From Curtobacterium sp. MCBD17_032 (GTDB lineage: Bacteria; Actinomycetota; Actinomycetes; Actinomycetales; Microbacteriaceae), in assembly GCF_003234855.1 (NCBI RefSeq), contig NZ_QKTO01000003.1, positions 310,001-374,000 on the forward strand: DNA of 64,000 nt, read 5' to 3'. Below the pieces are notes generated by a model, which was not told the DNA's origin, made no database searches, and saw nothing but the letters and a program-made list of their open reading frames with translations. Positions 1-64,000 of this stretch are shown here, in pieces. The first letter of the stretch is position 1. Each line of letters starts with the position of its first letter. A program made the translations under genes and the position numbers.

Positions 1-131
1 ACGGGTTCGAACGCGAGGAGAACGCGATCGAGGTCCTCGTGCCCGGCGGCGAGGTCGTCCGCGAGACCTCCGGGTCGAAGGCGGACGTCGCCACCGCCGT
101 CCTCGACCTGGTCGCGACCGCCCTGACTTGA
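1..131 (+). CDS. C-terminal end of a CoaBC-like protein (partial)
   Basis: The last 42 codons and stop of a gene entering from the left edge. The visible tail (GFEREENAIEVLVPGG, then SGSKADVATAVLDLV) resembles the end of the phosphopantothenate-cysteine ligase half of bifunctional CoaBC, where a 'F..D/E.N.v.vl..dG......SK..vA..ilD' pattern closes the protein. CoaBC makes 4'-phosphopantetheine for coenzyme A. The identification rests on this short tail only, so the N-terminal flavoprotein half cannot be checked. Confidence 0.5.
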   Translation, partial: GFEREENAIEVLVPGGEVVRETSGSKADVATAVLDLVATALT

Positions 132-132
132 A

Positions 133-240
133 CGGTGGTGCTGACCTGACCGGTGGTGCTGACCTGACCGGTGGTGCTGGTCTGAGCGGTGGCGCTGCCC
201 CGAGCGGTGGTGTGGACCGGGGCGGTGGTGCGGACCGGGT
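133..240. repeat. Six 18-bp tandem repeats
   Basis: Six units of exactly 18 bp begin at 133, 151, 169, 187, 205 and 223. The first two are identical (CGGTGGTGCTGACCTGAC) and the later ones degenerate progressively. Because 18 is a multiple of three the array stays open in one forward frame as a GGADLT-type hexapeptide repeat running into the DoxX-like gene, but the likely start of that gene (284) lies downstream of the array. Confidence 0.9.
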
Positions 241-271
241 TCGACCTGGGTGTCCGCCGGAGTACGACGGG

Positions 272-277
272 CACGAT
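272..277 (+). promoter_or_regulatory. -10 element, leaderless DoxX-like gene
   Basis: CACGAT is followed by six bases and then the ATG at 284, the geometry seen at many first genes in this window. No clear -35 is visible. Confidence 0.45.
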
Positions 278-283
278 GGGGCG

Positions 284-685
284 ATGCGACGGCGGACCAG
301 ACGTGCACGACGGGCGACGAGGACGGCCTCGGCCCTCGCCCTCCTCCTCGGTGGTGCGGGCGTGACGCACTTCCTCCGGCCGCGCGGCTACGACCGCATC
401 GTGCCGGACGCCCTCCCACCGCGGACGACGACCCTCGGGTCGGGCATCGCCGAACTCGGCATCGCCGCCGGACTGCTCGTGCCGCCCACCCGGCGTGCCG
501 CCGGGTGGGCGGCTGCCGCGCTCTTCGTCGCGGTCTTCCCCGCCAACCTGAAGATGGCGGAGGACCTGCTCGACAGCCCCCGCTCCGGTCGGGTGGCGCG
601 CCTGGTCGCGGTCCTCCGTCTGCCCCTGCAGCTCCCGCTCGTCGCCTGGGCGGTACGGGTCGCCCGACACGCCCCGCGCCGATGA
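284..685 (+). CDS. DoxX-like small membrane protein
   Basis: A 133-residue protein: basic N-terminus, a hydrophobic stretch ALALLLGGAGVTHF, a conserved-looking FLRPRGYDRIVPDALP loop, then two or three more hydrophobic segments including GWAAAALFVAVFPANLKMA. This matches DoxX/DoxX-like four-helix membrane proteins, whose biochemical role is poorly defined. The ATG at 284 was chosen because a CACGAT -10 lies six bases upstream; the frame is open back to 128 only through the 18-bp tandem array. The stop overlaps the next start by 4 bp (ATGA), so the three genes 284-1958 are probably one translationally coupled unit. Confidence 0.7.
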   Translation: MRRRTRRARRATRTASALALLLGGAGVTHFLRPRGYDRIVPDALPPRTTTLGSGIAELGIAAGLLVPPTRRAAGWAAAALFVAVFPANLKMAEDLLDSPRSGRVARLVAVLRLPLQLPLVAWAVRVARHAPRR

Positions 686-1506
686 GCGAAGCGGCCCCCA
701 CACCTGCGCCCGGACGGGGCGCTCCCCGGACCCGGGCCTCCGTCGCGCTGCTGCACCGCCCGGTGACGGTGCACGCCTGGGACGACATCGTCTTCGCACA
801 CTGGCGCTGCGAGCCCGAGACGCTCGCACGTCTGGTGCCGCGCGGCACCCGCCCGGACATCGTCGACGGCAGCGCGTGGGTCGGGCTCGTCGCGTACGTG
901 TTCCGCGAGACGCAGGTCCCGCCGTTCCCGCCGTCCACCCGACTCGGCTCGATGACCGAGGTCACGATCGAGGTCCTCACGGTCGACGACGCCGGCCGTC
1001 GCGGGATCGCCTACCTGACCGTGGACACGCCGAACGTGCCCGCCATCGTCGCCGCCCACGCGCTGCTCGGGGTGCCGTACACGTTCGCCCGGGCGGGCTC
1101 CCGTCGTCGCGGCGAGGTCGTCGCGCACCGGTCCGTCCGGCACCCGGGACGCGTCCGGCACCCGATCCGCACGGTCCGGCTGGCGCGGACGGCCCGTCGG
1201 ACAGGAGGCCCGTCCGGCGCCCGTCACGCCGCCTCGGTCCGTGCCGTGGCCGGTGCGGTCGACCGCTCACCGCTCGCCGCCGAGCTGACCACCCGCGCCG
1301 GGATCCACGCGCGGCTGCTCGCCCAGACGCTGTTCTGGCAACGCCAGCACCCACCGCTCACCGTGCGGAGCGCCCGACTCGAACGGCTCGAGGGCGACCT
1401 GCCCGAGGCGGTCGGGCTGCCGGGCCTGTTCGACCGGGCGCCCGACTCGGTGCTCGTCGTCGACGGCACGACGGTCCGGTACGCCTGGGGGGACGTCGTC
1501 CGATGA
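682..1506 (+). CDS. DUF2071 (YqjF-like) family protein
   Basis: 274 residues. The N-terminal half carries the family pattern: DDIVFAHWRCEPETLARLVP, then GSAWVGLVAYVF and SMTEVTIEVLTVDDAGRRGIAYLTVD, as in DUF2071 proteins (acetoacetate-decarboxylase-like fold, function unknown). The middle section, about residues 130-180, is unusually Arg-rich and does not look like typical family members, so an old pair of compensating frameshifts or an insertion is possible. ATGA overlaps couple it to both neighbours. Confidence 0.7.
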   Translation: MSEAAPTPAPGRGAPRTRASVALLHRPVTVHAWDDIVFAHWRCEPETLARLVPRGTRPDIVDGSAWVGLVAYVFRETQVPPFPPSTRLGSMTEVTIEVLTVDDAGRRGIAYLTVDTPNVPAIVAAHALLGVPYTFARAGSRRRGEVVAHRSVRHPGRVRHPIRTVRLARTARRTGGPSGARHAASVRAVAGAVDRSPLAAELTTRAGIHARLLAQTLFWQRQHPPLTVRSARLERLEGDLPEAVGLPGLFDRAPDSVLVVDGTTVRYAWGDVVR

Positions 1507-1958
1507 GCACGGCGTCCGCGGCTCCGGACGGTGACGACCCGTTCGACCTCGCCCGGTTCGTGGCCGCCCAGCGCGGTGTGCACGAGACCGCGCTCGCCGA
1601 GCTCCGGGCCGGGCGGAAGCGCTCGCACTGGATGTGGTTCGTGTTCCCGCAGGTCAGCGGGCTCGGTCGCAGCGCCACGGCGCAGCACTACGCGGTGTCG
1701 GGCCTGCCGGAAGCCCGCGCGTACCTCGCGCACCCGGTGCTCAGACCGCGACTGCTCGAGGCCGCTGCCGCGGCCCGCGACGCGCCCGCCCGCTCGGCCG
1801 AGGAGCTGTTCGGCGGCATCGACGCGGTGAAGGCCCGGTCGTCGATGACCCTGTTCGCCCGCGCCGCCGACGCCCCGGCCCCGTTCCGGTCCGTCCTCGA
1901 GCGCTGGTTCGGCGGGGTCGAGGACCCGGCGACGCTGCGCCTGCTCGGCCCGAGCTGA
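1503..1958 (+). CDS. DUF1810 family protein
   Basis: 151 residues. Family hallmarks are clear: DPFDLARFVAAQ near the start, KRSHWMWFVFPQ, SGLGRSATAQHYAV, the EARAYLAHPVL segment and a C-terminal FGGIDAVKARSSMTLF. DUF1810 proteins (NADAR-like fold) are small soluble proteins of unknown biochemical role. The start overlaps the previous stop by 4 bp. Confidence 0.85.
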   Translation: MSTASAAPDGDDPFDLARFVAAQRGVHETALAELRAGRKRSHWMWFVFPQVSGLGRSATAQHYAVSGLPEARAYLAHPVLRPRLLEAAAAARDAPARSAEELFGGIDAVKARSSMTLFARAADAPAPFRSVLERWFGGVEDPATLRLLGPS

Positions 1959-2028
1959 GCGGCGCATCCTGCCGGTAGCACATCAGGTACGGTGAGGGGG
2001 TCCGTCCCCGATCCCGGAAGGTCCCCGC

Positions 2029-2679
2029 ATGCCGGTCCCCAGCTCCGCCCCGACCGAGCACAAGCTGCTCCGCGACACCGTCCGGCAGAAGATCCACGAG
2101 GCGATCATGGACGGGACCCTCGAGCCCGGGGAGCGCCTCAACGACGACGAGCTCATCGCCTGGCTCGGCGTCTCCCGGACCCCGATCCGTGAGGCCCTGA
2201 GCCAGCTCGCCCGCGCCGGGCTCATCGAGATGGCACCGAACCGGTACACGCGGGTGACGACCCCGGACCCGGCCCAGGTCGTCGAGGCCATGCAGACGCT
2301 CGGCGTGCTGTTCGGCGGCGTCGTCCGGTTGGCGGTGCCGCGTCTGTCGCCCGCCGCACGGAAGCGGATCCTGTCGGCACTCGACGCGACCATCGCCGAG
2401 CTCGAGGCGCACGACGTCCCGGCCGTCAACCGGGACGCACTCGGCGTCTTCGCGCGCTACGTCGACGAGTGCGGGAACGCCGACCTGCAGCGGGTCTGCC
2501 GCGACACGATGGACGGCCTGGCGTTCCGACTGCGCCTGCCGGACCTCGACCAGCTCGTCGACTGGGACCGGATGACCGAGGACTTCCGGCGGCTCCGGAC
2601 GGCGACGGCGGACGGGGACAACGTCGGGGCCGAGCTCGCGACGGAGGCGATCCACCTGCTCCCGGGCGAGAAGCGCTGA
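2029..2679 (+). CDS. GntR family regulator, FCD subfamily
   Basis: 216 residues. Residues about 10-75 form a GntR winged helix (VRQKIHEAIMDGTLEPGERLNDDELIAWLGVSRTPIREALSQL), followed by an all-helical FCD-type effector domain. The start is supported by GGAAGG upstream of the ATG; a TACGGT sequence about 40 bp upstream is a reasonable -10. FCD regulators usually sense small organic acids and control neighbouring genes, but no obvious metabolic partner is adjacent, so the ligand is unknown. Confidence 0.85.
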   Translation: MPVPSSAPTEHKLLRDTVRQKIHEAIMDGTLEPGERLNDDELIAWLGVSRTPIREALSQLARAGLIEMAPNRYTRVTTPDPAQVVEAMQTLGVLFGGVVRLAVPRLSPAARKRILSALDATIAELEAHDVPAVNRDALGVFARYVDECGNADLQRVCRDTMDGLAFRLRLPDLDQLVDWDRMTEDFRRLRTATADGDNVGAELATEAIHLLPGEKR

Positions 2680-2866
2680 CCGCTCGACGCCCGCCTGTCT
2701 GAGCATCCGTACAGCTTCGGTCAGGAGCACCGGTCCGTGTGGCACGACGCCGTCCGGCGGCACGGCGGGGCCGTGCGCGACGACGGCACCCGTGTCCCCC
2801 GTCTGCGGCACCCCGTCGACCGCTACGATCGTGCTCACCACCCGATCCGAGCCCCGCGGAGCAGCC

Positions 2867-3322
2867 ATGACCGACCTCGACCCGGACCGCACCGAGGTCG
2901 CCGCACGACTCGCCGCGGCCGTCGGTCGGATCAACCGGCGGGCCCGTACCGACTCGGCGTCGCTCGGGTACGGCATCGTGTCCGCGCTGGCCTCGATCGT
3001 CCAGCACGGACCCCTCCGGCCCGGCGACCTGTCGCGGATCGAGGTCGTCACGAAGCCGACCATGACCCGCATCCTGACGGAACTCGAGCAGCGCGGCTTC
3101 ATCGAGCGCGATGCGGACCCGCGCGACGGTCGGGCGTTCATGGTGAGCGCCACCCCGGCCGGGGTGGACGCCGTCGACGCAGCCCGTTCCGAACGCACCG
3201 GCATCGTCGCCGGGCTCATCGCGGAGCTGTCCCCCGACGACGTCGACGCGATCGCCCGAGCGCTCGACGCCCTGGAGCGCGTCGCGCAGAGCCCCACCGT
3301 CCGGGCGGGCACCCCGTCCTGA
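2867..3322 (+). CDS. MarR family transcriptional regulator
   Basis: 151 residues with a MarR winged helix: LGYGIVSALASIVQHGPLRPGDLSRIE, recognition helix VVTKPTMTRILTELEQRGFIERDADPRDGRAF with the family DxRDGR wing. The ATG at 2867 (MTDLDPDRTE) is preferred over an upstream in-frame ATG at 2792 because TACGAT at 2824-2829 would place transcription start between the two. No divergent partner gene is present, so its target is unknown. Confidence 0.85.
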   Translation: MTDLDPDRTEVAARLAAAVGRINRRARTDSASLGYGIVSALASIVQHGPLRPGDLSRIEVVTKPTMTRILTELEQRGFIERDADPRDGRAFMVSATPAGVDAVDAARSERTGIVAGLIAELSPDDVDAIARALDALERVAQSPTVRAGTPS

Positions 3323-3686
3323 CCGTCTCCGGCTCGTCACCGAACCGTCACCGGCGCTCCGGACGGGTTCCTGGGGAGCCGTTGCTGACGACGCGTCCAG
3401 GATGGCGGGTCATCGTGGCCGCTTCGCCCCGCGAGTGACCTGACCGTCACCGTGCCGCGGCGGAACGGACGGGTCCCCACACCACCGTCCGGTCCTCCCC
3501 CGGCTCGCGGGTCCACGCGACGACGCGGACGGCAGGGTCCCCCACCGCTGCCGTCTCCCCGGTGCACCCGGCCGTCCCGACGACCGGTCGCACCGGTGTC
3601 CGGCGTGCGCTCCACCCGCGCACCCCGTCCGGGCACCACCGTCGTCCCGAGGACCCGCACCACGAGCCGGCCGACCCCCGGAACCC
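3323..3686. other. 364-bp intergenic stretch, no recognised element
   Basis: G+C-rich spacer between the MarR gene and the transglycosylase-like gene. I looked for a ydaO/c-di-AMP riboswitch, which often precedes actinobacterial cell-wall hydrolases, and did not see its conserved motifs. No convincing open frame, tRNA or strong hairpin was recognised. It presumably contains the promoter and leader of the downstream gene. Confidence 0.5.
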
Positions 3687-4559
3687 ATGACGCGAACTCC
3701 TCCCCGCTCCAGCGCCCCCGTCCCCGGTACCCGGCGCGCCGCCCTCGACACCCCGTCCCGTCGGATGCGTCGGACCCTGCGCCGGCACGGCGTCCTCCTC
3801 GCCGGCGGTGCCGCGGTCGTCGCGATCGCCGGCGGTGCGCTCACCGTGACGCAGCCCGCGCTCGGCGAGGCGCTCGGCGTGCCCAGCGCCTCCGCGACGC
3901 CCGGCCTGGCCGGAACCGACCTCGACCGAGCGCAGGCCGCGGCGACCGTGGCGACCGCCCGGACCGTCGTGCAGGACGCCAACGCCGAGACCGACACCGC
4001 GGAACTCGAGCAGCACATCGCGTCGCTCGCCGACGTGCGCTCCCTGTCCGGCTCGGCGCTGACCGAGCGCATCGCGGCGACCGTCGACACCACGCAGGAC
4101 GTCGCGCAGGCGAGCGCGGACCAGGACGCGCGGGACGCCGCGGCGCGCGCGGCCGCGGCGGAGCGGGCAGCGGAGCAGGCCGCCGCCGAGGCAGCCGCCG
4201 CTCGTGCGGCCGCGGAACGGGCAGCCGCGGAAGCGCAGGCACGGGCGAACACCCCCGCCGGGGCGAAGTCCGTCGCCGCGTCGATGGCGTCGTCCGAGTA
4301 CGGCTGGGGCGCGGACCAGTTCCGCTGCCTCGACAGCCTGTGGACGAAGGAGTCCGGCTGGGACTACCATGCCGTCAACCCGGACGGCGGTGCGACCGGC
4401 ATCCCGCAGGCGCTCCCCGGCTCCAAGATGGCGACGGTCGCCGCAGACTGGCGGACCAACGCGAGCACCCAGATCACCTGGGGGCTGCGCTACATCGACG
4501 CGTCCTACGGCACCCCGTGCAGCGCGTGGTCCCACTCGCAGGCCGTCAACTGGTACTGA
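3687..4559 (+). CDS. Secreted lytic-transglycosylase-like protein
   Basis: 290 residues. A basic N-terminus and one membrane-spanning or signal segment (HGVLLAGGAAVVAIAGGALTV, about residues 34-55) precede a long Ala/Glu/Arg-rich region (about 140-190) that should form a coiled coil. The C-terminus holds a compact transglycosylase-like domain with KESGWDYHAVNPDGGATGIPQ; the Glu of KESGWD is the expected catalytic acid, and NPDGGATGIPQ is the usual substrate-loop motif. It probably cleaves peptidoglycan outside the membrane, with the coiled coil acting as spacer or oligomerisation element. Confidence 0.85.
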   Translation: MTRTPPRSSAPVPGTRRAALDTPSRRMRRTLRRHGVLLAGGAAVVAIAGGALTVTQPALGEALGVPSASATPGLAGTDLDRAQAAATVATARTVVQDANAETDTAELEQHIASLADVRSLSGSALTERIAATVDTTQDVAQASADQDARDAAARAAAAERAAEQAAAEAAAARAAAERAAAEAQARANTPAGAKSVAASMASSEYGWGADQFRCLDSLWTKESGWDYHAVNPDGGATGIPQALPGSKMATVAADWRTNASTQITWGLRYIDASYGTPCSAWSHSQAVNWY

Positions 4560-4580
4560 GCCACACCGCGGGGTGAGCCG

Positions 4581-4616
4581 GCGCGGACGGGCGGGGTCGG
4601 GCCTCCCGTCCGGCGC
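4581..4616. terminator. Hairpin between convergent genes
   Basis: GGACGGG (4585-4591) pairs with CCCGTCC (4605-4611), with extra flanking GC pairs around a bulge. It is a degenerate member of the dispersed GACGGGAGGC-type hairpins and lies between the transglycosylase-like gene and the convergent Asp23/sigma operon, where it could end both transcripts. Confidence 0.6.
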
Positions 4617-4643
4617 GGGCCGCTCCCTGCGGCCGCGTCGCCG

Positions 4644-5009
4644 TCAGCCGATCCGGGCCACCCGCACGTCGATGCGGGTGGGCGTCCGCCCACCGGCCTG
4701 TGCAGCCTCGAGCGCCGCGTCGTGCACGGCGTGCGCGACGCCGGGCGCGGGTGCGGTCCCGTCCGTCCCGATCGCCAGGCGGAGCACCGACCCGTCGACG
4801 CCGACGCGTGCGCCGGCGGCACCCGCACGACCCGAGGCGAGGCGGCGCACGGCCGCGACGGCGCCGCCGATGGTCGGCCGCGGTCGGTAGAGGTCGGTGA
4901 CGCCGGGGACGGCGAGGACGGCGGCCTCGACCGCCAGGAGCGCCTCGACGGTCCACGGGGCGGCGGTCTCCTCGGCGACGTCGCCGCCGGGGGTGGTGTG
5001 GTCGGTCAT
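4644..5009 (-). CDS. Small Asp23/Gls24-like protein
   Basis: 121 residues, last gene of the sigma-factor operon. It contains VEALLAVEAAVLAVPGVTDLYRP and then alternating strand/helix segments (SVLRLAIGTDGTAPAPGVAHAVHDAALEA, TRIDVRVARI) that look like an abbreviated Asp23 fold. It starts in a 4-bp ATGA overlap with the upstream Asp23 gene, so the two are translationally coupled and probably made in a fixed ratio. The family assignment is weaker than for its neighbour. Confidence 0.6.
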   Translation of the reverse strand: MTDHTTPGGDVAEETAAPWTVEALLAVEAAVLAVPGVTDLYRPRPTIGGAVAAVRRLASGRAGAAGARVGVDGSVLRLAIGTDGTAPAPGVAHAVHDAALEAAQAGGRTPTRIDVRVARIG

Positions 5010-5668
5010 CCGGCTGTCTCCTCGTCCGTGGTCCGCGGGGTGATGAGGTCGCGGACGACGACGTCCACGGCCTGCACCGTCAGGTCGGTCTGGGTGGCGA
5101 GGGCCTCCTCGACGGCCCGCCGCACGACGTCGGCGACCGGGACGAGCGGGATCCCCGCCACCACCGCGATCTCCACCGAGACGCGGACGGGCGCAGCGAG
5201 TGCACCCACGTCGCCGTCGAGGACGCAGCGGGACACGACGACACCGGGCACGCCGTCGCCGGCACGCCGGACGAGCGACCGGACGGCGCCCTCGGTCAGG
5301 ACCGGGCGCTCGGTCGGAGCCGCGGGCCACAGCGGGATGTCCCGACCGGCACGGGCCTCGAGGGAGATGTTCGCCAGGACCCCGCCGATCCAGGACTCGT
5401 CGGCCGGCGGCTCCGCCTCGGCCGCCCGGTCGAGGGACGCGAGCGACGCCTGCCGCAGCCGCATGATCGCGGCGAGGGCGTTCTGGCACGCGGGGCTGTC
5501 GTCGATCGTGGGGTCCGCGGGGCGCATCCCGGCGTCGAGGTAGTCGGCGAGCTCGTCGATGGTGTGCCCGTCCAGGTCCTCGGGCTCGAGGGTCGCGAGG
5601 TCCGGCTCGTCCGGCTCGGGCCTCCCCGTCGATCCGGACGCGGCGGTCGGTTCGGGTGCGGCGGTCAT
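5006..5668 (-). CDS. Asp23/Gls24 family protein with extra N-terminal domain
   Basis: 220 residues. The C-terminal half has the Asp23 pattern (TEGAVRSLVRRAGDGVPGVV, VRVSVEIAVVAGIPLVPVADVVRRAVEEAL, LTVQAVDVVVRDL). The N-terminal half is a separate acidic, helical domain (DLDGHTIDELADYLDAG, DDSPACQNALAAIMRLRQ, SWIGGVLANISLEARAGRDIPL). The ATG at 5668 is chosen over one at 5674 because it overlaps the sigma-factor stop by 4 bp and sits six bases after GGAGGG. The tight coupling to an ECF sigma gene suggests the N-terminal domain could act as an anti-sigma module; that is inference. Confidence 0.8.
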   Translation of the reverse strand: MTAAPEPTAASGSTGRPEPDEPDLATLEPEDLDGHTIDELADYLDAGMRPADPTIDDSPACQNALAAIMRLRQASLASLDRAAEAEPPADESWIGGVLANISLEARAGRDIPLWPAAPTERPVLTEGAVRSLVRRAGDGVPGVVVSRCVLDGDVGALAAPVRVSVEIAVVAGIPLVPVADVVRRAVEEALATQTDLTVQAVDVVVRDLITPRTTDEETAG

Positions 5669-6231
5669 CGCCATCCCTCCATGAGTCGGATCATGTTCTT
5701 CCGGGCACGTGACAGCAGCCCGCGGACGGTCGACGTCGGCAGGCCGAGTTCCGCGGCGATGTCCTCGTAGCGGTACTCGAGGACCTCCTTCATCACCCAA
5801 CAGCGGCGCTGGTCGAGGGGCAGTTCGCGGAGCGCGCGGTCGACCGCGTCCTCACGGGACCGGGCCTCGGCCACCCGCTCGGGGGCGCCGTCGGACGGTG
5901 CGGCGATCTCGAGTTCGGTCACGTCGTCGTGGTCCCGGCGCGACCGGATGCGGTCCAGGCACTTCCGGCTGAGGATGCGCATGAGCCAGGCCTTCACCCG
6001 TCGACGGTCCTCGAGCCCGTCCAGCCGGTCCCAGGCGGTGATGAAGGTCTCCTGGACCACGTCGTCGAGCTCGTCCGTTGACCCGAGCGTTCGTCGCGCG
6101 TAGGCCCGGAGCAGCGGCGTGTGTCGTCGGATGAGGACCTCGAACGCCCGGACGTCACCGTCGGTGGCACGGTCGGCGAGCACCTCGTCGTCGAGGTCCA
6201 CGAGGTCCGTCCGGTGTTGCTGGGGCTGCAC
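5665..6231 (-). CDS. ECF-type sigma factor
   Basis: 188 residues. Region 2 spans about residues 25-100 (FEVLIRRHTPLLRAYARRTLGS, then DVVQETFITAWDRLD and RVKAWLMRILSRKCLDRIRSRR) and region 4 about 130-185 (LRELPLDQRRCWVMKEVLEYRYEDIAAELGLPTSTVRGLLSRARKNM). It starts with GTG; AAGGAAC upstream is a good ribosome site. As first gene of an operon with two Asp23-like proteins it probably controls an envelope-stress response and its own operon. Confidence 0.9.
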   Translation of the reverse strand: MQPQQHRTDLVDLDDEVLADRATDGDVRAFEVLIRRHTPLLRAYARRTLGSTDELDDVVQETFITAWDRLDGLEDRRRVKAWLMRILSRKCLDRIRSRRDHDDVTELEIAAPSDGAPERVAEARSREDAVDRALRELPLDQRRCWVMKEVLEYRYEDIAAELGLPTSTVRGLLSRARKNMIRLMEGWR

Positions 6232-6389
6232 GTGTTCCTTCTACCGGGAGTGGGTGCGGACGGCCCGCGTGTCGGGGCGTCCGGTCACCAGTGGGACGGA
6301 CGCCGGAGCCGGATCGTCACACCGGGTCCGGCACCGACCCGCGACGGACCGGGGTGCACGAGCGGGCCGACGTACGGCAGGCTGTCCCC

Positions 6390-7025
6390 ATGTCCGTCGT
6401 CACCGCCGTCTGCCGCGTCGACCAGCTGCTCCGGGACTCCGGCACGATCGGCGTCACCGCGATCGACAAGCGACCGGTGCCGGGTCCGGTCCGCGTCCGT
6501 CCCCTCGGCCTGCACGCCGACGTGCAGGCGGACCGGAAGCACCACGGCGGTGAGGACCAGGCCGTCTACGTGTACGCCGACGAGGACGCCGCGTACTTCG
6601 CCGGGCAGCTCGACCGGCCGATCCCGCCCGGGCTCTTCGGCGAGAACCTGCGCACCTCCGGCATCGACGTCACCGGCCTCGTGATCGGCGAGCGGTGGCG
6701 GATCGGTGAGGTCCTGGAACTCGAGGCGACGATCCCGCGGACCCCATGCGGCACCTTCGCCCGGCGGATGGGGATCGACAAGTGGGTCAAGCGCTTCGCG
6801 GAGGAGGGCCGCCCCGGTGCGTACTTCCGCGTCAAGCGCTCCGGCCCCGTGGCCGCGGGCGACACCGTGACGGTGCTGGCGCGCCCCGAGCACGGCGTCA
6901 CGATCGGGCAGATGTTCGCCGGACTCAGCGCGGACCAGGCAGCTGCGGTGCTCGCCTCGGGTGACGGGCTCGCGCCGAAGGTCGTCCGGGAGGCCCAGCT
7001 CGCGCTCCGGCGCACCGCCGTCTGA
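6390..7025 (+). CDS. MOSC domain protein
   Basis: 211 residues, close to YiiM-type MOSC proteins. Visible features: an N-terminal beta segment with AIDKRPVPGPVRVRPLGLHADVQAD, GGEDQAVYVYADEDAAYFA, the LFGENLRTSGIDV motif and TPCGTFARRMG, where the Cys is the conserved residue of the MOSC domain. MOSC proteins handle molybdenum cofactor or reduce N-hydroxylated compounds. Diverges from the sigma operon; CAGGCT six bases before the ATG fits a leaderless start. Confidence 0.85.
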   Translation: MSVVTAVCRVDQLLRDSGTIGVTAIDKRPVPGPVRVRPLGLHADVQADRKHHGGEDQAVYVYADEDAAYFAGQLDRPIPPGLFGENLRTSGIDVTGLVIGERWRIGEVLELEATIPRTPCGTFARRMGIDKWVKRFAEEGRPGAYFRVKRSGPVAAGDTVTVLARPEHGVTIGQMFAGLSADQAAAVLASGDGLAPKVVREAQLALRRTAV

Positions 7026-7061
7026 CCGCGGGCGGCCGGCGTGACCCTGGCGCGCTCGCTC

Positions 7062-7445
7062 TCAGGGCTGCGGTCCGCCCCGGGTCGGGTCGAGTGGACG
7101 GCGTGTCCGGGGTAGGCCCGCGACGACGAGGTCCCAGGCGTTCGCGACGAGGTCCTCGACCAGCGTCTCGTCGAGGCCCGTCCCCGGCGAGAGCGTGATC
7201 CAGTGCCGCTTGTCCATGTGCCAGCCGGGGGTGACCTCGGCGAGGTCCCGCACGAGCGCGGCGCCGTGCGGCGGCGCGCACTTCAGGGTGACGATCGGGA
7301 CACCACGGAGTTCCGTGGTCATCACGAACATCTTCCCGACCACCTTGTAGACGTCCGTACCGTCGCCGAACGGCTGCGTCTCGGTCACGGCGGGGAGTGC
7401 CACCGCCGTCCGAGCGGCGACCGTCTGCAGGGTGCTGCCGTCCAT
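7062..7445 (-). CDS. MmcQ/YjbR family protein
   Basis: 127 residues with the family order: ALPAVTETQPFGDGTDVYKVVGKMFVM, an internal VTLKCAP strand, then TPGWHMDKRHWITL. MmcQ/YjbR (DUF419) proteins adopt a CyaY-like fold and are often annotated as DNA-binding, though function is not established. A CATCAT sequence six bases before the ATG fits the leaderless pattern of the region. Confidence 0.85.
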   Translation of the reverse strand: MDGSTLQTVAARTAVALPAVTETQPFGDGTDVYKVVGKMFVMTTELRGVPIVTLKCAPPHGAALVRDLAEVTPGWHMDKRHWITLSPGTGLDETLVEDLVANAWDLVVAGLPRTRRPLDPTRGGPQP

Positions 7446-7628
7446 GCGCCCATGATGCCCGGGACCGGGGACAGCGGCGGGACGGGGCCGCGCCGACGCA
7501 CCGGGCACGCGCCGGCTGCGTTCGGGCTCGTTCGGGCCTCGTTCGGGGGGTGAAAGAACCTCATTGTCCGGCAGTACCCTCGTCCTGCCGACGTGCCCGA
7601 CGCCGGTCACCGTCCTGGAGGAACCACC

Positions 7629-7928
7629 ATGCAGACCACCCGCACCCTCGGGGTCACCGCCCTCGCGCTCGCCCTCACCGTCGGCGGTGTCGTCGGCACC
7701 GCGACCAGCGCCTCCGCGGCCCCGAAGGCCTACGCGAACTGCGCCGCCGTCAACAAGGTGTACTCGGGCGGCATCGCGAAGAAGTCGGTCACGAAGAACA
7801 AGGTCACCTCCGGTGGCACGACGTCGTACCGCCCGCTCAAGGGCACCGTCAAGAAGGACGACGCGCTCTACAACGCGAACAAGAAGATGGACCGCGACGC
7901 CGACGGGATCGCCTGCGAGAAGAGCTGA
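7629..7928 (+). CDS. Secreted excalibur calcium-binding protein
   Basis: 99 residues. A clear signal peptide (LGVTALALALTVGGVVGTATSASA, cleavage near residue 31) is followed by a short mature protein ending DRDADGIACEKS, the excalibur D.D.DG.aCE motif, with a second Cys in YANCAAV able to pair with it. Excalibur domains are small extracellular calcium-binding modules. GGAGGAACC lies a few bases before the ATG. Four CGTTCGGG units occur in its upstream region. Confidence 0.85.
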   Translation: MQTTRTLGVTALALALTVGGVVGTATSASAAPKAYANCAAVNKVYSGGIAKKSVTKNKVTSGGTTSYRPLKGTVKKDDALYNANKKMDRDADGIACEKS

Positions 7929-7947
7929 CCGTTCGCGGCCGTGCCGG

Positions 7948-8532
7948 TCAGAGCTCCGGGACGCCCTCGTGGCCGGAGCGCGGCCGTGCCGTCCCCGCGA
8001 CGCCGGTGACGACCGAGCCAGGCGGGACGTCCTTCGTGACGACCGTGCCGGCGCCGACGACCGAGTCGTCACCGATCGTGATGCCGCCGATGACGGCGGA
8101 CCCCGCGCCCAGGACGACCCGGTCACCGACCGTGGGGTGACGCTTCGACCCCGGCCCCGGGCCTCCGCCCCGACCGCCCAGCGTCACGCCGTGGAACGCG
8201 AGGACGTCGTCGCCGATCACGGCGGTCTCGCCGATCACCACCCCGATGCCGTGGTCGATGAAGAAGCGGCGTCCGATCCGCGCCCCCGGGTGGATCTCGA
8301 TCCCGGTCAGGGTGCGGGTGGCCTGCGCCAGGATTCGCGCGACCACACGGGAGCCGGGCAGGCCGCGGGCGTGCCACAGCCGGTGCGCGACACGGTGGGA
8401 CCAGATGGCGTGCAGGCCGGAGTAGACGATCGCGTTCTCGAGGTCCCCGCGCGCGGCGGGGTCACCGCGGCGTGCTGCGGCGAGGTCCTCCCGGACCGTC
8501 CGCAGCACGCCGCGGCGTGGAGCGCTCGTCAC
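7948..8532 (-). CDS. cysE: Serine O-acetyltransferase
   Basis: 194 residues. CysE transfers acetyl from acetyl-CoA to serine, the substrate of CysK. The N-terminal helices ([20 protein letters not shown]) are followed by the left-handed beta-helix hexapeptide region ([34 protein letters not shown]) with the catalytic His-containing FIDHG motif and the [15 protein letters not shown] loop. It is shorter than E. coli CysE, as is usual in actinobacteria. It starts with GTG in a 4-bp overlap with cysK, so both enzymes are co-translated. Confidence 0.93.
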
Positions 8533-9467
8533 GCAGAGAGTCCCTCGAAGAGCACCGTCGAGAGGTAGCGCTCCCCCGTGTCGCAGACGATCGCGACGAC
8601 GCGCTTGCCGGCGTTCTCCGGACGCGCCGCGACCTGCAGGGCTGCGTGGATGATGGCACCCGAGGAGATGCCGGACAGGATGCCCTCCTCCGTGGCCAGC
8701 GCGCGGGCGACCCGCAGGGCGTCGTCGAGTTCGACGTCGATGACCTCGTCGATCACCGAACGGTCGAGGACCTCCGGGACGAAGTTCGCTCCGATGCCGG
8801 CGATCTTGTGCGGCCCGGCCGTGCCCTTCGTGAGCAGGGGCGAGTCGGCCGGTTCGACGGCGATGACCTGCACACCGGGGACGCGCTCCTTGAGGACCTG
8901 CCCGACACCGGTGATGGTGCCGCCGGTCCCGACACCCGCGACGAACACGTCGACGTGCTCCTCGGTGTCGCGGAGGATCTCCTGCGCCGTGGTCCGACGG
9001 TGGATCGCTGCGTTCGCGGTCGTCTCGAACTGGTGGGCGAGGATCGCGCCCGGGGTCTCGTCGACGATCTGACCGGCGCGTTCGACGGCGCCCTTCATGC
9101 CCTCGGAGCCCGGGGTCAGGACGATCTCCGCTCCGTACGCGCGCATCACGGCCCGGCGCTCGACGCTCATGGTCTCGGGCATCGTGATGACGACCTTGTA
9201 CCCGCGGGCCGCACCGACGAGGGCGAGGGCGATGCCGGTGTTGCCCGACGAACCCTCGACGATCGTGCCGCCGGGCTCCAGCTCGCCGGACTCCTCGGCT
9301 GCGTCGATGATCGCGACGCCCAGACGGTCCTTGACGCTCGCGCCGGGGTTGTAGAACTCGAGCTTGGCGAGGACCTCGGCCCCGCCCTCCTGCGGCAGCC
9401 GGTTGAGCCGCACCAGCGGGGTGTTGCCGAAGGCCTGCGAGATGTCGTCGTAGATGGTGCCGCTCAT
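8529..9467 (-). CDS. cysK: O-acetylserine sulfhydrylase (cysteine synthase A)
   Basis: 312 residues. PLP enzyme making cysteine from O-acetylserine and sulfide. The PLP lysine lies in PGASVKDR (about residue 41), the substrate loop is EGSSGNTG, the phosphate-binding loop is [10 protein letters not shown], and SSGA near the C-terminus contacts the cofactor. The ATG at 9467 follows GAGGACGG. Longer upstream in-frame starts are unlikely since the family begins close to [20 protein letters not shown]. Confidence 0.95.
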
Positions 9468-9526
9468 CGGATCCGTCCTCACGTCGGTTGCCGCGACTCC
9501 TCCCGTGGAGGCGCGGTGCGCTGGCG

Positions 9527-9532
9527 ATCCTA
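9527..9532 (-). promoter_or_regulatory. Candidate -10 for cysK-cysE
   Basis: TAGGAT on the minus strand, giving a leader of about 55 nt before cysK that includes a small CCTCC/GGAGG hairpin around 9498-9511. No known riboswitch motif was seen in this leader. Confidence 0.45.
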
Positions 9533-9652
9533 GCGACCGCACCCAGGGCGGTCCTGTTCCGTGACGGCACGGTCAGCGGGACTTCGCGGCGGCGCGCTGC
9601 GCGGTGCCGTGGCGACCGAGTTCACCTGCCCCAGGAGGGCGTCGTCGTGAGC

Positions 9653-10104
9653 TCATCGGGATCCGAGCAAGGCACGGCGCAACTGCGCCTCCGTCGGCAG
9701 GGAGCGCTGGAGTTCCGGCGGCAGGAGCTCGTACGATGCGACCCCGACCGGTGCGTTCGAGGTGCCCAGCGCGTACCGCACGACGGCGTCGTGCTTCCCG
9801 GCGACGAGCAGCAGTCCGACGGTCGCGGCGTGCTGGTCGCGCCGGAGCCGGTCGTCGACGAGGGTGACGGTGAAGGACAGCTGGCCGACGTTCTCCGGTC
9901 GGAAGTCGCCGGTCTTGAGTTCGACGACCACGTACCGCAGTTGCTCGACGTGGAAGAACAGCAGGTCGACGAAGAAGTCGGTGCCCTCGACCTCAAGGTG
10001 CAACTTGCCGCGAGCTGCACCTGCGTCCGGGTGCAGCGGACGCGCTCACGGATGGCGTGCAGTGTCTCGCCGTACCCGGCGGGCAGCAGAGGTTCCTCGT
10101 CCAT
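9653..10104 (-). pseudogene. Deleted and frameshifted DUF1016/YhcG-type nuclease gene
   Basis: Two pieces of one family lie in different frames. The 5' piece (MDEEPLLPAGYGETLHAIRERV, ending near 10030) is the usual start of DUF1016 (YhcG) proteins. The 3' piece from about 10020 (KLHLEVEGTDFFVDLLFFHV, then EQLRYVVVELKTGDFRPE and VRYALGTSNAPVGV) is the PD-(D/E)XK nuclease end. Intact relatives are about 330-360 residues; here roughly 150 remain, so about 200 internal codons are missing and the join is out of frame. The nuclease motif itself looks preserved, which suggests recent decay. Confidence 0.8.
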
Positions 10105-10192
10105 CGACCGATGGTGACCGACGATCGGTCCGCCGGTCCAGGAATCGGGATGTACGACGTCTGCGATGCGAACGTGCGCTCCCGGTGGTCGT

Positions 10193-10229
10193 GACGGGCG
10201 GAGTCGGGCGACCCGCGGCTCCGCCCGTC
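10193..10229. terminator. Hairpin in the spacer before the dead nuclease gene
   Basis: GACGGGCGGAG (10193-10203) pairs perfectly with CTCCGCCCGTC (10219-10229). It is a variant of the dispersed hairpin family. A lone half-element GCCTCCCGTCC sits nearby at 10290-10300 beside the dipeptidase stop codon. Confidence 0.65.
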
Positions 10230-10302
10230 AGCGCGGAACGACCACACGGCACGGTCCGAGGGGCTGTGGCGACCGAGTCGGGCGCCCCGCGCCTCCCGTC
10301 CG

Positions 10303-11352
10303 TCAGCGCGGCGCGACCGCGACGTGCGCCGTCCGCGCGAAGCGCTCGTCCGTCGCCTCGAGCACGCGCAGCACGTTGCCGCCGGCGAGCGCCCGCAGGT
10401 CCGCGTCGCCCCACCCGCGGCGGCGCAGCTCCTCGGCCAGCACCGGGTACCGGGACACGTCCCGCAGGTCCGGCGGCAGCACCGGGGTACCGTCGTAGTC
10501 GCCACCGAGACCGATGTGCGCCGCTCCCGCGACGTCCCGGGCGTGCTCGACGTGGTCCGCGACGTCCGCCACTGTGACGAGCGGCGGTCCCCCGACCGAT
10601 CCGCCCTCCTCCCAGTCCGCCCACGCACGCGACACGAAGGCCGGCACGAACGTCACCATCACCACGCCGCCGTTGTCGGCGAGGCGACCGAGCACGTCGT
10701 CGGGGACGTTCCGGGGGTGGTCGGCGACCGCGACGGTCGACGAGTGGCTGAACACGACCGGCTGGGTGGCGACGTCGAGGGTGTCGCGCATCGTCGCCGG
10801 TGCGGTGTGCGACAGGTCGACGAGCATGCCGATGCGTTCCATCTCGGCGACGACCTGCCGCCCGCGGTCGGTCAGCCCGCCGTGCGCCCGAGCACCCGTG
10901 GCCGAGTCGGCCCACGGTGTGTCCTCGTTGTGCGTCAGGGTCATGTAGCGGACGCCGAGCCGGGCGAGGTCACGGAGCACTGCCAGGTCGTCGCCGATCG
11001 AGTGGCCGCCCTCGGCGCCGAGCAGCGAGGCGATGCGGCCGGAGGCGACGGCGGCCCGGACCTCGTCCGCCGTGCGGGCGAGGGCGAGGTCGTCCGGGTA
11101 GCGGTCGACCATGCGGTGCACGAGGTCGACCTGCTGCAGCGTGGTCCGGACCGGGTCCGCCTCCTCGACGGGCACGTAGACGGACCAGAACTGACCGACG
11201 ACCCCGCCGGCGCGGAGCTTCGGCAGGTCGGTGTGGAGCGAGCCGTCCTCGGAGTCGATGCCGTCGACGCCGGACGCGTGCGTGTCGCGGCGCTCCCACG
11301 GCAGGTCGTTGTGTCCGTCGATGACGGGGAAGGCGAGGGCGTCGAGGTCCAT
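10303..11352 (-). CDS. Membrane dipeptidase (peptidase M19)
   Basis: 349 residues. Zinc dipeptidase of the renal-dipeptidase type. Motifs in order: IDGHNDLPW (metal H.D, about residue 14), LLGAEGGHSIGDD (bridging Glu), VDLSHTAP, VVFSHSS, DHPRNVPDD, and GGDYDGTP near the end. Actinobacterial members act on dipeptides, sometimes with D-residues. The ATG lies six bases after a TACGGT -10, so the mRNA is probably leaderless. Confidence 0.92.
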   Translation of the reverse strand: MDLDALAFPVIDGHNDLPWERRDTHASGVDGIDSEDGSLHTDLPKLRAGGVVGQFWSVYVPVEEADPVRTTLQQVDLVHRMVDRYPDDLALARTADEVRAAVASGRIASLLGAEGGHSIGDDLAVLRDLARLGVRYMTLTHNEDTPWADSATGARAHGGLTDRGRQVVAEMERIGMLVDLSHTAPATMRDTLDVATQPVVFSHSSTVAVADHPRNVPDDVLGRLADNGGVVMVTFVPAFVSRAWADWEEGGSVGGPPLVTVADVADHVEHARDVAGAAHIGLGGDYDGTPVLPPDLRDVSRYPVLAEELRRRGWGDADLRALAGGNVLRVLEATDERFARTAHVAVAPR

Positions 11353-11358
11353 GCCCCG

Positions 11359-11364
11359 ACCGTA
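11359..11364 (-). promoter_or_regulatory. -10 element of dipeptidase gene
   Basis: TACGGT on the minus strand, six bases before the ATG at 11352; leaderless geometry. Confidence 0.5.
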
Positions 11365-11372
11365 GCGGCAGG

Positions 11373-12536
11373 TCAGAGGGTGCCGGTGAGGGCCTGGAGT
11401 CCGAGGCTGGACACGGACACCACGATCCACAGGGCTCCGCCGAGCAGCAGCGGGCGGACGCCGGCGCGGCGGAACCCGGCCAGGTCGGTGGAGAGCCCGA
11501 TCGCGCTGAGCGCGACCGTGATGAGGAACGCGGCGACCGCGGCGATCGCCGGGTGCGCCGGCCCGGGGACGAGACCGGTCGAGTTCACCGCGGCGGCCAG
11601 CACGAAGCCGATGAGGAACCAGGGCACGAGGCGGAGGACCCGACGTGGCGACCACCGCGGGGACGTGCGCGTCGTCGGGCGGGCCTGCGCTGACTCCACC
11701 TGCGCTGACTCGGCCAGCGCTGACTCGGGCAGCGCTGACTCGGGCAGCGCTCGTTCGGGCAGCGCGCCGCCGTCGAGGGCGACGCCGTCGGCCGGCGCCG
11801 TGCCGGTGCTCGAGCGACGTCCGACGAGCCACGCCAGCGCGAGCACGACCGGGATGATCATCAGGGTGCGGACGAGCTTCACGACGACCGCGGATTCCGC
11901 CGCGCCGGCCCCGTACGTCGTCGCCGCGGCGACGACCGACGAGGTGTCGTTCACCGCCGTGCCCGCGAACAGACCGAACGCGTGCTGACTCATCCCGAGC
12001 GCGTGCCCCACCACGGGGAAGACGACGACCGCGGCCACGTTGAACAGGAAGATCGTCGACACGGCGTAGGCCACCTCGATCGACACCGCGCCGATCACCG
12101 GGGACACGGCGGCGATCGCGGAGGCGCCGCAGATCCCCGTCCCCACCCCGATCAGGGTGCGCAGGTTGCCGACGACGCCGAGCGCGCGACCGATCCCCCA
12201 CGCCGCGAGCAGACAGACGGCGAGGGTGCCGAGCATGACCGGCAACGACGCCGCGCCGACGCGGGCGACCTGCGCCAGGGACAGCTGCGCGCCGAGGAGC
12301 ACCACCGCCGACTGCAACACGGTCTTGCTCGCCGTCGCGATGCCCGGCCGGAACACCGCGCCCGGACGACGGATCGACCCGATGACGGTCCCGATGAGGA
12401 CGCCGCTGACCGGAGCGCCGACGACGGGCAGGAAGCGTCCGACCACGGTGGCGACCACGGCGATGCCGGTGGCGAGCGCGAGTCCGGGCAGGAGCCTCCC
12501 GGCACGGTCCAGCGGGCGCACGGCGGCATCGGTCAC
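11373..12536 (-). CDS. YeiH/UPF0324 family membrane transporter
   Basis: 387 residues with about ten hydrophobic segments. Family motifs include VGTGICGASAIAAVSPVIGA and HAFGLFAGTAVNDTSSVVAAA, as in UPF0324 (YeiH) proteins, annotated as putative sulfate exporters. An odd cytoplasmic insert of ALPES/ALAES pentapeptides lies between two membrane segments (about residues 260-283), encoded by a 15-bp tandem repeat. GTG start at 12536, six bases after CAGGAT. Confidence 0.85.
   Translation of the reverse strand: MTDAAVRPLDRAGRLLPGLALATGIAVVATVVGRFLPVVGAPVSGVLIGTVIGSIRRPGAVFRPGIATASKTVLQSAVVLLGAQLSLAQVARVGAASLPVMLGTLAVCLLAAWGIGRALGVVGNLRTLIGVGTGICGASAIAAVSPVIGAVSIEVAYAVSTIFLFNVAAVVVFPVVGHALGMSQHAFGLFAGTAVNDTSSVVAAATTYGAGAAESAVVVKLVRTLMIIPVVLALAWLVGRRSSTGTAPADGVALDGGALPERALPESALPESALAESAQVESAQARPTTRTSPRWSPRRVLRLVPWFLIGFVLAAAVNSTGLVPGPAHPAIAAVAAFLITVALSAIGLSTDLAGFRRAGVRPLLLGGALWIVVSVSSLGLQALTGTL
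11687..11761. repeat. Five 15-bp tandem repeats inside the YeiH-like gene
   Basis: Units GCGCTGACTCGGGCA-like start at 11687, 11702, 11717, 11732 and 11747; the third and fourth are identical. On the coding (minus) strand they give in-frame pentapeptides of ALPES type in a predicted loop, so copy number can change without frameshift. Confidence 0.9.
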
Positions 12537-12542
12537 GTGACC

Positions 12543-12566
12543 ATCCTGCCGTCCGTGGAGCAGGAT
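12543..12566. promoter_or_regulatory. Interleaved divergent promoters
   Basis: CAGGAT on the minus strand (12543-12548) is six bases before the GTG of the YeiH-like gene, and CAGGAT on the plus strand (12561-12566) is six bases before the GTG at 12573. Each promoter's -35 zone would overlap the other's -10, so the two genes probably compete for polymerase. Confidence 0.5.
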
Positions 12567-12572
12567 CGTCGT

Positions 12573-13079
12573 GTGGGTGCTGCTTTCCGGATCGTGACCG
12601 ACCTGCCGGTGCCGCCGGAGCGCGCCTTCGCGCTCTCCCTCGACATCGGGGCGCACCTCCGCTCCATGGCCGCGAGCGGTGAGCGGGCGGTGGCCGGACG
12701 CACGAGCGGGGTGATCAGGCTCGGTGAGACCGTGACGTGGCGGGCACGCCACCTCGGCGTCGTCTGGCGGATGACGAACCAGGTCACCGTCCTGGAGGTG
12801 CCGCACACGTTCGTCGACGAACAGGTGCGCGGGCCCTTCACCCGGTTCCGGCACGAGCACCGGTTCGAGCGCACCCCTGACGGGACGCGGATGGTGGACG
12901 AGATCACGTTCCGGGCCCCCTTCGGGCCGCTCGGGACGATCGTCGAGGGGCTCGTGCTGCGCCGGTACCTCCGGGAGCTCATCGTCGAGCGGAACCGCTC
13001 GCTCGTGTCCGAGCTCCGCGCCGAGCGGGGGTCCGGGCCGGTGCCTCAGGAGCCGGCGAGCTCGCCGAGCGTGTCGTAG
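12573..13079 (+). CDS. SRPBCC (START-like) ligand-binding protein
   Basis: 168 residues with the helix-grip pattern: FRIVTDLPVPPERAFALSLDIGAHLRSM at the start, a beta-sheet core (WRARHLGVVWRMTNQVTVLEVP, FVDEQVRGPFTRFRHEHRFE) and a long C-terminal helix (VLRRYLRELIVERNRSLVSELRAE). Related proteins bind hydrophobic ligands; function unknown. The GTG at 12573 fits the CAGGAT -10; GTG codons at 12537 and 12555 are alternatives. The 3' end overlaps the convergent RpiR gene by 34 bp. Confidence 0.7.
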   Translation: MGAAFRIVTDLPVPPERAFALSLDIGAHLRSMAASGERAVAGRTSGVIRLGETVTWRARHLGVVWRMTNQVTVLEVPHTFVDEQVRGPFTRFRHEHRFERTPDGTRMVDEITFRAPFGPLGTIVEGLVLRRYLRELIVERNRSLVSELRAERGSGPVPQEPASSPSVS

Positions 13080-13873
13080 GCGGCCGCGACCGCCTCGACC
13101 CGGGTCCGACCTCCCGGTCCGGAGGCCTCGTAGACGTCGTTCGTGATGGCCGCGACCACGGCGAACAGGGCCGACATCGAGTCGAACGCCGAGGGTGAGT
13201 CCACCGGGCAGAGGACCGCGGTGGCCGCGGGCGCCGCGATGACCGCAGCGGTGGGGTCACCGAGCACGACCACGTCGGCCCCCGTCCCGACGCAGTGCCG
13301 CACCACGCGGTCGACGCCGGCGGCGTGCCGTCGCACGGTGACGACGAACACGAGGTCCCGGCGGTCGAGATCGGCGACCTCCTCACCGAGGCGCTGCCCG
13401 GGTGACGGACCGATGCGCACATCCGGACGGACCTGCGCGAGCTGTGCGCGCAGCTGGAGGGCGATCGGGTACGCGCCGCGCTCGCCGACCACCAGGACCC
13501 GACGGGCGCGCATCACACGGCGGGCGAGTCGTGGCCGGTCGGCCCGGGCGAGCGAGGCGAACGCGGCGTCGAGGTTCCGCGCCTCGACCGCGCGCTGGTC
13601 GACGTGGGCGGCGTCCTCGGCGGCCCACGGCAGACCGGTGCCACGGGCGGACATCAGGTTCTGCCGGACCTCCGCGGCGTCCTGGAAGCCGAGGGACCGG
13701 ACGAGCCGTGACACGGTCGCCTTCGAGGTACCGGACTCCGCGGCGAGCTGCGCCGAGGTGCCGACGAGCAGGAGTTCCGGGTCGTGCCGGATCATCGCCG
13801 CGACCCGGCGCTCGGCGGGCGAGAGCCGCTCCCACACCCGGTCGATCCGCTCGCGGACGTCCGGGGCGGTCAC
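13046..13873 (-). CDS. MurR/RpiR family transcriptional regulator
   Basis: 275 residues. N-terminal HTH_6 domain (DRVWERLSPAERRVAAMIRHDPELLL, LAAESGTSKATVSRLVRSLGF) and a C-terminal SIS sugar/phospho-ligand domain (RARRVLVVGERGAYPIALQLRAQLAQ, DLVFVVTVRR, DVVVLGDPTAAV). It is the last gene of the allantoin operon, starting with GTG in a 4-bp overlap with the allantoate amidohydrolase gene. AllR-type control is normally IclR in enterobacteria; RpiR regulators of ureide genes are known elsewhere, so this is the likely local regulator. Confidence 0.85.
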   Translation of the reverse strand: MTAPDVRERIDRVWERLSPAERRVAAMIRHDPELLLVGTSAQLAAESGTSKATVSRLVRSLGFQDAAEVRQNLMSARGTGLPWAAEDAAHVDQRAVEARNLDAAFASLARADRPRLARRVMRARRVLVVGERGAYPIALQLRAQLAQVRPDVRIGPSPGQRLGEEVADLDRRDLVFVVTVRRHAAGVDRVVRHCVGTGADVVVLGDPTAAVIAAPAATAVLCPVDSPSAFDSMSALFAVVAAITNDVYEASGPGGRTRVEAVAAAYDTLGELAGS

Positions 13874-15162
13874 GCGTCCGCTCCGGAGGAGAGGCGGTGC
13901 TCGTGTGCGAGTCGTTCGACGGCCGTGGTGAGCGCGTCGAGACCGAGCGCGACGTCCCCCGCGGAGACGAACTCGTCCGGGTGGTGACTGATGCCGTCCG
14001 GGTTGCGGAGGAACAGCATCGCGACGTCGGTGACGAGGCCGAGGGACATCGCGTCGTGTCCGGCACGCGAGAACAGCTCGAGGGGTGCCGGCTCGCCGGT
14101 CGCGACGATCCCCGCGCGGACGGCGTCCATCAGCCGCGGCGCGCAGAACACCGCCGGGGCGCGGTGCACCTCGGTCGGCGTCACGTCGACCCCGCGGCGC
14201 TCCCCGATCTCGCGGAAGGCGTCGGCGACGGCGTCCCACACGCGGTCCCGCCCGTCGTCGAACTCCCCGCGCAGGTCGACCGCGAAGGTCGCGAGTCCCG
14301 GGACGACGTTGACGGCTCCGGGTTCCACCGTCATGGTGCCGACCGTGCCGACGTGCTGCTCGGCGCGGCAGATCCGCTCCACGGCGAGTGCCGCCTCAGC
14401 TGCCGCGAGCAGGGCGTCGTGGCGTCGCTCGTAGGGCGTTCCGCCGGCGTGCCGGGCCTCTCCGACCGCCTGCACGGTGAAGCGTCGGGCGCTCGCGATG
14501 CTCGTGACGACACCGAGTGCCTGGTCGGCCTGTTCCAGGTACGGACCCTGTTCGATGTGTGCCTCGAGGTAGCCGACGAGCGACGCCGGTTCGACCGCGG
14601 CCTCGGCGATCCGTCCGGGATCGAGCCCGAAGGACTCGAAGGCGGACCGGAGCGTGGTGCCGTCCCCGTCGCGCAGGTCCCACCACGACTCGTCCCAGAC
14701 GCCGGCGACCGCGGACGACCCGAGCAGGGCCTTCCCGAACCGGGTGCCCTCCTCGTCCGAGAACGCGATGACCTCGAGGGCGAACGGCAGCGCCCCGTGG
14801 TCCTGGACGAGGCGGGCGACGACCTCGACGGCCATGAGGACCCCGACGACGCCGTCGTACCGGCCGGCGTCGACGACGGTGTCGAGGTGGGAGCCGAGCA
14901 GGAGCACGGGGGCGTCCGGCGCGGCGCCGGCTGCGCGTCCGTGCAGGTTGCCGGCGGCGTCCTGCCACGTCCGCAGCCCGGCGTCGCGCATCCACGCGCC
15001 GACGGTCTCGTTCGCGCGGGCGTGCTCGGGCGACAGGTACACGCGGGTGATCCGACCGGGCGTCTCGGTGAGACCGGCGAGTTCGTCACAGCGGGCGACG
15101 ACGGCGTCCGCTGCGGCCCGCGCCCGGTCGCTCGCGAGCGGCACCTGCACGACGGTGCTCAC
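13870..15162 (-). CDS. allC: Allantoate amidohydrolase (M20 family)
   Basis: 430 residues. Mn-dependent amidase of the AllC/hydantoinase-carbamoylase type: GSHLDTVVDAGRYDGVVGVL (metal His and Asp), FSDEEGTRFGKALLGS (catalytic Glu and bridging metal ligand), YLEAHIEQGPYLEQ (substrate and metal ligand), and FSRAGHDAMSLG near the C-terminus. Converts allantoate to ureidoglycine, CO2 and ammonia. Carbamoylases share this fold, so substrate comes from context. GTG start within a GTGA overlap with pucG. Confidence 0.88.
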   Translation of the reverse strand: MSTVVQVPLASDRARAAADAVVARCDELAGLTETPGRITRVYLSPEHARANETVGAWMRDAGLRTWQDAAGNLHGRAAGAAPDAPVLLLGSHLDTVVDAGRYDGVVGVLMAVEVVARLVQDHGALPFALEVIAFSDEEGTRFGKALLGSSAVAGVWDESWWDLRDGDGTTLRSAFESFGLDPGRIAEAAVEPASLVGYLEAHIEQGPYLEQADQALGVVTSIASARRFTVQAVGEARHAGGTPYERRHDALLAAAEAALAVERICRAEQHVGTVGTMTVEPGAVNVVPGLATFAVDLRGEFDDGRDRVWDAVADAFREIGERRGVDVTPTEVHRAPAVFCAPRLMDAVRAGIVATGEPAPLELFSRAGHDAMSLGLVTDVAMLFLRNPDGISHHPDEFVSAGDVALGLDALTTAVERLAHEHRLSSGADA

Positions 15163-16442
15163 GCGGGCGCTCCGGAGGCGACGAGCGCCGGCACGTGCGG
15201 GGTCGAGGGCACGGCCGCCGACACACGGTCCGCCGCTGCGTAGACGTCGAGCGCCGCGTCGACGCCGCCACCCTGCGGAACCCGCTTCCCGCCGCGCCGC
15301 AGGCACTGCTCGAGGGCGGCGAGCGTCGTCACGACGGTGTCCTTCCGCGCGTTGTAGCCCATCGTCCCGATCCTCCAGACCCGCCCGTGCAGCGGTCCGA
15401 ACGAGGTACCGATCTCGATGCCGTGGTCCTCGAGCATCGCTGCGCGGACGGCGTCCCCGCGGACCTCGTCCGGGATCTCCACCGCGACGACATTGTGCAT
15501 CTTGTGGCCGACGTCGCCGAAGACCGTCAGACCGAGTCCCGTCACGCCCTCGAGCATCGCCCGGCCGGCCAGGGCATGCCGCTCGACGACGGCGTCGCGG
15601 CCCTCCTCGAGCAGGATGCGGGCGCACTCGTTCGCCGCGTAGAGCATCGACGCCGCCTCGGTGTGGTGGTTGAGGCGCCGGGGGCCCCAGTAGTCGAGGA
15701 TCATCGCGAGGTCGAGGTAGTTCGACCGGATCGGGTCGTCGGAGACGTCGTCGCCCGGCTCGCGGATGCCGGCTTCGATGCTCCGACGTGTGTCGAGCAC
15801 GGCGACCGCGGCCGGGGAGAGGGACAGTGGCGCGCTGCCGGAGGGACCACCGAGGCACTTCTGCAGGCCTGCGCTGACGGCGTCGATGCCCCACGCGTCC
15901 ACCTCGAGCGGATTGCCACCGACCGAGGCCGTGACGTCCGTGTAGAAGAGCACGCCGTGCCGGGCGCAGACCGCCCCGAGTTCGTCGAGCGGCTGGTTCA
16001 TCGTCGTCGAGGTGTCGCCCTGCACGATCGCCAGGACCTTCGGGCGGACGCGGGCGATCGCGTCCTCGATGACGGAGGTCGGGAACACCTGGCCCCACTC
16101 GGTCTCGATCGTGTGCACGGTCACTCCCGCGCGTCCGGCGATCTCGGCGAGGAGGTGTCCGAAGCGCCCGAACACCGGGACGAGCACGGCGTCCCCCGGG
16201 GCGAGGAGGGAGACGAGGGCGGCTTCGATGCCGGCGCGCGAGGTGCCGTCGACCAGGACGGTCGCGTCGTTGCGCGTGCCGAGGACCTGCCGGTACAGCT
16301 CCTGCGTCTGGTTCATCGTCTCGGTCATCCACGGGTCGTACTGGCCGACGAGGGGTGTGGACAGTGCCCGGAGCACGCGGGGGTCGGCGGTGATCGGTCC
16401 GGGCCCCATGAGGAGCCGCGCGGGCGGGTTGACGGGATGCAT
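15159..16442 (-). CDS. pucG: (S)-ureidoglycine-glyoxylate aminotransferase
   Basis: 427 residues, fold-type I PLP enzyme of the PucG/alanine-glyoxylate aminotransferase group: LLMGPGPITADPRVLRA at the start, DGTSRAGIEAALVSLL, FYTDVTASVGGNPLEVD, PLP lysine in GLQKCLGGPSG (about residue 201), and GHKMHNVVAVEIP. In ureide breakdown it moves the amino group of ureidoglycine to glyoxylate, giving oxalurate and glycine. ATG preceded by GGAAGG; it has its own promoter inside the upstream amidase gene. Confidence 0.88.
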   Translation of the reverse strand: MHPVNPPARLLMGPGPITADPRVLRALSTPLVGQYDPWMTETMNQTQELYRQVLGTRNDATVLVDGTSRAGIEAALVSLLAPGDAVLVPVFGRFGHLLAEIAGRAGVTVHTIETEWGQVFPTSVIEDAIARVRPKVLAIVQGDTSTTMNQPLDELGAVCARHGVLFYTDVTASVGGNPLEVDAWGIDAVSAGLQKCLGGPSGSAPLSLSPAAVAVLDTRRSIEAGIREPGDDVSDDPIRSNYLDLAMILDYWGPRRLNHHTEAASMLYAANECARILLEEGRDAVVERHALAGRAMLEGVTGLGLTVFGDVGHKMHNVVAVEIPDEVRGDAVRAAMLEDHGIEIGTSFGPLHGRVWRIGTMGYNARKDTVVTTLAALEQCLRRGGKRVPQGGGVDAALDVYAAADRVSAAVPSTPHVPALVASGAPA

Positions 16443-16462
16443 GTCGGTACCTTCCGTTCCTT

Positions 16463-18013
16463 TCACGATCCTATTGGAACGTCTGTTACAGATTCGTTTG
16501 CGGGAGCCAGCTCGGCCGCGAGGTCGACGAGCGCGAGGTCCGAGCCGACCGGCCCGACGAGGGAGACCCCCACCGGGGCACCGTCGACGGCCAACAGCGG
16601 AGCGCTCACCGCCGGGAGACCGCCGATCCCCGCGACCGCCGTCATCCGCAGCGTCGATCGCCGGGTGGCGAGGAGGTCCGGGCCGTCCGCCGTGCGCAGC
16701 GGCGCGGGACCCGGCACGGTCGGGAGGGCCATTGCGCGACCCGCGACCACGGTCCGGACGGCGGCGCGCAGTCGCCCCAGCTCGTCCCGCGCGGCGGCCT
16801 CGTCCTCCGCGGTGATCCGGGCCGCCACGGCGAAGCGCTCGGCGACGTCGGCGCCGAGCGCACCGGGGTGCGCAGCGACCCACGCCCCGTGGTTCCGGTG
16901 CGCCTCGGCACCCTGCACGATGCGCAGCGTCTCGGCGAGGTCGTCGAGGGCCGGCAGCTCGACCGTCTCGACGGTGCGCCCCGTCCGGTCCAGCCAGTCA
17001 TCGAACACCCGCCGGGTGGCGGGGTCGGCCGCGGTGAGCAGGGCGTCGCACACCAGCAGTGGCGACCCGAGCCCGGCTGCTCCCGGACCGAGCGCGACGG
17101 TCGCCACCGCACGGAGCGTCTCAGGCCGTCGCGCCAGCCACCCGACGGTGTCGAAGCTCTGCGCGAGGGGCAGCACGCCGTCGCGCGACACGTGCCCGTG
17201 GGTCGTCCGCAGGCCCCAGAGTCCCTGGTAGGAGGCGGGGACGCGGATGCTCCCGGCGGTGTCGGTACCGAGCCCGACGTCCGCCTGCCCCAGCGCCACG
17301 GCCGACGCCGGTCCGGAGGTCGACCCGCCGCTGATGCGCTCCGGATCAGCCCCGTTCGGCGGCGCACCGTGGTGGGCGTTCCGCCCGGCGAGTGCGTAGG
17401 CGAACTCGTCCGTCCGGGCGATCCCCGTCAGTTCCGCCCCGGCGGCCAGCAGCATCCCGACGGCCGGCGCGTGCTCGGTCTCGACGGGCGCGGCGGACTC
17501 CCACGTCGGGTTGCCGGCGCCGACCACATGGCCGCGGACGGCGACGAGGTCCTTCACGGCCACCCGGAGTCCGGCGAGCGGACCGCCGGTGGACACACCG
17601 GGAGCCCGGACGAGCGGGTCGCCGACGACCCGCCACACGGTCCGGTCGAGCGCGGGCGCCCGACCCGTCACGTGTGCCGTCCGGATCCGCCACGCACCGG
17701 TCGTCCGTCGCCAGAGCTGTGTCTGCAGCCCGCGTCCGCCGCCCGCGAACCGCGACTCCCCGACGACGAGGACCGTGCCCGGAGCCAGTTCCTGCACGTC
17801 GAGGCCGACGAGCGTCCGTCGTGCGACACCACCGCGGGCGGATCGGTACGCGCTGATCCGGTCGTGCCCCCGGAGCAGCCCCGACCCGTCGCCGCGCAGG
17901 GTGTCCGGCCCGGGCTCGAACAGTGCGTCCAGCTCGGCGGTGTCGTCGCGCATGAGGGCGTCCTCGTATGCCCGGAACGCGGACTCCAGCCCGTCCGGCC
18001 ACGACCCGGTCAC
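16463..18013 (-). CDS. Fused HpxZ (DUF3225)-amidase; candidate oxalurate amidohydrolase
   Basis: 516 residues in two parts. Residues 1-125 are a SnoaL-like DUF3225/AtzH-HpxZ domain (ESAFRAYEDALMRDDTAELDALF, GHDRISAYRSARG, then LWRRTTGAWRIRTAHVT). Residues 135-510 are an amidase-signature enzyme with Lys154 (VAVKDLV), GGSTSG at 229-234 and the nucleophile Ser255 in DTAGSIR. In Klebsiella separate HpxY (amidase) and HpxZ belong to oxalurate breakdown; here they form one chain next to the enzyme that makes oxalurate. Starts by GTGA overlap. The last dozen codons use AT-rich triplets because a promoter is embedded there. Confidence 0.82.
   Translation of the reverse strand: MTGSWPDGLESAFRAYEDALMRDDTAELDALFEPGPDTLRGDGSGLLRGHDRISAYRSARGGVARRTLVGLDVQELAPGTVLVVGESRFAGGGRGLQTQLWRRTTGAWRIRTAHVTGRAPALDRTVWRVVGDPLVRAPGVSTGGPLAGLRVAVKDLVAVRGHVVGAGNPTWESAAPVETEHAPAVGMLLAAGAELTGIARTDEFAYALAGRNAHHGAPPNGADPERISGGSTSGPASAVALGQADVGLGTDTAGSIRVPASYQGLWGLRTTHGHVSRDGVLPLAQSFDTVGWLARRPETLRAVATVALGPGAAGLGSPLLVCDALLTAADPATRRVFDDWLDRTGRTVETVELPALDDLAETLRIVQGAEAHRNHGAWVAAHPGALGADVAERFAVAARITAEDEAAARDELGRLRAAVRTVVAGRAMALPTVPGPAPLRTADGPDLLATRRSTLRMTAVAGIGGLPAVSAPLLAVDGAPVGVSLVGPVGSDLALVDLAAELAPANESVTDVPIGS
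16468..16492 (-). promoter_or_regulatory. Internal pucG promoter with 11-bp palindrome
   Basis: On the minus strand TAGGAT (16473-16468) is a good -10 for pucG. A palindrome TCTGTTACAGA (16482-16492) lies between it and the -35 zone, a position suited to a repressor. The stretch is an AT-rich island and falls within the final codons of the upstream amidase gene (GTA, ACA, ATA appear there, rare in this DNA). No consensus -35 is seen. Confidence 0.6.
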
Positions 18014-19080
18014 CCGCACGCCGGCACCGCCTGGAAGTCGCTCTTCCGCACGGTCGCGTGCACGCCGCACACGAGGTCGACCACCTGCGAGATCCGGAAG
18101 TCGGTCGCGGCGCTGAGGTAGGCGTACGCCAGGTGCTCCTCGACCCCCCACCGTGCCCGGAGGAGCGTGATCGCGGCCCGGACGCACCGACGGACGGCGT
18201 CGTCGAGGCCGGCGTCCATGCCGGTCGGGACGAGGTACTCCGTCGTCTCCGCCAGGGGCCCGACCAGCTCGCCGAACCGCGCGAGCGCCGTGGCCCGCGG
18301 GACCAGGTCGAGGCGCAGGGTCAGCCGGAGCGAGGCCTCCATGGCGGTCAGCGCGACCTCGCCGTCTCCCTGTGCGAAATGCGGGTCGCCGACGGAGACG
18401 CCGCCACCGGGCACCTGCACGGGCAGGTGCAGTGTGGCGCCGGCGGTGAGCAGGGCGATGTCCACGTTCCCGCCGTGCGGCCCGGGCGGGACGGAGTGCG
18501 GCCGGACCTCGTTGTCGACGGTCACGCCGACGATGCCGGGGAACGGCCGGAGTGGGAACGTGACCACCCGGGGCCCGCCCTCCACGACAGGCAGTCGCCC
18601 GAAGTCGACCCCGTCGCGGGTCACGACGTCCGCGAAGACCGAGACGGGCTCGTCGCCGCGCGGGAGCTCCCCGGGAAGCGCTCCGCGACCGTGGCGGTTG
18701 GAGATCACGCCGTACGGCACCCGCGGGACGGCGTCCAGGACCGTGACGGACAGCACGTCGCCGGGCTCGGCCCCGTGCACGGCGACCGGACGGGACACCA
18801 CGTGTGGACCGTCTGCAGCGTCGCGCGTCAGGTGCCGGACGATGTCGACCGCGTCCGGGAGCACGTCCGCGGCGGCCACCCCGTGCCGCCCGAAGAACGA
18901 CACCGGATCGGACCCCTGGTCGGGCAGCAGGCCTTCGTGGCTGACGGTGTCGATCGTCACGACGGTCCCGGGCGCGACGGTGCGGACCGGTGCGTCATCC
19001 CGACTCGGCAGCCGTCCCCAGAGGACGTCGTCGGGCGTGGCGCCGAGGTGCACGTCGGCTGCGGCGAGCGTCTCAGCCAC
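18010..19080 (-). CDS. Acetamidase/formamidase (FmdA/AmdA) family enzyme
   Basis: 356 residues. Family motifs: VSRPVAVHGAEPGDVLSVTVLD, FPLRPFPGIVGV, PPGPHGGNVDIALLTAGATLHLPVQVPGG, VGDPHFAQGDGEVALTAMEAS, and EYLVPTGMD. Such enzymes hydrolyse short amides to acid and ammonia. Within a ureide operon that lacks an HpxW-type oxamate amidohydrolase, oxamate is a plausible substrate (inference). GTG start overlapping allB by 8 bp; GTGA overlap at its end with the fused amidase. Confidence 0.85.
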   Translation of the reverse strand: MAETLAAADVHLGATPDDVLWGRLPSRDDAPVRTVAPGTVVTIDTVSHEGLLPDQGSDPVSFFGRHGVAAADVLPDAVDIVRHLTRDAADGPHVVSRPVAVHGAEPGDVLSVTVLDAVPRVPYGVISNRHGRGALPGELPRGDEPVSVFADVVTRDGVDFGRLPVVEGGPRVVTFPLRPFPGIVGVTVDNEVRPHSVPPGPHGGNVDIALLTAGATLHLPVQVPGGGVSVGDPHFAQGDGEVALTAMEASLRLTLRLDLVPRATALARFGELVGPLAETTEYLVPTGMDAGLDDAVRRCVRAAITLLRARWGVEEHLAYAYLSAATDFRISQVVDLVCGVHATVRKSDFQAVPACG

Positions 19081-20452
19081 GGTCCACCAGCTCTCCGGCG
19101 ACCACGTCCACGGTCGTGACGTCGTCCGTGGTGGAGGTGATCCGCCTCCCGCGCAGCCAGGTCTCCGTGACCCGACCGCGGACCGACAGCCCGTCGAAGG
19201 CGGAGACGGGGTTGCGGTGGGCGAGCGCGTCGGCCCGGACCGTCGACTCGGCGTCCGGGTCGAACACCGCGAAGTGCGCGAGGGCACCCGGCGCGATCCG
19301 ACCGCGGTCGGTGGAGCCTGCGAGCGCCGCCGGTCCGGTCGTGACCGCCGGCACCACGGCATCGAGCGGCAGGCCGCGGCGCACGGCCTCGGTCCACACC
19401 GCCCGGAACCCGACCTGGAGCCCGGCGATGCCGCCCCACGCCAGACCCCAGTCGTCGACCTTGAGGTCGGCGGTCGACGGCGAGTGGTCGGACACGACCA
19501 TGTCGATCGTGCCGTCGACGAGTCCCGCCCAGAGTGCGTCACGGTTCGCGTCGTCGCGGATGGGCGGGCAGCACTTGTAGGCGGTGGCCCCGTCCGGGAT
19601 CGACCCGGCCTCGAACGCCAGGTAGTGCGGGCAGGTCTCCACCGTGACGCGCACGCCGTCGTCCTTCGCCGCCCGGATCATCGGCAGCGCTCCGGCGTCC
19701 GACAGGTGGAGGACGTGGACCCGGGCCCCGGTCTCCCGGGCACCGTCGATCACCCGGGCGATCGCCGATCGTTCGGCCTGCGCCGGTCGAGTGGCGAGGA
19801 AGTCGCCGTAGTGCCCGCCGAGGGCGTCGTGGTCGACGAGGTGGTCCGGGTCCTCGGCGTGCACGATGAGCAGCGCGTCGAGGGCCGCGACCTCGGCCAT
19901 CGCCTGCCGCAACGCACCGGGGTCGAGGTGTGGGAACTCGTCGACACCGGACGGTGCCGTGAAGCACTTGAAGCCGAAGACCCCGGCGTCGTGCAGGTCG
20001 GCGAGGGACCCGGCGTTGCCCGGGACCGCACCGCCCCAGAACCCGACGTCGACCGCCACCCGGCCGGCAGCACTCGCCCGCTTGACGGCGAGGGCGGGGA
20101 CGTCGACCGTCGCCGGGATCGAGTTGAGCGGCATGTCGATGATCGTCGTGACCCCTCCGAGTGCGGCGGCCCGCGTGGCGGAGGCGAAGCCCTCCCACTC
20201 GGTCCGGCCGGGCTCGTTGACGTGGACGTGGGTGTCGACGAGGCCCGGCAGCAGGACGTGCCCGTCCGACACGGTCTCGTCGCGGTCCGCGATGACTCCG
20301 GCGTCGACCGGTCCGACGGACGCGATCCGACCGTCGCGCACGACGACCGCCGCGGGGCGGAAGGCACCGTCGACCCAGGCGCGCTGTGCGCGGAGCACGA
20401 GGTCGGCCGGCGCCAGGCCCTCGTCCACCGTCACGGACCCGAGGCTCGTCAT
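19073..20452 (-). CDS. allB: Allantoinase
   Basis: 459 residues, amidohydrolase superfamily. Metal site: DTHVHVNEPGRTEWEGF (H.H), GVFGFKCF with the lysine expected to be carbamylated, IVHAEDPDHL, VHVLHLSDA and MVVSDHSPS. The motif order and NEPG are typical of AllB rather than dihydropyrimidinase. Opens the allantoin ring to allantoate. ATGA overlap with the upstream racemase gene. Confidence 0.92.
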   Translation of the reverse strand: MTSLGSVTVDEGLAPADLVLRAQRAWVDGAFRPAAVVVRDGRIASVGPVDAGVIADRDETVSDGHVLLPGLVDTHVHVNEPGRTEWEGFASATRAAALGGVTTIIDMPLNSIPATVDVPALAVKRASAAGRVAVDVGFWGGAVPGNAGSLADLHDAGVFGFKCFTAPSGVDEFPHLDPGALRQAMAEVAALDALLIVHAEDPDHLVDHDALGGHYGDFLATRPAQAERSAIARVIDGARETGARVHVLHLSDAGALPMIRAAKDDGVRVTVETCPHYLAFEAGSIPDGATAYKCCPPIRDDANRDALWAGLVDGTIDMVVSDHSPSTADLKVDDWGLAWGGIAGLQVGFRAVWTEAVRRGLPLDAVVPAVTTGPAALAGSTDRGRIAPGALAHFAVFDPDAESTVRADALAHRNPVSAFDGLSVRGRVTETWLRGRRITSTTDDVTTVDVVAGELVDRG

Positions 20453-21210
20453 GCGCCCACCTCCACCGGCTCGCGCGCGTCGGCGAGCGCGAAGGACGCC
20501 AGCAGGCCCGAGAACGGCTTCCGCGGTGGCGGGGCGTACTCGCCGTGTTTCCCGGTCGTCAGGCCGAGGCGGACGAGGGACTCGGCGAGGAGCGTCGTCG
20601 CGCTGACACCGTCCACGACCGGTGCCCCGATCTCCTCCGAGACGGCGGCGCAGAAGTCGGCCATGCCGGCGCACCCGAGCACGACGGCGTCGGCCCCGTT
20701 CGCGATGACCTGCCGGCACTCGGCGACGACGAGGTCCCGCGCGGCGGAGGTCGGGTCCTCGAGCCGGAGCACGGGCACCTCGCACGCGCGCACCTCGGTC
20801 AGGAGCGACGCGTACCCGTAGCGCTCGGCGAGCTCACGGGCGCGCCCGGTCGTCCGCGCGAGCGTGGTGACGACCCCGAACCGCCGACCGAGCACCGCAG
20901 CCGTCCGGAAGGCGCCCTCGGCGATCCCGATCACCGGCCCGCTGGCGAGCTCCCGAGCGGCGTCGATGCCGGGGTCGCCGAAGCAGGCGACGACGGTGGC
21001 GTCCACCCCGTCGCGCTCGCCCGCGGCGACCTGCTCGAGCAATCCCGGGACGGCGAGCGCTTCCTCGTAGTGGCTCTCGATCGAGGCCGGCCCCATCGTG
21101 GGCTGCACGGCCTCGACGACCGTGCCCGGGCCGACGACCGCGGCCGCGGCCCTGCCGATCGCGGCGGTCATGGTCGCGGTGGTGTTCGGGTTGACGATCC
21201 GGATGCGCAT
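20449..21210 (-). CDS. Asp/Glu/hydantoin racemase family; likely allantoin racemase
   Basis: 253 residues. Begins MRIRIVNPNTTATMTAAIG, the hallmark of hydantoin/allantoin racemases, with catalytic Cys pair in VVACFGDPG (about residue 76) and VVLGCAGMAD (about 186). Allantoin racemase (HpxA type) converts (R)- to (S)-allantoin so both enantiomers feed allantoinase, which fits its place directly upstream of allB. GGAAGG precedes the ATG. Confidence 0.88.
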   Translation of the reverse strand: MRIRIVNPNTTATMTAAIGRAAAAVVGPGTVVEAVQPTMGPASIESHYEEALAVPGLLEQVAAGERDGVDATVVACFGDPGIDAARELASGPVIGIAEGAFRTAAVLGRRFGVVTTLARTTGRARELAERYGYASLLTEVRACEVPVLRLEDPTSAARDLVVAECRQVIANGADAVVLGCAGMADFCAAVSEEIGAPVVDGVSATTLLAESLVRLGLTTGKHGEYAPPPRKPFSGLLASFALADAREPVEVGA

Positions 21211-21243
21211 CGCGGGTCCTTCCGGTGGAGCTGGTGGGATGGC

Positions 21244-21292
21244 CGGTGGTGCTGGCCGGTGGTGCTGGTGGTGCTGGTGGTGCCGGGTGGTG
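21244..21292. repeat. GGTGGTGCTG-type microsatellite
   Basis: Irregular tandem GGTGGTGCTGG units in the gap between permease and racemase genes. The core GGTGGTGCTG is the same as in the 18-bp array at 133-240. Confidence 0.75.
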
Positions 21293-21328
21293 ACGATCCT
21301 CGGCGGGGCGGCGGCGAGCCTCCCGGCT

Positions 21329-21375
21329 GTCCACAGGGGAACCGACTGGGGTGCCCTGCCGGCTCCCCTGTGGAC
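21329..21375. terminator. Hairpin between permease and racemase genes
   Basis: GTCCACAGGGG (21329-21339) pairs perfectly with CCCCTGTGGAC (21365-21375) around a 25-nt loop, in the 179-bp gap of the allantoin operon. It could be a partial terminator or processing hairpin lowering expression of the enzymes relative to the permease, or vice versa. Confidence 0.6.
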
Positions 21376-21389
21376 GACAGGCCCGCCGG

Positions 21390-22949
21390 TCAGGCGCGGC
21401 CCGGGGCCGCGCCGTCGTCCACCGTCGGGTCGTCCGCGGCGAGGACGGGCATCCGCGGCGAGCGGCGTTCCAGCGCCCAGAAGACGACGAGTCCGAGTCC
21501 GCAGCCGATGAACCAGCTGTAGGTGCTCAGCTCGGGCAGGACACCGAGGGCCGGCGGGAGGACCGCGCTGCCGACCGAGACCGCGCCGGTGAGGACGAGC
21601 GTCCAGATCGCGTTCGGGTTGAAGCCCTTCCGGTACCAGTACCGCGCGGAGGGGTCCATCGAGTACATGTCGTCGACCGCCACGCGCTGCTTCCCGACGA
21701 TGTAGTACCCCGCGATGAGGATGCCGAACAGCGGACCGATCAACGCGCCGAGCACGCCCAGGGTGTACAGGATCGCCTGGTCGTTGCCGTACCAGTTCCA
21801 CGGGGTCAGGAGCACCGACCCCACCGCGGCGATCATGCCGCCCGCCCGCCAGCTGATCCGACGCGGGGACACGTTCGAGAAGTCGAAGGCGGGACTGATG
21901 AAGTTCGCGACGATGTTGATGCCCACGGTCGCGATGACGAAGGTCAGCCCGCCGAGCAGGATCGCGAAGGGGGCGTCGATCGCCTGCACGGTCGCGATCG
22001 GGTCGGTGATGAGCTCCCCGAAGACCGGCACCGTGGCACTCGCGCACAGCACGGTCAGGATCGAGAAGAACAGGAAGTTGACCGGCAGACCGAGCAGGTT
22101 GCCGCGCTTCACGGCCGCGAAGGACCGGCCGTACCGGGAGAAGTCGCCGAAGTTGAGCATGGGACCGGAGAAGTAGCTGACGACCAGGGCGATCGCGGAG
22201 AGCATCACCGGGATGCTCTCCGCGAAGGACATCGGCGCACCGACCGACAGCGTCAGCGAGATGTTGCCGATGCCGGCGCGCGCGACGAGGTACACCGCGA
22301 GGGCGATCATGACGACGTACACCGCGGGCCCGGCCCAGTCGATGAACCGCCGGATCGCGTCCATGCCCATCCAGAACAGTGCGCCCTGGGCGACCCACAG
22401 CACGGCGTAGGAGATCCACCCGAGCGCGTCCAGGCCGAGGAAGGACGGTTCGAGGAGTGCGGCGGCGCCCGGGATGAACTTGAGGAAGACGATGTTCAGC
22501 GACTGCGCGGCGAGGAACGTCTGCACGCCGTACCAGGCCATCGCGATGAGGCCCCGGATGATCGCCGGCACGTTCGCGCCGAGCACGCCGAACACCGCGC
22601 GGTTGATCACCGGGTAGGGGACCCCGGTGCGTTGGGACGGCTTCGCGACGAGGTTCGCGAACACCTGCACGACGAGGATGCCCACGACCAGCGCGACGAG
22701 CACCTGCCAGCTCGCGATGCCGAGGGCGAAGAGCGACCCCGCCGTGACGTACCCGCCGACGGAGTGGACGTCCGACATCCAGAACGCGAAGACGTTGTAA
22801 CTCGACCACGTCTGCTTCCGCAGCGGTGCGAGGTCCTCGTTGGTGAGGGCCGGGTCGTACCCCGGCTTGATCAGGCCGGCGCCCGCGGGGGCGGTCGACG
22901 TGACGGGGGCGTGGGGCGGTGCGACGGGTGCCGCGACTTCGGTTGCCAT
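21390..22949 (-). CDS. NCS1 family allantoin/hydantoin-type permease
   Basis: 519 residues with about twelve membrane segments. NCS1 signatures: NEDLAPLRKQTWSSYNVFAFWMSDVHSVGGY near the N-terminus, YPVINRAVFGVLGANVPAIIRGLIAMAWYGVQT, NFGDFSRYGRS, and WNWYGNDQ. NCS1 carriers import nucleobases, hydantoins and allantoin with Na+ or H+; context points to allantoin. First gene of the operon; GGAGGACGTC precedes the ATG, and TAGCTT around 23001-23006 (minus) is a possible -10. Confidence 0.9.
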   Translation of the reverse strand: MATEVAAPVAPPHAPVTSTAPAGAGLIKPGYDPALTNEDLAPLRKQTWSSYNVFAFWMSDVHSVGGYVTAGSLFALGIASWQVLVALVVGILVVQVFANLVAKPSQRTGVPYPVINRAVFGVLGANVPAIIRGLIAMAWYGVQTFLAAQSLNIVFLKFIPGAAALLEPSFLGLDALGWISYAVLWVAQGALFWMGMDAIRRFIDWAGPAVYVVMIALAVYLVARAGIGNISLTLSVGAPMSFAESIPVMLSAIALVVSYFSGPMLNFGDFSRYGRSFAAVKRGNLLGLPVNFLFFSILTVLCASATVPVFGELITDPIATVQAIDAPFAILLGGLTFVIATVGINIVANFISPAFDFSNVSPRRISWRAGGMIAAVGSVLLTPWNWYGNDQAILYTLGVLGALIGPLFGILIAGYYIVGKQRVAVDDMYSMDPSARYWYRKGFNPNAIWTLVLTGAVSVGSAVLPPALGVLPELSTYSWFIGCGLGLVVFWALERRSPRMPVLAADDPTVDDGAAPGRA

Positions 22950-23066
22950 GACGTCCTCCGGAGTGGGAGAGGGTGAGGTCGGCGTCTGCCTGGGAAGGAA
23001 GCTACGGACACCGGTCGCACCGCCCGTTTCCCCTGTGTGACGAGCGTGTGACATGACACCTGCGTC

Positions 23067-23080
23067 GGAACGATCGTTCC
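23067..23080. promoter_or_regulatory. 14-bp perfect palindrome GGAACGATCGTTCC
   Basis: Lies in the spacer between the divergent NCS1 permease and ABC exporter genes. Its size and symmetry suit a TetR- or MarR-type operator; which gene it controls is unknown. Confidence 0.5.
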
Positions 23081-23130
23081 AGGAGCGACCTGACCCGCAG
23101 CGCGCGCGTGCCCGCGGCGCGGGCGCAGAT

Positions 23131-23176
23131 CTCCCCCTCGAGGGGGAGGCAGCGACGGGACCGGCTCGCCTAGCGT
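23131..23176 (+). promoter_or_regulatory. Palindrome plus -10 for the ABC exporter
   Basis: CTCCCCCTCGAGGGGGAG (23131-23148) is a perfect 18-bp palindrome placed just upstream of or over the -35 zone; TAGCGT (23171-23176) is a -10 eight bases before the ATG at 23185. The arrangement suggests an activator or repressor site for a leaderless mRNA. No regulator gene is adjacent. Confidence 0.55.
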
Positions 23177-23184
23177 GGCCAGCG

Positions 23185-24114
23185 ATGATCGAAGTACAGC
23201 ACCTCTCCAAGCGCTACGGCCCGAAGACCGCGGTCGACGACGTCTCGTTCGTCGTGCACCCCGGCATGGTGACCGGCTTCCTCGGTCCGAACGGTGCCGG
23301 CAAATCGACGACCATGCGGATGATCATGGGCCTCGACCGCCCGACGTCCGGCAGCGCGACCGTGAACGGACGGCCCTACCAGAGCTTCCGCGACCCCCTC
23401 CGCCAGGTCGGGGCGCTGCTCGAGGCCAAGGCGGTGCACTCCGGGCGGAGCGCCCACAACCACCTGCTCGCCCTCGCGGCGACGCACGGCATCCCGAAGC
23501 AGCGCGTGCACGAGGTCATCGAGATGACCGGCCTGGAACCGGTCGCGCGCAAGCGGGTCGGCGGGTTCTCGCTCGGCATGGGCCAGCGACTCGGCATCGC
23601 AGCGGCACTGCTCGGCGACCCGCACACGCTCATCCTCGACGAGCCGGTGAACGGACTCGACCCGGACGGGGTGCTCTGGGTGCGACAGCTCGCCCGCCGG
23701 ATGGCAGCGGAGGGCCGGACGGTGTTCCTCTCCAGCCACCTCATGAGCGAGATGGCGCAGACCGCTGACCGCGTGGTCGTCCTCGGTCGCGGCAAGGTGC
23801 TCGCCGACGCCCCGATCGCGGAGTTCGTCGCAGGTGCCGGTGGCCCGGACGGCAGTCGGGCACTCGCCCGGGTCGTCGTCCGGACGCCGATGCCGGACCA
23901 GCTCTTCGCGGCGATCGGCCCGGCAGCCACCGTCACCCGACACGAGGACGGGTCGTTCCTCGTGGTCGGGCCGGACGCACCGACGGTCGGTGACATCGCC
24001 GCCCGCGCCGGCGTCGTCCTGCACGAACTCACCCCGACCGGCGCCAGCCTGGAGGAGGCCTACATGGCCCTCACCCGCGACGACGTCGAGTACCGATCGG
24101 AGGGCACGCGATGA
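23185..24114 (+). CDS. ABC-2 type exporter ATPase
   Basis: 309 residues. Walker A GPNGAGKST (about residue 39), signature SLGMGQRLG, Walker B HTLILDEPVNGLDP, and switch His in SSHLMSEM. After the ATPase core a C-terminal extension of about 90 residues resembles that of DrrA/BcrA-type exporters. It pairs with the membrane protein that follows in a 4-bp overlap. Substrate (antibiotic, lipid or peptide) cannot be told. Confidence 0.9.
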   Translation: MIEVQHLSKRYGPKTAVDDVSFVVHPGMVTGFLGPNGAGKSTTMRMIMGLDRPTSGSATVNGRPYQSFRDPLRQVGALLEAKAVHSGRSAHNHLLALAATHGIPKQRVHEVIEMTGLEPVARKRVGGFSLGMGQRLGIAAALLGDPHTLILDEPVNGLDPDGVLWVRQLARRMAAEGRTVFLSSHLMSEMAQTADRVVVLGRGKVLADAPIAEFVAGAGGPDGSRALARVVVRTPMPDQLFAAIGPAATVTRHEDGSFLVVGPDAPTVGDIAARAGVVLHELTPTGASLEEAYMALTRDDVEYRSEGTR

Positions 24115-25010
24115 GCGCCGCGCAGCAGACCGACCGCCACGAGGCGAAGCAGCACCGGCACCGCGGTCCGAGCTCGCTCGAGGGCAAGCGCCTCGGTTTC
24201 CCGCGACTGGTCCGCAGCGAGTGGATCAAGTTCTGGAGCATCCGGTCGACGTTCTGGTGCTTCGCCGTCATCGCCGTGCTGACGATCGGCCTGGCGACCC
24301 TCATCGGCGCGCTGGCCGAGGGCGACGCGCCGACCACCGCCGCCGCGAACGAGGCGATCGTCGGGATGAACACGATCAGCGTGTACCTGTCCGCCCTCGT
24401 CGTCGGGGTGCTCGGCGTCCTCATCATCTCGGGCGAGTACGCCACCGGGCAGATCCGGTCGACCTTCACCGCCGACCCCGGACGCCTCGGCGCCCTGCTC
24501 GCCAAGGCCACCGTGCTCGCCGTCTCGACGTTCCTCGTCAGCGTCGTCGCCACCTGGATCGGCGTGGCCGCCTCGACCGCCCTGCAGTCGGGCAAGGGGG
24601 TCCACCCGGACCTCGCCGACCCCGCGGTCTTCATGCCGCTCCTCGGTGCGTCCGTGTACGTGACGCTCGTGGCGCTGCTCGCGTTCGGCATCGGTCTGCT
24701 CGTCCGCTCCAGTGCCGGCGGCATCGCCGTCACACTCGGGATCCTGCTCGTGCTGCCGATCGTGCTCAGCCTGGTGTCCGTGCTCGCGGGCATCGACTGG
24801 CTCGGCACGGCCGCCGGGTACCTGCCCGATGCGGCCGGCGCGCAGCTGTACGCGTACGCGTCCGACGCGCCGGCGGGTGCGACCGGGGCCCCGGCGACGG
24901 CCGAGGGTGGCTCCGACCTGAACGGGTGGAGCGGTGCGGGCGTCCTCCTCGCCGAGGTGGTCGTGGTCAACGCGCTCGCGATGGTGGCCGCGCGACGCCG
25001 CGACGTCTGA
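24111..25010 (+). CDS. ABC-2 type exporter membrane protein
   Basis: 299 residues. Cytoplasmic Gln/His/Arg-rich N-terminus, then RLVRSEWIKFWSIRSTFWCFAVIAVLTIGLATL (typical permease start) and six hydrophobic segments, with GEYATGQIRSTFTADPGRL in the first cytoplasmic loop contacting the ATPase. ATGA overlap with the ATPase gene. Its last codons and stop lie in the first copy of a 61-bp tandem duplication. Confidence 0.88.
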   Translation: MSAAQQTDRHEAKQHRHRGPSSLEGKRLGFPRLVRSEWIKFWSIRSTFWCFAVIAVLTIGLATLIGALAEGDAPTTAAANEAIVGMNTISVYLSALVVGVLGVLIISGEYATGQIRSTFTADPGRLGALLAKATVLAVSTFLVSVVATWIGVAASTALQSGKGVHPDLADPAVFMPLLGASVYVTLVALLAFGIGLLVRSSAGGIAVTLGILLVLPIVLSLVSVLAGIDWLGTAAGYLPDAAGAQLYAYASDAPAGATGAPATAEGGSDLNGWSGAGVLLAEVVVVNALAMVAARRRDV

Positions 25011-25122
25011 GCTCACCGGCACACCGGTGACCGGTCGCCGCCGACGGGAGGCCCGTGGCGGCGACGTCTGAGCTCACCGGCACACCGGTGACCGGCCGCC
25101 GCCGACGGGAGGCCTGTGGCGA
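25001..25122. repeat. 61-bp tandem duplication
   Basis: 25001-25061 and 25062-25122 are near-identical copies (differences at only a few positions). The first includes the final codons and stop of the ABC membrane protein and one GACGGGAGGC arm; the second repeats both. The duplication adds a second copy of the 5' terminator arm. Confidence 0.9.
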
Positions 25123-25143
25123 GTCCGCCGCGGGCCTCCCGTC
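25104..25143. terminator. Dispersed palindrome, convergent terminator
   Basis: GACGGGAGGCC (25104-25114) pairs with GGCCTCCCGTC (25133-25143), between the ABC exporter genes and the convergent GntR gene. Confidence 0.75.
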
Positions 25144-25145
25144 CG

Positions 25146-25892
25146 TCACCGTGGTGCGGGATCCGCCGTCGGTACCTGCCCCGCACGCAGCATCGCCTGT
25201 TCGAGCAACTCCACGTCGATGCCGACATGCCGGCGAGCGACCTCGCCGGCCTCCACCGCCCGCCCCGCACACAGCGCCTCGACGAGGACCTCGTGGTCCC
25301 GCGTGGCACGTGCCTCCATGTCCGCCATGCCCTCCTCGGTCCCCCAGAGGTGTGCCGGTGCCGCGATCGAGATCTGCGCCTCGAGGGTCGCGAGGGTCGC
25401 GCGGAGGACGTCGTTGCGCGCCGCGTCGATGATGCTCCGGTGCAGAACGGCGTCCGCCTGCTGCTTCGCCGCGCCGCTCGAGGCCTGCCGGAAGGCGTCG
25501 AGCCGGTCCCGGAGCGCGGCCGCCTCCACCGGGGTGATCCGCTCGGCTGCGGCGGCGGCCAGGGCCCCGTGCAGCAGCGCGATCGCGTCGGCGGTGTCCT
25601 GGATGCCGGCCCACCGGGCGAGCAGGGTCCGGCCGACCGACTCGGACGAGCTCGCCGGCCACTGCGTCCGGACGAACGTGCCGCCACCACGTCCGCGTCG
25701 GGTCTCGAGCAACCCACGGTCGACCAGGCGGGCGAGCGCGCTCCGCACGGTGACACGCCCGACGCCGAGCAACCCCGCGAGCTCGCGCTCCGGTGGCAGA
25801 CGCGCCGCGGGCAGGTACTCCCCCACGGCGAGCGCGGTCACGAGGCGGTCCTCGACCTCGTCGACCCGCGTCTCCGTCGCGCGATCCGTCAC
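25146..25892 (-). CDS. GntR/FadR family regulator
   Basis: 248 residues. GntR wing-helix at residues 10-75 (EVEDRLVTALAVGEYLPAARLPPERELAGLLGVGRVTVRSALARLVDRGLLETRRGRGGGTFV) and an FCD domain with metal-ligand-type motifs (ADAVLHRSIIDAARNDVL, ATRDHEVLVEALCAGRAVEAGEVARRHV). GTG start. Diverges from the hydrolase-permease-amidase set and is its likely repressor. Confidence 0.88.
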   Translation of the reverse strand: MTDRATETRVDEVEDRLVTALAVGEYLPAARLPPERELAGLLGVGRVTVRSALARLVDRGLLETRRGRGGGTFVRTQWPASSSESVGRTLLARWAGIQDTADAIALLHGALAAAAAERITPVEAAALRDRLDAFRQASSGAAKQQADAVLHRSIIDAARNDVLRATLATLEAQISIAAPAHLWGTEEGMADMEARATRDHEVLVEALCAGRAVEAGEVARRHVGIDVELLEQAMLRAGQVPTADPAPR

Positions 25893-25953
25893 GGCACCCC
25901 TTCCGACGGTCCACCGTGCCCCGGTGCTGTTACGGCCACGTTAAACGAGGAGA

Positions 25954-25989
25954 AAAGGTCTTGCCTGGGACCTTTCGAGGGGCCATGCT
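25954..25989 (+). promoter_or_regulatory. Promoter with 22-bp operator, hydrolase-permease operon
   Basis: AAAGGTC-N8-GACCTTT (25954-25975) is a perfect 7+7 inverted repeat. A -35 TTGCCT (25961-25966) lies inside it, and a -10 CATGCT (25984-25989) follows with 17-bp spacing, six bases before the ATG at 25996. The operator therefore covers the -35, as expected for repression by the divergent GntR protein. Confidence 0.65.
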
Positions 25990-25995
25990 CACCCC

Positions 25996-26910
25996 ATGTC
26001 CCGCATCACCGAGAGCACGATGCCGTTCCTGGACGGCGAGACCTGGTACCGGATCACCGAGCCCGACCACCCCGTGGCGGGCGCGCTGCCCCTCGTCGTC
26101 CTGCACGGCGGCCCCGGCATGGCGCACGACTACCTGCGGAACCTCGAGGCGTTCGCCGACGAGACCGGCCGCACGGTCGTCCACTCCGACCAGTTCGGTT
26201 GCGGTCGGAGCAGCCACCGGCCCGACGCCCCCGCCGACTCCTGGCAGCCGCAGCTGTTCGTCGACGAGTACCGCGCGCTCGTCGCCCACCTCGGCCTCGG
26301 CGACCACCACGTGCTCGGGCAGTCGTGGGGCGGCATGCTCGGCAGCGAGATCGCGGTCCGCCGGCCGGGCGGCATCGCGAGCCTGTCGATCTGCAACTCG
26401 CCGGCGTCGATGCAGCTGTGGGTCGACGGGGCCGCCGAGCTCCGCGCCCAGTTGCCCGCGGAGGTGCAGGACGCACTCACCCGGCACGAGACCGCCGGCA
26501 CGACCGACGACCCGGAGTACCTCGCCGCGACGCAGGTGTTCTACGAGCGTCACGTCTGCCGCGTCGTCCCGATGCCGGCCGACTTCGTCGCGTCCGAGGA
26601 GCAGATGGAGGCCGAGCCGACCGTCTACCACACCATGAACGGGCCGAACGAGTTCCACGTCATCGGCTCCCTCCGCGACTGGTCCGTCATCGACCGCCTC
26701 GACCAGGTCGACGTGCCGACCCTCGTCGTCGCCGGTGAGCACGACGAGGCCACCCCCGCCACCTGGCAGCCGTTCGTGGAGCGGATCGCGGGTGCCCGCC
26801 AGCACGTCTTCCCCGGCGCGAGCCACTGCACCCACCTGGAGCAGCCGGAGGAGTTCCGTCGCGTCATCGGCGCGTTCCTCGCCGAGCACGACGCCCAGCC
26901 TCCCGTCTGA
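25996..26910 (+). CDS. Proline-iminopeptidase-family alpha/beta hydrolase
   Basis: 304 residues. Oxyanion-hole HGGPGMAHDYL (about residue 36), nucleophile elbow GQSWGGML (Ser about 111), acid in VAGEHDEATP and His in GASHCTHLEQPEEF. Family members cleave N-terminal proline or hydrolyse amino-acid amides. It leads an operon with an APC permease and a formamidase-family enzyme, suggesting stepwise breakdown of an imported amide or peptide-like compound. Confidence 0.85.
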   Translation: MSRITESTMPFLDGETWYRITEPDHPVAGALPLVVLHGGPGMAHDYLRNLEAFADETGRTVVHSDQFGCGRSSHRPDAPADSWQPQLFVDEYRALVAHLGLGDHHVLGQSWGGMLGSEIAVRRPGGIASLSICNSPASMQLWVDGAAELRAQLPAEVQDALTRHETAGTTDDPEYLAATQVFYERHVCRVVPMPADFVASEEQMEAEPTVYHTMNGPNEFHVIGSLRDWSVIDRLDQVDVPTLVVAGEHDEATPATWQPFVERIAGARQHVFPGASHCTHLEQPEEFRRVIGAFLAEHDAQPPV

Positions 26911-26980
26911 CCAACCCGCGGCCACCGGCCGCGCCCCACACCGTCCCTGCACCGTCGGCACCACCCCGGCCGGCCGCGCA

Positions 26981-27025
26981 CCGGACGGGAGGCTCGTCCC
27001 CATCCGTCACGAGCCTCCCGTCCGG
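26981..27025. terminator. Dispersed palindrome within the operon
   Basis: A 17-bp perfect stem, 26981-26997 with 27009-27025 (arms contain GACGGGAGGC and GCCTCCCGTC), lies in the 161-bp gap between hydrolase and permease. It may attenuate transcription or mark a transcript end. Confidence 0.75.
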
Positions 27026-27071
27026 CGCCCCATCCCCTGCACCGTCCCTCCTCCCCCGAAACGGAACCGAC

Positions 27072-28520
27072 ATGTCGCAGCAGCAGAGCGAACTCTCCGC
27101 ACAGCAACAGCTCGAGGCCTACGGCTACAAGCAGGAGCTCAAGCGCTCCGTCTCCACCACCGACCTGCTCGTCTACGGGCTCGTCTTCATGGTGCCGATC
27201 GCCCCGTGGGCGATCTTCGGCACCGTCTACAACGCGTCGAGCGGCATGGTCCCGCTCGTCTACATCGTCGGCCTCGTGGCGATGATCTTCACGGCCCTGG
27301 CGTACGCCCAGATGGCGAAGTCGATCCCGCTCGCCGGCAGCGTGTTCTCCTACGTCGGCCGCGGCATCCACCCCACCGCCGGGTTCTTCGCCGGCTGGGC
27401 GATCCTGCTCGACTACCTGCTCGTCCCGACGCTGCTCTACGTGTTCGCGGCGGAGAGCATGGTCGGCATCTTCCCCGGCACCCCGCGGTGGATGTGGGCG
27501 CTCGTCTTCGTGGTGATCAACACGGTCATCAACCTGGCCGGGGTGTCGTCGCTCAAGCTGGCGAACCGCGTCTTCCTGCTCATCGAGCTCGTGTTCGTCG
27601 CGGTCTTCGTCGTCATCGCGATCGTCGCGCTGACCGGTGGCACGGTGCCCGGCGCCTCGTTCAGCACCGACCAGGTGTTCGACCCGTCGAAGGTGTCCGC
27701 GCCGTTGATCGCGTCGGCACTGTCGATCGCGGTGCTGAGCTTCCTCGGCTTCGACGGCATCTCGACCCTGTCCGAGGAGTCCACCGGCCGCCGTGGCGGT
27801 GCCGGGCTCGCGATGATCCTGGCGCTCGTCATCGTCGCCTTCCTGTTCGTCCTGCAGACCTGGCTCGCCAGTGCCCTCGCCGCCGGGCGCGACTCGTTCT
27901 CGGACAGCGAGGCCGGGAACGCCTTCTTCACCGTCGTCGAGCAGGCCTCGTCGAGCGGCTGGGCGACCGCGTTCTTCGCCGTCAACGTGCTCGCGGTGGG
28001 CATCGCGAACGCCATGGCCGCGCAGGCAGCGACGAGCCGCCTGCTCTTCTCGATGAGCCGCGACCGGCAGCTGCCCGCGTTCCTGCACAAGCTCAACGGC
28101 CGCCAGGTCCCGCAGAACGCGATCCTGGTCGTCTCGGTGCTCTCCGCGATCCTGGTGCTGTTCTTCGTCGGTCAGATCAACACCATCTCGTCGCTGGTGA
28201 ACTTCGGCGCACTGTTCGGGTTCATGCTCCTGCACGTGTCGGTGTTCGTGCACCACGTCGTGAAGGGGAAGTCCCGCAACTGGCTGCTCCACCTGGTCGT
28301 GCCGCTCATCGGGTTCCTGGTCATCGGGTACGTCCTGCTGAACGCCGCCGTCGAGGCGAAGGTCGGCGGCATCATCTGGCTCGTCGTCGGAGCCGGCGTG
28401 TTCCTCTACTACCGGGCGACGGGGCGCTCCACCGAGGTCGGTTCGGAGGAGCCGGGCACACTGGGTGAGGGCGACCACACCGCCGCGACGACCGTGACGA
28501 AGGACGAGGACCACCGATGA
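27072..28520 (+). CDS. APC superfamily amino-acid/amine permease
   Basis: 482 residues with about twelve membrane segments. The N-terminal YKQELKRSVSTTDLLVYGLVFMVPIAPWAIFG and SFLGFDGISTLSEES (helix 6) are APC-family landmarks. A hydrophilic tail of about 40 residues is cytoplasmic. It presumably imports the substrate acted on by the two enzymes encoded on either side. ATGA overlap with the next gene. Confidence 0.88.
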   Translation: MSQQQSELSAQQQLEAYGYKQELKRSVSTTDLLVYGLVFMVPIAPWAIFGTVYNASSGMVPLVYIVGLVAMIFTALAYAQMAKSIPLAGSVFSYVGRGIHPTAGFFAGWAILLDYLLVPTLLYVFAAESMVGIFPGTPRWMWALVFVVINTVINLAGVSSLKLANRVFLLIELVFVAVFVVIAIVALTGGTVPGASFSTDQVFDPSKVSAPLIASALSIAVLSFLGFDGISTLSEESTGRRGGAGLAMILALVIVAFLFVLQTWLASALAAGRDSFSDSEAGNAFFTVVEQASSSGWATAFFAVNVLAVGIANAMAAQAATSRLLFSMSRDRQLPAFLHKLNGRQVPQNAILVVSVLSAILVLFFVGQINTISSLVNFGALFGFMLLHVSVFVHHVVKGKSRNWLLHLVVPLIGFLVIGYVLLNAAVEAKVGGIIWLVVGAGVFLYYRATGRSTEVGSEEPGTLGEGDHTAATTVTKDEDHR

Positions 28521-29464
28521 CCGCGGACCACCACCTCCCGAACACCCTCGGCCGCCCCGGCTACGCCGCCGACCGCGAGCCCGTGCTCACCATCGCGCCC
28601 GGCACCGGCGAGACGATCGGGTTCGAGACGACCGACGCCGTCTACGCCGAGCTCGACGACCACCACGACATGGCGCAGCTGCAGGCCCCGATCAACCCGG
28701 TCACCGGCCCGGTGTACGTCGAGGGCGCGGAGCCGGGCGACACCCTCGCCGTGACGATCCACGACATCGAGCTCACCACACACGGCTGGTCGGTGTCGCT
28801 GCCGGGCTCGGGCGCCCTGCAGCACGTGATGGGCGACCGCGTCTTCACCCGCCGCTGCCCGATCGAGGACGGCGTCGTGCACGTCACCGACCGGCACGCG
28901 TTCCCCGTCCGTCCGATGATCGGGTGCATCGGGACCGCCCCTGCCGAGGGTGAGAACTCGACGATCATGCCGGCCTACGCCGAGGGCGGGAACATGGACG
29001 TCACCGAGGCCCGCCCCGGCTCGACGGTGTACCTGCCGGTCCGGGTCCCCGGCGCGCTGCTCTCGATCGGCGACATCCACGCGATCATGGCCGAGGGCGA
29101 GTCGTCCTTCGTCGCCATCGAGGCGCAGGGCACCGCCGTCGTGTCCGTCGACCTCGTGAAGGGCGGACCAGCTCTCCGTGCCCCGCGCATCGAGACCGCC
29201 GACGAGTGGCTGTTCGTCGGCCTCGGTGAACCCGTCCAGGAGAGCATCCGCCGCGGGTACGAGGACGCCTACGCGTTCCTGGTCGACGAGCACGGCTGGA
29301 GCGGGGACGACGCCTACGCGGTGCTCAGTGCCGTGGGTGACTCGAAGCTCGGCGGGCCGACGGGCTCCGGTGCGCCGGACCCGCTCCACCCGTTCGACGC
29401 GGTCGGTGCGGTGACGCTGCACCGGGTGCCGAAGGCGGTGCTGGAGCCGGCCGCAACGCCGTAG
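28517..29464 (+). CDS. Acetamidase/formamidase family enzyme (second copy)
   Basis: 315 residues. Family landmarks: INPVTGPVYVEGAEPGDTLAVTIHDIEL, FPVRPMIGCIGTAP, AYAEGGNMDVTEARPGSTVYLPVRVPGA, SIGDIHAIMAEGESSFVAIEA. Distinct from the copy in the allantoin operon and shorter (315 against 356 residues), so the two probably act on different amides. Overlaps the permease stop by 4 bp. Releases ammonia from a short amide. Confidence 0.85.
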   Translation: MTADHHLPNTLGRPGYAADREPVLTIAPGTGETIGFETTDAVYAELDDHHDMAQLQAPINPVTGPVYVEGAEPGDTLAVTIHDIELTTHGWSVSLPGSGALQHVMGDRVFTRRCPIEDGVVHVTDRHAFPVRPMIGCIGTAPAEGENSTIMPAYAEGGNMDVTEARPGSTVYLPVRVPGALLSIGDIHAIMAEGESSFVAIEAQGTAVVSVDLVKGGPALRAPRIETADEWLFVGLGEPVQESIRRGYEDAYAFLVDEHGWSGDDAYAVLSAVGDSKLGGPTGSGAPDPLHPFDAVGAVTLHRVPKAVLEPAATP

Positions 29465-29482
29465 CCTCCGGCCGCCGCTCGC

Positions 29483-29542
29483 CGGACGGGAGGCCCGGAC
29501 CGCGTGACCGACGTCGGTCACGCGGTCCGGGCCTCCCGTCCG
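29483..29542. terminator. 60-bp perfect palindrome
   Basis: 29483-29512 is the exact reverse complement of 29513-29542 with no loop, outermost bases CGGACGGGAGGC and GCCTCCCGTCCG. It is the longest member of the dispersed family and sits after the formamidase-family stop, between convergent genes. It could act as a very strong hairpin terminator or form a cruciform. Confidence 0.9.
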
Positions 29543-29590
29543 TGCGTCCGTGCGTCCGTGCGTGCGCCCGTGCGGTGCGTCCGTGCTTGC
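29541..29590. repeat. CGTGCGTC 8-bp tandem repeat
   Basis: CGTGCGTC occurs twice exactly at 29541-29556, followed by degenerate units to about 29590, directly abutting the 60-bp palindrome. Strand slippage at the hairpin could have created it. Confidence 0.75.
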
Positions 29591-29708
29591 TCGCTTGCGT
29601 TCGAGGTCCCGCAACACGCCGCCGGTTGCCCGTCCCGGTTGCGCGATCCGAACATCTCGCGCGCGAGGTGCGCGGATCCCAGGACCGCGGGGACGGGGCC
29701 CGGGCGCG

Positions 29709-30431
29709 TCAGAACGCGTGTGCTCCGAGGAGCGTCCCCGCGGCGTAGGTCGCGGCGAGCGCGAGCGCCCCGCCGAACACCACGCGGACGGTGGCGCGGC
29801 CGCGACGAGCACCTCCGAGTGCGGCGCCGGTCGTCCCGGTCACGGCGAGTGCGACGAGCACGGCGACCACCGTGACCGCGATCTGGATCGACGTCGGGGC
29901 GAGGAGCATCGCGAGGAAGGGCAGCGCGGCGCCCGCGGTGAATGTCGCGGCCGAGACCCAGGCCGCGCGCCACGGGCTGACGACCTCCTCCTCGGCGTCG
30001 CGCAGTGCTGCGGCGGCGCGGCGGTCCCGGACCTCGGGACGGGCGAGTTCGGCGGCGACGGACGCGGCGACGTCGTCAGCGACACCGAGCGCGCGGTAGT
30101 GGGCGGCGATGGTGCCGGCGTCCTCGGACTCGGCCTCGAGCTGCGCCTGGTGTGCTGCCTGCCCCGTGCGCTGGGCGTCGCGCGCGCCGCTGACCGAGAC
30201 GTACTCACCGAGCGCCATCGAGACGGCACCACCGACGAGTGCCGCGGTGCCGGCGGCGAGGACGGGTCCGGTGGTGGCACCGGTGCCGGCGACGCCGACG
30301 AGGACGGCTGCGACGGAGACGATGCCGTCGTTCGCGCCGAGGAGCCCGGCGCGCAACCAGTTGAGGCGGGCAGCGCTCGTGGCATCGTCGTGCTCGCCCG
30401 CGGGGAGCGCGAGGTCAGCTGCGGTCGACAT
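29709..30431 (-). CDS. VIT1/CCC1-like (DUF125) membrane transporter
   Basis: 240 residues. Starts with LNWLRAGLLGANDGIVSVAAVLVGVAG, the first-helix motif of VIT1/CCC1 proteins, then GGAVSMALGEYVSVSGARDAQ with family Glu, a cytoplasmic helical hairpin rich in Asp/Glu, and three C-terminal membrane segments. Such proteins move Fe2+ or Mn2+ out of the cytoplasm. No metal regulator is adjacent. Confidence 0.88.
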   Translation of the reverse strand: MSTAADLALPAGEHDDATSAARLNWLRAGLLGANDGIVSVAAVLVGVAGTGATTGPVLAAGTAALVGGAVSMALGEYVSVSGARDAQRTGQAAHQAQLEAESEDAGTIAAHYRALGVADDVAASVAAELARPEVRDRRAAAALRDAEEEVVSPWRAAWVSAATFTAGAALPFLAMLLAPTSIQIAVTVVAVLVALAVTGTTGAALGGARRGRATVRVVFGGALALAATYAAGTLLGAHAF

Positions 30432-30595
30432 GGGGAGAGCCAAGCACCTGCGCGCCGATCGCACCAGCAAGGGAAGGCTGCCCTGACCGGGCGTTTCCCG
30501 CCGTGGAGGACCGCGCCGCACCGGCCGACGGCCCGCAGGAGCACGATGGACCGGACCGCACGCTCCACCGCCGCCGGCAGTCTCCGAGGAGAACC

Positions 30596-31387
30596 ATGTC
30601 CACCGTCCCCGCCCGCACCGACCCCGTCCGCTACGTCGCCATCGGGGACAGCTTCTCCGAGGGCGTCGGCGACGACGGGGACGTCCCCTTCCCCGGTTGG
30701 GCCGGACGGCTGGCTTCCGGGCTCGCCGACCACCTGTCGGCGCCGGTCTCGTACGCGAACCTCGCGATCCGCGGTCGCCTGCTCGCCGGGGTCCTGGACG
30801 AGCAGCTCGACGCCGCGCTCGCCCTCGACCCGGCGCCGACGCTCGTCACGTTCTGCGGCGGCGGGAACGACATGCTCCGGCCGGGCTACGACGTGGACGT
30901 GCTGCTCGGTCGACTCGCGACCGCGGCGGACGCGGTCGCCGCCCGCGGGATCCGGCTGGCGCTCCTCAGCCCGGCCGACCCGAGCGCCCGACTGCCGCTC
31001 GGCAAGCTCATCAACGCCCGCGGGGACGCCTGGGCGGAGGCCCTGACCGGCTTCGCGCAGGAGCGGGGCCTGCCCTACGTCGACGTGTCCCGCGACCCAC
31101 ACCTGCGGCGTACCGAGTTCTGGTCCGAGGACCGGCTGCACATGAACCCGCTCGGACACCAGCGGGTGGCCGACCTGGCCCTGCACGAGATCGCGGGTGG
31201 ACCGACCGTGACGGTGCCGGTCGTCCCGGACGCGACGCGATCGTCGGTCACCGAGGAGCTCCGGTACTACCGGGACCACGTCGTGCCGTGGGTCCGGCGG
31301 CGCGTGACCGGCCGGTCCTCCGGTGACGGACGGGTCGCGTCCCACGGGGACTGGACGCCCGTGCCGCCGAGCGGTCGACGACGCTGA
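30596..31387 (+). CDS. SGNH/GDSL-family hydrolase
   Basis: 263 residues. Block I GDSFSEGVGDD (nucleophile Ser about residue 17), block III GGGNDML, and block V DRLHMNPLGHQ with catalytic Asp and His. No signal peptide is visible, so it is probably a cytoplasmic esterase or deacetylase. GAGGAGAACC precedes the ATG. A basic C-terminal tail of about 40 residues lies beyond the catalytic core. Confidence 0.9.
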   Translation: MSTVPARTDPVRYVAIGDSFSEGVGDDGDVPFPGWAGRLASGLADHLSAPVSYANLAIRGRLLAGVLDEQLDAALALDPAPTLVTFCGGGNDMLRPGYDVDVLLGRLATAADAVAARGIRLALLSPADPSARLPLGKLINARGDAWAEALTGFAQERGLPYVDVSRDPHLRRTEFWSEDRLHMNPLGHQRVADLALHEIAGGPTVTVPVVPDATRSSVTEELRYYRDHVVPWVRRRVTGRSSGDGRVASHGDWTPVPPSGRRR

Positions 31388-31417
31388 TCCGGGCGGGCCG
31401 CGGCCCGGCAGCCGCGG

Positions 31418-31915
31418 TCAGACCACGAAGGTCCGGGTCGGGCGGCCGCTGAGGGCGTGCGGGAACGGCTCGCCGACCGGGCGGAACCCGGCGCTGCGGT
31501 AGAGGCGCACGGCCGGCGCGTTGTCCTCGAGCGCGTGCAGCATGCAGTGCTCGTACCCGGCGTCCCGGGCAGCGTCGACGGCCGCGACGAGGAGCGCACG
31601 ACCGAGCCCGCTCCCCTGTGCGGCGGGCGCGACCGCGAGCAGGCTGAGGTAGGCGGCGTCGTTCGGGCCCGCTCCCCCGCCGGTCCCGGGCGCGGTGACG
31701 AGTGCGAAGCCGCGGACGCCGTCGTCGGAGTCCCCGGGCGCGACCACGAGAGCGACCCGCTCGGCGGCGAACTTCGCGGCCGCTCGCGCTCGGACCGCCG
31801 GGTCCCGGGGACGACCGTCGCGCGCGGCGACGGCGGCGGCCCACAGGTCGATGCACGCGGTGTCCGTCCCGGCCTCCGCCGTCGCGACCCGCACGGCTGC
31901 AGAGGACTCGATCAC
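31418..31915 (-). CDS. GNAT family N-acetyltransferase
   Basis: 165 residues with the GNAT core: YLSLLAVAPAAQGSGLGRALLVAAVDAARDAG (acetyl-CoA pyrophosphate loop QGSGLG) and LHALEDNAPAVRLYRSAGFRPVGEPF. Substrate unknown. GTG start six bases after a TAGGGT -10 (31922-31927, minus), so probably leaderless. Confidence 0.85.
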   Translation of the reverse strand: MIESSAAVRVATAEAGTDTACIDLWAAAVAARDGRPRDPAVRARAAAKFAAERVALVVAPGDSDDGVRGFALVTAPGTGGGAGPNDAAYLSLLAVAPAAQGSGLGRALLVAAVDAARDAGYEHCMLHALEDNAPAVRLYRSAGFRPVGEPFPHALSGRPTRTFVV

Positions 31916-31982
31916 CGGACCACCCTACGACCGGGCTCCTGCGTGTGCCGGCCGCGTGCGGACGCCGTCACCGGCCCGCCGG

Positions 31983-33383
31983 TCACGCGGTGGCCGGCAC
32001 CCGCACCCGGAACGACGCTCCGCGGTGTTCCTCCGGCAACCGGTCGCCCCGTCCGAGCAGCTTGTGCCGCAGGGACCCCTCCTCGTACCCGTCGGGGTAG
32101 GCGTTGCGCGCCCGGAGTTCCGGGACGACGAACTCGATGACGTCCTGCCACGTGCCCGGCGTCACCGCGTACGCCAGGTTGAAACCGTCGACGTCGGTCT
32201 GCTCCTGGATGTCGATGAGCCGCTGCGCGATCGTCGCCCCGCTGCCGACCTCGACCGGACCGAGCCCGCCGATCGCCGTCTGCCGGGCGATGTCCCGGAC
32301 CGTCCACGTCGTCCCGTCCTCACCGGTCGCGGCGGACAGGTTCGCGGCGGCCGACTGGATCGCGTTCGACTCGATGTTGCCGAGCGGCTCGTCCAGGTCG
32401 TACTGCGACAGGTCGACGCCCATCCACCCGGAGTTGAGCACGAGCGCACCCGCCTCGGACGCGTACGACAGGTAGTCGCGGTACTTCGCCTGCGCGGCCT
32501 CGTCGGTCTCGTCCGTGATGACGGTGAGCAACGTGTACACCCTGGCGGCGTACCGGTCGCGACCAGCGGCCTCCAGGGCGTCCCGGATCTTCCCCACCGT
32601 CGCGGCGAGCTGCGGCAGGGTCGGCGCCCCGACGAACACGACCTCGGCGTTCTCGGCGGCGAAGCGGATCCCGCGCGGCGAGGCGCCCGCCTGGTAGATG
32701 ACGGGCGAGCGCTGCACGGACGGCTCGGACAGGTGGATGCCCGGCACGTCGAAGTGCGCACCGTGGTGCTCGATCGGGTGCACCTTCGCGGGGTCGGTGA
32801 AGACACCGGTCTCGCGGTCCTCGACCACGGCGTCGTCCTCCCACGAGCCCTCCCACAGTTTGTAGAGGACCTCGAGGTACTCGTCGGCGACGTCGTAGCG
32901 GTCGTCGTGGCCGAGTTGGTCCGTCTGGCCCATGTTGCGGGCGGCGCTCGGCAGGTACCCGGTGACGACGTTCCAGCCGACACGGCCCTTCGTCAGGTGG
33001 TCGAGCGTGGACATGCGTCGGGCGAACGGGTACGGGTGCTCGTAGGCGGTGCCCGCGGTGATGCCGAAGCCCAGGTGCTCGGTGACGGCGGCCATCGCGG
33101 ACACGAGGAGGATGGGGTCGTTCACGGGCACCTGCGACCCGGTGCGGAGCGCGGCCTCGTTCGTCCCGCCGTAGACGTCGTAGGTCCCGAGGACGTCGGC
33201 GATGAAGATGCCGTCGAACGCCCCGCCTTCGAGGATCTTCGCCAGGTCCGTCCAGTACGACAGGTCGTTGTAGTGCCGGGATCGGTCGCGCGGGTGGCGC
33301 CACAGCCCGGAGGACTGGTGCGCGACGCAGTTCATGTCGAACGCGTTGAAGCGGATCTGCCGGGGCTCGCGGTTCGTGGTCAC
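31983..33383 (-). CDS. NtaA/DmoA-type LLM flavin monooxygenase
   Basis: 466 residues. Luciferase-like monooxygenase of the NtaA/SnaA/DmoA group: FNAFDMNCVAHQSSGLWRHP, FDGIFIADVLGTYDVYGG, EHPYPFARRMSTLDHLTKGRVGWNVVTGYL, and SPVIYQAGASPRGIRFAAENAE. Uses reduced FMN from a partner reductase to oxidise nitrogen- or sulfur-containing compounds; no reductase is adjacent. GTG start six bases after TACGGT. Confidence 0.88.
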   Translation of the reverse strand: MTTNREPRQIRFNAFDMNCVAHQSSGLWRHPRDRSRHYNDLSYWTDLAKILEGGAFDGIFIADVLGTYDVYGGTNEAALRTGSQVPVNDPILLVSAMAAVTEHLGFGITAGTAYEHPYPFARRMSTLDHLTKGRVGWNVVTGYLPSAARNMGQTDQLGHDDRYDVADEYLEVLYKLWEGSWEDDAVVEDRETGVFTDPAKVHPIEHHGAHFDVPGIHLSEPSVQRSPVIYQAGASPRGIRFAAENAEVVFVGAPTLPQLAATVGKIRDALEAAGRDRYAARVYTLLTVITDETDEAAQAKYRDYLSYASEAGALVLNSGWMGVDLSQYDLDEPLGNIESNAIQSAAANLSAATGEDGTTWTVRDIARQTAIGGLGPVEVGSGATIAQRLIDIQEQTDVDGFNLAYAVTPGTWQDVIEFVVPELRARNAYPDGYEEGSLRHKLLGRGDRLPEEHRGASFRVRVPATA

Positions 33384-33389
33384 GACGCG

Positions 33390-33395
33390 ACCGTA
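33390..33395 (-). promoter_or_regulatory. -10 element of LLM monooxygenase gene
   Basis: TACGGT, minus strand, six bases before the GTG at 33383. Confidence 0.5.
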
Positions 33396-33470
33396 CGTCG
33401 GGCGCACGGAGCGCGTCACGGACGATGACGCCCTGTGACGCGGTCCGGGTGCCGACGGAGGGCGCGAACG

Positions 33471-33839
33471 TCAGGCGCGGTCGTGCAGGGTGACGTGGTA
33501 CCCGTCCGGGTCGGCGAAGGTGACGGTCCGACCGAACGGGCCGTCGAACGGCGGCGTCACGATCCGGTGCCCGTCGGCCTGCAGGGCGTCGTGGACCTCC
33601 TGGACGTCGGTCGCGTGCAACCACAGGGCGACGCCGAGGCCGGGCTGGTCGACCGACGTGAGATCCGTGCCGGGGAGGACGTCCCGCAGCGCGAAGGCGA
33701 TCGGCGTCGTGGTGAAGACGACCGCGTGCGGCGGGCCGGCGGGCGAGCGCTCGAGGCCGAGGTACCGCTCGTAGAACGCCTGTGAGGCATCGAGGTCGCG
33801 GACCTGCAGGGAGAGGAAGTCGGGGCCGGTGGCGGGCAT
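33471..33839 (-). CDS. VOC (glyoxalase/bleomycin-resistance) family protein
   Basis: 122 residues, one VOC domain: FLSLQVRDLDASQAFYERYLGLE, AVVFTTTPIAFALRD, GVALWLHATDVQEVHDALQADGHRIVTPP and FADPDGYHVTLHD. Could be a dioxygenase, lyase or binding protein. Divergent from a MarR gene and sharing its twin operators, so it is probably repressed by it and induced by a toxic compound. AAGGAGCACCC precedes the ATG. Confidence 0.85.
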   Translation of the reverse strand: MPATGPDFLSLQVRDLDASQAFYERYLGLERSPAGPPHAVVFTTTPIAFALRDVLPGTDLTSVDQPGLGVALWLHATDVQEVHDALQADGHRIVTPPFDGPFGRTVTFADPDGYHVTLHDRA

Positions 33840-33857
33840 GGGTGCTCCTTCTTGTTC

Positions 33858-33875
33858 ATGTCAGTTTTCTGACAT
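33858..33875. promoter_or_regulatory. MarR operator 1
   Basis: ATGTCAG-TTTT-CTGACAT, a perfect 7+7 inverted repeat on the VOC-gene side of the divergent spacer. Confidence 0.8.
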
Positions 33876-33885
33876 CGAGCACCAT

Positions 33886-33903
33886 ATGTCAGACTGCTGA
33901 CAT
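33886..33903. promoter_or_regulatory. MarR operator 2
   Basis: ATGTCAG-ACTG-CTGACAT, the same arms as operator 1, starting 28 bp after it. It runs into the ATG at 33902, so binding would block the MarR gene's own transcription. Confidence 0.8.
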
Positions 33904-34354
33904 GAGTCAACAGGACGGCGTCGACCTCCCGACCTCGATCGGGTACCTGCTCAAGGAGACCGCGACGGCGCTCCGGACCGCGATGGAGGCCGTGCTCCGC
34001 CCGCTCGGCATGACCGTGACGCACTACTCCTGCCTGGAACTCCTGGCGCAACGGCCGGGGTCGTCGAACTCCGAGCTCGCCCGCGGCACGTTCGTGACCC
34101 GGCAGTCGATGAACGTCCTGCTGCAGACCCTCGAGCGCGACGGCGTCGTCGAGCGCCCGTCCGAGGCCCGCTCCGGCCGGGTCATGCCGGCACAGCTGAC
34201 CGACCGCGGACGCCGGGACCTCGCCGCCGCGACGGCCGCCGTCCGCTCGGTGGAGGACCGGATGCTCGCCGACCTCGACGAGGACGACCGGGCAGCGGCC
34301 AGGCGGCTGCTGCGGAGCATGGTGGCCGCCCTGCGCGACGGTGCCGCGCACTGA
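33902..34354 (+). CDS. MarR family regulator
   Basis: 150 residues: SIGYLLKETATALRTAMEAVLRPLGMTVTHYSCLELLAQRPG, recognition helix VTRQSMNVLLQTLERDGVVERP, wing with RSGRVMPAQLTDRG, and dimerisation helices at both ends. Overlaps its own operator; the twin sites indicate autorepression plus control of the divergent VOC gene. Confidence 0.9.
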   Translation: MSQQDGVDLPTSIGYLLKETATALRTAMEAVLRPLGMTVTHYSCLELLAQRPGSSNSELARGTFVTRQSMNVLLQTLERDGVVERPSEARSGRVMPAQLTDRGRRDLAAATAAVRSVEDRMLADLDEDDRAAARRLLRSMVAALRDGAAH

Positions 34355-34398
34355 CGGACGGGAGGCCCGGCACCCGCTGGCACCGCGCCTCCCGTCCG
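34355..34398. terminator. Dispersed palindrome, convergent terminator
   Basis: CGGACGGGAGGC (34355-34366) pairs with GCCTCCCGTCCG (34387-34398), immediately after the MarR stop and before the end of the convergent sufU gene. Confidence 0.8.
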
Positions 34399-34411
34399 GT
34401 GGGCGCGCCGG

Positions 34412-34861
34412 TCAGCGCGCCGCGACCGCCTGCTGCGCCGCCGCCTCGGCGGCGACCCATGCGAGCATCCCGCACTTGACCCGCATGACGAACTTCGAGA
34501 CGCCCTGGAAGGCGACGAGGTCCTCGAGCACGTCCTCGTCCGGCTCCCCGACACCGCGGGAGCGCATCATCGTGCGGAACGCCTCGGTCAGGGCCAGGAA
34601 CTCCGGGACGGTCCGGCCGACGGCCATGTCGGTGAGCACCGAAGCCGACGCCATCGAGATCGAGCAGCCGTCCCCCTGCCAGGCGACGGCGGCGATCCGG
34701 TCGGTGCCGGACTCGAGTCGGAGCCGGACGGTGATCTCGTCACCGCACGTCGGGTTGCGCTCGAAGTGCTCGGCGTCCGCGTCCGGCATCGGACCGTCTC
34801 CACGACGGGCCTTCGCGTGGTCGAGGATCACCTGCTGGTAGAGCCCGTCCAGGCCGCTCAC
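34412..34861 (-). CDS. sufU: SufU-type sulfur-transfer/Fe-S assembly protein
   Basis: 149 residues. SufU (NifU/IscU-like) with the zinc-site residues: Cys and Asp in NPTCGDEITV, Cys in WQGDGCSISMASAS, and Cys in VMRVKCGMLAW; the roughly 18-20 residue insertion between the second and third Cys region distinguishes SufU from IscU. Accepts sulfur from SufS. GTG start in a 4-bp overlap with sufS. No sufBCD genes lie beside it in this window. Confidence 0.92.
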   Translation of the reverse strand: MSGLDGLYQQVILDHAKARRGDGPMPDADAEHFERNPTCGDEITVRLRLESGTDRIAAVAWQGDGCSISMASASVLTDMAVGRTVPEFLALTEAFRTMMRSRGVGEPDEDVLEDLVAFQGVSKFVMRVKCGMLAWVAAEAAAQQAVAAR

Positions 34862-36183
34862 GCGGGCTCCTCCGCCCCGAAGTAGCCGCGGATGCCGCCG
34901 ACCGCGGTCACGAAGCGGTCGACGTCCTCCTCGGTCGTGTACACGTACGTGCTCGCGCGGCTCGTCGCGGTGAGCCCCAGGCGACGGTGGAGCGGCTGCG
35001 CGCAGTGGTGGCCGGAGCGGACCGCGATGCCCTGCGCGTCGAGGTACTGGGACACGTCGTGCGCGTGCACCCCGTCGACGACGAAGGACGCGAGTCCACT
35101 GCGCGGGACACCGGCCGCGGGCCCGACGACGGAGACGCCGGGGACGGTGGCGAGACCGGTGAGCATCCGCTGCGCCAGGTGCTCCTCGTGCGCCTGCACC
35201 CGGTCCATCCCGATGCGCTCGAGGTAGCGGACGGCCTCGGCGAGCGCGACGGCCTGCGACACGGGCTGCGTGCCGGCCTCGAACCGCTCGGGAGCCGGCA
35301 TGTAGTCGGTGTGCTCCATCGTCACCGTGGTGATCATCGAACCGCCGGTGCGGAACGGCGGGAGCGCGTCGAGCAGGTCCTGCCGTCCCCACAGCACGCC
35401 GATGCCGTTCGGGCCGAGCATCTTGTGCCCGGAGAACGCGGCGAAGTCGACGTCGAGGGCGCGGACGTCGAGCGGCCGGTGCGGCGCGGACTGGCAGGCG
35501 TCGAGCACGACGAGCGCCCCGACGGCGTGGGCCGCCGCGACGACCTCGGCGACGGGGGCGATCATCCCGGTGACGTTCGACACGTGCGCGAACGCGACGA
35601 CCCGGGTGCGCTCGGTGACGAGTGCGACGGCGTCCTCAGCGGTCCAGCACCCGGCGTCGTCGACCGGCACCCAGCGCATGGTGGCACCGGTCGCAGCCGC
35701 GAGCTCCTGCCAGGGCACGAGGTTCGCGTGGTGCTCGGCCTCGGTCACCAGGACCTCGTCGCCGGGGCCGAGGCGGAAGCGGTCGGCCTCGGGTCCGCCA
35801 CGGCCGGCGCTGGCGTTGCGGATGCCGTACGCGACGAGGTTGAGCGCGTCGGTGGCGTTCGCGGTCCAGACGACCTCGGACGGGCTCGCGGCTCCGATGA
35901 AGCGGGCGACCGTCGCGCGGGCGTCCTCGTAGGCGTCGGTGCTCAGCGCCGCGAGGGTGTGGGCGCCGCGGTGCACGGCCGCGTTGTCCTGCTCGAGGAA
36001 GCGCCGTTCGGCGTCCAGCACCTGTACGGGCCGTTCGGCGGTCGCGCCGGAGTCCAGGTACGCCAACTGCTGCCCGTTCACCTCCTGCTGCAGGATCGGG
36101 AAGTCCGCGCGGATGCGGAGGACCTCGTCCTCGGTGAGCGGCTCGACGGAGCCGTCCGTCGGCGCTGGTGCAACGATCGTCAC
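34858..36183 (-). CDS. sufS: SufS cysteine desulfurase
   Basis: 441 residues, PLP class V. ADFPILQQEVNGQQLAYLDSGATAERP at the start, VVWTANATDALNLVAYG, EAEHHANLVPWQ, DACQSAPHRPLDV, PLP lysine in FSGHKMLGPNGIGVLWG (about residue 245), and the active Cys loop RSGHHCAQP near the C-terminus. Releases sulfur from cysteine for Fe-S clusters. GTG at 36183 is preferred over an upstream frame start at 36225 because AGGAGGG lies in the right place. Confidence 0.92.
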   Translation of the reverse strand: MTIVAPAPTDGSVEPLTEDEVLRIRADFPILQQEVNGQQLAYLDSGATAERPVQVLDAERRFLEQDNAAVHRGAHTLAALSTDAYEDARATVARFIGAASPSEVVWTANATDALNLVAYGIRNASAGRGGPEADRFRLGPGDEVLVTEAEHHANLVPWQELAAATGATMRWVPVDDAGCWTAEDAVALVTERTRVVAFAHVSNVTGMIAPVAEVVAAAHAVGALVVLDACQSAPHRPLDVRALDVDFAAFSGHKMLGPNGIGVLWGRQDLLDALPPFRTGGSMITTVTMEHTDYMPAPERFEAGTQPVSQAVALAEAVRYLERIGMDRVQAHEEHLAQRMLTGLATVPGVSVVGPAAGVPRSGLASFVVDGVHAHDVSQYLDAQGIAVRSGHHCAQPLHRRLGLTATSRASTYVYTTEEDVDRFVTAVGGIRGYFGAEEPA

Positions 36184-36274
36184 GGTGCTGGCCCTCCTGT
36201 GCGTCTCCGGGAGACAACCCGTCAATGGTGGTCGTTCTTCCCGTCGACGTCCAGTCGGGCCGGCACCGCGCGGG

Positions 36275-36487
36275 CTACTCGTTCCCGACGCGCTTGTCGG
36301 CCTGCTCGCGGGCGGCGTCGATCTTGTCGTCGTACTTCCCGCCGGTGGCCTTCTTCACGGCGTCCGCGACCCCGTCGAAGACCTTGTCGCTGACACCCTC
36401 GGCCCTCTCGCTCTTCAGCGCGTCCTGCACCTTGCCGTCCTGCAGCAGCGCCTGGGCCTTCTTGGTGATGTCGTCGAACCCTGCCAT
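36275..36487 (-). CDS. Rv0909/MT0933-like small protein
   Basis: 70 residues, acidic/basic alternating helical: MAGFDDITKKAQALLQDGKV, DKVFDGVADAVKKATGGKYDDKIDAAREQADK. Matches the Rv0909 (MT0933-like) family annotated as putative antitoxins, although no toxin gene is next to it here. A role as a stress-related structural protein is equally possible. GAGGAG precedes the ATG. Confidence 0.75.
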   Translation of the reverse strand: MAGFDDITKKAQALLQDGKVQDALKSERAEGVSDKVFDGVADAVKKATGGKYDDKIDAAREQADKRVGNE

Positions 36488-36625
36488 GACCGGCTCCTCG
36501 TGTCTCGGGCGGGACCTCGTGTCCCGCGTCCTGGCGCCGATGCTAACCAGCGTGCGCGACTCGGGTCCGGGTCGTCCACCGGACGCCCAGCAGCGGACCG
36601 GTCGACGGCCGGGTGACCGGGCCGC

Positions 36626-37909
36626 TCAGGTCATCTGCGCGCTCCGTCGACGGGCGAGGACGTACCCGACGGCGACGGCCCCGCTGACCGCCAACAGCGA
36701 GGGGATGAGGATGTCGGTGCCCTCCTGCGTGAACTCGACGACGAGCACGAGGGCCGTGAACGGTGCACGCATGGTCGTGGCCAGGAACGCGGCCGCGCCG
36801 ACGAACGCGAAGGTCGCCAGGGCGCCGCCGTCGGTCGGCCAGAGGAGCATCCAGGCGGCGCCGAGGAAGCCGCCGAGTGCCGAGCCGACCGCGATCGAGG
36901 GCGTGAGCGTCCCGCCCACGGCGCCGGCCCCGATCGTCGCCGCGGTCGTCACGGTCTTCAGCAGTCCGACGACGAGGAGCGCGAGCAGGGGTGCCATGCC
37001 GAGCAGCGTCGGGCCGTCGAGGTCGGCGTTCATCGCGGCGAGCCCGAGAGCGCGGCCGTTGCCCATGACCTCCGGGAACGGGATCGCGACGAGGCCGACG
37101 AGCGCGAAGACGACGGGCAGCACGACGAGCAGCTTCCACCCCGTCGGAGCGATCGCCTGCAGCCGGTTGGTGGCCCGGACGAACCCGACGCCGGCGAGCC
37201 CGAGCAGCGGCCCGACGACGACCGCCCAGACGAGCAGCGACGGCGAGAGCTGCATCGCGGGCACGTGGTACAGCACCTCGTCCGGGATCACGAGGCGGGC
37301 GACGAACGCCGCGACGGCACTCGTCACGAACGCGGGCAGGGCGGTCGCCAGCGTGAGTTCGCCGAGCAGCACCTCGACCGCGAACAGCGCGCCGCCGAGC
37401 GGGACGTCGTAGACCGCGGCGAGTCCGGCGGCGGCACCACAGGCCACCAGGACCTTCGTCTCACGTGCCGTCAACCCGGCGCGGACGGTCAGGAGTTGCG
37501 CGGCCCACGCGCCGAGTTCGCGCGGCGCGACCTCCTTGCCGATCGAGGCACCGAGGCCGACCGCGAGGATCTGCACGCCCGCGTTGCCGACGGTGACCAG
37601 CGAGGGCATCCGCCTGCCCGCCACGGCGGCCGGGACCCCGACGACCGGGCGACCCCAGCGACGGATCGCCCACCACGCGACCGCGGTGAGGACGCCGGCG
37701 GCCAGCACGGCCAGGAACCGGTTCAGCCCCGAGGGGGCGTCGGCGGCCTCCCGGTGCCCACCGAAGGTGTACCCGAAGGCGACGAACTGGATGAGCTGGA
37801 GCGCGAGCCACACGGCGATCCCGGCGACCCCGCCGGCGATGCCGACGAGTCCCGTGACCACGGCGAGCTTGAGCGCCCAGGCCGGAGTGGCGAGACCGTT
37901 GTGTGGCAT
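36626..37909 (-). CDS. ClC-family chloride channel/antiporter
   Basis: 427 residues, about ten membrane segments. ClC landmarks: GLGASIGKEVAPRELGAW (variant of G(K/R)EGP, with the gating-Glu position), VACGAAAGLAAVYDVPLGGALFAVEVLL and IGAGAVGGTLTPSIAVGSALGGFLG. The usual GSGIP motif is replaced, so ion preference is uncertain. TACGCT seven bases before the ATG indicates a leaderless mRNA. Confidence 0.85.
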   Translation of the reverse strand: MPHNGLATPAWALKLAVVTGLVGIAGGVAGIAVWLALQLIQFVAFGYTFGGHREAADAPSGLNRFLAVLAAGVLTAVAWWAIRRWGRPVVGVPAAVAGRRMPSLVTVGNAGVQILAVGLGASIGKEVAPRELGAWAAQLLTVRAGLTARETKVLVACGAAAGLAAVYDVPLGGALFAVEVLLGELTLATALPAFVTSAVAAFVARLVIPDEVLYHVPAMQLSPSLLVWAVVVGPLLGLAGVGFVRATNRLQAIAPTGWKLLVVLPVVFALVGLVAIPFPEVMGNGRALGLAAMNADLDGPTLLGMAPLLALLVVGLLKTVTTAATIGAGAVGGTLTPSIAVGSALGGFLGAAWMLLWPTDGGALATFAFVGAAAFLATTMRAPFTALVLVVEFTQEGTDILIPSLLAVSGAVAVGYVLARRRSAQMT

Positions 37910-37916
37910 GTCGGCA

Positions 37917-37922
37917 AGCGTA
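37917..37922 (-). promoter_or_regulatory. -10 element of ClC gene
   Basis: TACGCT, minus strand, seven bases before the ATG at 37909. Confidence 0.5.
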
Positions 37923-37957
37923 GCGGGCGCGCGGCCGCGCGCCCTGCGACGCGTCGA

Positions 37958-38024
37958 CCGGGAGGCCCGGCCCGCCACCCGGGGTCGGGCACCGGTCCCG
38001 GGAGGGGTGGTCCGGGCCTCCCGG
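37958..38024. terminator. Dispersed palindrome (variant arm)
   Basis: CCGGGAGGCCCGG (37958-37970) pairs perfectly with CCGGGCCTCCCGG (38012-38024). The arm reads CGGGAGGC rather than GACGGGAGGC. It lies downstream of the alpha-galactosidase stop and upstream of the ClC promoter, all minus strand. Confidence 0.75.
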
Positions 38025-38038
38025 CCGGTGCCGCGTCC

Positions 38039-40267
38039 TCAGACCGCGGTGACCCGGTACGGCACGACGGTCTCCGGGTACGTCATCGGCGCCTGGACGC
38101 CGACGAGCTCGAGCGACCGGCCGGTGAACACCCGGTCGCCGGACTCCCAGGGCGCGGGCTCGAGTCCGGGAACGTCCCCGATGACGAGCGGGTCGACGCG
38201 GTAGCGGGTGTCCGGGTCGAGGCCGCGCAGGGTGATCCGACCGCGCGGGCTGACCTCGGACCGGCCGACCACGGCGAGGAAGAACAGCGCCTCCCGCCGG
38301 TCCGGGGCCACCGCGCCGTAGACGAGCTGCGTCTCGTCGGCCTGGTCGACACGCACCAGGTCCCCGTGGTGCAGGAGCTCCCGGCACTGTCGGTAGGTCG
38401 TCACCCACTCGGCGAGCTCGCGTTCCTCGGCCGCGGTCGCGGTCGCGAGGTCCCACTCGATGCCGAGGTGCCCGTACAGCGCGGTGCCGGCGCGGAAGGC
38501 GAGCGTGTGCCGGCGTCCCGTCGTGTGGTTCGTGCCGCTCGCGATGTGCGACCCGAGCATCTCGGGTGGCAGGAGTTGCATGGTCCACCGGTTCATCTGC
38601 TGCCGTTCGAGCGGGTCGATGCAGTCCGAGGTCCAGACCCGGTCGGTGTGCTCGATGACGCCGAGGTCGACCCGGCTGCCACCGGACGAGCACGACTCGA
38701 TCTCCAGCCCCGGGAACCGGTCCTTGAGCGCCGCCATCAGCCGGTACGCGGCGAGGGTCTGCTCGTGCACGGCGGCACCGGCACCGCGTGTCCCGGCGTC
38801 GACCAGGTCGCGGTTGTGGTCCCACTTGACGTAGTCGACCCCGACCTCGTCGATGACGGCGGTCAGCCGCTCGAGGACGTGGTCGTACGCGGCGGGGATC
38901 GCCAGGTCGAGCACCTGTTGGTTCCGGGCACGGACCGGCAGTCGGCCGTCCGCCTGCATGATCCACTCCGGGTGCGCGCGGGCCAGGTCGCTGTCCTCGT
39001 TCACCATCTCCGGCTCGAACCACAACCCGAACTCCATGCCGAGCCCGCGGACGTGGTCGACCAGCGGGGCGAGCCCGTCCGGCCAGACGTCCTCGTCGAC
39101 GGACCAGTCACCGAGCCCGGCCCGGTCGTCGCGGCGGCCGCGGAACCACCCGTCGTCGAGGACGAACCGCTCGACGCCGATCCGGGCCGCTCGGTCGGCC
39201 AGGTCGGTCAGGCGGGCCAGGTCGTGGTCGAAGTAGACCGCCTCCCACACGTTGATCGTCACCGGCCGGGGACGGACGGGGTGCTGCGGGCGCTGTCGGA
39301 GCCAGTCGTGGAACCGGTGGGCCTGCGCGTCCGACCCGTCCCCGTACGCGCCGTACACCCACGGTCCGGCGTACGTCGCGCCCTGGTCGAGCCGGACCTC
39401 GCCGGGCAGCAGGAGTTCCCCGCCGCCGACCACCTGGCGGCCGTCGGCGACGCGCTCGGCGTGGTGCCGGTGGTTCCCGCTCCACCCGACGTGCACGCCC
39501 CAGACCTCGCCCGCCGCGAACCCGAACCCTCGGGTCCCGACGCTGAGGACCGTGGCGGCGTCCGGACCGGTGCGACCACGGCGTCCCTCGCGCTGGTGCG
39601 TGCCGACGACGAGCTCGTGCCGCTGCGGGGTGCGCTCCTTGCCCCACCGTCCGGCGAAGTCGAGCACCTCACGGGCCCGCCCCGGGACCGGCAGCGCGAC
39701 CGTCACGTCGTCGACCGTGTACGTGCCCGGTGCCGTGTTCGTCACCGCGGCGCGGAGCCGGACCAGGCCGGAGACGAGGAGCTCGACCTCGATGCGGACG
39801 GACAGGCCGGCGATCCGGTCCTCGGCATCCACGACGAGGCGTCGACCGGGGGCGACCCCGGCACCGGGGTCGGTGTCCTGGCCGGAGGCGCCGTCCCGGC
39901 CGGGCGCGCTGACCTGGCCGGTGGTGCTCGGTCCGCGGCCGCTCACGTGCAGGTCGGTGACGTCCACGGCGGTGAGCGTGAACGCGGGCGCCCAGTCGCG
40001 GCCGTCCCGGTGTCCGACGATCCCGGGTCGGCCCGTCCACCCGGTGTGCGGTTCGGGGAGGACGCTCAGGCGCACGGCGACGTCGGGCGTGCTCGGCTGC
40101 AGCGGGAGGACGTCGGCGGCGGCGAGCGCGAGCAGCTCGGCATCGGACAGGTCACCGAGGGCGGCACCCCAGTGCACGACGGCGGGGAGTCGGCCGGCCG
40201 AGCAGTCGAGCACGAGGGACACACCCCCGGCGCTCAGGTGGACGGGGACGGTGGGGAGCGACGACAT
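38039..40267 (-). CDS. Alpha-galactosidase (GH36)
   Basis: 742 residues. N-terminal beta-sandwich, then the TIM barrel: INVWEAVYFDHDLARLTDLADRAA, FVLDDGWFRGRRDD, FGLWFEPEMVNEDSDLARAHPEWIM, nucleophile in VDYVKWDHNRD (about residue 480), IESCSSGGSRVDLGV and the acid/base Asp in VWTSDCIDPLERQ. A low-complexity insert of about 30 residues (TTGQVSAPGRDGASGQDTDP) sits in the N-terminal domain. Cytoplasmic; hydrolyses raffinose-family or melibiose-type galactosides. No sugar transporter adjoins it. Confidence 0.93.
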   Translation of the reverse strand: MSSLPTVPVHLSAGGVSLVLDCSAGRLPAVVHWGAALGDLSDAELLALAAADVLPLQPSTPDVAVRLSVLPEPHTGWTGRPGIVGHRDGRDWAPAFTLTAVDVTDLHVSGRGPSTTGQVSAPGRDGASGQDTDPGAGVAPGRRLVVDAEDRIAGLSVRIEVELLVSGLVRLRAAVTNTAPGTYTVDDVTVALPVPGRAREVLDFAGRWGKERTPQRHELVVGTHQREGRRGRTGPDAATVLSVGTRGFGFAAGEVWGVHVGWSGNHRHHAERVADGRQVVGGGELLLPGEVRLDQGATYAGPWVYGAYGDGSDAQAHRFHDWLRQRPQHPVRPRPVTINVWEAVYFDHDLARLTDLADRAARIGVERFVLDDGWFRGRRDDRAGLGDWSVDEDVWPDGLAPLVDHVRGLGMEFGLWFEPEMVNEDSDLARAHPEWIMQADGRLPVRARNQQVLDLAIPAAYDHVLERLTAVIDEVGVDYVKWDHNRDLVDAGTRGAGAAVHEQTLAAYRLMAALKDRFPGLEIESCSSGGSRVDLGVIEHTDRVWTSDCIDPLERQQMNRWTMQLLPPEMLGSHIASGTNHTTGRRHTLAFRAGTALYGHLGIEWDLATATAAEERELAEWVTTYRQCRELLHHGDLVRVDQADETQLVYGAVAPDRREALFFLAVVGRSEVSPRGRITLRGLDPDTRYRVDPLVIGDVPGLEPAPWESGDRVFTGRSLELVGVQAPMTYPETVVPYRVTAV

Positions 40268-40303
40268 CGGTTCTCCTCGGTGGGGACGGGTGGGGTGCGG
40301 TCC

Positions 40304-41287
40304 TCAGAACCAGCGCTTGACCTTGAACACCGCGTACAGGACCGCGGCGAACAGGACCATGAGCACGATCGACAGCGGGTACCCCCACGTCCAGGACAGC
40401 TCGGGCATGTGCTCGAAGTTCATGCCGTAGACCGCGGCGATGAGCGTCGGCGCGAACAGGATCGCCGCCCAGCCGGAGATCCGCTTCGTGTCGTCGTTCT
40501 GCTTCTGTGCCGCGAGGGTCGAGTCGACCGTCAGTGCGTTCTGCAGGAGCTGGCGGAAGGTGTCCAGCCGTTCGACGACCCGGATGACGTGGTCCAGGAC
40601 GTCCCGGAACCGCCGCTGGAGTTCGACGGGCAGGTGGTACTTCTCGGCGCCGCGGTGCAGGTCCTCGATCATCCGGATGAGCGGACGGGCGGCGCGCTGG
40701 AAGTCGACGACCTCGCCGAACAGCTCGTAGACGCGACGGGAGACGCCGGCCTCGCCGGAGAACAGCTGCCCCTCGATCTGGTTGATGTCCTCCTCGAGCC
40801 CGTCGATGACCGGACGGTAGTCGTCGACGATCGAGTCCATGAGCGCCCAGAGCTGCGCCTGCGGTCCGGCGGTGACCAGTCCGGGCTTGCCGCTCATCCG
40901 CTGCAGGGCACGCGGGACGGCGCGTGTCCCCCGCGGGTCGGCCTGCACCACCGCGAGGAAGAAGTCCTCGCCGACGAACGCGTGCACCTCGCCGAACTCG
41001 ACCTCCTCCGCAGCGTCGCGGTACACGGCGGGCTTGAGCACCGCGAAGAGCGTCGACCCGTACCGCTCGAGCTTCGGGCGCTGGTGCCCCTCCGCCGAGT
41101 CCTCCACCGCGAGCTCGTGCAGGCCGAGGGCGACCGCGACGTCCCCGAGTTCCTCGGCGTCCGGGCGGTCGAGCACGATGCAGGCCGAGGCGCCGTGCTC
41201 CGCGAGCATCGAGAAGCTCTCGTCGAGCGAGGGACTCGTCGTCGGGGCGATCCGGTCCACGTACACGGTGTTCAGCTCGACGGTCAC
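40304..41287 (-). CDS. corA: CorA-type Mg2+/Co2+ transporter
   Basis: 327 residues. Long N-terminal cytoplasmic domain with ERYGSTLFAVLKPAVYRD, a helical stalk (LIRMIEDLHRGAEKYHLPVELQRRFRDVLDHVIRVVERLDTFRQLLQNAL) and two C-terminal membrane segments with the pore signature YGMNFEHMPE. Ends KVKRWF, the basic tail. GTG start six bases after TACGGT. Confidence 0.92.
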   Translation of the reverse strand: MTVELNTVYVDRIAPTTSPSLDESFSMLAEHGASACIVLDRPDAEELGDVAVALGLHELAVEDSAEGHQRPKLERYGSTLFAVLKPAVYRDAAEEVEFGEVHAFVGEDFFLAVVQADPRGTRAVPRALQRMSGKPGLVTAGPQAQLWALMDSIVDDYRPVIDGLEEDINQIEGQLFSGEAGVSRRVYELFGEVVDFQRAARPLIRMIEDLHRGAEKYHLPVELQRRFRDVLDHVIRVVERLDTFRQLLQNALTVDSTLAAQKQNDDTKRISGWAAILFAPTLIAAVYGMNFEHMPELSWTWGYPLSIVLMVLFAAVLYAVFKVKRWF

Positions 41288-41293
41288 GGCACC

Positions 41294-41299
41294 ACCGTA
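41294..41299 (-). promoter_or_regulatory. -10 element of corA
   Basis: TACGGT, minus strand, six bases before the GTG at 41287. Confidence 0.5.
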
Positions 41300-41381
41300 C
41301 GCACCCTGGGCAGCGGCTGCGCGACCACGGGCGGGACGGCGTACCGTCCTGGTCATCAGCATGCTGACGAGAGGGAGCACG

Positions 41382-42179
41382 ATGCGCTGGATGCGGAAGG
41401 TCATGGTCGCCGTGAGCACGGTGGTCGCCGTGGTGGGCTCGTTCATCGGGTCCGGCGCTGCGGGCGGCACACCGATCGCCGAGGCAGCCGACGGAGCACT
41501 GTCTGCGTCGGCCACCGCGATCGCCCCCGCCGGCCCGGCCTTCGGCATCTGGAGCGTCGTCTACGTCGGCCTCGTCGCCTTCGCCGTCTGGCAGTTCCTC
41601 CCTCGTCGCGACGACCAGGCCCGGCACGACCGCCTCGCCGTGCCCGCGACCCTGTCCCTGCTCCTCAACGCGGCGTGGATCCTGTCCGTCCAGTTCGGCT
41701 TCCTCTGGCTGAGCGAGCCGGTCATCCTCGCACTGCTCGGCGTGCTGGCGTGGACGTTCGTGGTGCTCCGTCGCACCGCACCGTCCGGCCGGGTCGAGGC
41801 GGTCGTCACGGACGGCACCTTCGGGCTGTACCTCGGGTGGGTCTGCGTCGCGACGGCGGCCAACACGGCGGCGGTCCTGACGGCGGCGGGCTTCCGCGGC
41901 TTCGGCCTCGACCAGGACGTGTGGGGCGTGGCGGTCGCGGCGGTCGCCGGTGTCGTCGGGGTCGTCCTCGCGCTGACGGGCCGCGGCCGCATCGCACCGG
42001 CGCTGGCGCTCGGCTGGGGTCTCGCGTGGGTCGCGGTCGCGCGGCTCGACGGTCCGCTCGTCTCGGTGCCCACCGCCGTCGCCGCCGTCGTCGCCGTCGC
42101 CGCGGTGCTGGTCGTCACCCTCGTGGCGCGCGCCCGTGCCGGCTGGACCGCCGGATCGGCCGCACTCCGGACCGCGTAG
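41382..42179 (+). CDS. TspO/MBR-related membrane protein
   Basis: 265 residues with seven or eight hydrophobic segments. IAPAGPAFGIWSVVYVGLVAFAVWQFLP and LLLNAAWILSVQFGFLWLSEPVILALLGVLAW are reminiscent of the TspO/MBR tryptophan-rich sensory protein family, which binds porphyrins, but the length is about double. ATG at 41382 follows GAGAGGGAG; an in-frame ATG at 41361 is less well placed. Confidence 0.65.
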   Translation: MRWMRKVMVAVSTVVAVVGSFIGSGAAGGTPIAEAADGALSASATAIAPAGPAFGIWSVVYVGLVAFAVWQFLPRRDDQARHDRLAVPATLSLLLNAAWILSVQFGFLWLSEPVILALLGVLAWTFVVLRRTAPSGRVEAVVTDGTFGLYLGWVCVATAANTAAVLTAAGFRGFGLDQDVWGVAVAAVAGVVGVVLALTGRGRIAPALALGWGLAWVAVARLDGPLVSVPTAVAAVVAVAAVLVVTLVARARAGWTAGSAALRTA

Positions 42180-42343
42180 CCGCGCGGGCGGGGCCGGCGG
42201 GCTCCTCGTCCGCGGGTGCGACCGACGGGTCGTCGCAGTCCTCCCGGGCCGGTCCGACGGACGCACGCGCGCGACCGGGGCATCCGGGCCGGGCCGACCG
42301 GATCGGGCACCCGGGCCTTGCCGGGCACCCGGGCCGGCTGCCC
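42180..42343. other. Convergent spacer with GGGCACCCGGGCC repeats
   Basis: 164 bp between the TspO-like and alanine dehydrogenase genes, which converge. Two direct copies of a CGGGCACCCGGGCC block occur near 42304-42334; self-pairing of CCCGGG could help termination. No gene seen. Confidence 0.5.
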
Positions 42344-43441
42344 TCAGCGCGACGCGACCGCCATGCCGTGCGCGGCCGCGACGGCCTCGTTCGTCACGGC
42401 TCCGGCGTGCACGTTGAGTCCGCGGGCGAGTGCCGCGTCGGACCCGAGCGCCCGCTCCCACCCCTGGTCAGCGATCGTCACGGCGTACGGGAGCGTCGCG
42501 TTCGTCAGCGCGATCGTGCTCGTCCGCGGCACCGCGCCCGGCATGTTCGCCACGCAGTAGTACACGGCGTCGTGCACGGCGAACGTCGGGTCGTCGTGGG
42601 TGGTGGGCCGCGACCCCTCGAAGCACCCGCCCTGGTCGATGGCGATGTCGACGAGGACCGACCCGGCACGCATGTCCGCGACCATCGCGTCCGTGACGAG
42701 CTTCGGCGCCGAGGCGCCCGGGATGAGCACCGACCCGATCACCAGGTCGGCGTCGGCGACGGCGTGCGCGATCGCGAGCGGACTCGACCGGAGGGTCGTC
42801 ACGCGGCCGTCGAAGCGGGCGTCGAGGGCGCGGAGGCGCGGCAGGCTGATGTCGAAGACCGTCACCTCGGCGCCCATGCCGAGCGCGATCGTCGCCGCGT
42901 GCTCGCCGGCGACACCGCCACCGATCACCACGACGCGCCCCTTCGGTGTGCCGGGCACGCCGCCGAGGAGGAGCCCGCGACCACCGTTCGCGCGCATGAG
43001 GTGGTGTGCGCCGACCTGCGCCGACAGCCGTCCGGCGATCTCCGACATCGGGGACAGCAGCGGCAGCGATCGGTCGGGCAGCTGCACGGTCTCGTAGGCG
43101 ATCGCGGTGGTGCCGGACTCGACCAGGGCCGAGGTCAGCGCGCGGTCGGCCGCGAGGTGCAGGTACGTGAAGAGCACCTGTCCCGCGCGGAGGAGCGGGT
43201 ACTCGGCGGCCACGGGCTCCTTCACCTTGAGCACCATCTCGGCGTCCCAGGCCGAGAGGGCGTCCGGGACGACCACCGCGCCGGCGGCGGCGTACTCGTC
43301 GTCGGAGAACGCCGAGCCCGTGCCCGCTCCGGCCTGGACGCGGACCTCGTGCCCGTGCATCACCAGCTCGGCGACACCTGCCGGGGTGGCGGCGACGCGG
43401 AACTCGTTGTTCTTGGTCTCGGTGGGGACGCCGATGCGCAT
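42344..43441 (-). CDS. ald: Alanine dehydrogenase
   Basis: 365 residues. MRIGVPTETKNNEFRVAATPAGV at the start, substrate residues in MVLKVKEPVAAEYPLL and FTYLHLAADR, and the NAD-binding VVVIGGGVAGEHAATIALGMGAEVTVFD; IDQGGCFEGSRPTTHDDP is an Ald signature. Interconverts alanine and pyruvate/ammonia. ATG at 43441 follows GAAGGAG. The nearby AraC regulator upstream may be unrelated. Confidence 0.95.
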   Translation of the reverse strand: MRIGVPTETKNNEFRVAATPAGVAELVMHGHEVRVQAGAGTGSAFSDDEYAAAGAVVVPDALSAWDAEMVLKVKEPVAAEYPLLRAGQVLFTYLHLAADRALTSALVESGTTAIAYETVQLPDRSLPLLSPMSEIAGRLSAQVGAHHLMRANGGRGLLLGGVPGTPKGRVVVIGGGVAGEHAATIALGMGAEVTVFDISLPRLRALDARFDGRVTTLRSSPLAIAHAVADADLVIGSVLIPGASAPKLVTDAMVADMRAGSVLVDIAIDQGGCFEGSRPTTHDDPTFAVHDAVYYCVANMPGAVPRTSTIALTNATLPYAVTIADQGWERALGSDAALARGLNVHAGAVTNEAVAAAHGMAVASR

Positions 43442-43657
43442 GACGGACTCCTTCGTGAGCAGTGCACTGGACACCGCTCATTCAGCCGCAGGTTCGTCGC
43501 ATGCGCCCGCCCTCCGAAGGATCGGTTGCCGGACGACGGTTCGGTGCCACCACGTTCGGGAGGACCCGCGCTCGGAGCGCTCCCGCCGAACGGAGCGCCT
43601 CTGCCGGACCACCCACGCACCGGCCGGAAGACCTCCGCCGGTCGCGCACGGTCGGCC

Positions 43658-44659
43658 TCAGCGGCGCGTGCGGGTCCGCAGGGTGTCGCTCGGCAGCTCG
43701 CCGAAGCGGGACCGGTACGCAGCCGAGAACCGACCGAGGTGCCCGAAGCCCCACCCGCGGGCGATGTCCGCGACCGAGGTCTCGTCCCGCTCGGCCCGGC
43801 GCAGCTCGTCCAGGGCACCGTCGAGCCGGACGGAGCGCAGCAGTTCGCCGGGCGTCTGGTCCAGGTGCCGTCGGAGCGACTGCTGCAACCCGCGCGGGCT
43901 GAGCCCGGCGGCCGCGGCGATCTCCGGCGTGCCGATGGGTTCCCGGGCGTGCGCCTGCACGTAGTCGAGCGCGCGCCGCAGCCGCTGGTGCTCCGGCCCG
44001 GACCCGGTCACGGCGGCACGCCAGGTGCTGCGCCGGGGGAACGCCCGGAGCGCCGCGTTCGCGAACGCGTCGGCGATGTCGCGTCGCACGGTGGCGGTCA
44101 TCGGCGCGTCCACCTGCAACCACGTCGACGAGAGCCGCCGGACGGTGTCCCGCCAGACACCCATGCCGTCGACGGCCGGGCGCTCGAGGGGCTCGAACGA
44201 GAACGTGTCGTCGCCGACCAGGCTCGTGACGAACTGTCGGTCGAGGTGCACGAGGTTCAGGCCGATGTCGCGGTGGTGCAGGTCGTACGTCTCCGACGGC
44301 AGGATCACCGGGACGGCGGGCTCGAGGTCGACGGAGCGGCCGTTGTACGTGATGGTGCTGCTGCCGCTGCGGAGCCACGCGACGATGAAGTCGTCCGACT
44401 GGCTCTGGCTGCGCAGGTCGACACCGAAGCGGGAGGTCCGGAGGGACATCCGTTCGTCGGTGACACCGGCGAAGTCCCAGGCGGTGTCCGCGTGGGTCCG
44501 CCGGATCGCGGGCGCTTTGAGGTCGTAGTCGGAGGTGAAGAACGCCATCGCCTGGTCGACGTCCGTCCCGGCCAACCGCCGGTACGACCGACTGTCGGCA
44601 CGCTCGACGCCGAGGGGCGGAGCGGACGCAGCGGGACCGGCATCGGGAGTGAGCACCAT
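43658..44659 (-). CDS. AraC family transcriptional regulator
   Basis: 333 residues. N-terminal AraC-binding-like domain (DDFIVAWLRSGSSTITYNGRSVDLEPAVPVILPS) and a C-terminal double HTH (IAAAAGLSPRGLQQSLRRHLDQTPGELLRSVRLDGALDELRR and VADIARGWGFGHLGRFSAAYRSRFGELP). ATG six bases after TACGGT, so leaderless. Target not evident. Confidence 0.9.
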   Translation of the reverse strand: MVLTPDAGPAASAPPLGVERADSRSYRRLAGTDVDQAMAFFTSDYDLKAPAIRRTHADTAWDFAGVTDERMSLRTSRFGVDLRSQSQSDDFIVAWLRSGSSTITYNGRSVDLEPAVPVILPSETYDLHHRDIGLNLVHLDRQFVTSLVGDDTFSFEPLERPAVDGMGVWRDTVRRLSSTWLQVDAPMTATVRRDIADAFANAALRAFPRRSTWRAAVTGSGPEHQRLRRALDYVQAHAREPIGTPEIAAAAGLSPRGLQQSLRRHLDQTPGELLRSVRLDGALDELRRAERDETSVADIARGWGFGHLGRFSAAYRSRFGELPSDTLRTRTRR

Positions 44660-44665
44660 GCTCCG

Positions 44666-44671
44666 ACCGTA
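44666..44671 (-). promoter_or_regulatory. -10 element of AraC gene
   Basis: TACGGT, minus strand, six bases before the ATG at 44659. Confidence 0.5.
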
Positions 44672-44708
44672 CGCGACACCTCCGACATCCGAGCCGGCAG
44701 CCCTCCCC

Positions 44709-44752
44709 CAGACCCGGGGGCAGGTACTCCGGGACAGCCGTCCCCGGGTCTG
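44709..44752. terminator. Hairpin after the SorC gene
   Basis: CAGACCCGGGG (44709-44719) pairs perfectly with CCCCGGGTCTG (44742-44752), directly downstream of the SorC stop codon and upstream of the AraC promoter. Not a member of the GACGGGAGGC family. Confidence 0.75.
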
Positions 44753-44753
44753 G

Positions 44754-45716
44754 TCAGCCCTGCAGGATCGCCTGTCCGACGCTCTCGTCGAGGATGAGGT
44801 CCGTCACGAGTCCGGCGGCCAGCGCCCCGCGGAGCGACGCGGCCTTCCCTCGCCCGGCGACGACGCAGATCCGACGCGGAGCCCGTTTCACGGTGTCGAG
44901 GTCGGGCGCCCCGGCTCGCGCGTTCACACCGATGTCCTTCCACGACCCGTCCGCGCGGTAGAACACGGTCGAGACGTCACCGACGACGCCGGCCTGGCGC
45001 AGTTCCTCCTGGTCGGCCGGGTCGAGGTACCCACCGGAGTACACGTGCGACGGCACCGGGGCCTGCGGGGCGCCGACCCCGAAGACGACCAGGTCCATCC
45101 GCTCGTGCAGGTCGAGCACGCGCCGGATCGAGCGTTCACGGAACAGCGCGGCCTTCGTGGCCGGGTCGTCGAAGAACGCCGGTACGGGGAACTGCTGCAC
45201 GAGCGCGCCGTAGGCCTCACCGAAGCGCCGCAGGATCTCGGACGCGTAGACGATGCCGGTCGTGCGGGTGTTCGCGGCGCCGTTCACCTGCACGACGGTC
45301 GAACCGTGCGTGGTCTTCGGCACGAGGTACCGGCTCACCGCGCTGACCGTCGAGCCCCACGAGATGCCGATGACCATGTTCGACTCGATGTACTGCGTCA
45401 GGATCCGGGCGGCGGACAGGGCGACCCGCTCGAGCCGGTCCACGTCGCTCGTGTGGTCCGGCACCGGCACGACGTGCGCGTGCACGCCGAAGCGGGCCCG
45501 GATGCTCCGGCTGAGCGCCGCCGCCTGGTCGAGGGGCGAGCGGATCTGGATGTCGACGAGCCCGGTGTCCCGCGCGTACTTGAGCAGTCGCGACACCGAC
45601 GAGCGCGAGGTGCCGAGTTCGTCGGCGATGGCGTCCATCGTCAGGTCCTGCAGGTAGTAGAGGTGCGCGGCCCGCAGGGCCTGCTGGGTGCGCACGGGCT
45701 GCGCGGCGTCGCTCAT
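44754..45716 (-). CDS. SorC/DeoR-type sugar-binding regulator (next to glpD)
   Basis: 320 residues. N-terminal HTH (AAHLYYLQDLTMDAIADELGTSRSSVSRLLKYARDTGLVDIQI) and C-terminal sugar-phosphate domain with VIGISWGSTVSAVSRYLVP and GDVSTVFYRADGSW. Diverges from glpD and shares twin TGCACG-N2-CGTGCA sites, so glycerol 3-phosphate or a related triose phosphate is the likely ligand. ATG at 45716 chosen; 45728 is possible. Confidence 0.87.
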   Translation of the reverse strand: MSDAAQPVRTQQALRAAHLYYLQDLTMDAIADELGTSRSSVSRLLKYARDTGLVDIQIRSPLDQAAALSRSIRARFGVHAHVVPVPDHTSDVDRLERVALSAARILTQYIESNMVIGISWGSTVSAVSRYLVPKTTHGSTVVQVNGAANTRTTGIVYASEILRRFGEAYGALVQQFPVPAFFDDPATKAALFRERSIRRVLDLHERMDLVVFGVGAPQAPVPSHVYSGGYLDPADQEELRQAGVVGDVSTVFYRADGSWKDIGVNARAGAPDLDTVKRAPRRICVVAGRGKAASLRGALAAGLVTDLILDESVGQAILQG

Positions 45717-45727
45717 GGAACCGAGCA

Positions 45728-45741
45728 TGCACGGACGTGCA
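45728..45741. promoter_or_regulatory. SorC/glpD operator 1
   Basis: TGCACG-GA-CGTGCA, a perfect 6+6 inverted repeat at the start of the SorC gene. Confidence 0.75.
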
Positions 45742-45813
45742 CGCCCTCTGCAACCCTGCCCGGCCCGCCCGTCCGCCGTCCGGCGGCTCCGACGGGAGGC
45801 GCGACGGGCGTTC

Positions 45814-45827
45814 TGCACGTCCGTGCA
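45814..45827. promoter_or_regulatory. SorC/glpD operator 2
   Basis: TGCACG-TC-CGTGCA, the exact reverse complement of operator 1, 86 bp away, just upstream of a possible glpD -35 (TTGCCC, 45834-45839). The pair could support looping between divergent promoters. Confidence 0.75.
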
Positions 45828-45909
45828 CGGAAGTTGCCCACACGTTCCGACGAGCGCACGATCGATGGAGTACCAACGGAATCGACCCCAGAAAGCGATG
45901 CGAACGACC

Positions 45910-47652
45910 ATGTCGAAGAAGACGCAGCCCAGGAACACGGTCACCGCCCTCACCGGACGCCCGAACGCACAGGTCCTCATCGTCGGTGGCGGCATCAACG
46001 GCATCGCCACCTTCCGCGACCTCGCCCTGCAGGGCGTCGACGTCGCCCTCGTCGAGCGCAGCGACTACGGCTCCGGCGCCTCCGCCGCGTCGAGCCACAT
46101 GATCCACGGCGGCATCCGGTACCTCGAGAACGGCGAGTTCCGCCTCGTGCGCGAGAGCGTGCAGGAGCGCAACGGCCTCATCCGCATCGCCCCGCACTAC
46201 GTCAAGCCGCTGCAGACGACGATGCCGGTCTTCTCGACGTTCTCCGGCATCATGAACGCGCCGCTGCGCATGCTCACGCACAAGCAGCGCTCCACGAAGG
46301 AGCGCGGCGCGATGCTCATCAAGATCGGCATGACGATCTACGACTCCTTCTCGCGCGACGGCGGCTCGGTCCCGAAGCACGTCTTCCGCACCAAGAAGGC
46401 CGCGCTCGAGGACATGCCGGCCCTCAACCGCGACCTCAAGTACACGGGCACGTACTACGACGCCTCGGTCCACGAGCCGGAGCGCCTGGCGCTCGACGTC
46501 CTCAAGGACGGTCTGGCCGCCGGCACCGGCACCGGTGCCGACGCGACCGCCCGTGCGACGAACTACGTCGAAGCCGTCGGCAGCCGTGACGGCGGCGTCC
46601 TGCTCCGTGACCGCGAGACCGGCGAGGAGTTCGTCTTCACCGCGGACGTCGTCGTGAACGCGTCCGGTCCGTGGACCGACCTGACGAACGAGGCGTTCGG
46701 CGGCGAGACGAAGTACATGGGCGGCACGAAGGGCTCCCACATCGTCGTCGACAACCCCGAGCTGCTCGAGGCGACGAAGGGTCGCGAGCTGTTCTTCGAG
46801 AACAACGACGGCCGCATCGTGCTCATCTACCCGCTCAAGGGCCGGGTCCTCATCGGCACGACCGACATCGACGCTGACCCGTCGCAGCCGGTCGTCACCA
46901 CCGACGAGGAGATCGACTACTTCTTCGGGCTCGTCAAGCACGTCTTCCCGCAGATCGAGGTCACGCGCGACCACATCGTCTACAGCTACTCGGGCATCCG
47001 GCCGCTCCCCCGCCACGAGGACACCGCCCCGGGCTTCGTGTCGCGCGACTACCGGATCGTCGACACCGCGATCGCCGGCCTGCCGGACACCACCGTGCTG
47101 TCGCTCGTCGGCGGCAAGTGGACGACCTTCCGCGCCCTCGCCGCACACCTGTCCACCGACGTCACCACGAAGCTCGGCGTCCCTCGGAAGGTCGACACGA
47201 CCGGCATGCCGATCGGCGGTGGCAAGGACTTCCCGACCACCGACGGCCAGCGTGCCCTGTGGATCAAGTCGCACCGGGACGGCCTGGCGTCCGAGACCGT
47301 CGACCGCCTGCTCGACCGCTACGGCACCCGCGCCGCGGAGGTCGTCGACGCACTCGTCACCGGCCCGGTCGAGCCGCTCGAGTCGGACGGCACGCTCACC
47401 CGCGCCGAGGTCCGGTACTTCGCCGAGCACGAGCAGGCCGTGCACCTGGTCGACGTGGTCCTCCGCCGCACGAACCTGGCGTTCGTCGGTGGCGTCACGA
47501 TCGACCTGCTCGACGAGCTCGCCGACGTGATGGCTGACGCCCTCGGCTGGACCGCCGAGGAGCGCGCTGACGAGGTCCAGCGCACGCTCGACGTGCTGCG
47601 CGAGTCGCACCGCGTCATCGTCCCGCAGCACACGGCGGCGCAGCCCGCGTAG
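45910..47652 (+). CDS. glpD: Glycerol-3-phosphate dehydrogenase (FAD)
   Basis: 580 residues. FAD site VLIVGGGINGIATFRDLALQG, then SSHMIHGGIRYLENGEFRLVRES, VVVNASGPWTDLTNEAF, GTKGSHIVVDNPELL, VYSYSGIRPLPRHED and VGGKWTTFRALAAHL, all GlpD landmarks. The C-terminal helical cap follows. Feeds electrons from glycerol 3-phosphate to quinone, giving dihydroxyacetone phosphate. The start at 45910 is tentative; in-frame ATGs exist at 45865 and 45898. Confidence 0.93.
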   Translation: MSKKTQPRNTVTALTGRPNAQVLIVGGGINGIATFRDLALQGVDVALVERSDYGSGASAASSHMIHGGIRYLENGEFRLVRESVQERNGLIRIAPHYVKPLQTTMPVFSTFSGIMNAPLRMLTHKQRSTKERGAMLIKIGMTIYDSFSRDGGSVPKHVFRTKKAALEDMPALNRDLKYTGTYYDASVHEPERLALDVLKDGLAAGTGTGADATARATNYVEAVGSRDGGVLLRDRETGEEFVFTADVVVNASGPWTDLTNEAFGGETKYMGGTKGSHIVVDNPELLEATKGRELFFENNDGRIVLIYPLKGRVLIGTTDIDADPSQPVVTTDEEIDYFFGLVKHVFPQIEVTRDHIVYSYSGIRPLPRHEDTAPGFVSRDYRIVDTAIAGLPDTTVLSLVGGKWTTFRALAAHLSTDVTTKLGVPRKVDTTGMPIGGGKDFPTTDGQRALWIKSHRDGLASETVDRLLDRYGTRAAEVVDALVTGPVEPLESDGTLTRAEVRYFAEHEQAVHLVDVVLRRTNLAFVGGVTIDLLDELADVMADALGWTAEERADEVQRTLDVLRESHRVIVPQHTAAQPA

Positions 47653-47666
47653 TCCACGCGACGCAC

Positions 47667-47714
47667 GACGGACGGGAGGCACGGTGCCAGCTGGCACCGT
47701 GCCTCCCGTCCGTC
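47667..47714. terminator. 48-bp perfect palindrome after glpD
   Basis: 47667-47690 is the exact reverse complement of 47691-47714, no loop, arms containing GACGGGAGGC/GCCTCCCGTC. Second longest of the dispersed family, between convergent glpD and a phosphatase gene. Confidence 0.9.
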
Positions 47715-47751
47715 TGACAACCCCGTCCGCGCTGAGACGCCGCCTCACCGC

Positions 47752-47781
47752 CGAGACGCCGCCGGATCCCGCGGCGTCTCG
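47752..47781. terminator. Secondary hairpin near the phosphatase stop
   Basis: CGAGACGCCGC (47752-47762) pairs with GCGGCGTCTCG (47771-47781). Extra GAGACGCCGCC and GGCGGCGTCTC copies flank it, so alternative hairpins are possible. Confidence 0.6.
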
Positions 47782-47812
47782 TCGTCCCGGCGGCGTCTCG
47801 CCGTCGCTGCCG

Positions 47813-48469
47813 TCAGAAGCGCTCGCCGGTCGGGTCCTGCGCACCCAGGTCGGCGAGGTCGTCGCCGCCGACCGGCTCGCCGGCCCAGTCCACGAGGCGC
47901 CACCCGTCAGCGGTCGAGCCCTCGAGCTCCACGACGCCGGTGTTCTCGAGGTGCCGGTTCCGCCCCAGGTCGTTCGGCACGTTCCGTGCGGTGACCGCGG
48001 CCCAGATCCGGATCGCCGCCCCGTGGCTGAACGCCGCGACGACGTCGGCCCCGGTCTCCTCGATCTGTCGCACGGCGTCGTCGTACCGCGCGAAGAACGC
48101 GTGACCGTCCTCCGCGCCGGGCATGCGCTCGTCGCGGTCGCCGGCCGCCCAGGCGTACGCCGCGGCGAGGTACTGCTGCACGGAGACCGTGTCGCGCTTG
48201 CCCTGCAGGTCGCCGGCCTCGATCTCCCGGAGGCCCGGCAGCACCACGGGGTCGAGGTCGAGCGCCCGGGCGAGCGGGGCCGCGGTGAGCTGCGTCCGCA
48301 CCATCGACGAGGTGAACAGTCGTTCGATGCCCCGGTCGCCCAGGGCGCCCGGTAGCGCGTCGGCCTGCTCCTGCCCGAGGTCGGTCAGGCCGGGTCCGGG
48401 CACCTCGGCGTCGAGCAGGCCGGTCACGTTGGCGGGGGTCTGTCCGTGGCGGACGAGCAGGAGTCGCAT
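47813..48469 (-). CDS. Histidine phosphatase family protein
   Basis: 218 residues. Begins MRLLLVRHGQTPANVTGLLD with catalytic RHG (His9), FTSSMVRTQLTAAPLARAL, GLREIEAGDLQG, and AFSHGAAIRIW with the second His. Phosphoglycerate-mutase-like phosphatase, substrate unknown. ATG six bases after TAGGGT (48476-48481, minus). Confidence 0.9.
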   Translation of the reverse strand: MRLLLVRHGQTPANVTGLLDAEVPGPGLTDLGQEQADALPGALGDRGIERLFTSSMVRTQLTAAPLARALDLDPVVLPGLREIEAGDLQGKRDTVSVQQYLAAAYAWAAGDRDERMPGAEDGHAFFARYDDAVRQIEETGADVVAAFSHGAAIRIWAAVTARNVPNDLGRNRHLENTGVVELEGSTADGWRLVDWAGEPVGGDDLADLGAQDPTGERF

Positions 48470-48496
48470 GTCCTCACCCTACGGACGCGGTCCGGG

Positions 48497-48619
48497 CTAC
48501 CCCTGACGGGTGTTCCAGCGCGGGTTCTCCTTGTTGATGACGTACACGCGCCCGCGGCGCCGCACGACCTGCGAACCGGGGATCTTCTTCAGTGCCTTGA
48601 GCGAGTTGCGGACCTGCAC
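48497..48619 (-). CDS. rpmJ: Ribosomal protein bL36 type B (zinc-free paralogue)
   Basis: 40 residues, [20 protein letters not shown] then [20 protein letters not shown]. The Cys/His zinc ribbon of ordinary bL36 is absent, the mark of the type B (YkgO-like) form used when zinc is scarce. GTG start five bases after AAGGAGG. Its leader contains a Zur-like box, and it diverges from a CobW-type gene, both typical of Zur regulons. Too short for most gene finders. Confidence 0.93.
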
Positions 48620-48633
48620 GTGCGCCTCCTTGT

Positions 48634-48648
48634 TGATAACGGTTTTCA
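48634..48648. promoter_or_regulatory. Zur-like operator
   Basis: TGATAACGGTTTTCA (reverse TGAAAACCGTTATCA) is a 15-bp near-palindrome matching the Zur box TGATAAtcnTTATCA/TGAAAA-type pattern. It sits between bL36B and the CobW-like gene, in the leader of one and at the -35 zone of the other, so zinc-loaded Zur could shut off both. Confidence 0.82.
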
Positions 48649-48650
48649 TG

Positions 48651-48657
48651 TACCGTA
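48651..48657. promoter_or_regulatory. Overlapping divergent -10 elements
   Basis: Plus strand TACCGT (48651-48656) is seven bases before the CobW-like ATG; minus strand TACGGT (48657-48652) points toward bL36B. The two hexamers overlap on the same five base pairs. Confidence 0.5.
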
Positions 48658-48663
48658 CTGCAC

Positions 48664-49677
48664 ATGGCCGTCGTCCCGATCACCCTCGTCTCCGCCCTCC
48701 ACGACGTCGACGCCGCACGCATCGCCGCGCGACTGTCCGACGGGCACCGGATGCACGCCGCCGGCAGCGCGTCCGTCGCAGCACGAGCCGTGGCGGACCG
48801 GGCCGAGCGCCTCACCGACGTCTGCGGCCCCGGTGCGCGGCACTCGCTCGTCGTCACCCTGCCGGTCGGCGGCGACGCCCGCGCCGTCGGGATGATGCTC
48901 GCGAACGCGGCCCGGGCCGAGCGGGGCGACGACCGCGTGCTCCGTCACGTGGTGTCCGTGCTCCGCGCCGACGAGGCCGAGCACCTGCTCTGGTCCGGCG
49001 TCGACGACGCGTTCGTCGCCGGCGAGCGGCTCGCGGCACTGGTCGAGTACGCGACCGTCATCGTGCTCGACCGCACCGACCGCCTGCCCCCGGCACGGCG
49101 CCGGGCCCTGGTCGCCCTCGTCCACCGCTGTGCGCCGTCGGCGGTCGTCCTCGCCGACGAGCGGGTGCACAGCGCGGACGACCTCCCGGCGTCGAACAGC
49201 GGCGCGACCCGGGTGCTCGCCGGTGCTGCCGGGTGGATGCGCGCCCTGTCCACCGGAGCCGACGACGTCGACCGTCCGGCCACGGACGGACTCACTGCGC
49301 TGCGCTACCGTGATCCGCTGCCGTTCCACCCGTCCCGACTGGCGGACGTCGTGGCACACGACCTGGCAGCCGGCCCGGACGGTCGGGTGCTGCGCTCCCG
49401 GGGGTTCTTCCGCCTCGCGTCCCGTCCCGACCACGTCGGCTCCTGGTCGAGCGTCGGGGCGATGCTCGCGCTCGATCCGACCGCGAACCCGTCCTGGGAC
49501 GAGGACGCCCCGATCGGGCAGGCGCTCTGGTTCGTCGGCGAGGACCTGCACGCCGAGCGCCTCACACGGGCACTCGACGGCGCGCTCATCACCCCGGCAG
49601 AGCTCCTCGCCGGACCGGACCTGTGGCGGTCCTGGGCCGACCCGTTCCCGGTGTGGCCCGTCCTCGGCCGCGACTGA
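48664..49677 (+). CDS. CobW C-terminal-domain protein lacking a Walker A loop
   Basis: 337 residues. The C-terminal half has CobW_C character ([59 protein letters not shown]) and [32 protein letters not shown] corresponds to the GTPase core, but the N-terminus ([20 protein letters not shown]) has no GxxGxGKT loop and the CXCC zinc motif is not seen. It may be a GTP-independent zinc handler. Leaderless start after TACCGT, Zur-like box upstream. Confidence 0.8.
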
Positions 49678-49698
49678 CGCAGAGCCGTCCGCGGCTGC

Positions 49699-49704
49699 TA
49701 GCGT
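49699..49704 (+). promoter_or_regulatory. -10 element of DinB-like gene
   Basis: TAGCGT, six bases before the GTG at 49711. Confidence 0.5.
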
Positions 49705-49710
49705 CTCGCC

Positions 49711-50235
49711 GTGGCGATCGAACCGGACACGAAGAACTGGACCTGGGTCATCGATGCGGCGTGCCCGGACTGCGGCTTCGACGGCAGTGCGGTGACGATC
49801 GGGGACGTCCCGGGCATCATCGACGCGAACACGGACGGCTGGCCCGAGCAGCTGGACCGCCCGGACGTGCGGGAGCGCCCGGACGGGTCGACCTGGTCGC
49901 CGCTCGAGTACGGCGCCCACGTCCGTGACGTGCACCGGAAGATGACGGAACGCCTCGAGCTGATGCTCGCCGAGGACGACCCGCTCTTCCCGAACTGGGA
50001 CCAGGACGCGACCGCGGTCGCCGACCGGTACGGCGAGCAGGACCCCGCGACCGTCGCCCGCGAGCTCCGTGCCGCCGCCGACCGCGCCGTGGCGGCCTTC
50101 GGCGCGGTGTCCGACGACCAGCTCGACCGGACCGGGCGCCGCTCGGACGGCAGCGGCTTCACGGTCGCCACGCTCGCCGTGTACTACGCGCACGACCCCG
50201 TCCACCACCTGTGGGACGTGCGCCGGACCAGCTGA
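49711..50235 (+). CDS. DinB/mycothiol-dependent metalloenzyme-like protein
   Basis: 174 residues, four-helix DinB-like pattern: WSPLEYGAHVRDVHRKMTERLELMLAED, VARELRAAADRAVAAFGAV, VATLAVYYAHDPVHHLWDVRR. Histidines in HVRDVH and HDPVHH are placed to bind one metal. Such proteins use mycothiol as thiol cofactor in actinobacteria; substrate unknown. GTG start. Confidence 0.78.
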   Translation: MAIEPDTKNWTWVIDAACPDCGFDGSAVTIGDVPGIIDANTDGWPEQLDRPDVRERPDGSTWSPLEYGAHVRDVHRKMTERLELMLAEDDPLFPNWDQDATAVADRYGEQDPATVARELRAAADRAVAAFGAVSDDQLDRTGRRSDGSGFTVATLAVYYAHDPVHHLWDVRRTS

Positions 50236-50261
50236 GCGGACCGGGCCGCCCCGACCGGACG

Positions 50262-51272
50262 TCAGGCGAGCGCGTCGAGCAGTGCCCGCGCGGTCGCCGC
50301 GTCGGTGACCAGTTCGTTGACGAGCCGCCCGCGCACGGCGCTGATGATGCTGGGCACCTTCACGGCGCCGACGGCGACACCGACCGCGTGCGGCACCGCG
50401 GCGAGGACCTCGCGCGAGGTCCGGACCATCCGCTCGCTGCCGGGGAACTCGATCGCCTCGCCGTCCGGACCGGTGAAGTTCAGGCACACGTCCCCGGTCG
50501 CGCGGTCGAACACCACGTCGTCGACGGGCAGCCCGCGCGCCATCGCGTCACGGGTCGCGACCGGCGCGCCGATGCCGAGGATCGCGCCCGTCGCGCGCCC
50601 CCAGAGGCCGACGACGTGCTGGAACGCCGGGTCCTCGTCCAGGGAGGCCCGGAGCGCCTCCGACGGGAGCGCCTGCGCGAACAGGAAGGTCGGGATCGCC
50701 CCCGACCGTTCCGCGGCCGCCCGGGTGATCTCGTTGGTCTGGAACCACTGGTTCGGGTCGGCCTGGCCGCCGACGGTCGGCACGAGCTGCACACCGGGCA
50801 TGGGCGGCACCACGCTGTGCGCGATGGCATGCACCGTGCTGCCGGAGGACACCAGGACCGCGTCCCCGGGGGCGAGGTGCATGGCCTCGACCGCCGCGGC
50901 GACCGGCTCCGCGAGGTCCACGCCGAGCGTCGCCGTGTGCGTGACGGCCGCGAGGTACACCGCCTGGAGCCCGAGCACGACCCGCAGCCGCTCGGCCAGG
51001 ACGGCGGTCTCGTCCTGGAACGGGTCGACGACCTCGATCCGGACGAGCCCGGCGCGGCGGGCCTCGGACACCAGGCGGCTGACGGTCGGGCGCGAGACGC
51101 CCAGGCGGTGCGCGATCTCGTTCTGGGTGGCGTCCTCGAGGTAGTACATCCGAGCGGCCTGGTACACCGTGTCGAGCGGGAACCGGGAGCGGGGGCCGTC
51201 GCCGACGGGGACCGGTGCCTCCGTCGGCGGACCGCCGGTGGGCGCGGGGTCGGACGGACTCGTTCCGGACAT
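50262..51272 (-). CDS. SorC/DeoR-type sugar-binding regulator (tetritol locus)
   Basis: 336 residues from MSGTSP. HTH at about residues 35-75 (VYQAARMYYLEDATQNEIAHRLGVSRPTVSRLVSEARRAGLVRIEV), then a SorC effector domain (LVSSGSTVHAIAHSVVPPMPGVQLVPTVGG, AAVPHAVGVAVGAVK). An upstream GTG at 51323 is possible. It sits beside the SDR gene and is the likely regulator of 51346-55853 through CGGGTAACATACCCG. Confidence 0.85.
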   Translation of the reverse strand: MSGTSPSDPAPTGGPPTEAPVPVGDGPRSRFPLDTVYQAARMYYLEDATQNEIAHRLGVSRPTVSRLVSEARRAGLVRIEVVDPFQDETAVLAERLRVVLGLQAVYLAAVTHTATLGVDLAEPVAAAVEAMHLAPGDAVLVSSGSTVHAIAHSVVPPMPGVQLVPTVGGQADPNQWFQTNEITRAAAERSGAIPTFLFAQALPSEALRASLDEDPAFQHVVGLWGRATGAILGIGAPVATRDAMARGLPVDDVVFDRATGDVCLNFTGPDGEAIEFPGSERMVRTSREVLAAVPHAVGVAVGAVKVPSIISAVRGRLVNELVTDAATARALLDALA

Positions 51273-51345
51273 CGAGCGCGGGCCTCCCGGGGTGGTGCCG
51301 TCGGCCGGGTGCCGGGACGACACCGCGATCGTAGCGCCGACCGTC

Positions 51346-52200
51346 CTAGCGGATGGTGAAGCCGCCGTCGACCCGGAGGTCGGCGCCGTTCACCATCCCT
51401 GCCGACTCACCGGCCAGGAAGAGCACGGCGGCGGCGATCTCGTCCGGCGTCGCGAACCGTCCGGTCGGGATCTCGTCCTGGTGCCGCAGGCCCGCCTCGT
51501 TCGCCCAGGCGGACCGACCGAGGGCGGTGAGCACGACGGTCGGGGACACGGTGTTGACGGTCACGCCGCGGCGCCCCCACTCGAGCGCGAGCACGCGGGT
51601 CAGACCGAGCAGACCGGCCTTCGACGCGCAGTAGGCGGCGTGGCCGTCGATCCCGACGTGCGCGGCCTGGGATGCGATGGTCACGACCCGCCCGTGTCCC
51701 GCGGCGAGCATGTGCCGGCCGACCGCCTGCGTCACGCGGTACGTGCCGGTCAGGTTGACCTCGAGCGTCCGGGCCCACGCGTCGGGCGCGAGGTCCTCCG
51801 CCGGGGCCAGGGCGACGATGCCCGCGCAGTTGACCAGGACGTCGACGCGACCGGCGACGGCGAGGACCTCGGCGACGGCCGTGTCGACCGAGCCCTGGTC
51901 GGCGACGTCGCACGCGACCCCGAGGTGACCGTGACCGGGCAGCTCCGACGCGGCCGCGGTCGACGCGTCCGCACGGACGTCGAGGACGGCGACCCGCGCT
52001 CCGCGTCCGGCGAGCGCGCGGGCGACGGCGTTGCCGATGCCGGACGCGCCACCGGTGACGACCGCCACGCGGTCCGTGAACGGGTTCGTGTGGTCGACGT
52101 GGTCCGGCCCCGGACGCAGCGACGCGGCGACGTCGGCCGACGGCGCTGCCGGGTCCGTCGTGGGACCGGTGGACGGGTGGTGGTTCTCGATCGCGGACAT
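51346..52200 (-). CDS. SDR polyol dehydrogenase, candidate D-threitol dehydrogenase
   Basis: 284 residues. NAD site VVTGGASGIGNAVARALAGRGARVAVLD, VLVNCAGIV, catalytic Ser in IASQAAH and YCASKAG (Tyr, Lys). An N-terminal extension of about 40 residues precedes the Rossmann start. Diverges from a sugar-alcohol MFS permease and erythrulose-kinase/isomerase-type genes, so oxidation of a tetritol to erythrulose is the best guess. TATGTT seven bases before the ATG fits a leaderless start. Confidence 0.82.
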   Translation of the reverse strand: MSAIENHHPSTGPTTDPAAPSADVAASLRPGPDHVDHTNPFTDRVAVVTGGASGIGNAVARALAGRGARVAVLDVRADASTAAASELPGHGHLGVACDVADQGSVDTAVAEVLAVAGRVDVLVNCAGIVALAPAEDLAPDAWARTLEVNLTGTYRVTQAVGRHMLAAGHGRVVTIASQAAHVGIDGHAAYCASKAGLLGLTRVLALEWGRRGVTVNTVSPTVVLTALGRSAWANEAGLRHQDEIPTGRFATPDEIAAAVLFLAGESAGMVNGADLRVDGGFTIR

Positions 52201-52202
52201 GA

Positions 52203-52217
52203 CGGGTAACATACCCG
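52203..52217. promoter_or_regulatory. Operator CGGGTA-ACA-TACCCG
   Basis: Perfect 6+6 inverted repeat with a 3-bp centre between the divergent SDR and MFS genes, overlapping the SDR -10 (TATGTT). Likely site for the neighbouring SorC regulator. Confidence 0.75.
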
Positions 52218-52247
52218 ATGTCAGATACCGCTGCGATCGAGAGAGCC

Positions 52248-53570
52248 ATGTCAACGACGACGAACCCACTCCTGCGCACTGCGCCCACGCCCACCACCGC
52301 TCCCGCCCCCGGTCGCCTCGACCGGCTCGGGATCCCCCGTCCCCTCGCCCTCGGCTTCCTCGGCGTCCTGGTCGTGATGACCGGGGTCGGTGTCGAGTCG
52401 AACTTCGTGACCCCGCACATGGTCGCCGTGCTCGGCAGTCCGCCGGCCACGGTCGCCACGATCGTGACCGGCGCGAGCCTCGCCACGCTCGTCGGCAGCT
52501 ACCTGTCCGGCGCGTTGGCCGACCTGCTCGGTCCACGACCGGTGATGACCCTCGGCGTCGCCGTCTGGGTCGTCTTCGAGCTCCTGTTCCTCGGGGCCCT
52601 CCACCTCGGCAGCGTGCCGCTCACCGCGGTGGCGTACACGCTCCGCGGACTCGGTCACCCGCTCGCCGCCTTCGCGTTCCTGGTCTGGGTGAACGTCACC
52701 GCCCCCGTCGAACGCCGTGGCGCCGCCGTCGGGTGGTTCTACGTCGCCTTCACCGGCGGGCTGCCCACGCTCGGGTCGCTGTTCGCCCTCGGGACGATCC
52801 CGGTCCTCGGCGGTGGGGTCGTCGGGGAGACCGGCGCGATGACCGCCTCGATCGCCCTCGTCGTCGCCGGATGGGCGCTCGTGCGGTTCGGCGTCCGACT
52901 GCCGAGCGGCACCCAGCGCATCGCCCCGGCCGGCGAGAGCGCCTGGCGGGTCGTGACGAGCGGCGTCCGCCTGACCGCGACCCGGCCCCGCGTGCTCATG
53001 GGCTTCCTCGTCCGACTCGTCAACACCGCACCGGAGTTCGGCATGTTCGTCGTCCTGCCGGCCGTGATCGCCGACGAGCGCGGCTGGGGGCAGCAGCGCT
53101 GGCTCCTCATGACCGTCTGCGTGTACGCCACGAACATCCTCGTGAACGCCCTGTTCGGCTGGGTCGGCGACCGCATCGGGTGGGTCCGCACCGTCCGCTG
53201 GTTCGGCGTCGTCGGGTCCGCGGTCGGGCTGCTCGCCTGGTGGTACGTCCCACAGCTCGTCCCTGCCGGCTCCGACTGGGGCTACGTCGCCTCCGTCGTC
53301 GCCGGCTGTGTCTTCGGCTGCTCGCTCGCGGGCTTCGTCCCGATGGGCGCGATCATGCCCGCGCTGGAACCGCGCCACCGGGGCGCCGCGATGGCGATGT
53401 ACACGACCGCCGCGGGCGGGGCCGCGTTCCTCGGCACCGGGGTCGTCGCCGTCGTGTTCGCGCTCGGCGGCGGCGGCGCCGCCGTCACGTGGACGTTCGT
53501 CGGGCTCTACGCCTGCGCGTTCGTCATGGTCGGTCGACTCCACGTCCCGCAGCACGGCGAGGCCCACTGA
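52248..53570 (+). CDS. MFS permease, RbtT/DalT/CsbX type
   Basis: 440 residues, twelve membrane segments. LGIPRPLALGFLGVLVVMTGVGVESNFVTPHMVAVLG matches the start of CsbX/pentitol carriers. GALADLLGPRP is the A-like loop after helix 2. Family members import ribitol, arabinitol or tetritols. ATG at 52248 follows GAGAGAGCC; an in-frame ATG at 52218 is closer to the operator. Confidence 0.85.
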   Translation: MSTTTNPLLRTAPTPTTAPAPGRLDRLGIPRPLALGFLGVLVVMTGVGVESNFVTPHMVAVLGSPPATVATIVTGASLATLVGSYLSGALADLLGPRPVMTLGVAVWVVFELLFLGALHLGSVPLTAVAYTLRGLGHPLAAFAFLVWVNVTAPVERRGAAVGWFYVAFTGGLPTLGSLFALGTIPVLGGGVVGETGAMTASIALVVAGWALVRFGVRLPSGTQRIAPAGESAWRVVTSGVRLTATRPRVLMGFLVRLVNTAPEFGMFVVLPAVIADERGWGQQRWLLMTVCVYATNILVNALFGWVGDRIGWVRTVRWFGVVGSAVGLLAWWYVPQLVPAGSDWGYVASVVAGCVFGCSLAGFVPMGAIMPALEPRHRGAAMAMYTTAAGGAAFLGTGVVAVVFALGGGGAAVTWTFVGLYACAFVMVGRLHVPQHGEAH

Positions 53571-53622
53571 CCGACATGACCCCACCCCTTCCCATCCACC
53601 CGTCCCCCGAGGAGGACCGCAC

Positions 53623-55395
53623 ATGACCACGATCTGCGACGAACCGGACGAGTTCGCCGAGGACCAGCTCGCCGGCTGGCTCGCCCTGTACGCCGACCGC
53701 GTCCGTGGGGTGACCGGCGGCGTCATGACGCTGCCGACGGCCGGCGCCGCCCCGCAGGTCGCGGTCGTCATCGGCGGCGGCTCCGGTCACTACCCCGCCT
53801 TCAGCGGCCTGGTCGGCCCCGGGCTCGCGACCGGCGCGGTCGTCGGGAACGTCTTCACGTCGCCGTCCGCGGCCCAGGTGTACTCCGTGGCCCGGGCCGC
53901 CGACCAGGGCCGCGGCGTCGTCCTCTGCTTCGGCAACTACGCCGGCGACACGATGAACTTCGGGATCGCCGCCGAACGGCTCCGCGCCGCCGGCGTCGAC
54001 ACGCGGGTCGTCGTGGTCACGGACGACGTCGCCTCGGCGGACGAGGTCGACCGACGCCGCGGCATCGCGGGCGACTTCGCCGTCGTCAAGGCCATGGGTG
54101 CCGCAGCGGCAGCCGGGGCCCCGCTCGACGAGGTCGAACGGGTCGGCCGACACGCGAACGACCGCACCCGGACGATCGGGGTCGCCTTCTCCGGGTGCAC
54201 GCTGCCCGGCGCGGTCGAGCCGCTCTTCACGGTACCGGCGGGACACCTCGGGCTCGGACTCGGGATCCACGGCGAGCCGGGCATCCGCGACGTCCCGCTC
54301 GTCCCGGCCCGGCAGCTCGCGCAGCTCCTCGTCGACCGGCTGCTCGCGGAGCGTCCGACCGGGGTCGCGGCGGGCGGTCGGGTCGCCCCGGTCCTGAACG
54401 GCCTCGGCGACACGAAGTACGAGGAACTGTTCCTGCTCTGGGGACGCATCGCGCCCCTGCTCGAGCAGGCCGGGCTCGAGGTCGTCGAGCCCGAGGTCGG
54501 CGAACTCGTCACGAGCCTGGACATGGGCGGGTGCTCGCTCACCCTGCAGTGGCTCGACGACGACCTCGAAGGCCTCTGGCTGGCCGACGCGTACGCGCCC
54601 GCCTACCGCAAGGTGGCCGCGCCCGTCGCGGCCCTCGTCCCGGTCGCGGTCGGGACCGAGACGGCTGCCGGCGCGACGGTCGTGCCGGACGCGACCCGAG
54701 CCTCCCGGGAAGCCGCCGAGACGGTCCGCACGGTCGTCGCTGCGATGGACCGGTTGCTCCGCGAGCAGGAGCACGAGCTCGGTCGCATCGACGCCGTGGC
54801 CGGCGACGGAGACCACGGACGCGGGATGGTGAAGGGCGTCGGTGCGGCACGCCGCGTGGTCGACGCCACGAACGCGGACGCCGGCGTCGCGTTCCTGCTC
54901 GGGCGCGCCGGGGAGGCCTGGGCGGCGGAGGCCGGCGGCACCTCCGGCGTGCTCTGGGGTGCCGCACTCGAGGCCTTCGGTGCCGCGCTCGGCGACGACG
55001 TCGACGAGGTCACGCCGCCGCTCGTGGTCGCTGCAGCCCGCGCCTTCGCCGACGCGATCATCCAGCTCGGACGGGCACGACGCGGCGACAAGACGCTGCT
55101 CGACGCCCTGCTGCCGTTCGTGGACGCCCTCGACACCGACGTCCGCGCGGGCGTCCCGCTCCCGGAGGCCTGGGCCGCAGCCGCCGAGGTCGCCCGGCTC
55201 GAGGCCACGGCCACCGCCACGCTGTCGCCGCGCGTCGGACGAGCCAGGCCGCTCGCCGAGAAGAGCGTCGGCACCCCCGACGCCGGAGCCGTGTCGATGG
55301 GCATGGTCCTCACCCGGGTCGGCGAGGTCCTCGCCGCACGACGCGACGGCACCACCACCACGACCGCCACCACCACAGGAGGAGTGCACGCATGA
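53623..55395 (+). CDS. DhaK-DhaL fused ATP-dependent kinase (candidate erythrulose kinase)
   Basis: 590 residues. DhaK domain (1-335): [95 protein letters not shown]. DhaL domain (about 385-570): [18 protein letters not shown] (Mg-ATP acids), [32 protein letters not shown]. This arrangement is dihydroxyacetone kinase; in tetritol loci the same family phosphorylates D- or L-erythrulose (DerK/LerK). Ends with a Thr-rich tail. ATGA overlap with the isomerase gene. Confidence 0.88.
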
Positions 55396-55853
55396 CGTTC
55401 CGCATCGTGACCGGCTCGGACGACGCCGGCTTCACACTCAAGGAGGTGCTGCGCGCCGACCTCGCGGCGGATCCCCGGGTCCGAGCCGTCGTCGACGTGG
55501 GTGTCGACGCCGACGGACACACCGCCTACCCCCACGTCGCCGTCGAAGCCGCGCGGCTCGTCGCCGCCGGGGACGCCGACCGGGCGCTGCTCGTCTGCGG
55601 CACGGGCCTCGGGGTGGCGATCAGTGCGAACAAGGTCCCCGGGATCCGGGCCGTGACCGCACACGACCCGTTCAGCGTCGAGCGCTCGGTGCTGTCCAAC
55701 GACGCGCAGGTGCTCTGCCTCGGGCAGCGGGTCATCGGCACCGAGCTCGCCCGGCGGCTGGTGCGTGAGTGGCTCGGGTACACCTTCGACCCGGCATCGG
55801 CGAGCGCCGAGAAGGTCGAGGCGATCCGGTCGTACGAGCTGCCCGTCGGCTGA
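55392..55853 (+). CDS. RpiB/LacAB family isomerase (candidate erythrulose-4-P isomerase)
   Basis: 153 residues: [74 protein letters not shown] with the catalytic Cys in CGTGLG, and [15 protein letters not shown]. RpiB-type enzymes interconvert aldose and ketose phosphates; in tetritol pathways they convert erythrulose-4-P to erythrose-4-P. Coupled by ATGA to the kinase gene. Confidence 0.88.
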
Positions 55854-55861
55854 CCGGACGG

Positions 55862-55902
55862 ACGCTGTGCTCCGGTCGCCCGACCCGGCCGGAGCACAGC
55901 GT
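55862..55902. terminator. Intrinsic-type hairpin after the tetritol genes
   Basis: ACGCTGTGCTCCGG (55862-55875) pairs perfectly with CCGGAGCACAGCGT (55889-55902), 14 bp with a 13-nt loop, shortly after the isomerase stop. Confidence 0.85.
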
Positions 55903-55981
55903 TCTGTCGGCTGTCGGACGTACCGTGCTCCCGACTCCGATGCACCACCGCGGGTCCGATGCTCGACCGAGGGGAACCCCC

Positions 55982-57043
55982 ATGAAGAAGTCCGTCTGGC
56001 TGCCGGCACTCATCGCGCCCGTCGTCGTCGCCGGGGCCGTCGCCGCTCCGGCACTGGCGAACGCCGCCGCCACGCCCGTCGCGGGCGCGGACCCGACCGC
56101 CGCCGCGGTCATCGCCAGCATCGCCGGGTCCTCGGACGCGCAGTACTCGGCGAAGCTCTCGCAGACGAGCGACCTCGGGCTGCCGGAACTGCCCACGGGC
56201 TCCGGGGGCTCGTCGCTCGAAGGGGACGCGTCGGACGCCCTCGGTCTCCTCACCGCGTCGCACACCGCCCGCGTCTACGTCGACGGCGCCGCGAAGCAGC
56301 GGGTGCAGGTCACCGAACAGCTCGCCGAGCAGGACCTCGTCCGCAACGGCGACACCGTGTGGACCTGGGACTCGGAGGAGCGCACCGCGACGAAGGTCAC
56401 GCTGCCGAGCCGCACCGCCCAGGCCCCGGGTCCCGGCACCACCACCCCGACCGACCTCGCCGAGCGGGCGATCGACGCGATCACGCCGACGACGGCGGTG
56501 TCGAAGCCGGTCGCGACCTCGGTCGCCGGCCACGACGCCTGGCTCCTGACGCTCACCCCGAAGTCCTCGGACACCCTCGTCGGCGCGGTGCAGATCGCCG
56601 TCGACCAGCAGACCGGACTGCCGCTGCGTGCGTCGGTGACCGCCGCGGGGAAGACCGATCCCGCGTTCCAGGTCGGCTTCACGAGTCTTGAGTACGGCGC
56701 ACCGGCAGCGCGGCTGTTCGACTTCACGCCGCCGACCGGCGCGGACGTCACCACGAAGGACCTCTCCGACGTCGACCCCGGCGCTCGCGGACACGGCGCC
56801 GCGGACGACGGCGGTGCGACGGTCACCGGCAGCGGATGGGACACCGTCGTGACCCTGCCCGCCGGGACCACCGTCCAGGCCGACCTCGGCTCGGACGCCT
56901 CCGGGCTCCTCGACCAGCTCACGACCGCGGTCGACGGCGGTCGCGCGGTGCAGACCTCGCTCGTCTCGGTGTACCTGACCGACGACGGCCGTGTCCTCGC
57001 CGGCGCGGTGCCGGTCGCGACGCTGGTCGCCGCCGCGACGTGA
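55982..57043 (+). CDS. Exported LolA/RseB-like protein
   Basis: 353 residues. Signal peptide (LPALIAPVVVAGAVAAPALANAAA) followed by repeated beta-strand segments of the LolA/RseB (lipoprotein-carrier-like) type: AQYSAKLSQTSDLG, RVYVDGAAKQRVQVTEQLAEQDLVRNGDTVWTWDSEERTATKV, AWLLTLTPKSSDTLVGAVQIAVDQQTGLPLR, and a C-terminal strand-rich region. In Gram-positives such proteins bind lipids or act as sensors. GTGA overlap ties it to an ABC transporter. Confidence 0.78.
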   Translation: MKKSVWLPALIAPVVVAGAVAAPALANAAATPVAGADPTAAAVIASIAGSSDAQYSAKLSQTSDLGLPELPTGSGGSSLEGDASDALGLLTASHTARVYVDGAAKQRVQVTEQLAEQDLVRNGDTVWTWDSEERTATKVTLPSRTAQAPGPGTTTPTDLAERAIDAITPTTAVSKPVATSVAGHDAWLLTLTPKSSDTLVGAVQIAVDQQTGLPLRASVTAAGKTDPAFQVGFTSLEYGAPAARLFDFTPPTGADVTTKDLSDVDPGARGHGAADDGGATVTGSGWDTVVTLPAGTTVQADLGSDASGLLDQLTTAVDGGRAVQTSLVSVYLTDDGRVLAGAVPVATLVAAAT

Positions 57044-58029
57044 CGACGGGGACGGACACCGAGGCCGCGCACCGGGAGACCACGGACACCCCGATCGAGC
57101 TGGCCATCCGCACGACCGGCCTCCGGAAGGTGTTCCGGAAGCAGCGCGCCGTGGACGGCATCGACCTCGCGGTGCCGCGTGGTTCGGTGTTCGGGTTCCT
57201 CGGGCCGAACGGCTCCGGCAAGACCACCACGATCCGGATGCTCCTGGGCCTGTCCAACGCCACGAGCGGCTCGATCGAGGTGCTCGGTGAGTCGATGCCG
57301 CGCGGACTGCACGCGGTGCTCCCCCGGGTCGGCGCACTCGTCGAGGGTCCGGCGTTCTACCCGTACCTGTCCGGCCGGGCGAACCTGTCCCGCTTCGACG
57401 CGGCCGACCCGACCTCCGATCCCCGCTCGCGGAAGGACCGGGTCGCACGGGCACTCGACCGCGTCGGTCTGACGCACGCCGCCGACAAGAAGGCGCACGC
57501 GTACTCGCTCGGCATGAAGCAACGCCTCGGACTGGCGAACGCGCTGCTCACCCCGCGCGAGCTCCTCGTGCTCGACGAGCCGACGAACGGCCTCGACCCG
57601 CAGGGCACCCGGGAGGTCCGGCACCTCATCCGTTCGCTGGCGGACGACGGCACGACGGTGTTCGTGTCGAGTCACCTGCTGGCCGAGATCGAACAGGTCT
57701 GCACGCACGCGGCCGTGATGCGGACCGGGTCGATCGTCGCGCAGGGCCCGCTGGACGACCTCCGTGCCGCCGGCGCGCGGACCGTCACCGTCCGGACCCC
57801 CGACATCGGTCAGGCCGGGGTCGTGCTCACCCGACTCGGTCTCGTGCCCCGGCGCGACGGCGGTTCGGACGTCCTGGTCGCCGACCTCACCGCCGCGGTC
57901 GAGCCGGAGACCATCACCGCCGAGCTCGTCCGTGCCGAGGTACGGGTGCGCGGCATCGCGGTCGGCGGCGGCACGCTCGAGGACCTGTTCGTCGCACTGA
58001 CCGGGGAGGGGTTCGATGTCGCAGGGTGA
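57040..58029 (+). CDS. ABC-2 type exporter ATPase
   Basis: 329 residues. Walker A GPNGSGKTT, SLGMKQRLGLANALL signature, Walker B LLVLDEPTNGLDP, and SSHLLAEI. BcrA/NodI-like. Begins with GTG overlapping the LolA-like stop by 4 bp and overlaps the permease by 14 bp. A C-terminal extension follows the ATPase core. Confidence 0.88.
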   Translation: MTTGTDTEAAHRETTDTPIELAIRTTGLRKVFRKQRAVDGIDLAVPRGSVFGFLGPNGSGKTTTIRMLLGLSNATSGSIEVLGESMPRGLHAVLPRVGALVEGPAFYPYLSGRANLSRFDAADPTSDPRSRKDRVARALDRVGLTHAADKKAHAYSLGMKQRLGLANALLTPRELLVLDEPTNGLDPQGTREVRHLIRSLADDGTTVFVSSHLLAEIEQVCTHAAVMRTGSIVAQGPLDDLRAAGARTVTVRTPDIGQAGVVLTRLGLVPRRDGGSDVLVADLTAAVEPETITAELVRAEVRVRGIAVGGGTLEDLFVALTGEGFDVAG

Positions 58030-58894
58030 CACGGCGGCCCGGTCCGCCCCCACTCCGCCGGCACCGGGCGTTGCACGGCGCACCCGTCCGTTCGCGCTGC
58101 TCGGCTCCGAACTCGCGCTCGTGTTCCGCCGTCGCCGGACCTGGGCGATGCTCGGGGCGCTCGCCCTCGTGCCGATCCTCATCGCGGTCGCGGTCCGGCT
58201 CACCACGGACGGCGACGACGGTGGCCCGGCGTTCCTCGGGGACATCACGAACAACGGTCTGTTCGTGTCGTTCACGGCGTTGACCGTCTCGATCCCGCTC
58301 TTCCTGCCCCTCACGGTCGGGGTGGTCGCCGGTGACACCGTCGCGGGCGAGGCGAGCCACGGCACGCTCCGCTACCTGCTCGTCGCCCCGACGGGACGGG
58401 TGCGGTTCATCCTCGTGAAGACCGTCGGCGCCGTCGCGTTCTGCCTCGCCGCCACCCTGCTCGTCGTCCTGGCCGGGGCCGCGATCGGTGCCGCGCTGTT
58501 CCCGGTCGGGCCGGTCACGCTGCTCTCCGGAACGCAGGTGGACGGGTGGTCGTACGCCGGCCGCGCGGTGCTGCTCGCGCTGTACGTGACACTGTCGATG
58601 CTCGGCCTGGTGGCGATCGGACTGTTCGCGTCGACGCTGACGAACGTGCCGGTCGGGGCGATGGCCGCGACGGTCGTGCTGGCCGGGGCATCGCAGGTGC
58701 TCGACCAGCTCCCGCAGCTCGACTGGCTGCACCCGTTCCTGTTCTCGCACCTCTGGCTCGGGTTCGGCGACCTGTTGCGCGACCCGATCTCGTTCGACTC
58801 GTTCGGCAGCAACGCGCTGCTCCAGCTCGGGTACCTGGCGGTCTTCGGCGCACTCGCCTACGGCCGGTTCGCCAGCAAGGACGTCCTGAGCTAG
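58016..58894 (+). CDS. ABC-2 type exporter membrane protein
   Basis: 292 residues, six membrane segments, with LLGSELALVFRRRRTWAMLGALALVPILIAVAV at the start and GDTVAGEASHGTLRYLLVAPTGRVRFILVKTVGAV in the first loop, typical of ABC-2 (NatB/DrrB-like) proteins. Third gene of the LolA-ATPase-permease unit; together they may export or insert a lipid-linked cargo. Confidence 0.86.
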   Translation: MSQGDTAARSAPTPPAPGVARRTRPFALLGSELALVFRRRRTWAMLGALALVPILIAVAVRLTTDGDDGGPAFLGDITNNGLFVSFTALTVSIPLFLPLTVGVVAGDTVAGEASHGTLRYLLVAPTGRVRFILVKTVGAVAFCLAATLLVVLAGAAIGAALFPVGPVTLLSGTQVDGWSYAGRAVLLALYVTLSMLGLVAIGLFASTLTNVPVGAMAATVVLAGASQVLDQLPQLDWLHPFLFSHLWLGFGDLLRDPISFDSFGSNALLQLGYLAVFGALAYGRFASKDVLS

Positions 58895-58964
58895 GTCGGG
58901 ACCGAGCACCGCGGCACAGCAGCCCCGGCACTGCGGCACTGCGGGCGCCGCGGCACTGGCCGTC

Positions 58965-60026
58965 TCAGTCGGCGCCGCGGGCCGCGGGCGAGCCGCTCTC
59001 GAGGGTCCCCTCGGCCTTCTCGTGCGCGTAGACGTCGCGGAGGTCGCGGGCCTTCTCGGACCGGTACCAGTCCTGCCGGGCGCCGGTCTCGACGGGCTGC
59101 ATGCCGACGACGACCTTGCCGCGGGAGTGCATCTCCGCCAGGTCCTCGTACGCGTCGACGATGTACTCGAACGGGTAGAAACCGGAGATCAGGACCTGCA
59201 CGCGGCGGTCCTCGACGGCCTTCACGAGGTACGTGATGAGCTCACGCGCCTCCGGGTCGGACGCCGGGGCACGGAGGAACCGGAGTTCGGCGTCACGCCG
59301 GTCGTCCGACGACACGAACCGCTTCTCGTCCACACCGAGCCGGCCAGCGAGCGTGCGCGCGGACTCGTCACCGTGGTTGTCGATGAAGGCGGTGACCGGC
59401 CGGCCCTCCGCGATCTCGGTGATCCGGGCCTCCTCACCGTCCCCGTAGGCGACCGGCAGGATGCCGATCTGGCGCAGGTAGTCGTGGTTCCGCGGGCTGC
59501 CGAGCCCGATGACGGTCGCGCCGGCGTCGCGGGCGAGCTGGCACTGGATGTGCCCGACGCCGCCGGCGGCAGCACTGATGACGACGGTGTCGTCGGGGCC
59601 GAGTCGGAGCTTCCGGACGACGTCGACGGCGGTGCACCCCGCCAGGTAGAGGCCGCCGGCCACCTCCCACCCGACGTGGGTCGGCTTGATGACGACGGCG
59701 TCGCGGGGCACGACCACCCAGGTGGCGTGTGAGCCGCCCTCGGGCGCGTGGCCCATGACCTCGTCGCCGACGCGCAGGTCCTTCACCCCGTCGCCGCGGG
59801 CGCGGACGATGCCGGCGAGGTCGACGCCCTGGCGTGCCGGGAAGTCGACGTGGACGTGGTCCTGGAGCTTGCCCTCGCGGAGGAACCGCTCGATGTGGTT
59901 GAGACCGGCGGCGATGACCTCGACGAGGACCTCGCCGGGCCCGGGCGTGGGGCGTTCCTGCGGCACGACCTCGACCACGTCGAAGTCGCCGTACCGTTCG
60001 TACTGCACTGCGCTACCGGTTCGCAT
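58965..60026 (-). CDS. Zinc-free MDR, quinone-oxidoreductase type
   Basis: 353 residues. VQYERYGDFDVVEVVPQERPTPGPGEVLVEVIAAGLNHIERFLREG, then VVISAAAGGVGHIQCQLARDAGATVIGLGS (NADPH site), with none of the zinc Cys ligands. Likely reduces quinones or enones. ATG follows GAGGAGG. No operon partner. Confidence 0.85.
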   Translation of the reverse strand: MRTGSAVQYERYGDFDVVEVVPQERPTPGPGEVLVEVIAAGLNHIERFLREGKLQDHVHVDFPARQGVDLAGIVRARGDGVKDLRVGDEVMGHAPEGGSHATWVVVPRDAVVIKPTHVGWEVAGGLYLAGCTAVDVVRKLRLGPDDTVVISAAAGGVGHIQCQLARDAGATVIGLGSPRNHDYLRQIGILPVAYGDGEEARITEIAEGRPVTAFIDNHGDESARTLAGRLGVDEKRFVSSDDRRDAELRFLRAPASDPEARELITYLVKAVEDRRVQVLISGFYPFEYIVDAYEDLAEMHSRGKVVVGMQPVETGARQDWYRSEKARDLRDVYAHEKAEGTLESGSPAARGAD

Positions 60027-60114
60027 GTCTTCCTCCTCGGACCTCGTGTCCGTCCGTCCTACTCGCCGCTCCCCTGTCGGGGCCCGCGGATGTGGAGGAC
60101 TCGCAGGGACCGGA

Positions 60115-60158
60115 CGGACGGGAGGCACGGTGCGGGCCCGGCAGGCGCCTCCCGTCCG
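60115..60158. terminator. Dispersed palindrome
   Basis: CGGACGGGAGGC (60115-60126) pairs with GCCTCCCGTCCG (60147-60158) with a 20-nt loop. It lies in the spacer (60027-60258) between two minus-strand genes, downstream of the phosphoesterase gene and upstream of the MDR gene. Confidence 0.75.
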
Positions 60159-60258
60159 GTGGGGCCACGTCGCGGCGGCCCGCCGCGGGACGGGAGACGG
60201 GTCCGGCACGTGCCTGCCGTCCAGTGGTCCCGGCGGCGGCGACCGGCGGTGCCGCCGG

Positions 60259-61170
60259 TCAGGACGGACCGAAGGCGGCCGCGATGCGGGCCGCGGTGGC
60301 CCCGTCGAGGTGCAGCGCCCGCCGGTCGGCGTCCGGACGGGGCACGCGGACCGGGGTCGACCAGATCGAGCCGTCCTCGGCCAGGTCGACCACCAGGGCG
60401 CCGGTGCCGACGAGCGCGGTCTCCTCGTCGTACGGCCCGGCGACGTCGTTGTCGTTCGCGACCCCGGGTGCGACGAGGACGGGGACGCCGCCGAGCGACC
60501 CGGCGAAGTGGTGGTGGTAGTGGCCGCCGAGCACCACCCGGACGTCGGTCCCCCGCAGGACGGCGGCCAGGTCCTCGGGGTTGCGGAGCTTCAGCGCGTC
60601 GTGCAGCGAGGTCGGTGCGGGCAGCGGCGGGTGGTGCAGGACGACGACGGACCCGTGGGGTGCCGGCTCGGCGAGGGCGGTCCGCAGGTGGTCCGCCGCG
60701 GTCACGGACAGTTCGCCGTACCCGGCGCCCGGGACGCTCGTGTCGACGGTGACGATCCGGCGCCCCGCGACGAGGGACTGCCCGGCCACCGGGACCGCGG
60801 GGTCGTGGTGCTCCATCGTGTGCATCAGGGGACGCCCGCCCTCGCCGAGGACGTGTCCGTCGAACAGGACCCTGCGGAACCCCTCCCGCCGGTCGTGGTT
60901 GCCGGGGACGGTCACGAACGCGGCACCGTGCCGCCCCGACCAACCGCCGACCAGGTCGCGGACCGTCGCGTACGACTCCGGGGACCCGTCCTCGGACACG
61001 TCGCCGGAGACGACGACGAGCCCCACGCCGTCGAGCCCGTCGACGTGGTCGAGCAGGGCCGTCAGCGCCGCCGGGGTGTCGACGGTGCCCTGGTGCAGGG
61101 CGCCGTCGCCGGTCAGGTGGGTGTCCGACAGGTGCAGGACGCGGAGGGTTCCGGGAGCGGGAGGCTGCAT
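60259..61170 (-). CDS. Metallophosphoesterase (cyclic nucleotide PDE-like)
   Basis: 303 residues. Metal motifs in order: LHLSDTHL, VVSGDVSEDG, TVPGNHDRREGFRR, VVVLHHPPLP and VVLGGHYHHHFAG. Resembles class III (CpdA-like) cyclic nucleotide phosphodiesterases, though the substrate may differ. ATG seven bases after TACGGT (61178-61183, minus). Confidence 0.88.
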   Translation of the reverse strand: MQPPAPGTLRVLHLSDTHLTGDGALHQGTVDTPAALTALLDHVDGLDGVGLVVVSGDVSEDGSPESYATVRDLVGGWSGRHGAAFVTVPGNHDRREGFRRVLFDGHVLGEGGRPLMHTMEHHDPAVPVAGQSLVAGRRIVTVDTSVPGAGYGELSVTAADHLRTALAEPAPHGSVVVLHHPPLPAPTSLHDALKLRNPEDLAAVLRGTDVRVVLGGHYHHHFAGSLGGVPVLVAPGVANDNDVAGPYDEETALVGTGALVVDLAEDGSIWSTPVRVPRPDADRRALHLDGATAARIAAAFGPS

Positions 61171-61177
61171 GTCGCAC

Positions 61178-61222
61178 ACCGTAGCCGGGCCGTGCAGACG
61201 AGGGCCGTCTCCGGGTTACCGT
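61178..61222. promoter_or_regulatory. Divergent leaderless promoters
   Basis: Minus TACGGT (61183-61178) serves the phosphoesterase gene, plus TACCGT (61217-61222) is six bases before the GTG of the threonine aldolase gene. Confidence 0.5.
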
Positions 61223-61228
61223 TGTCCG

Positions 61229-62227
61229 GTGATCGACCTGCGTTCCGACACCGTCACCCGTCCCACCCCGGCGATGCGCCGCGCCATGGTCGACGCCGAC
61301 GTCGGTGACGACGTGTTCGGCGAGGACCCCGGGACGACCGCGCTCGAGCGGGAGGTCGCCGCGCTCCTCGGGCACGAGGCCGGCCTCTTCACCCCGTCCG
61401 GGTCGATGGCGAACCAGCTCGGGCTCCGCCTGCTCGTCGGCCCCGGCGAGGAACTGCTCGCCGACGTGCAGGCCCACGTCGTCCGCGCCGAGCTCGGTGC
61501 CGCCGCGGTGTTCTCCGGCATCACGACGCGGACCTGGGCGTCCGAGCGCGGCCGCCTGGTCGCCGACGCGGTGCGGGAGATCGCGGAGCCGAACGCCGGC
61601 GCGTACTCGGTGTCGACGACGGCGATCGCGGTCGAGAACACCCACAACTTCGGCGGCGGCACCGTGCAGCCCGTCGCCGAGGTCCGTGCCGTGCAGGCGT
61701 TCGCCCGCGAGCACGGCATCGGCCTGCACCTGGACGGCGCCCGACTGTGGAACGCCCACGTGGCGTCGGGCACCCCGTTCCGCGACCTGGCGAGCGGGTT
61801 CGACACGGTGTCGGTCTGCATGTCGAAGGGCCTCGGCGCACCCGTCGGGTCCGTGCTCGTCGGGTCGGCGGACCGGATCGCCGCCGCGCGGATCTGGCGG
61901 AAGCGCTACGGCGGGGGCATGCGGCAGACGGGCATGCTGGCCGCTGCCGCGCGGTACGCCCTGCACGAGCACGTCGACCGCCTGGCCGAGGACCACGCGA
62001 ACGCCCGTGTGCTCGCCGCGGCGCTCGACGTCGACCCCGCGACCGTGGACACGAACATCGTCTTCGCGCAGGTGTCCGACCCGGACGCCTTCGTCGCCGC
62101 CGCCGAGGCCGCGGGCGTCCGGGTCATGCGACTCGGACGGACGACGGTGCGGCTCGTCACCCACCTGGACGTCTCGGCGGAGGACGCCGCACGGGCCGCC
62201 GAGGTGCTCGCCACGCTGCCGCGCTGA
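61229..62227 (+). CDS. Low-specificity L-threonine aldolase
   Basis: 332 residues. Starts VIDLRSDTVTRPTPAMRRAM (family hallmark), VGDDVFGEDPGTTALE, LFTPSGSMANQLGLR, ENTHNFGGGTV, LHLDGARLWNAHVA and PLP lysine in SVCMSKGLGAPVGSVLVG. Cleaves threonine/allo-threonine to glycine and acetaldehyde. GTG start. Confidence 0.93.
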   Translation: MIDLRSDTVTRPTPAMRRAMVDADVGDDVFGEDPGTTALEREVAALLGHEAGLFTPSGSMANQLGLRLLVGPGEELLADVQAHVVRAELGAAAVFSGITTRTWASERGRLVADAVREIAEPNAGAYSVSTTAIAVENTHNFGGGTVQPVAEVRAVQAFAREHGIGLHLDGARLWNAHVASGTPFRDLASGFDTVSVCMSKGLGAPVGSVLVGSADRIAAARIWRKRYGGGMRQTGMLAAAARYALHEHVDRLAEDHANARVLAAALDVDPATVDTNIVFAQVSDPDAFVAAAEAAGVRVMRLGRTTVRLVTHLDVSAEDAARAAEVLATLPR

Positions 62228-62338
62228 CCCGGCGGGCGACCGCGGGAAGCGCGGCGACCGTGTCCGTGCGCGGACGCCGACGACGCCGTCGGTCCGCAGC
62301 GGCCGGAGCGACGGCAGGCCCCGGCGTCAGCGTCAGCG

Positions 62339-62866
62339 TCAGCGCCGTCGACGGAGCGCAGCCCGTCCGAGCACGACACCGACGATCCCGCAGAGCACGC
62401 CGACGACGCCGAGCGGGTCGGTGGGCGACACCCGGACGAGCACGACGGCGCCGCCGAGCAGCAGGACCCCGGCGGTGCCGAGACCGAGGCGGACGGAAGC
62501 CCGCCGCGACCGTCCCACCACCGGGGGCCCCGACGGCGGCCAGGGCACGGGCCTCCCGGCTCCGGCTCCGGGCGGGACAGACGGCTCGGCCGGGCCGACG
62601 AGCACCGCACCGTGCTCGTCGATCCAGCGTCCGACGCCGATCCGGGGGCACGCTCCCTGCACCTGGCGGACGAGGGTCTCGAGATCGGCAGGCGCCCGGC
62701 GGCCCGTCGCCCGGCTGAACGACACGTCGTGGGTGATGTGCCCGTCCGGCCACCAGGCGTCGTACCGGCAGACGCGCACCGGCCGACGGCGGGACCGGGA
62801 CGGGCGGTACGACGCGACGGCGCGCACCGCGACCGCGCGCTCGTGCTCGTCCTCCACGCCGTCCAT
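62339..62866 (-). CDS. Small two-helix membrane protein
   Basis: 175 residues, not recognised. N-terminal part Arg-rich (SYRPSRSRRRPVRVCRYDAWWPDGHITHDVSFSRATG) then DLETLVRQVQGACPRIGVGRWI; two hydrophobic C-terminal segments (LGLGTAGVLLLGGAVVLVRV and PLGVVGVLCGIVGVVLG). Start at ATG 62866. Confidence 0.6.
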   Translation of the reverse strand: MDGVEDEHERAVAVRAVASYRPSRSRRRPVRVCRYDAWWPDGHITHDVSFSRATGRRAPADLETLVRQVQGACPRIGVGRWIDEHGAVLVGPAEPSVPPGAGAGRPVPWPPSGPPVVGRSRRASVRLGLGTAGVLLLGGAVVLVRVSPTDPLGVVGVLCGIVGVVLGRAALRRRR

Positions 62867-62912
62867 CGTGCCACCGCCGGGCGCCACTCGTCGGTCGGGA
62901 CGGGGCGGCTCG

Positions 62913-64000
62913 TCAGCCGACGGCCACCGACGCGTCCGTCGGCCGCAGCTCGAACGACAGGGGGTCCGCCCGGACCGTGTCGAGCGCGAGCGCGACGGCA
63001 CCGGTGACGACGACGTCCGCCCCGAGCGTCGACGCGACGATCTCCGGCACCGGATCGAACCGCCCGCTGCCGAGCACGGCCGAGGCGCGGTCGATGACGG
63101 CCCCGGCGTGCCCGGCGATCGCTCCGGCCACCACCACGCGGTCGATGTCGAGCAGACTCGCCAGCAGGACACACACCCGCGCGAGCAGGTCCCCGAGCTG
63201 GTCCACGACCTCGAGCGCCACGGCGTCGCCGTCGTCGGCAGCGTGGAACACGGCACCCGCGTCGACCCCACCGCCCGCGACGGCGCGGCCCAGGGGACTG
63301 TCCGGGTCGATCCGTCCGGCCTCCACCGCAGCGGCGACGGCGGTCCGGGCGGCGGCGCCGAGACCGTCGGAGGACCCGACGCCCACGACGAGCTCGAGGG
63401 CGCGCAGCTCCCCCGCGCCGCCACGGGACCCGCGGAGCAGCACACCGTCGACGACGAGGCCGGCACCGAACCGCTCCCCCGCGAGCAGCGCTGCGAAGGA
63501 CGCTTCCGGAGCGGACGGCCGCTCCGCGAAGGCGGCGAGGTTCGCGTCGTTCTCGACGACGACCCGAGCGCCGGGGACGACCGTGGCGAAGCCGGGGTTC
63601 ATGCGGACCCAGAAGCCTCCGTCGTCCGGTGAGGCGCCGCGGGCGTCGACCGGTGCGGGCACACCGACGGTCGTCACGAGGACCCGTTCGGCGTCCGCTG
63701 CGGCTGCGGCGAGCGCGGCGGCGACGGTGGTCCCGACCGCGTCGAGCCGGAACCCGACGTCGAGCCCCCGCGTGCCGAGGTCGGTCTCCGCGCGCGCGAG
63801 CACGGCGCCGCGGAGGTCGGCGACGAACGCAGCGACCCGGTGCTGTCCGGCGTCGACGCCGACGACGAGTCCCGCCGTCGGGTCGAGTTCGTAGCGCCGT
63901 GCGGGTCGACCGATGCGGTACTCGCCGGCGGTGCGCGCGTCGTCGAGCTCCGTCAGCCAGCCACGGGCGACGAGGTCCTCGCACGCGGCGAGCACCGTCG
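62913..64000 (-). CDS. ROK family protein, N-terminally cut by the window edge
   Basis: At least 362 residues visible; the start lies beyond 64000. The visible N-terminus (TVLAACEDLVARGWLTELDD, EYRIGRPARRYELDP) is the end of a winged-helix, so this is a ROK repressor (NagC/XylR type). VVGVDAGQHRVAAFVADLRG is the phosphate loop and VVENDANLAAFAE the catalytic-Asp region, but the GAAGEIGH...CxCGxxGC zinc motif is replaced by GGAGELRALELVVGV with no Cys cluster. Confidence 0.85.
   Translation of the reverse strand, partial: TVLAACEDLVARGWLTELDDARTAGEYRIGRPARRYELDPTAGLVVGVDAGQHRVAAFVADLRGAVLARAETDLGTRGLDVGFRLDAVGTTVAAALAAAAADAERVLVTTVGVPAPVDARGASPDDGGFWVRMNPGFATVVPGARVVVENDANLAAFAERPSAPEASFAALLAGERFGAGLVVDGVLLRGSRGGAGELRALELVVGVGSSDGLGAAARTAVAAAVEAGRIDPDSPLGRAVAGGGVDAGAVFHAADDGDAVALEVVDQLGDLLARVCVLLASLLDIDRVVVAGAIAGHAGAVIDRASAVLGSGRFDPVPEIVASTLGADVVVTGAVALALDTVRADPLSFELRPTDASVAVG

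Follow-up and report, generated by a model that had tools for sequence, protein, structure and literature searches.

COG0523 proteins are generally thought to require GTP for zinc hand-over, and YjiA is a zinc-bound GTPase with intact motifs. The Microbacteriaceae, the family of the Curtobacterium strain studied here, also include Leifsonia xyli. Predicted actinobacterial Zur regulons contain yciC-type genes, and L. xyli is among the organisms with zinc-free ribosomal paralogues in its predicted Zur regulon; the section concerned describes the COG0523 regulon member as a putative P-loop GTPase and is silent on loss of the GTPase (PMC2823685). The literature already describes a COG0523 protein that is under Zur control and has no GTPase motifs, mycobacterial Rv0106/Mrf. 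Rv0106 lacks both GTPase motifs, and such proteins were suggested to have no GTPase activity (Haas et al. 2009, PMC2770081). As Mrf, Rv0106/MSMEG_6069 recruits the hibernation factor Mpy, and zinc sets Mrf stability (2026 review, PMC13418864). In Mycobacterium smegmatis, MSMEG_6069 belongs to the Zur regulon and has zinc-free ribosomal genes next to it; the same Zur-controlled cluster holds a second CobW-like protein, MSMEG_6048 (PMC7174638).

CobW-type proteins that have no P-loop are common in this bacterial class and no novelty in themselves. The Mrf model NF047431 matched 101 genomes of a class-level sample of 296, 16 of them over the cut-off. In these 16 loci the P-loop is always missing, and 11 have a CxSC-type site; the P-loop was also absent from all 30 best-matching loci (L064-L093). 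Within the literature searched (titles, beginnings of abstracts and open-licence articles), no work was found joining pseudoGTPase with COG0523, and none of the matches listed for COG0523, CobW, Rv0106, Zur or L36 dealt with this lineage.

The window, a stretch of 64,000 nucleotides from Curtobacterium sp. MCBD17_032, carries two divergent genes at 48497-49677, with 44 bp between their starts as read from the sequence. bL36B, a palindromic Zur-type box and the divergent CobW_C gene form a single compact module. We collected 19 related loci, all from Curtobacterium, the nearest being 91% identical over residues 1-334 of the CobW_C protein. The minus-strand gene (rpmJ2/ykgO, 48497..48619) encodes a type B zinc-free bL36 of 40 residues, assigned from Pfam, NCBIfam and its orthologues. 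Its likely start is the GTG at 48619, with the open reading frame ending at 48497, and a ribosome-binding site (AAGGAGG, 48625..48631, minus strand) could be read directly 5 nt ahead of this codon; a longer frame of 50 residues, from an ATG at 48649, would span the box. The first-pass annotation of this DNA had described a 40-residue type B bL36 without Cys or His, and this was borne out: Pfam Ribosomal_L36 matched at 59.2 bits (cut-off 26.1, E 4e-16), and the domain contains none of the Cys or His residues that serve as zinc ligands. The NCBIfam model for type B L36 gave 69.6 bits vs a cut-off of 70 with the 50-residue frame as query. All 19 Curtobacterium loci have a divergent bL36B orthologue, whose first residue is V or M each time, and the genome also encodes a zinc-type bL36 (ligands C, C, C, H).

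Two neighbouring genes were considered as members of the module and rejected. A histidine phosphatase gene (47813-48469) starts 27 bp past bL36B on the same strand, adjoins bL36B in 19/19 Curtobacterium loci and may be co-transcribed with it in this genus. It was not found at any of 29 other Microbacteriaceae loci, yet it is kept in 3/3 genomes that lack the module. The DinB gene (49711-50235) lies directly downstream of the CobW_C gene in only one of the 19 Curtobacterium loci; it is about 2 kb away in 14 and was not found in 4, one of which is on a short contig.

The plus-strand gene (48664..49677) encodes a putative pseudo-GTPase of the COG0523/CobW type, 337 residues long, as judged from Pfam and NCBIfam scans and from dN/dS. 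Pfam CobW_C (PF07683) matched with 51.9 bits (cut-off 22, E 6.9e-14) at residues 212-308 (49297..49587, plus strand), a region that includes a PFHP motif, and the same scan found no match to the cobW nucleotide-binding domain. The N-terminal domain (residues 1-176, 48664..49191, plus strand) lacks the P-loop, CxCC and NKxD. Walker A (GxxGxGK[ST]) was found neither in the window protein nor in any of the 19 Curtobacterium loci, and it was likewise not found in 26 of 29 loci from other Microbacteriaceae, which are the higher-scoring matches of the family-wide search. CxCC was found neither in the window protein nor in any of these 48 loci, and no switch segment was found in the window protein. 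In the alignment, Asp16 and Ala17, each invariant in 20/20 sequences, occupy the places of the final P-loop Gly and the Lys. At the NKxD position the window protein reads DRTD, which is variable among relatives; the segment around it (IVLDRTD, residues 133-139) resembles a worn NKxD strand in a region that is not conserved. The absence of an N-terminal Walker A motif from this CobW_C protein, claimed in the first-pass annotation, thus holds for the window and the whole genus set. An alternative start restoring a GxxGxGKT loop was ruled out, as the upstream in-frame stop lies only 8 codons before the ATG and the sole start-like codon among these 8 is a CTG.

Potential metal ligands were also examined. 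Among the 20 aligned sequences at most one Cys is nearly invariant, and His 13, 28, 60, 95, 154, 222 and 257 are invariant in all. A His-bearing C-terminal tail is present in 17 of the 20 (L005-L018, L020-L022) and missing from the other three, the window protein and its closest relatives L004 and L019; loss of these tail histidines is a possible last step in the loss of metal contacts. An HxH C-terminus, absent from the window protein, was seen in 12 of 16 aligned Microbacteriaceae proteins of other genera.

The first-pass annotation had also proposed structure prediction as a check for a degenerate GTPase fold. An AlphaFold2 model built with 20 sequences had a mean pLDDT of 55.1; residues 1-176 were mostly confident (pLDDT 61-93 by block, apart from a single block at 48) and the remainder poor. 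Since pLDDT stayed below 50 in the CobW_C region, the C-terminal half of the model was not interpreted and no fold is claimed for it. The sole Foldseek match under E 1e-3 was E. coli YjiA (7.3e-4), with a TM score of 0.33-0.35 to be read in the light of a model of which half is unreliable. The VIA search gave Z scores of 10.5-9.8 to UreG, HypB and YjiA, with other P-loop enzymes tied within 1. The N-domain is thus predicted to be of G3E type, as judged on a model and not on a solved structure, and a worn GTPase fold appears to remain in it. When the family profile was searched against PDB sequences, all matches were weak (E at least 0.1) and fell on aldose and xylose reductases.

The CobW_C gene is under purifying selection. 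Its dN/dS is 0.167 to L004 and 0.154 to L019, and over 190 pairs the median is 0.267 and the maximum 0.447, with a median synonymous difference of 0.43 per site. Constraint is uneven along the protein, with a median dN/dS of 0.304 for residues 1-205 vs 0.206 for residues 206-337; the former P-loop region (residues 1-30) is weakly constrained, with a median of 0.482 and some pairs above 1.

A Zur-type operator (48634..48648) lies between both genes. This box, TGATAACGGTTTTCA, is a near-palindrome of 7-1-7 layout with half-sites TGATAAC and GTTTTCA around a central G. The window box shares 12 of 15 bases with the Streptomyces Zur consensus, TGAAAATGATTTTCA (PMC2823685), and 14 with a candidate Zur site given in the same source for cg0042 of C. 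glutamicum. The pattern TGNNAANNNTTNTCA, picked after the window box had been seen, occurs at 3 sites in the 3.32-Mb genome vs 0 for the backward control, and the looser pattern TGANAACNGTTNTCA with one mismatch at 4 sites vs 1. The second genome site is just upstream of a putative znuA-znuC-znuB operon followed by a Fur-family gene, names that come from context since all NCBIfam matches fell below their cut-offs; the genome has two Fur-family genes, one of them this gene behind the znu operon. The likely Zur is encoded by the Fur-family gene at C12:7889. The third site (L059, G000:C22:171000-180500, box 4771-4785) overlaps the probable start of a gene for a siderophore-type binding protein, and this gene is followed by those for a SAM methyltransferase, a FecCD-type permease and an ATPase, the last identified by reading only. 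The nearest NCBIfam models for the binding protein and the permease are those of a 'putative F420-0 ABC transporter' (TIGR03868 and TIGR03869, both below cut-off), and the box suggests that this operon may instead be a zinc or zincophore uptake system.

The position of the box is fixed. It stands at exactly -30 from the start codon of the CobW_C gene in the window and in 19/19 Curtobacterium loci, matching 9 or 10 of the 10 specified positions. The other Microbacteriaceae supplied 29 loci. In all 24 of these with bL36B, the CobW side of the bL36B start carries a box of at least 8/10 no more than 50 bp away, and mononucleotide shuffling attained the score of each box in no more than 1.2% of trials. 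A -10-like element of the CobW_C gene (TACCGT, 48651..48656, plus strand) ends 7 nt ahead of the ATG, and TAnnnT occurs at -13 to -8 in 20/20 sequences (window and 19 Curtobacterium loci), from which a leaderless mRNA is predicted. The 15-bp Zur-like box of the first-pass annotation was found as described, rare in the genome and conserved in position, and Zur-type control of the module is well supported at the sequence level, in other genera as well.

We then looked at the distribution of the two genes. Among 199 Microbacteriaceae genomes, 45 had a CobW-like match and 53 a bL36B match, not counting 7 further genomes with only a weak A-type bL36 match. Both genes were present in 43 genomes, only the CobW-like gene in 2 (one partial match and one weak match) and only bL36B in 10, a co-occurrence with a Fisher p of 2e-31 that is not corrected for kinship. 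In the 43 genomes with both, the genes were divergent neighbours less than 3 kb apart in 39, adjacent in another orientation in one and non-adjacent in 3. Within Curtobacterium, 47 of 66 genomes had a CobW-like match and 19 had none. In three of these 19 that were examined, bL36B was not found genome-wide, and the 3.65 kb at the same position contained neither a CobW_C gene nor a box of at least 9/10; all three retain glpD and the histidine phosphatase. Of the 47 Curtobacterium matches, 41 were at least 66% identical, 5 were 37-41% identical and one was partial. The five genomes concerned (G527, G528, G518, G521 and G536) have only the 37-41% identical version; the usual one, of 66-100% identity, may have been replaced through transfer.

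Some genomes contain additional copies. Two genomes of one genus (L024 in G034 and L026 in G109) have two CobW-like copies each, one beside bL36B and one elsewhere. Another (L095, G072:C202) has a very divergent P-loop-less relative beside bL36B, with an end branch of 3.14, and a second CobW-like copy on another contig (L047).

Neither named family accommodates the window protein, which scored 86.8 bits with ZigA (NF038288, cut-off 600) and 45.4 bits with MRF (NF047431, cut-off 375). The ZigA score exceeded the MRF score in 8/8 Microbacteriaceae proteins scanned; L100, whose P-loop is intact, itself scores just 498.8 bits with the ZigA model. In a first, midpoint-rooted tree, the CobW-like family apparently grouped with ZigA; this tree left out L023, L094, L108, L114, ten of the 19 Curtobacterium loci and open reading frames below 290 residues, and its rows were trimmed to the last 420 residues. 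A full-length tree with outgroups, which leaves out 29 further rows, the longest branches among them, placed the Microbacteriaceae family on the Mrf side (100/99), and an AU test did not reject the alternative, in which the family joins ZigA (p 0.26, for a group named after the trees had been seen). The C-terminal tree put the family with ZigA types, with 96/89 at a 31-row node and weak values of 84/64 at a wider 35-row node. The full-length and C-terminal trees thus conflict, one setting the family nearer Mrf and the other nearer ZigA.

Three members of the same clade, L036, L040 and L042, kept the P-loop and also stand beside bL36B with the box. NKTD is kept in L040 and L042, and CxCC is absent from all three. 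If loops were not regained, the P-loop in these proteins would mean that its loss in the Microbacteriaceae line was separate from that in Mrf, and their lack of CxCC would mean that the metal site was lost first. The sequences suggest this order, and that loss of the GTP site followed on more than one occasion. A tentative scenario, to which we give rather less than an even chance, is that in Microbacteriaceae a ZigA-type zinc GTPase under the Zur switch of bL36B became a ribosome-linked non-GTPase factor, separately from Mrf. If true, GTP-free ribosome factors evolved twice from zinc chaperones.

That the 337-residue protein is a Zur-controlled pseudo-GTPase is, in our judgement, very likely. 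From the single operator between the divergent starts, zinc-bound Zur would repress both genes. In zinc shortage, bL36B could replace zinc-type bL36, and the 337-residue protein would act as a pseudo-GTPase adaptor through protein-protein contact, its most likely target being either the ribosome under zinc starvation or the hibernation factor, much as Mrf recruits Mpy; a gene with Ribosom_S30AE_C (long hibernation factor) is present in the genome. Taken as a whole, this reading with the ribosome as target stands only just short of an even chance. In its favor are the conserved operator, spacing and bL36B linkage, the joint absence of both genes from the three Curtobacterium genomes examined, the missing P-loop and CxCC, the modelled fold that is kept, the purifying selection, the single CobW_C gene, the hibernation-factor gene and the precedent of Mrf. 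Against the ribosome role, the P-loop keepers L036, L040 and L042 also adjoin bL36B, so linkage alone does not indicate a GTP-free role. Also counted against it are the 10 of 53 genomes with bL36B and no CobW-like gene, the ZigA scores and C-terminal tree, the missing CxSC and the weak constraint on residues 1-30.

The same ZigA scores and C-terminal tree, together with the stronger constraint on residues 206-337, would also fit a ZigA remnant that grips an old COG0523 client enzyme and not the ribosome, holding or inhibiting it in zinc starvation with neither GTP nor transfer of zinc. This is rather unlikely, as no client is known and the linked gene is ribosomal. A GTP-independent zinc chaperone or buffer with non-canonical ligands, such as the conserved histidines, is less probable again: seven invariant His and the HxH ends of other genera speak for it, and against it stand the loss of CxCC and, for the window protein, L004 and L019, that of the His tail. 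With at most one nearly invariant Cys as well, the metal-buffer mode of the first-pass annotation is weakened, and its scaffold mode is the best fit among those it had proposed; the Mrf precedent does not figure in it.

The remaining explanations fare worse. The modelled GTPase-like fold and the NKxD-like strand at 133-139 would allow for nucleotide binding through an unusual site, which is nonetheless improbable given the invariant Asp16 and Ala17 at the P-loop Gly and Lys and the unconserved NKxD region. It is still harder to see a decaying, functionless gene here: catalytic motifs are lost, the gene is unmatched in 19 of 66 Curtobacterium genomes and residues 1-30 are weakly constrained, but dN/dS is 0.15-0.17 to the nearest relatives, frames are intact and the promoter layout is fixed. 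The least credible idea is that the protein serves a full-length COG0523 GTPase of the same cell as an inactive subunit, a case for which M. smegmatis, with MSMEG_6048 besides Mrf in one Zur-controlled cluster (PMC7174638), offers a parallel. No full-length paralogue was found in this genome (26 contigs, completeness 99.99), where the CobW_C profile matches one gene only and the two cobW-domain matches are, by reading, Ffh/SRP54 and a TadA-type ATPase. The idea of a full-length partner, also raised in the first-pass annotation, is contradicted in this genome, short of a partner gene that falls into an assembly gap.

The pseudo-GTPase adaptor thus remains our preferred reading, in which it is probably through contacts with other proteins, and not by moving zinc, that the protein works. 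The conserved family has lost the GTP and metal sites and keeps CobW_C and, according to the model, the fold, apparently under a zinc-starvation switch; it would separate the protein-binding role of a chaperone from its metal and GTP roles. One locus offers a natural series (P-loop with NKTD, P-loop only, neither), and a dedicated Mrf-like factor for zinc-starved ribosomes becomes testable beyond mycobacteria.

Among known systems, YjiA (PDB 4ixm, 1nij) is the nearest solved fold to the window N-domain by Foldseek, but identity in the structural alignment is 16%. ZigA/YciC is the best-scoring named family and shares Zur control (predicted for the window), the PFHP motif and CobW_C, whereas the window protein, in contrast to this zinc metallochaperone GTPase, has no P-loop, switch region, CxCC or NKxD. 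Mrf shares with the window protein Zur control (again predicted for the window), COG0523 type, the lack of GTPase motifs, CobW_C and linked zinc-free ribosomal genes. The two differ in that the window protein reaches 45.4 bits on a model with a cut-off of 375 and has no CxSC, a site present in 11 of 16 Mrf loci. The C-terminal tree sets the window protein with ZigA. Recruitment of a hibernation factor is described for Mrf and would be a prediction for the window protein, and the window gene adjoins bL36B whereas Mrf adjoins S18/S14/L33/L28.
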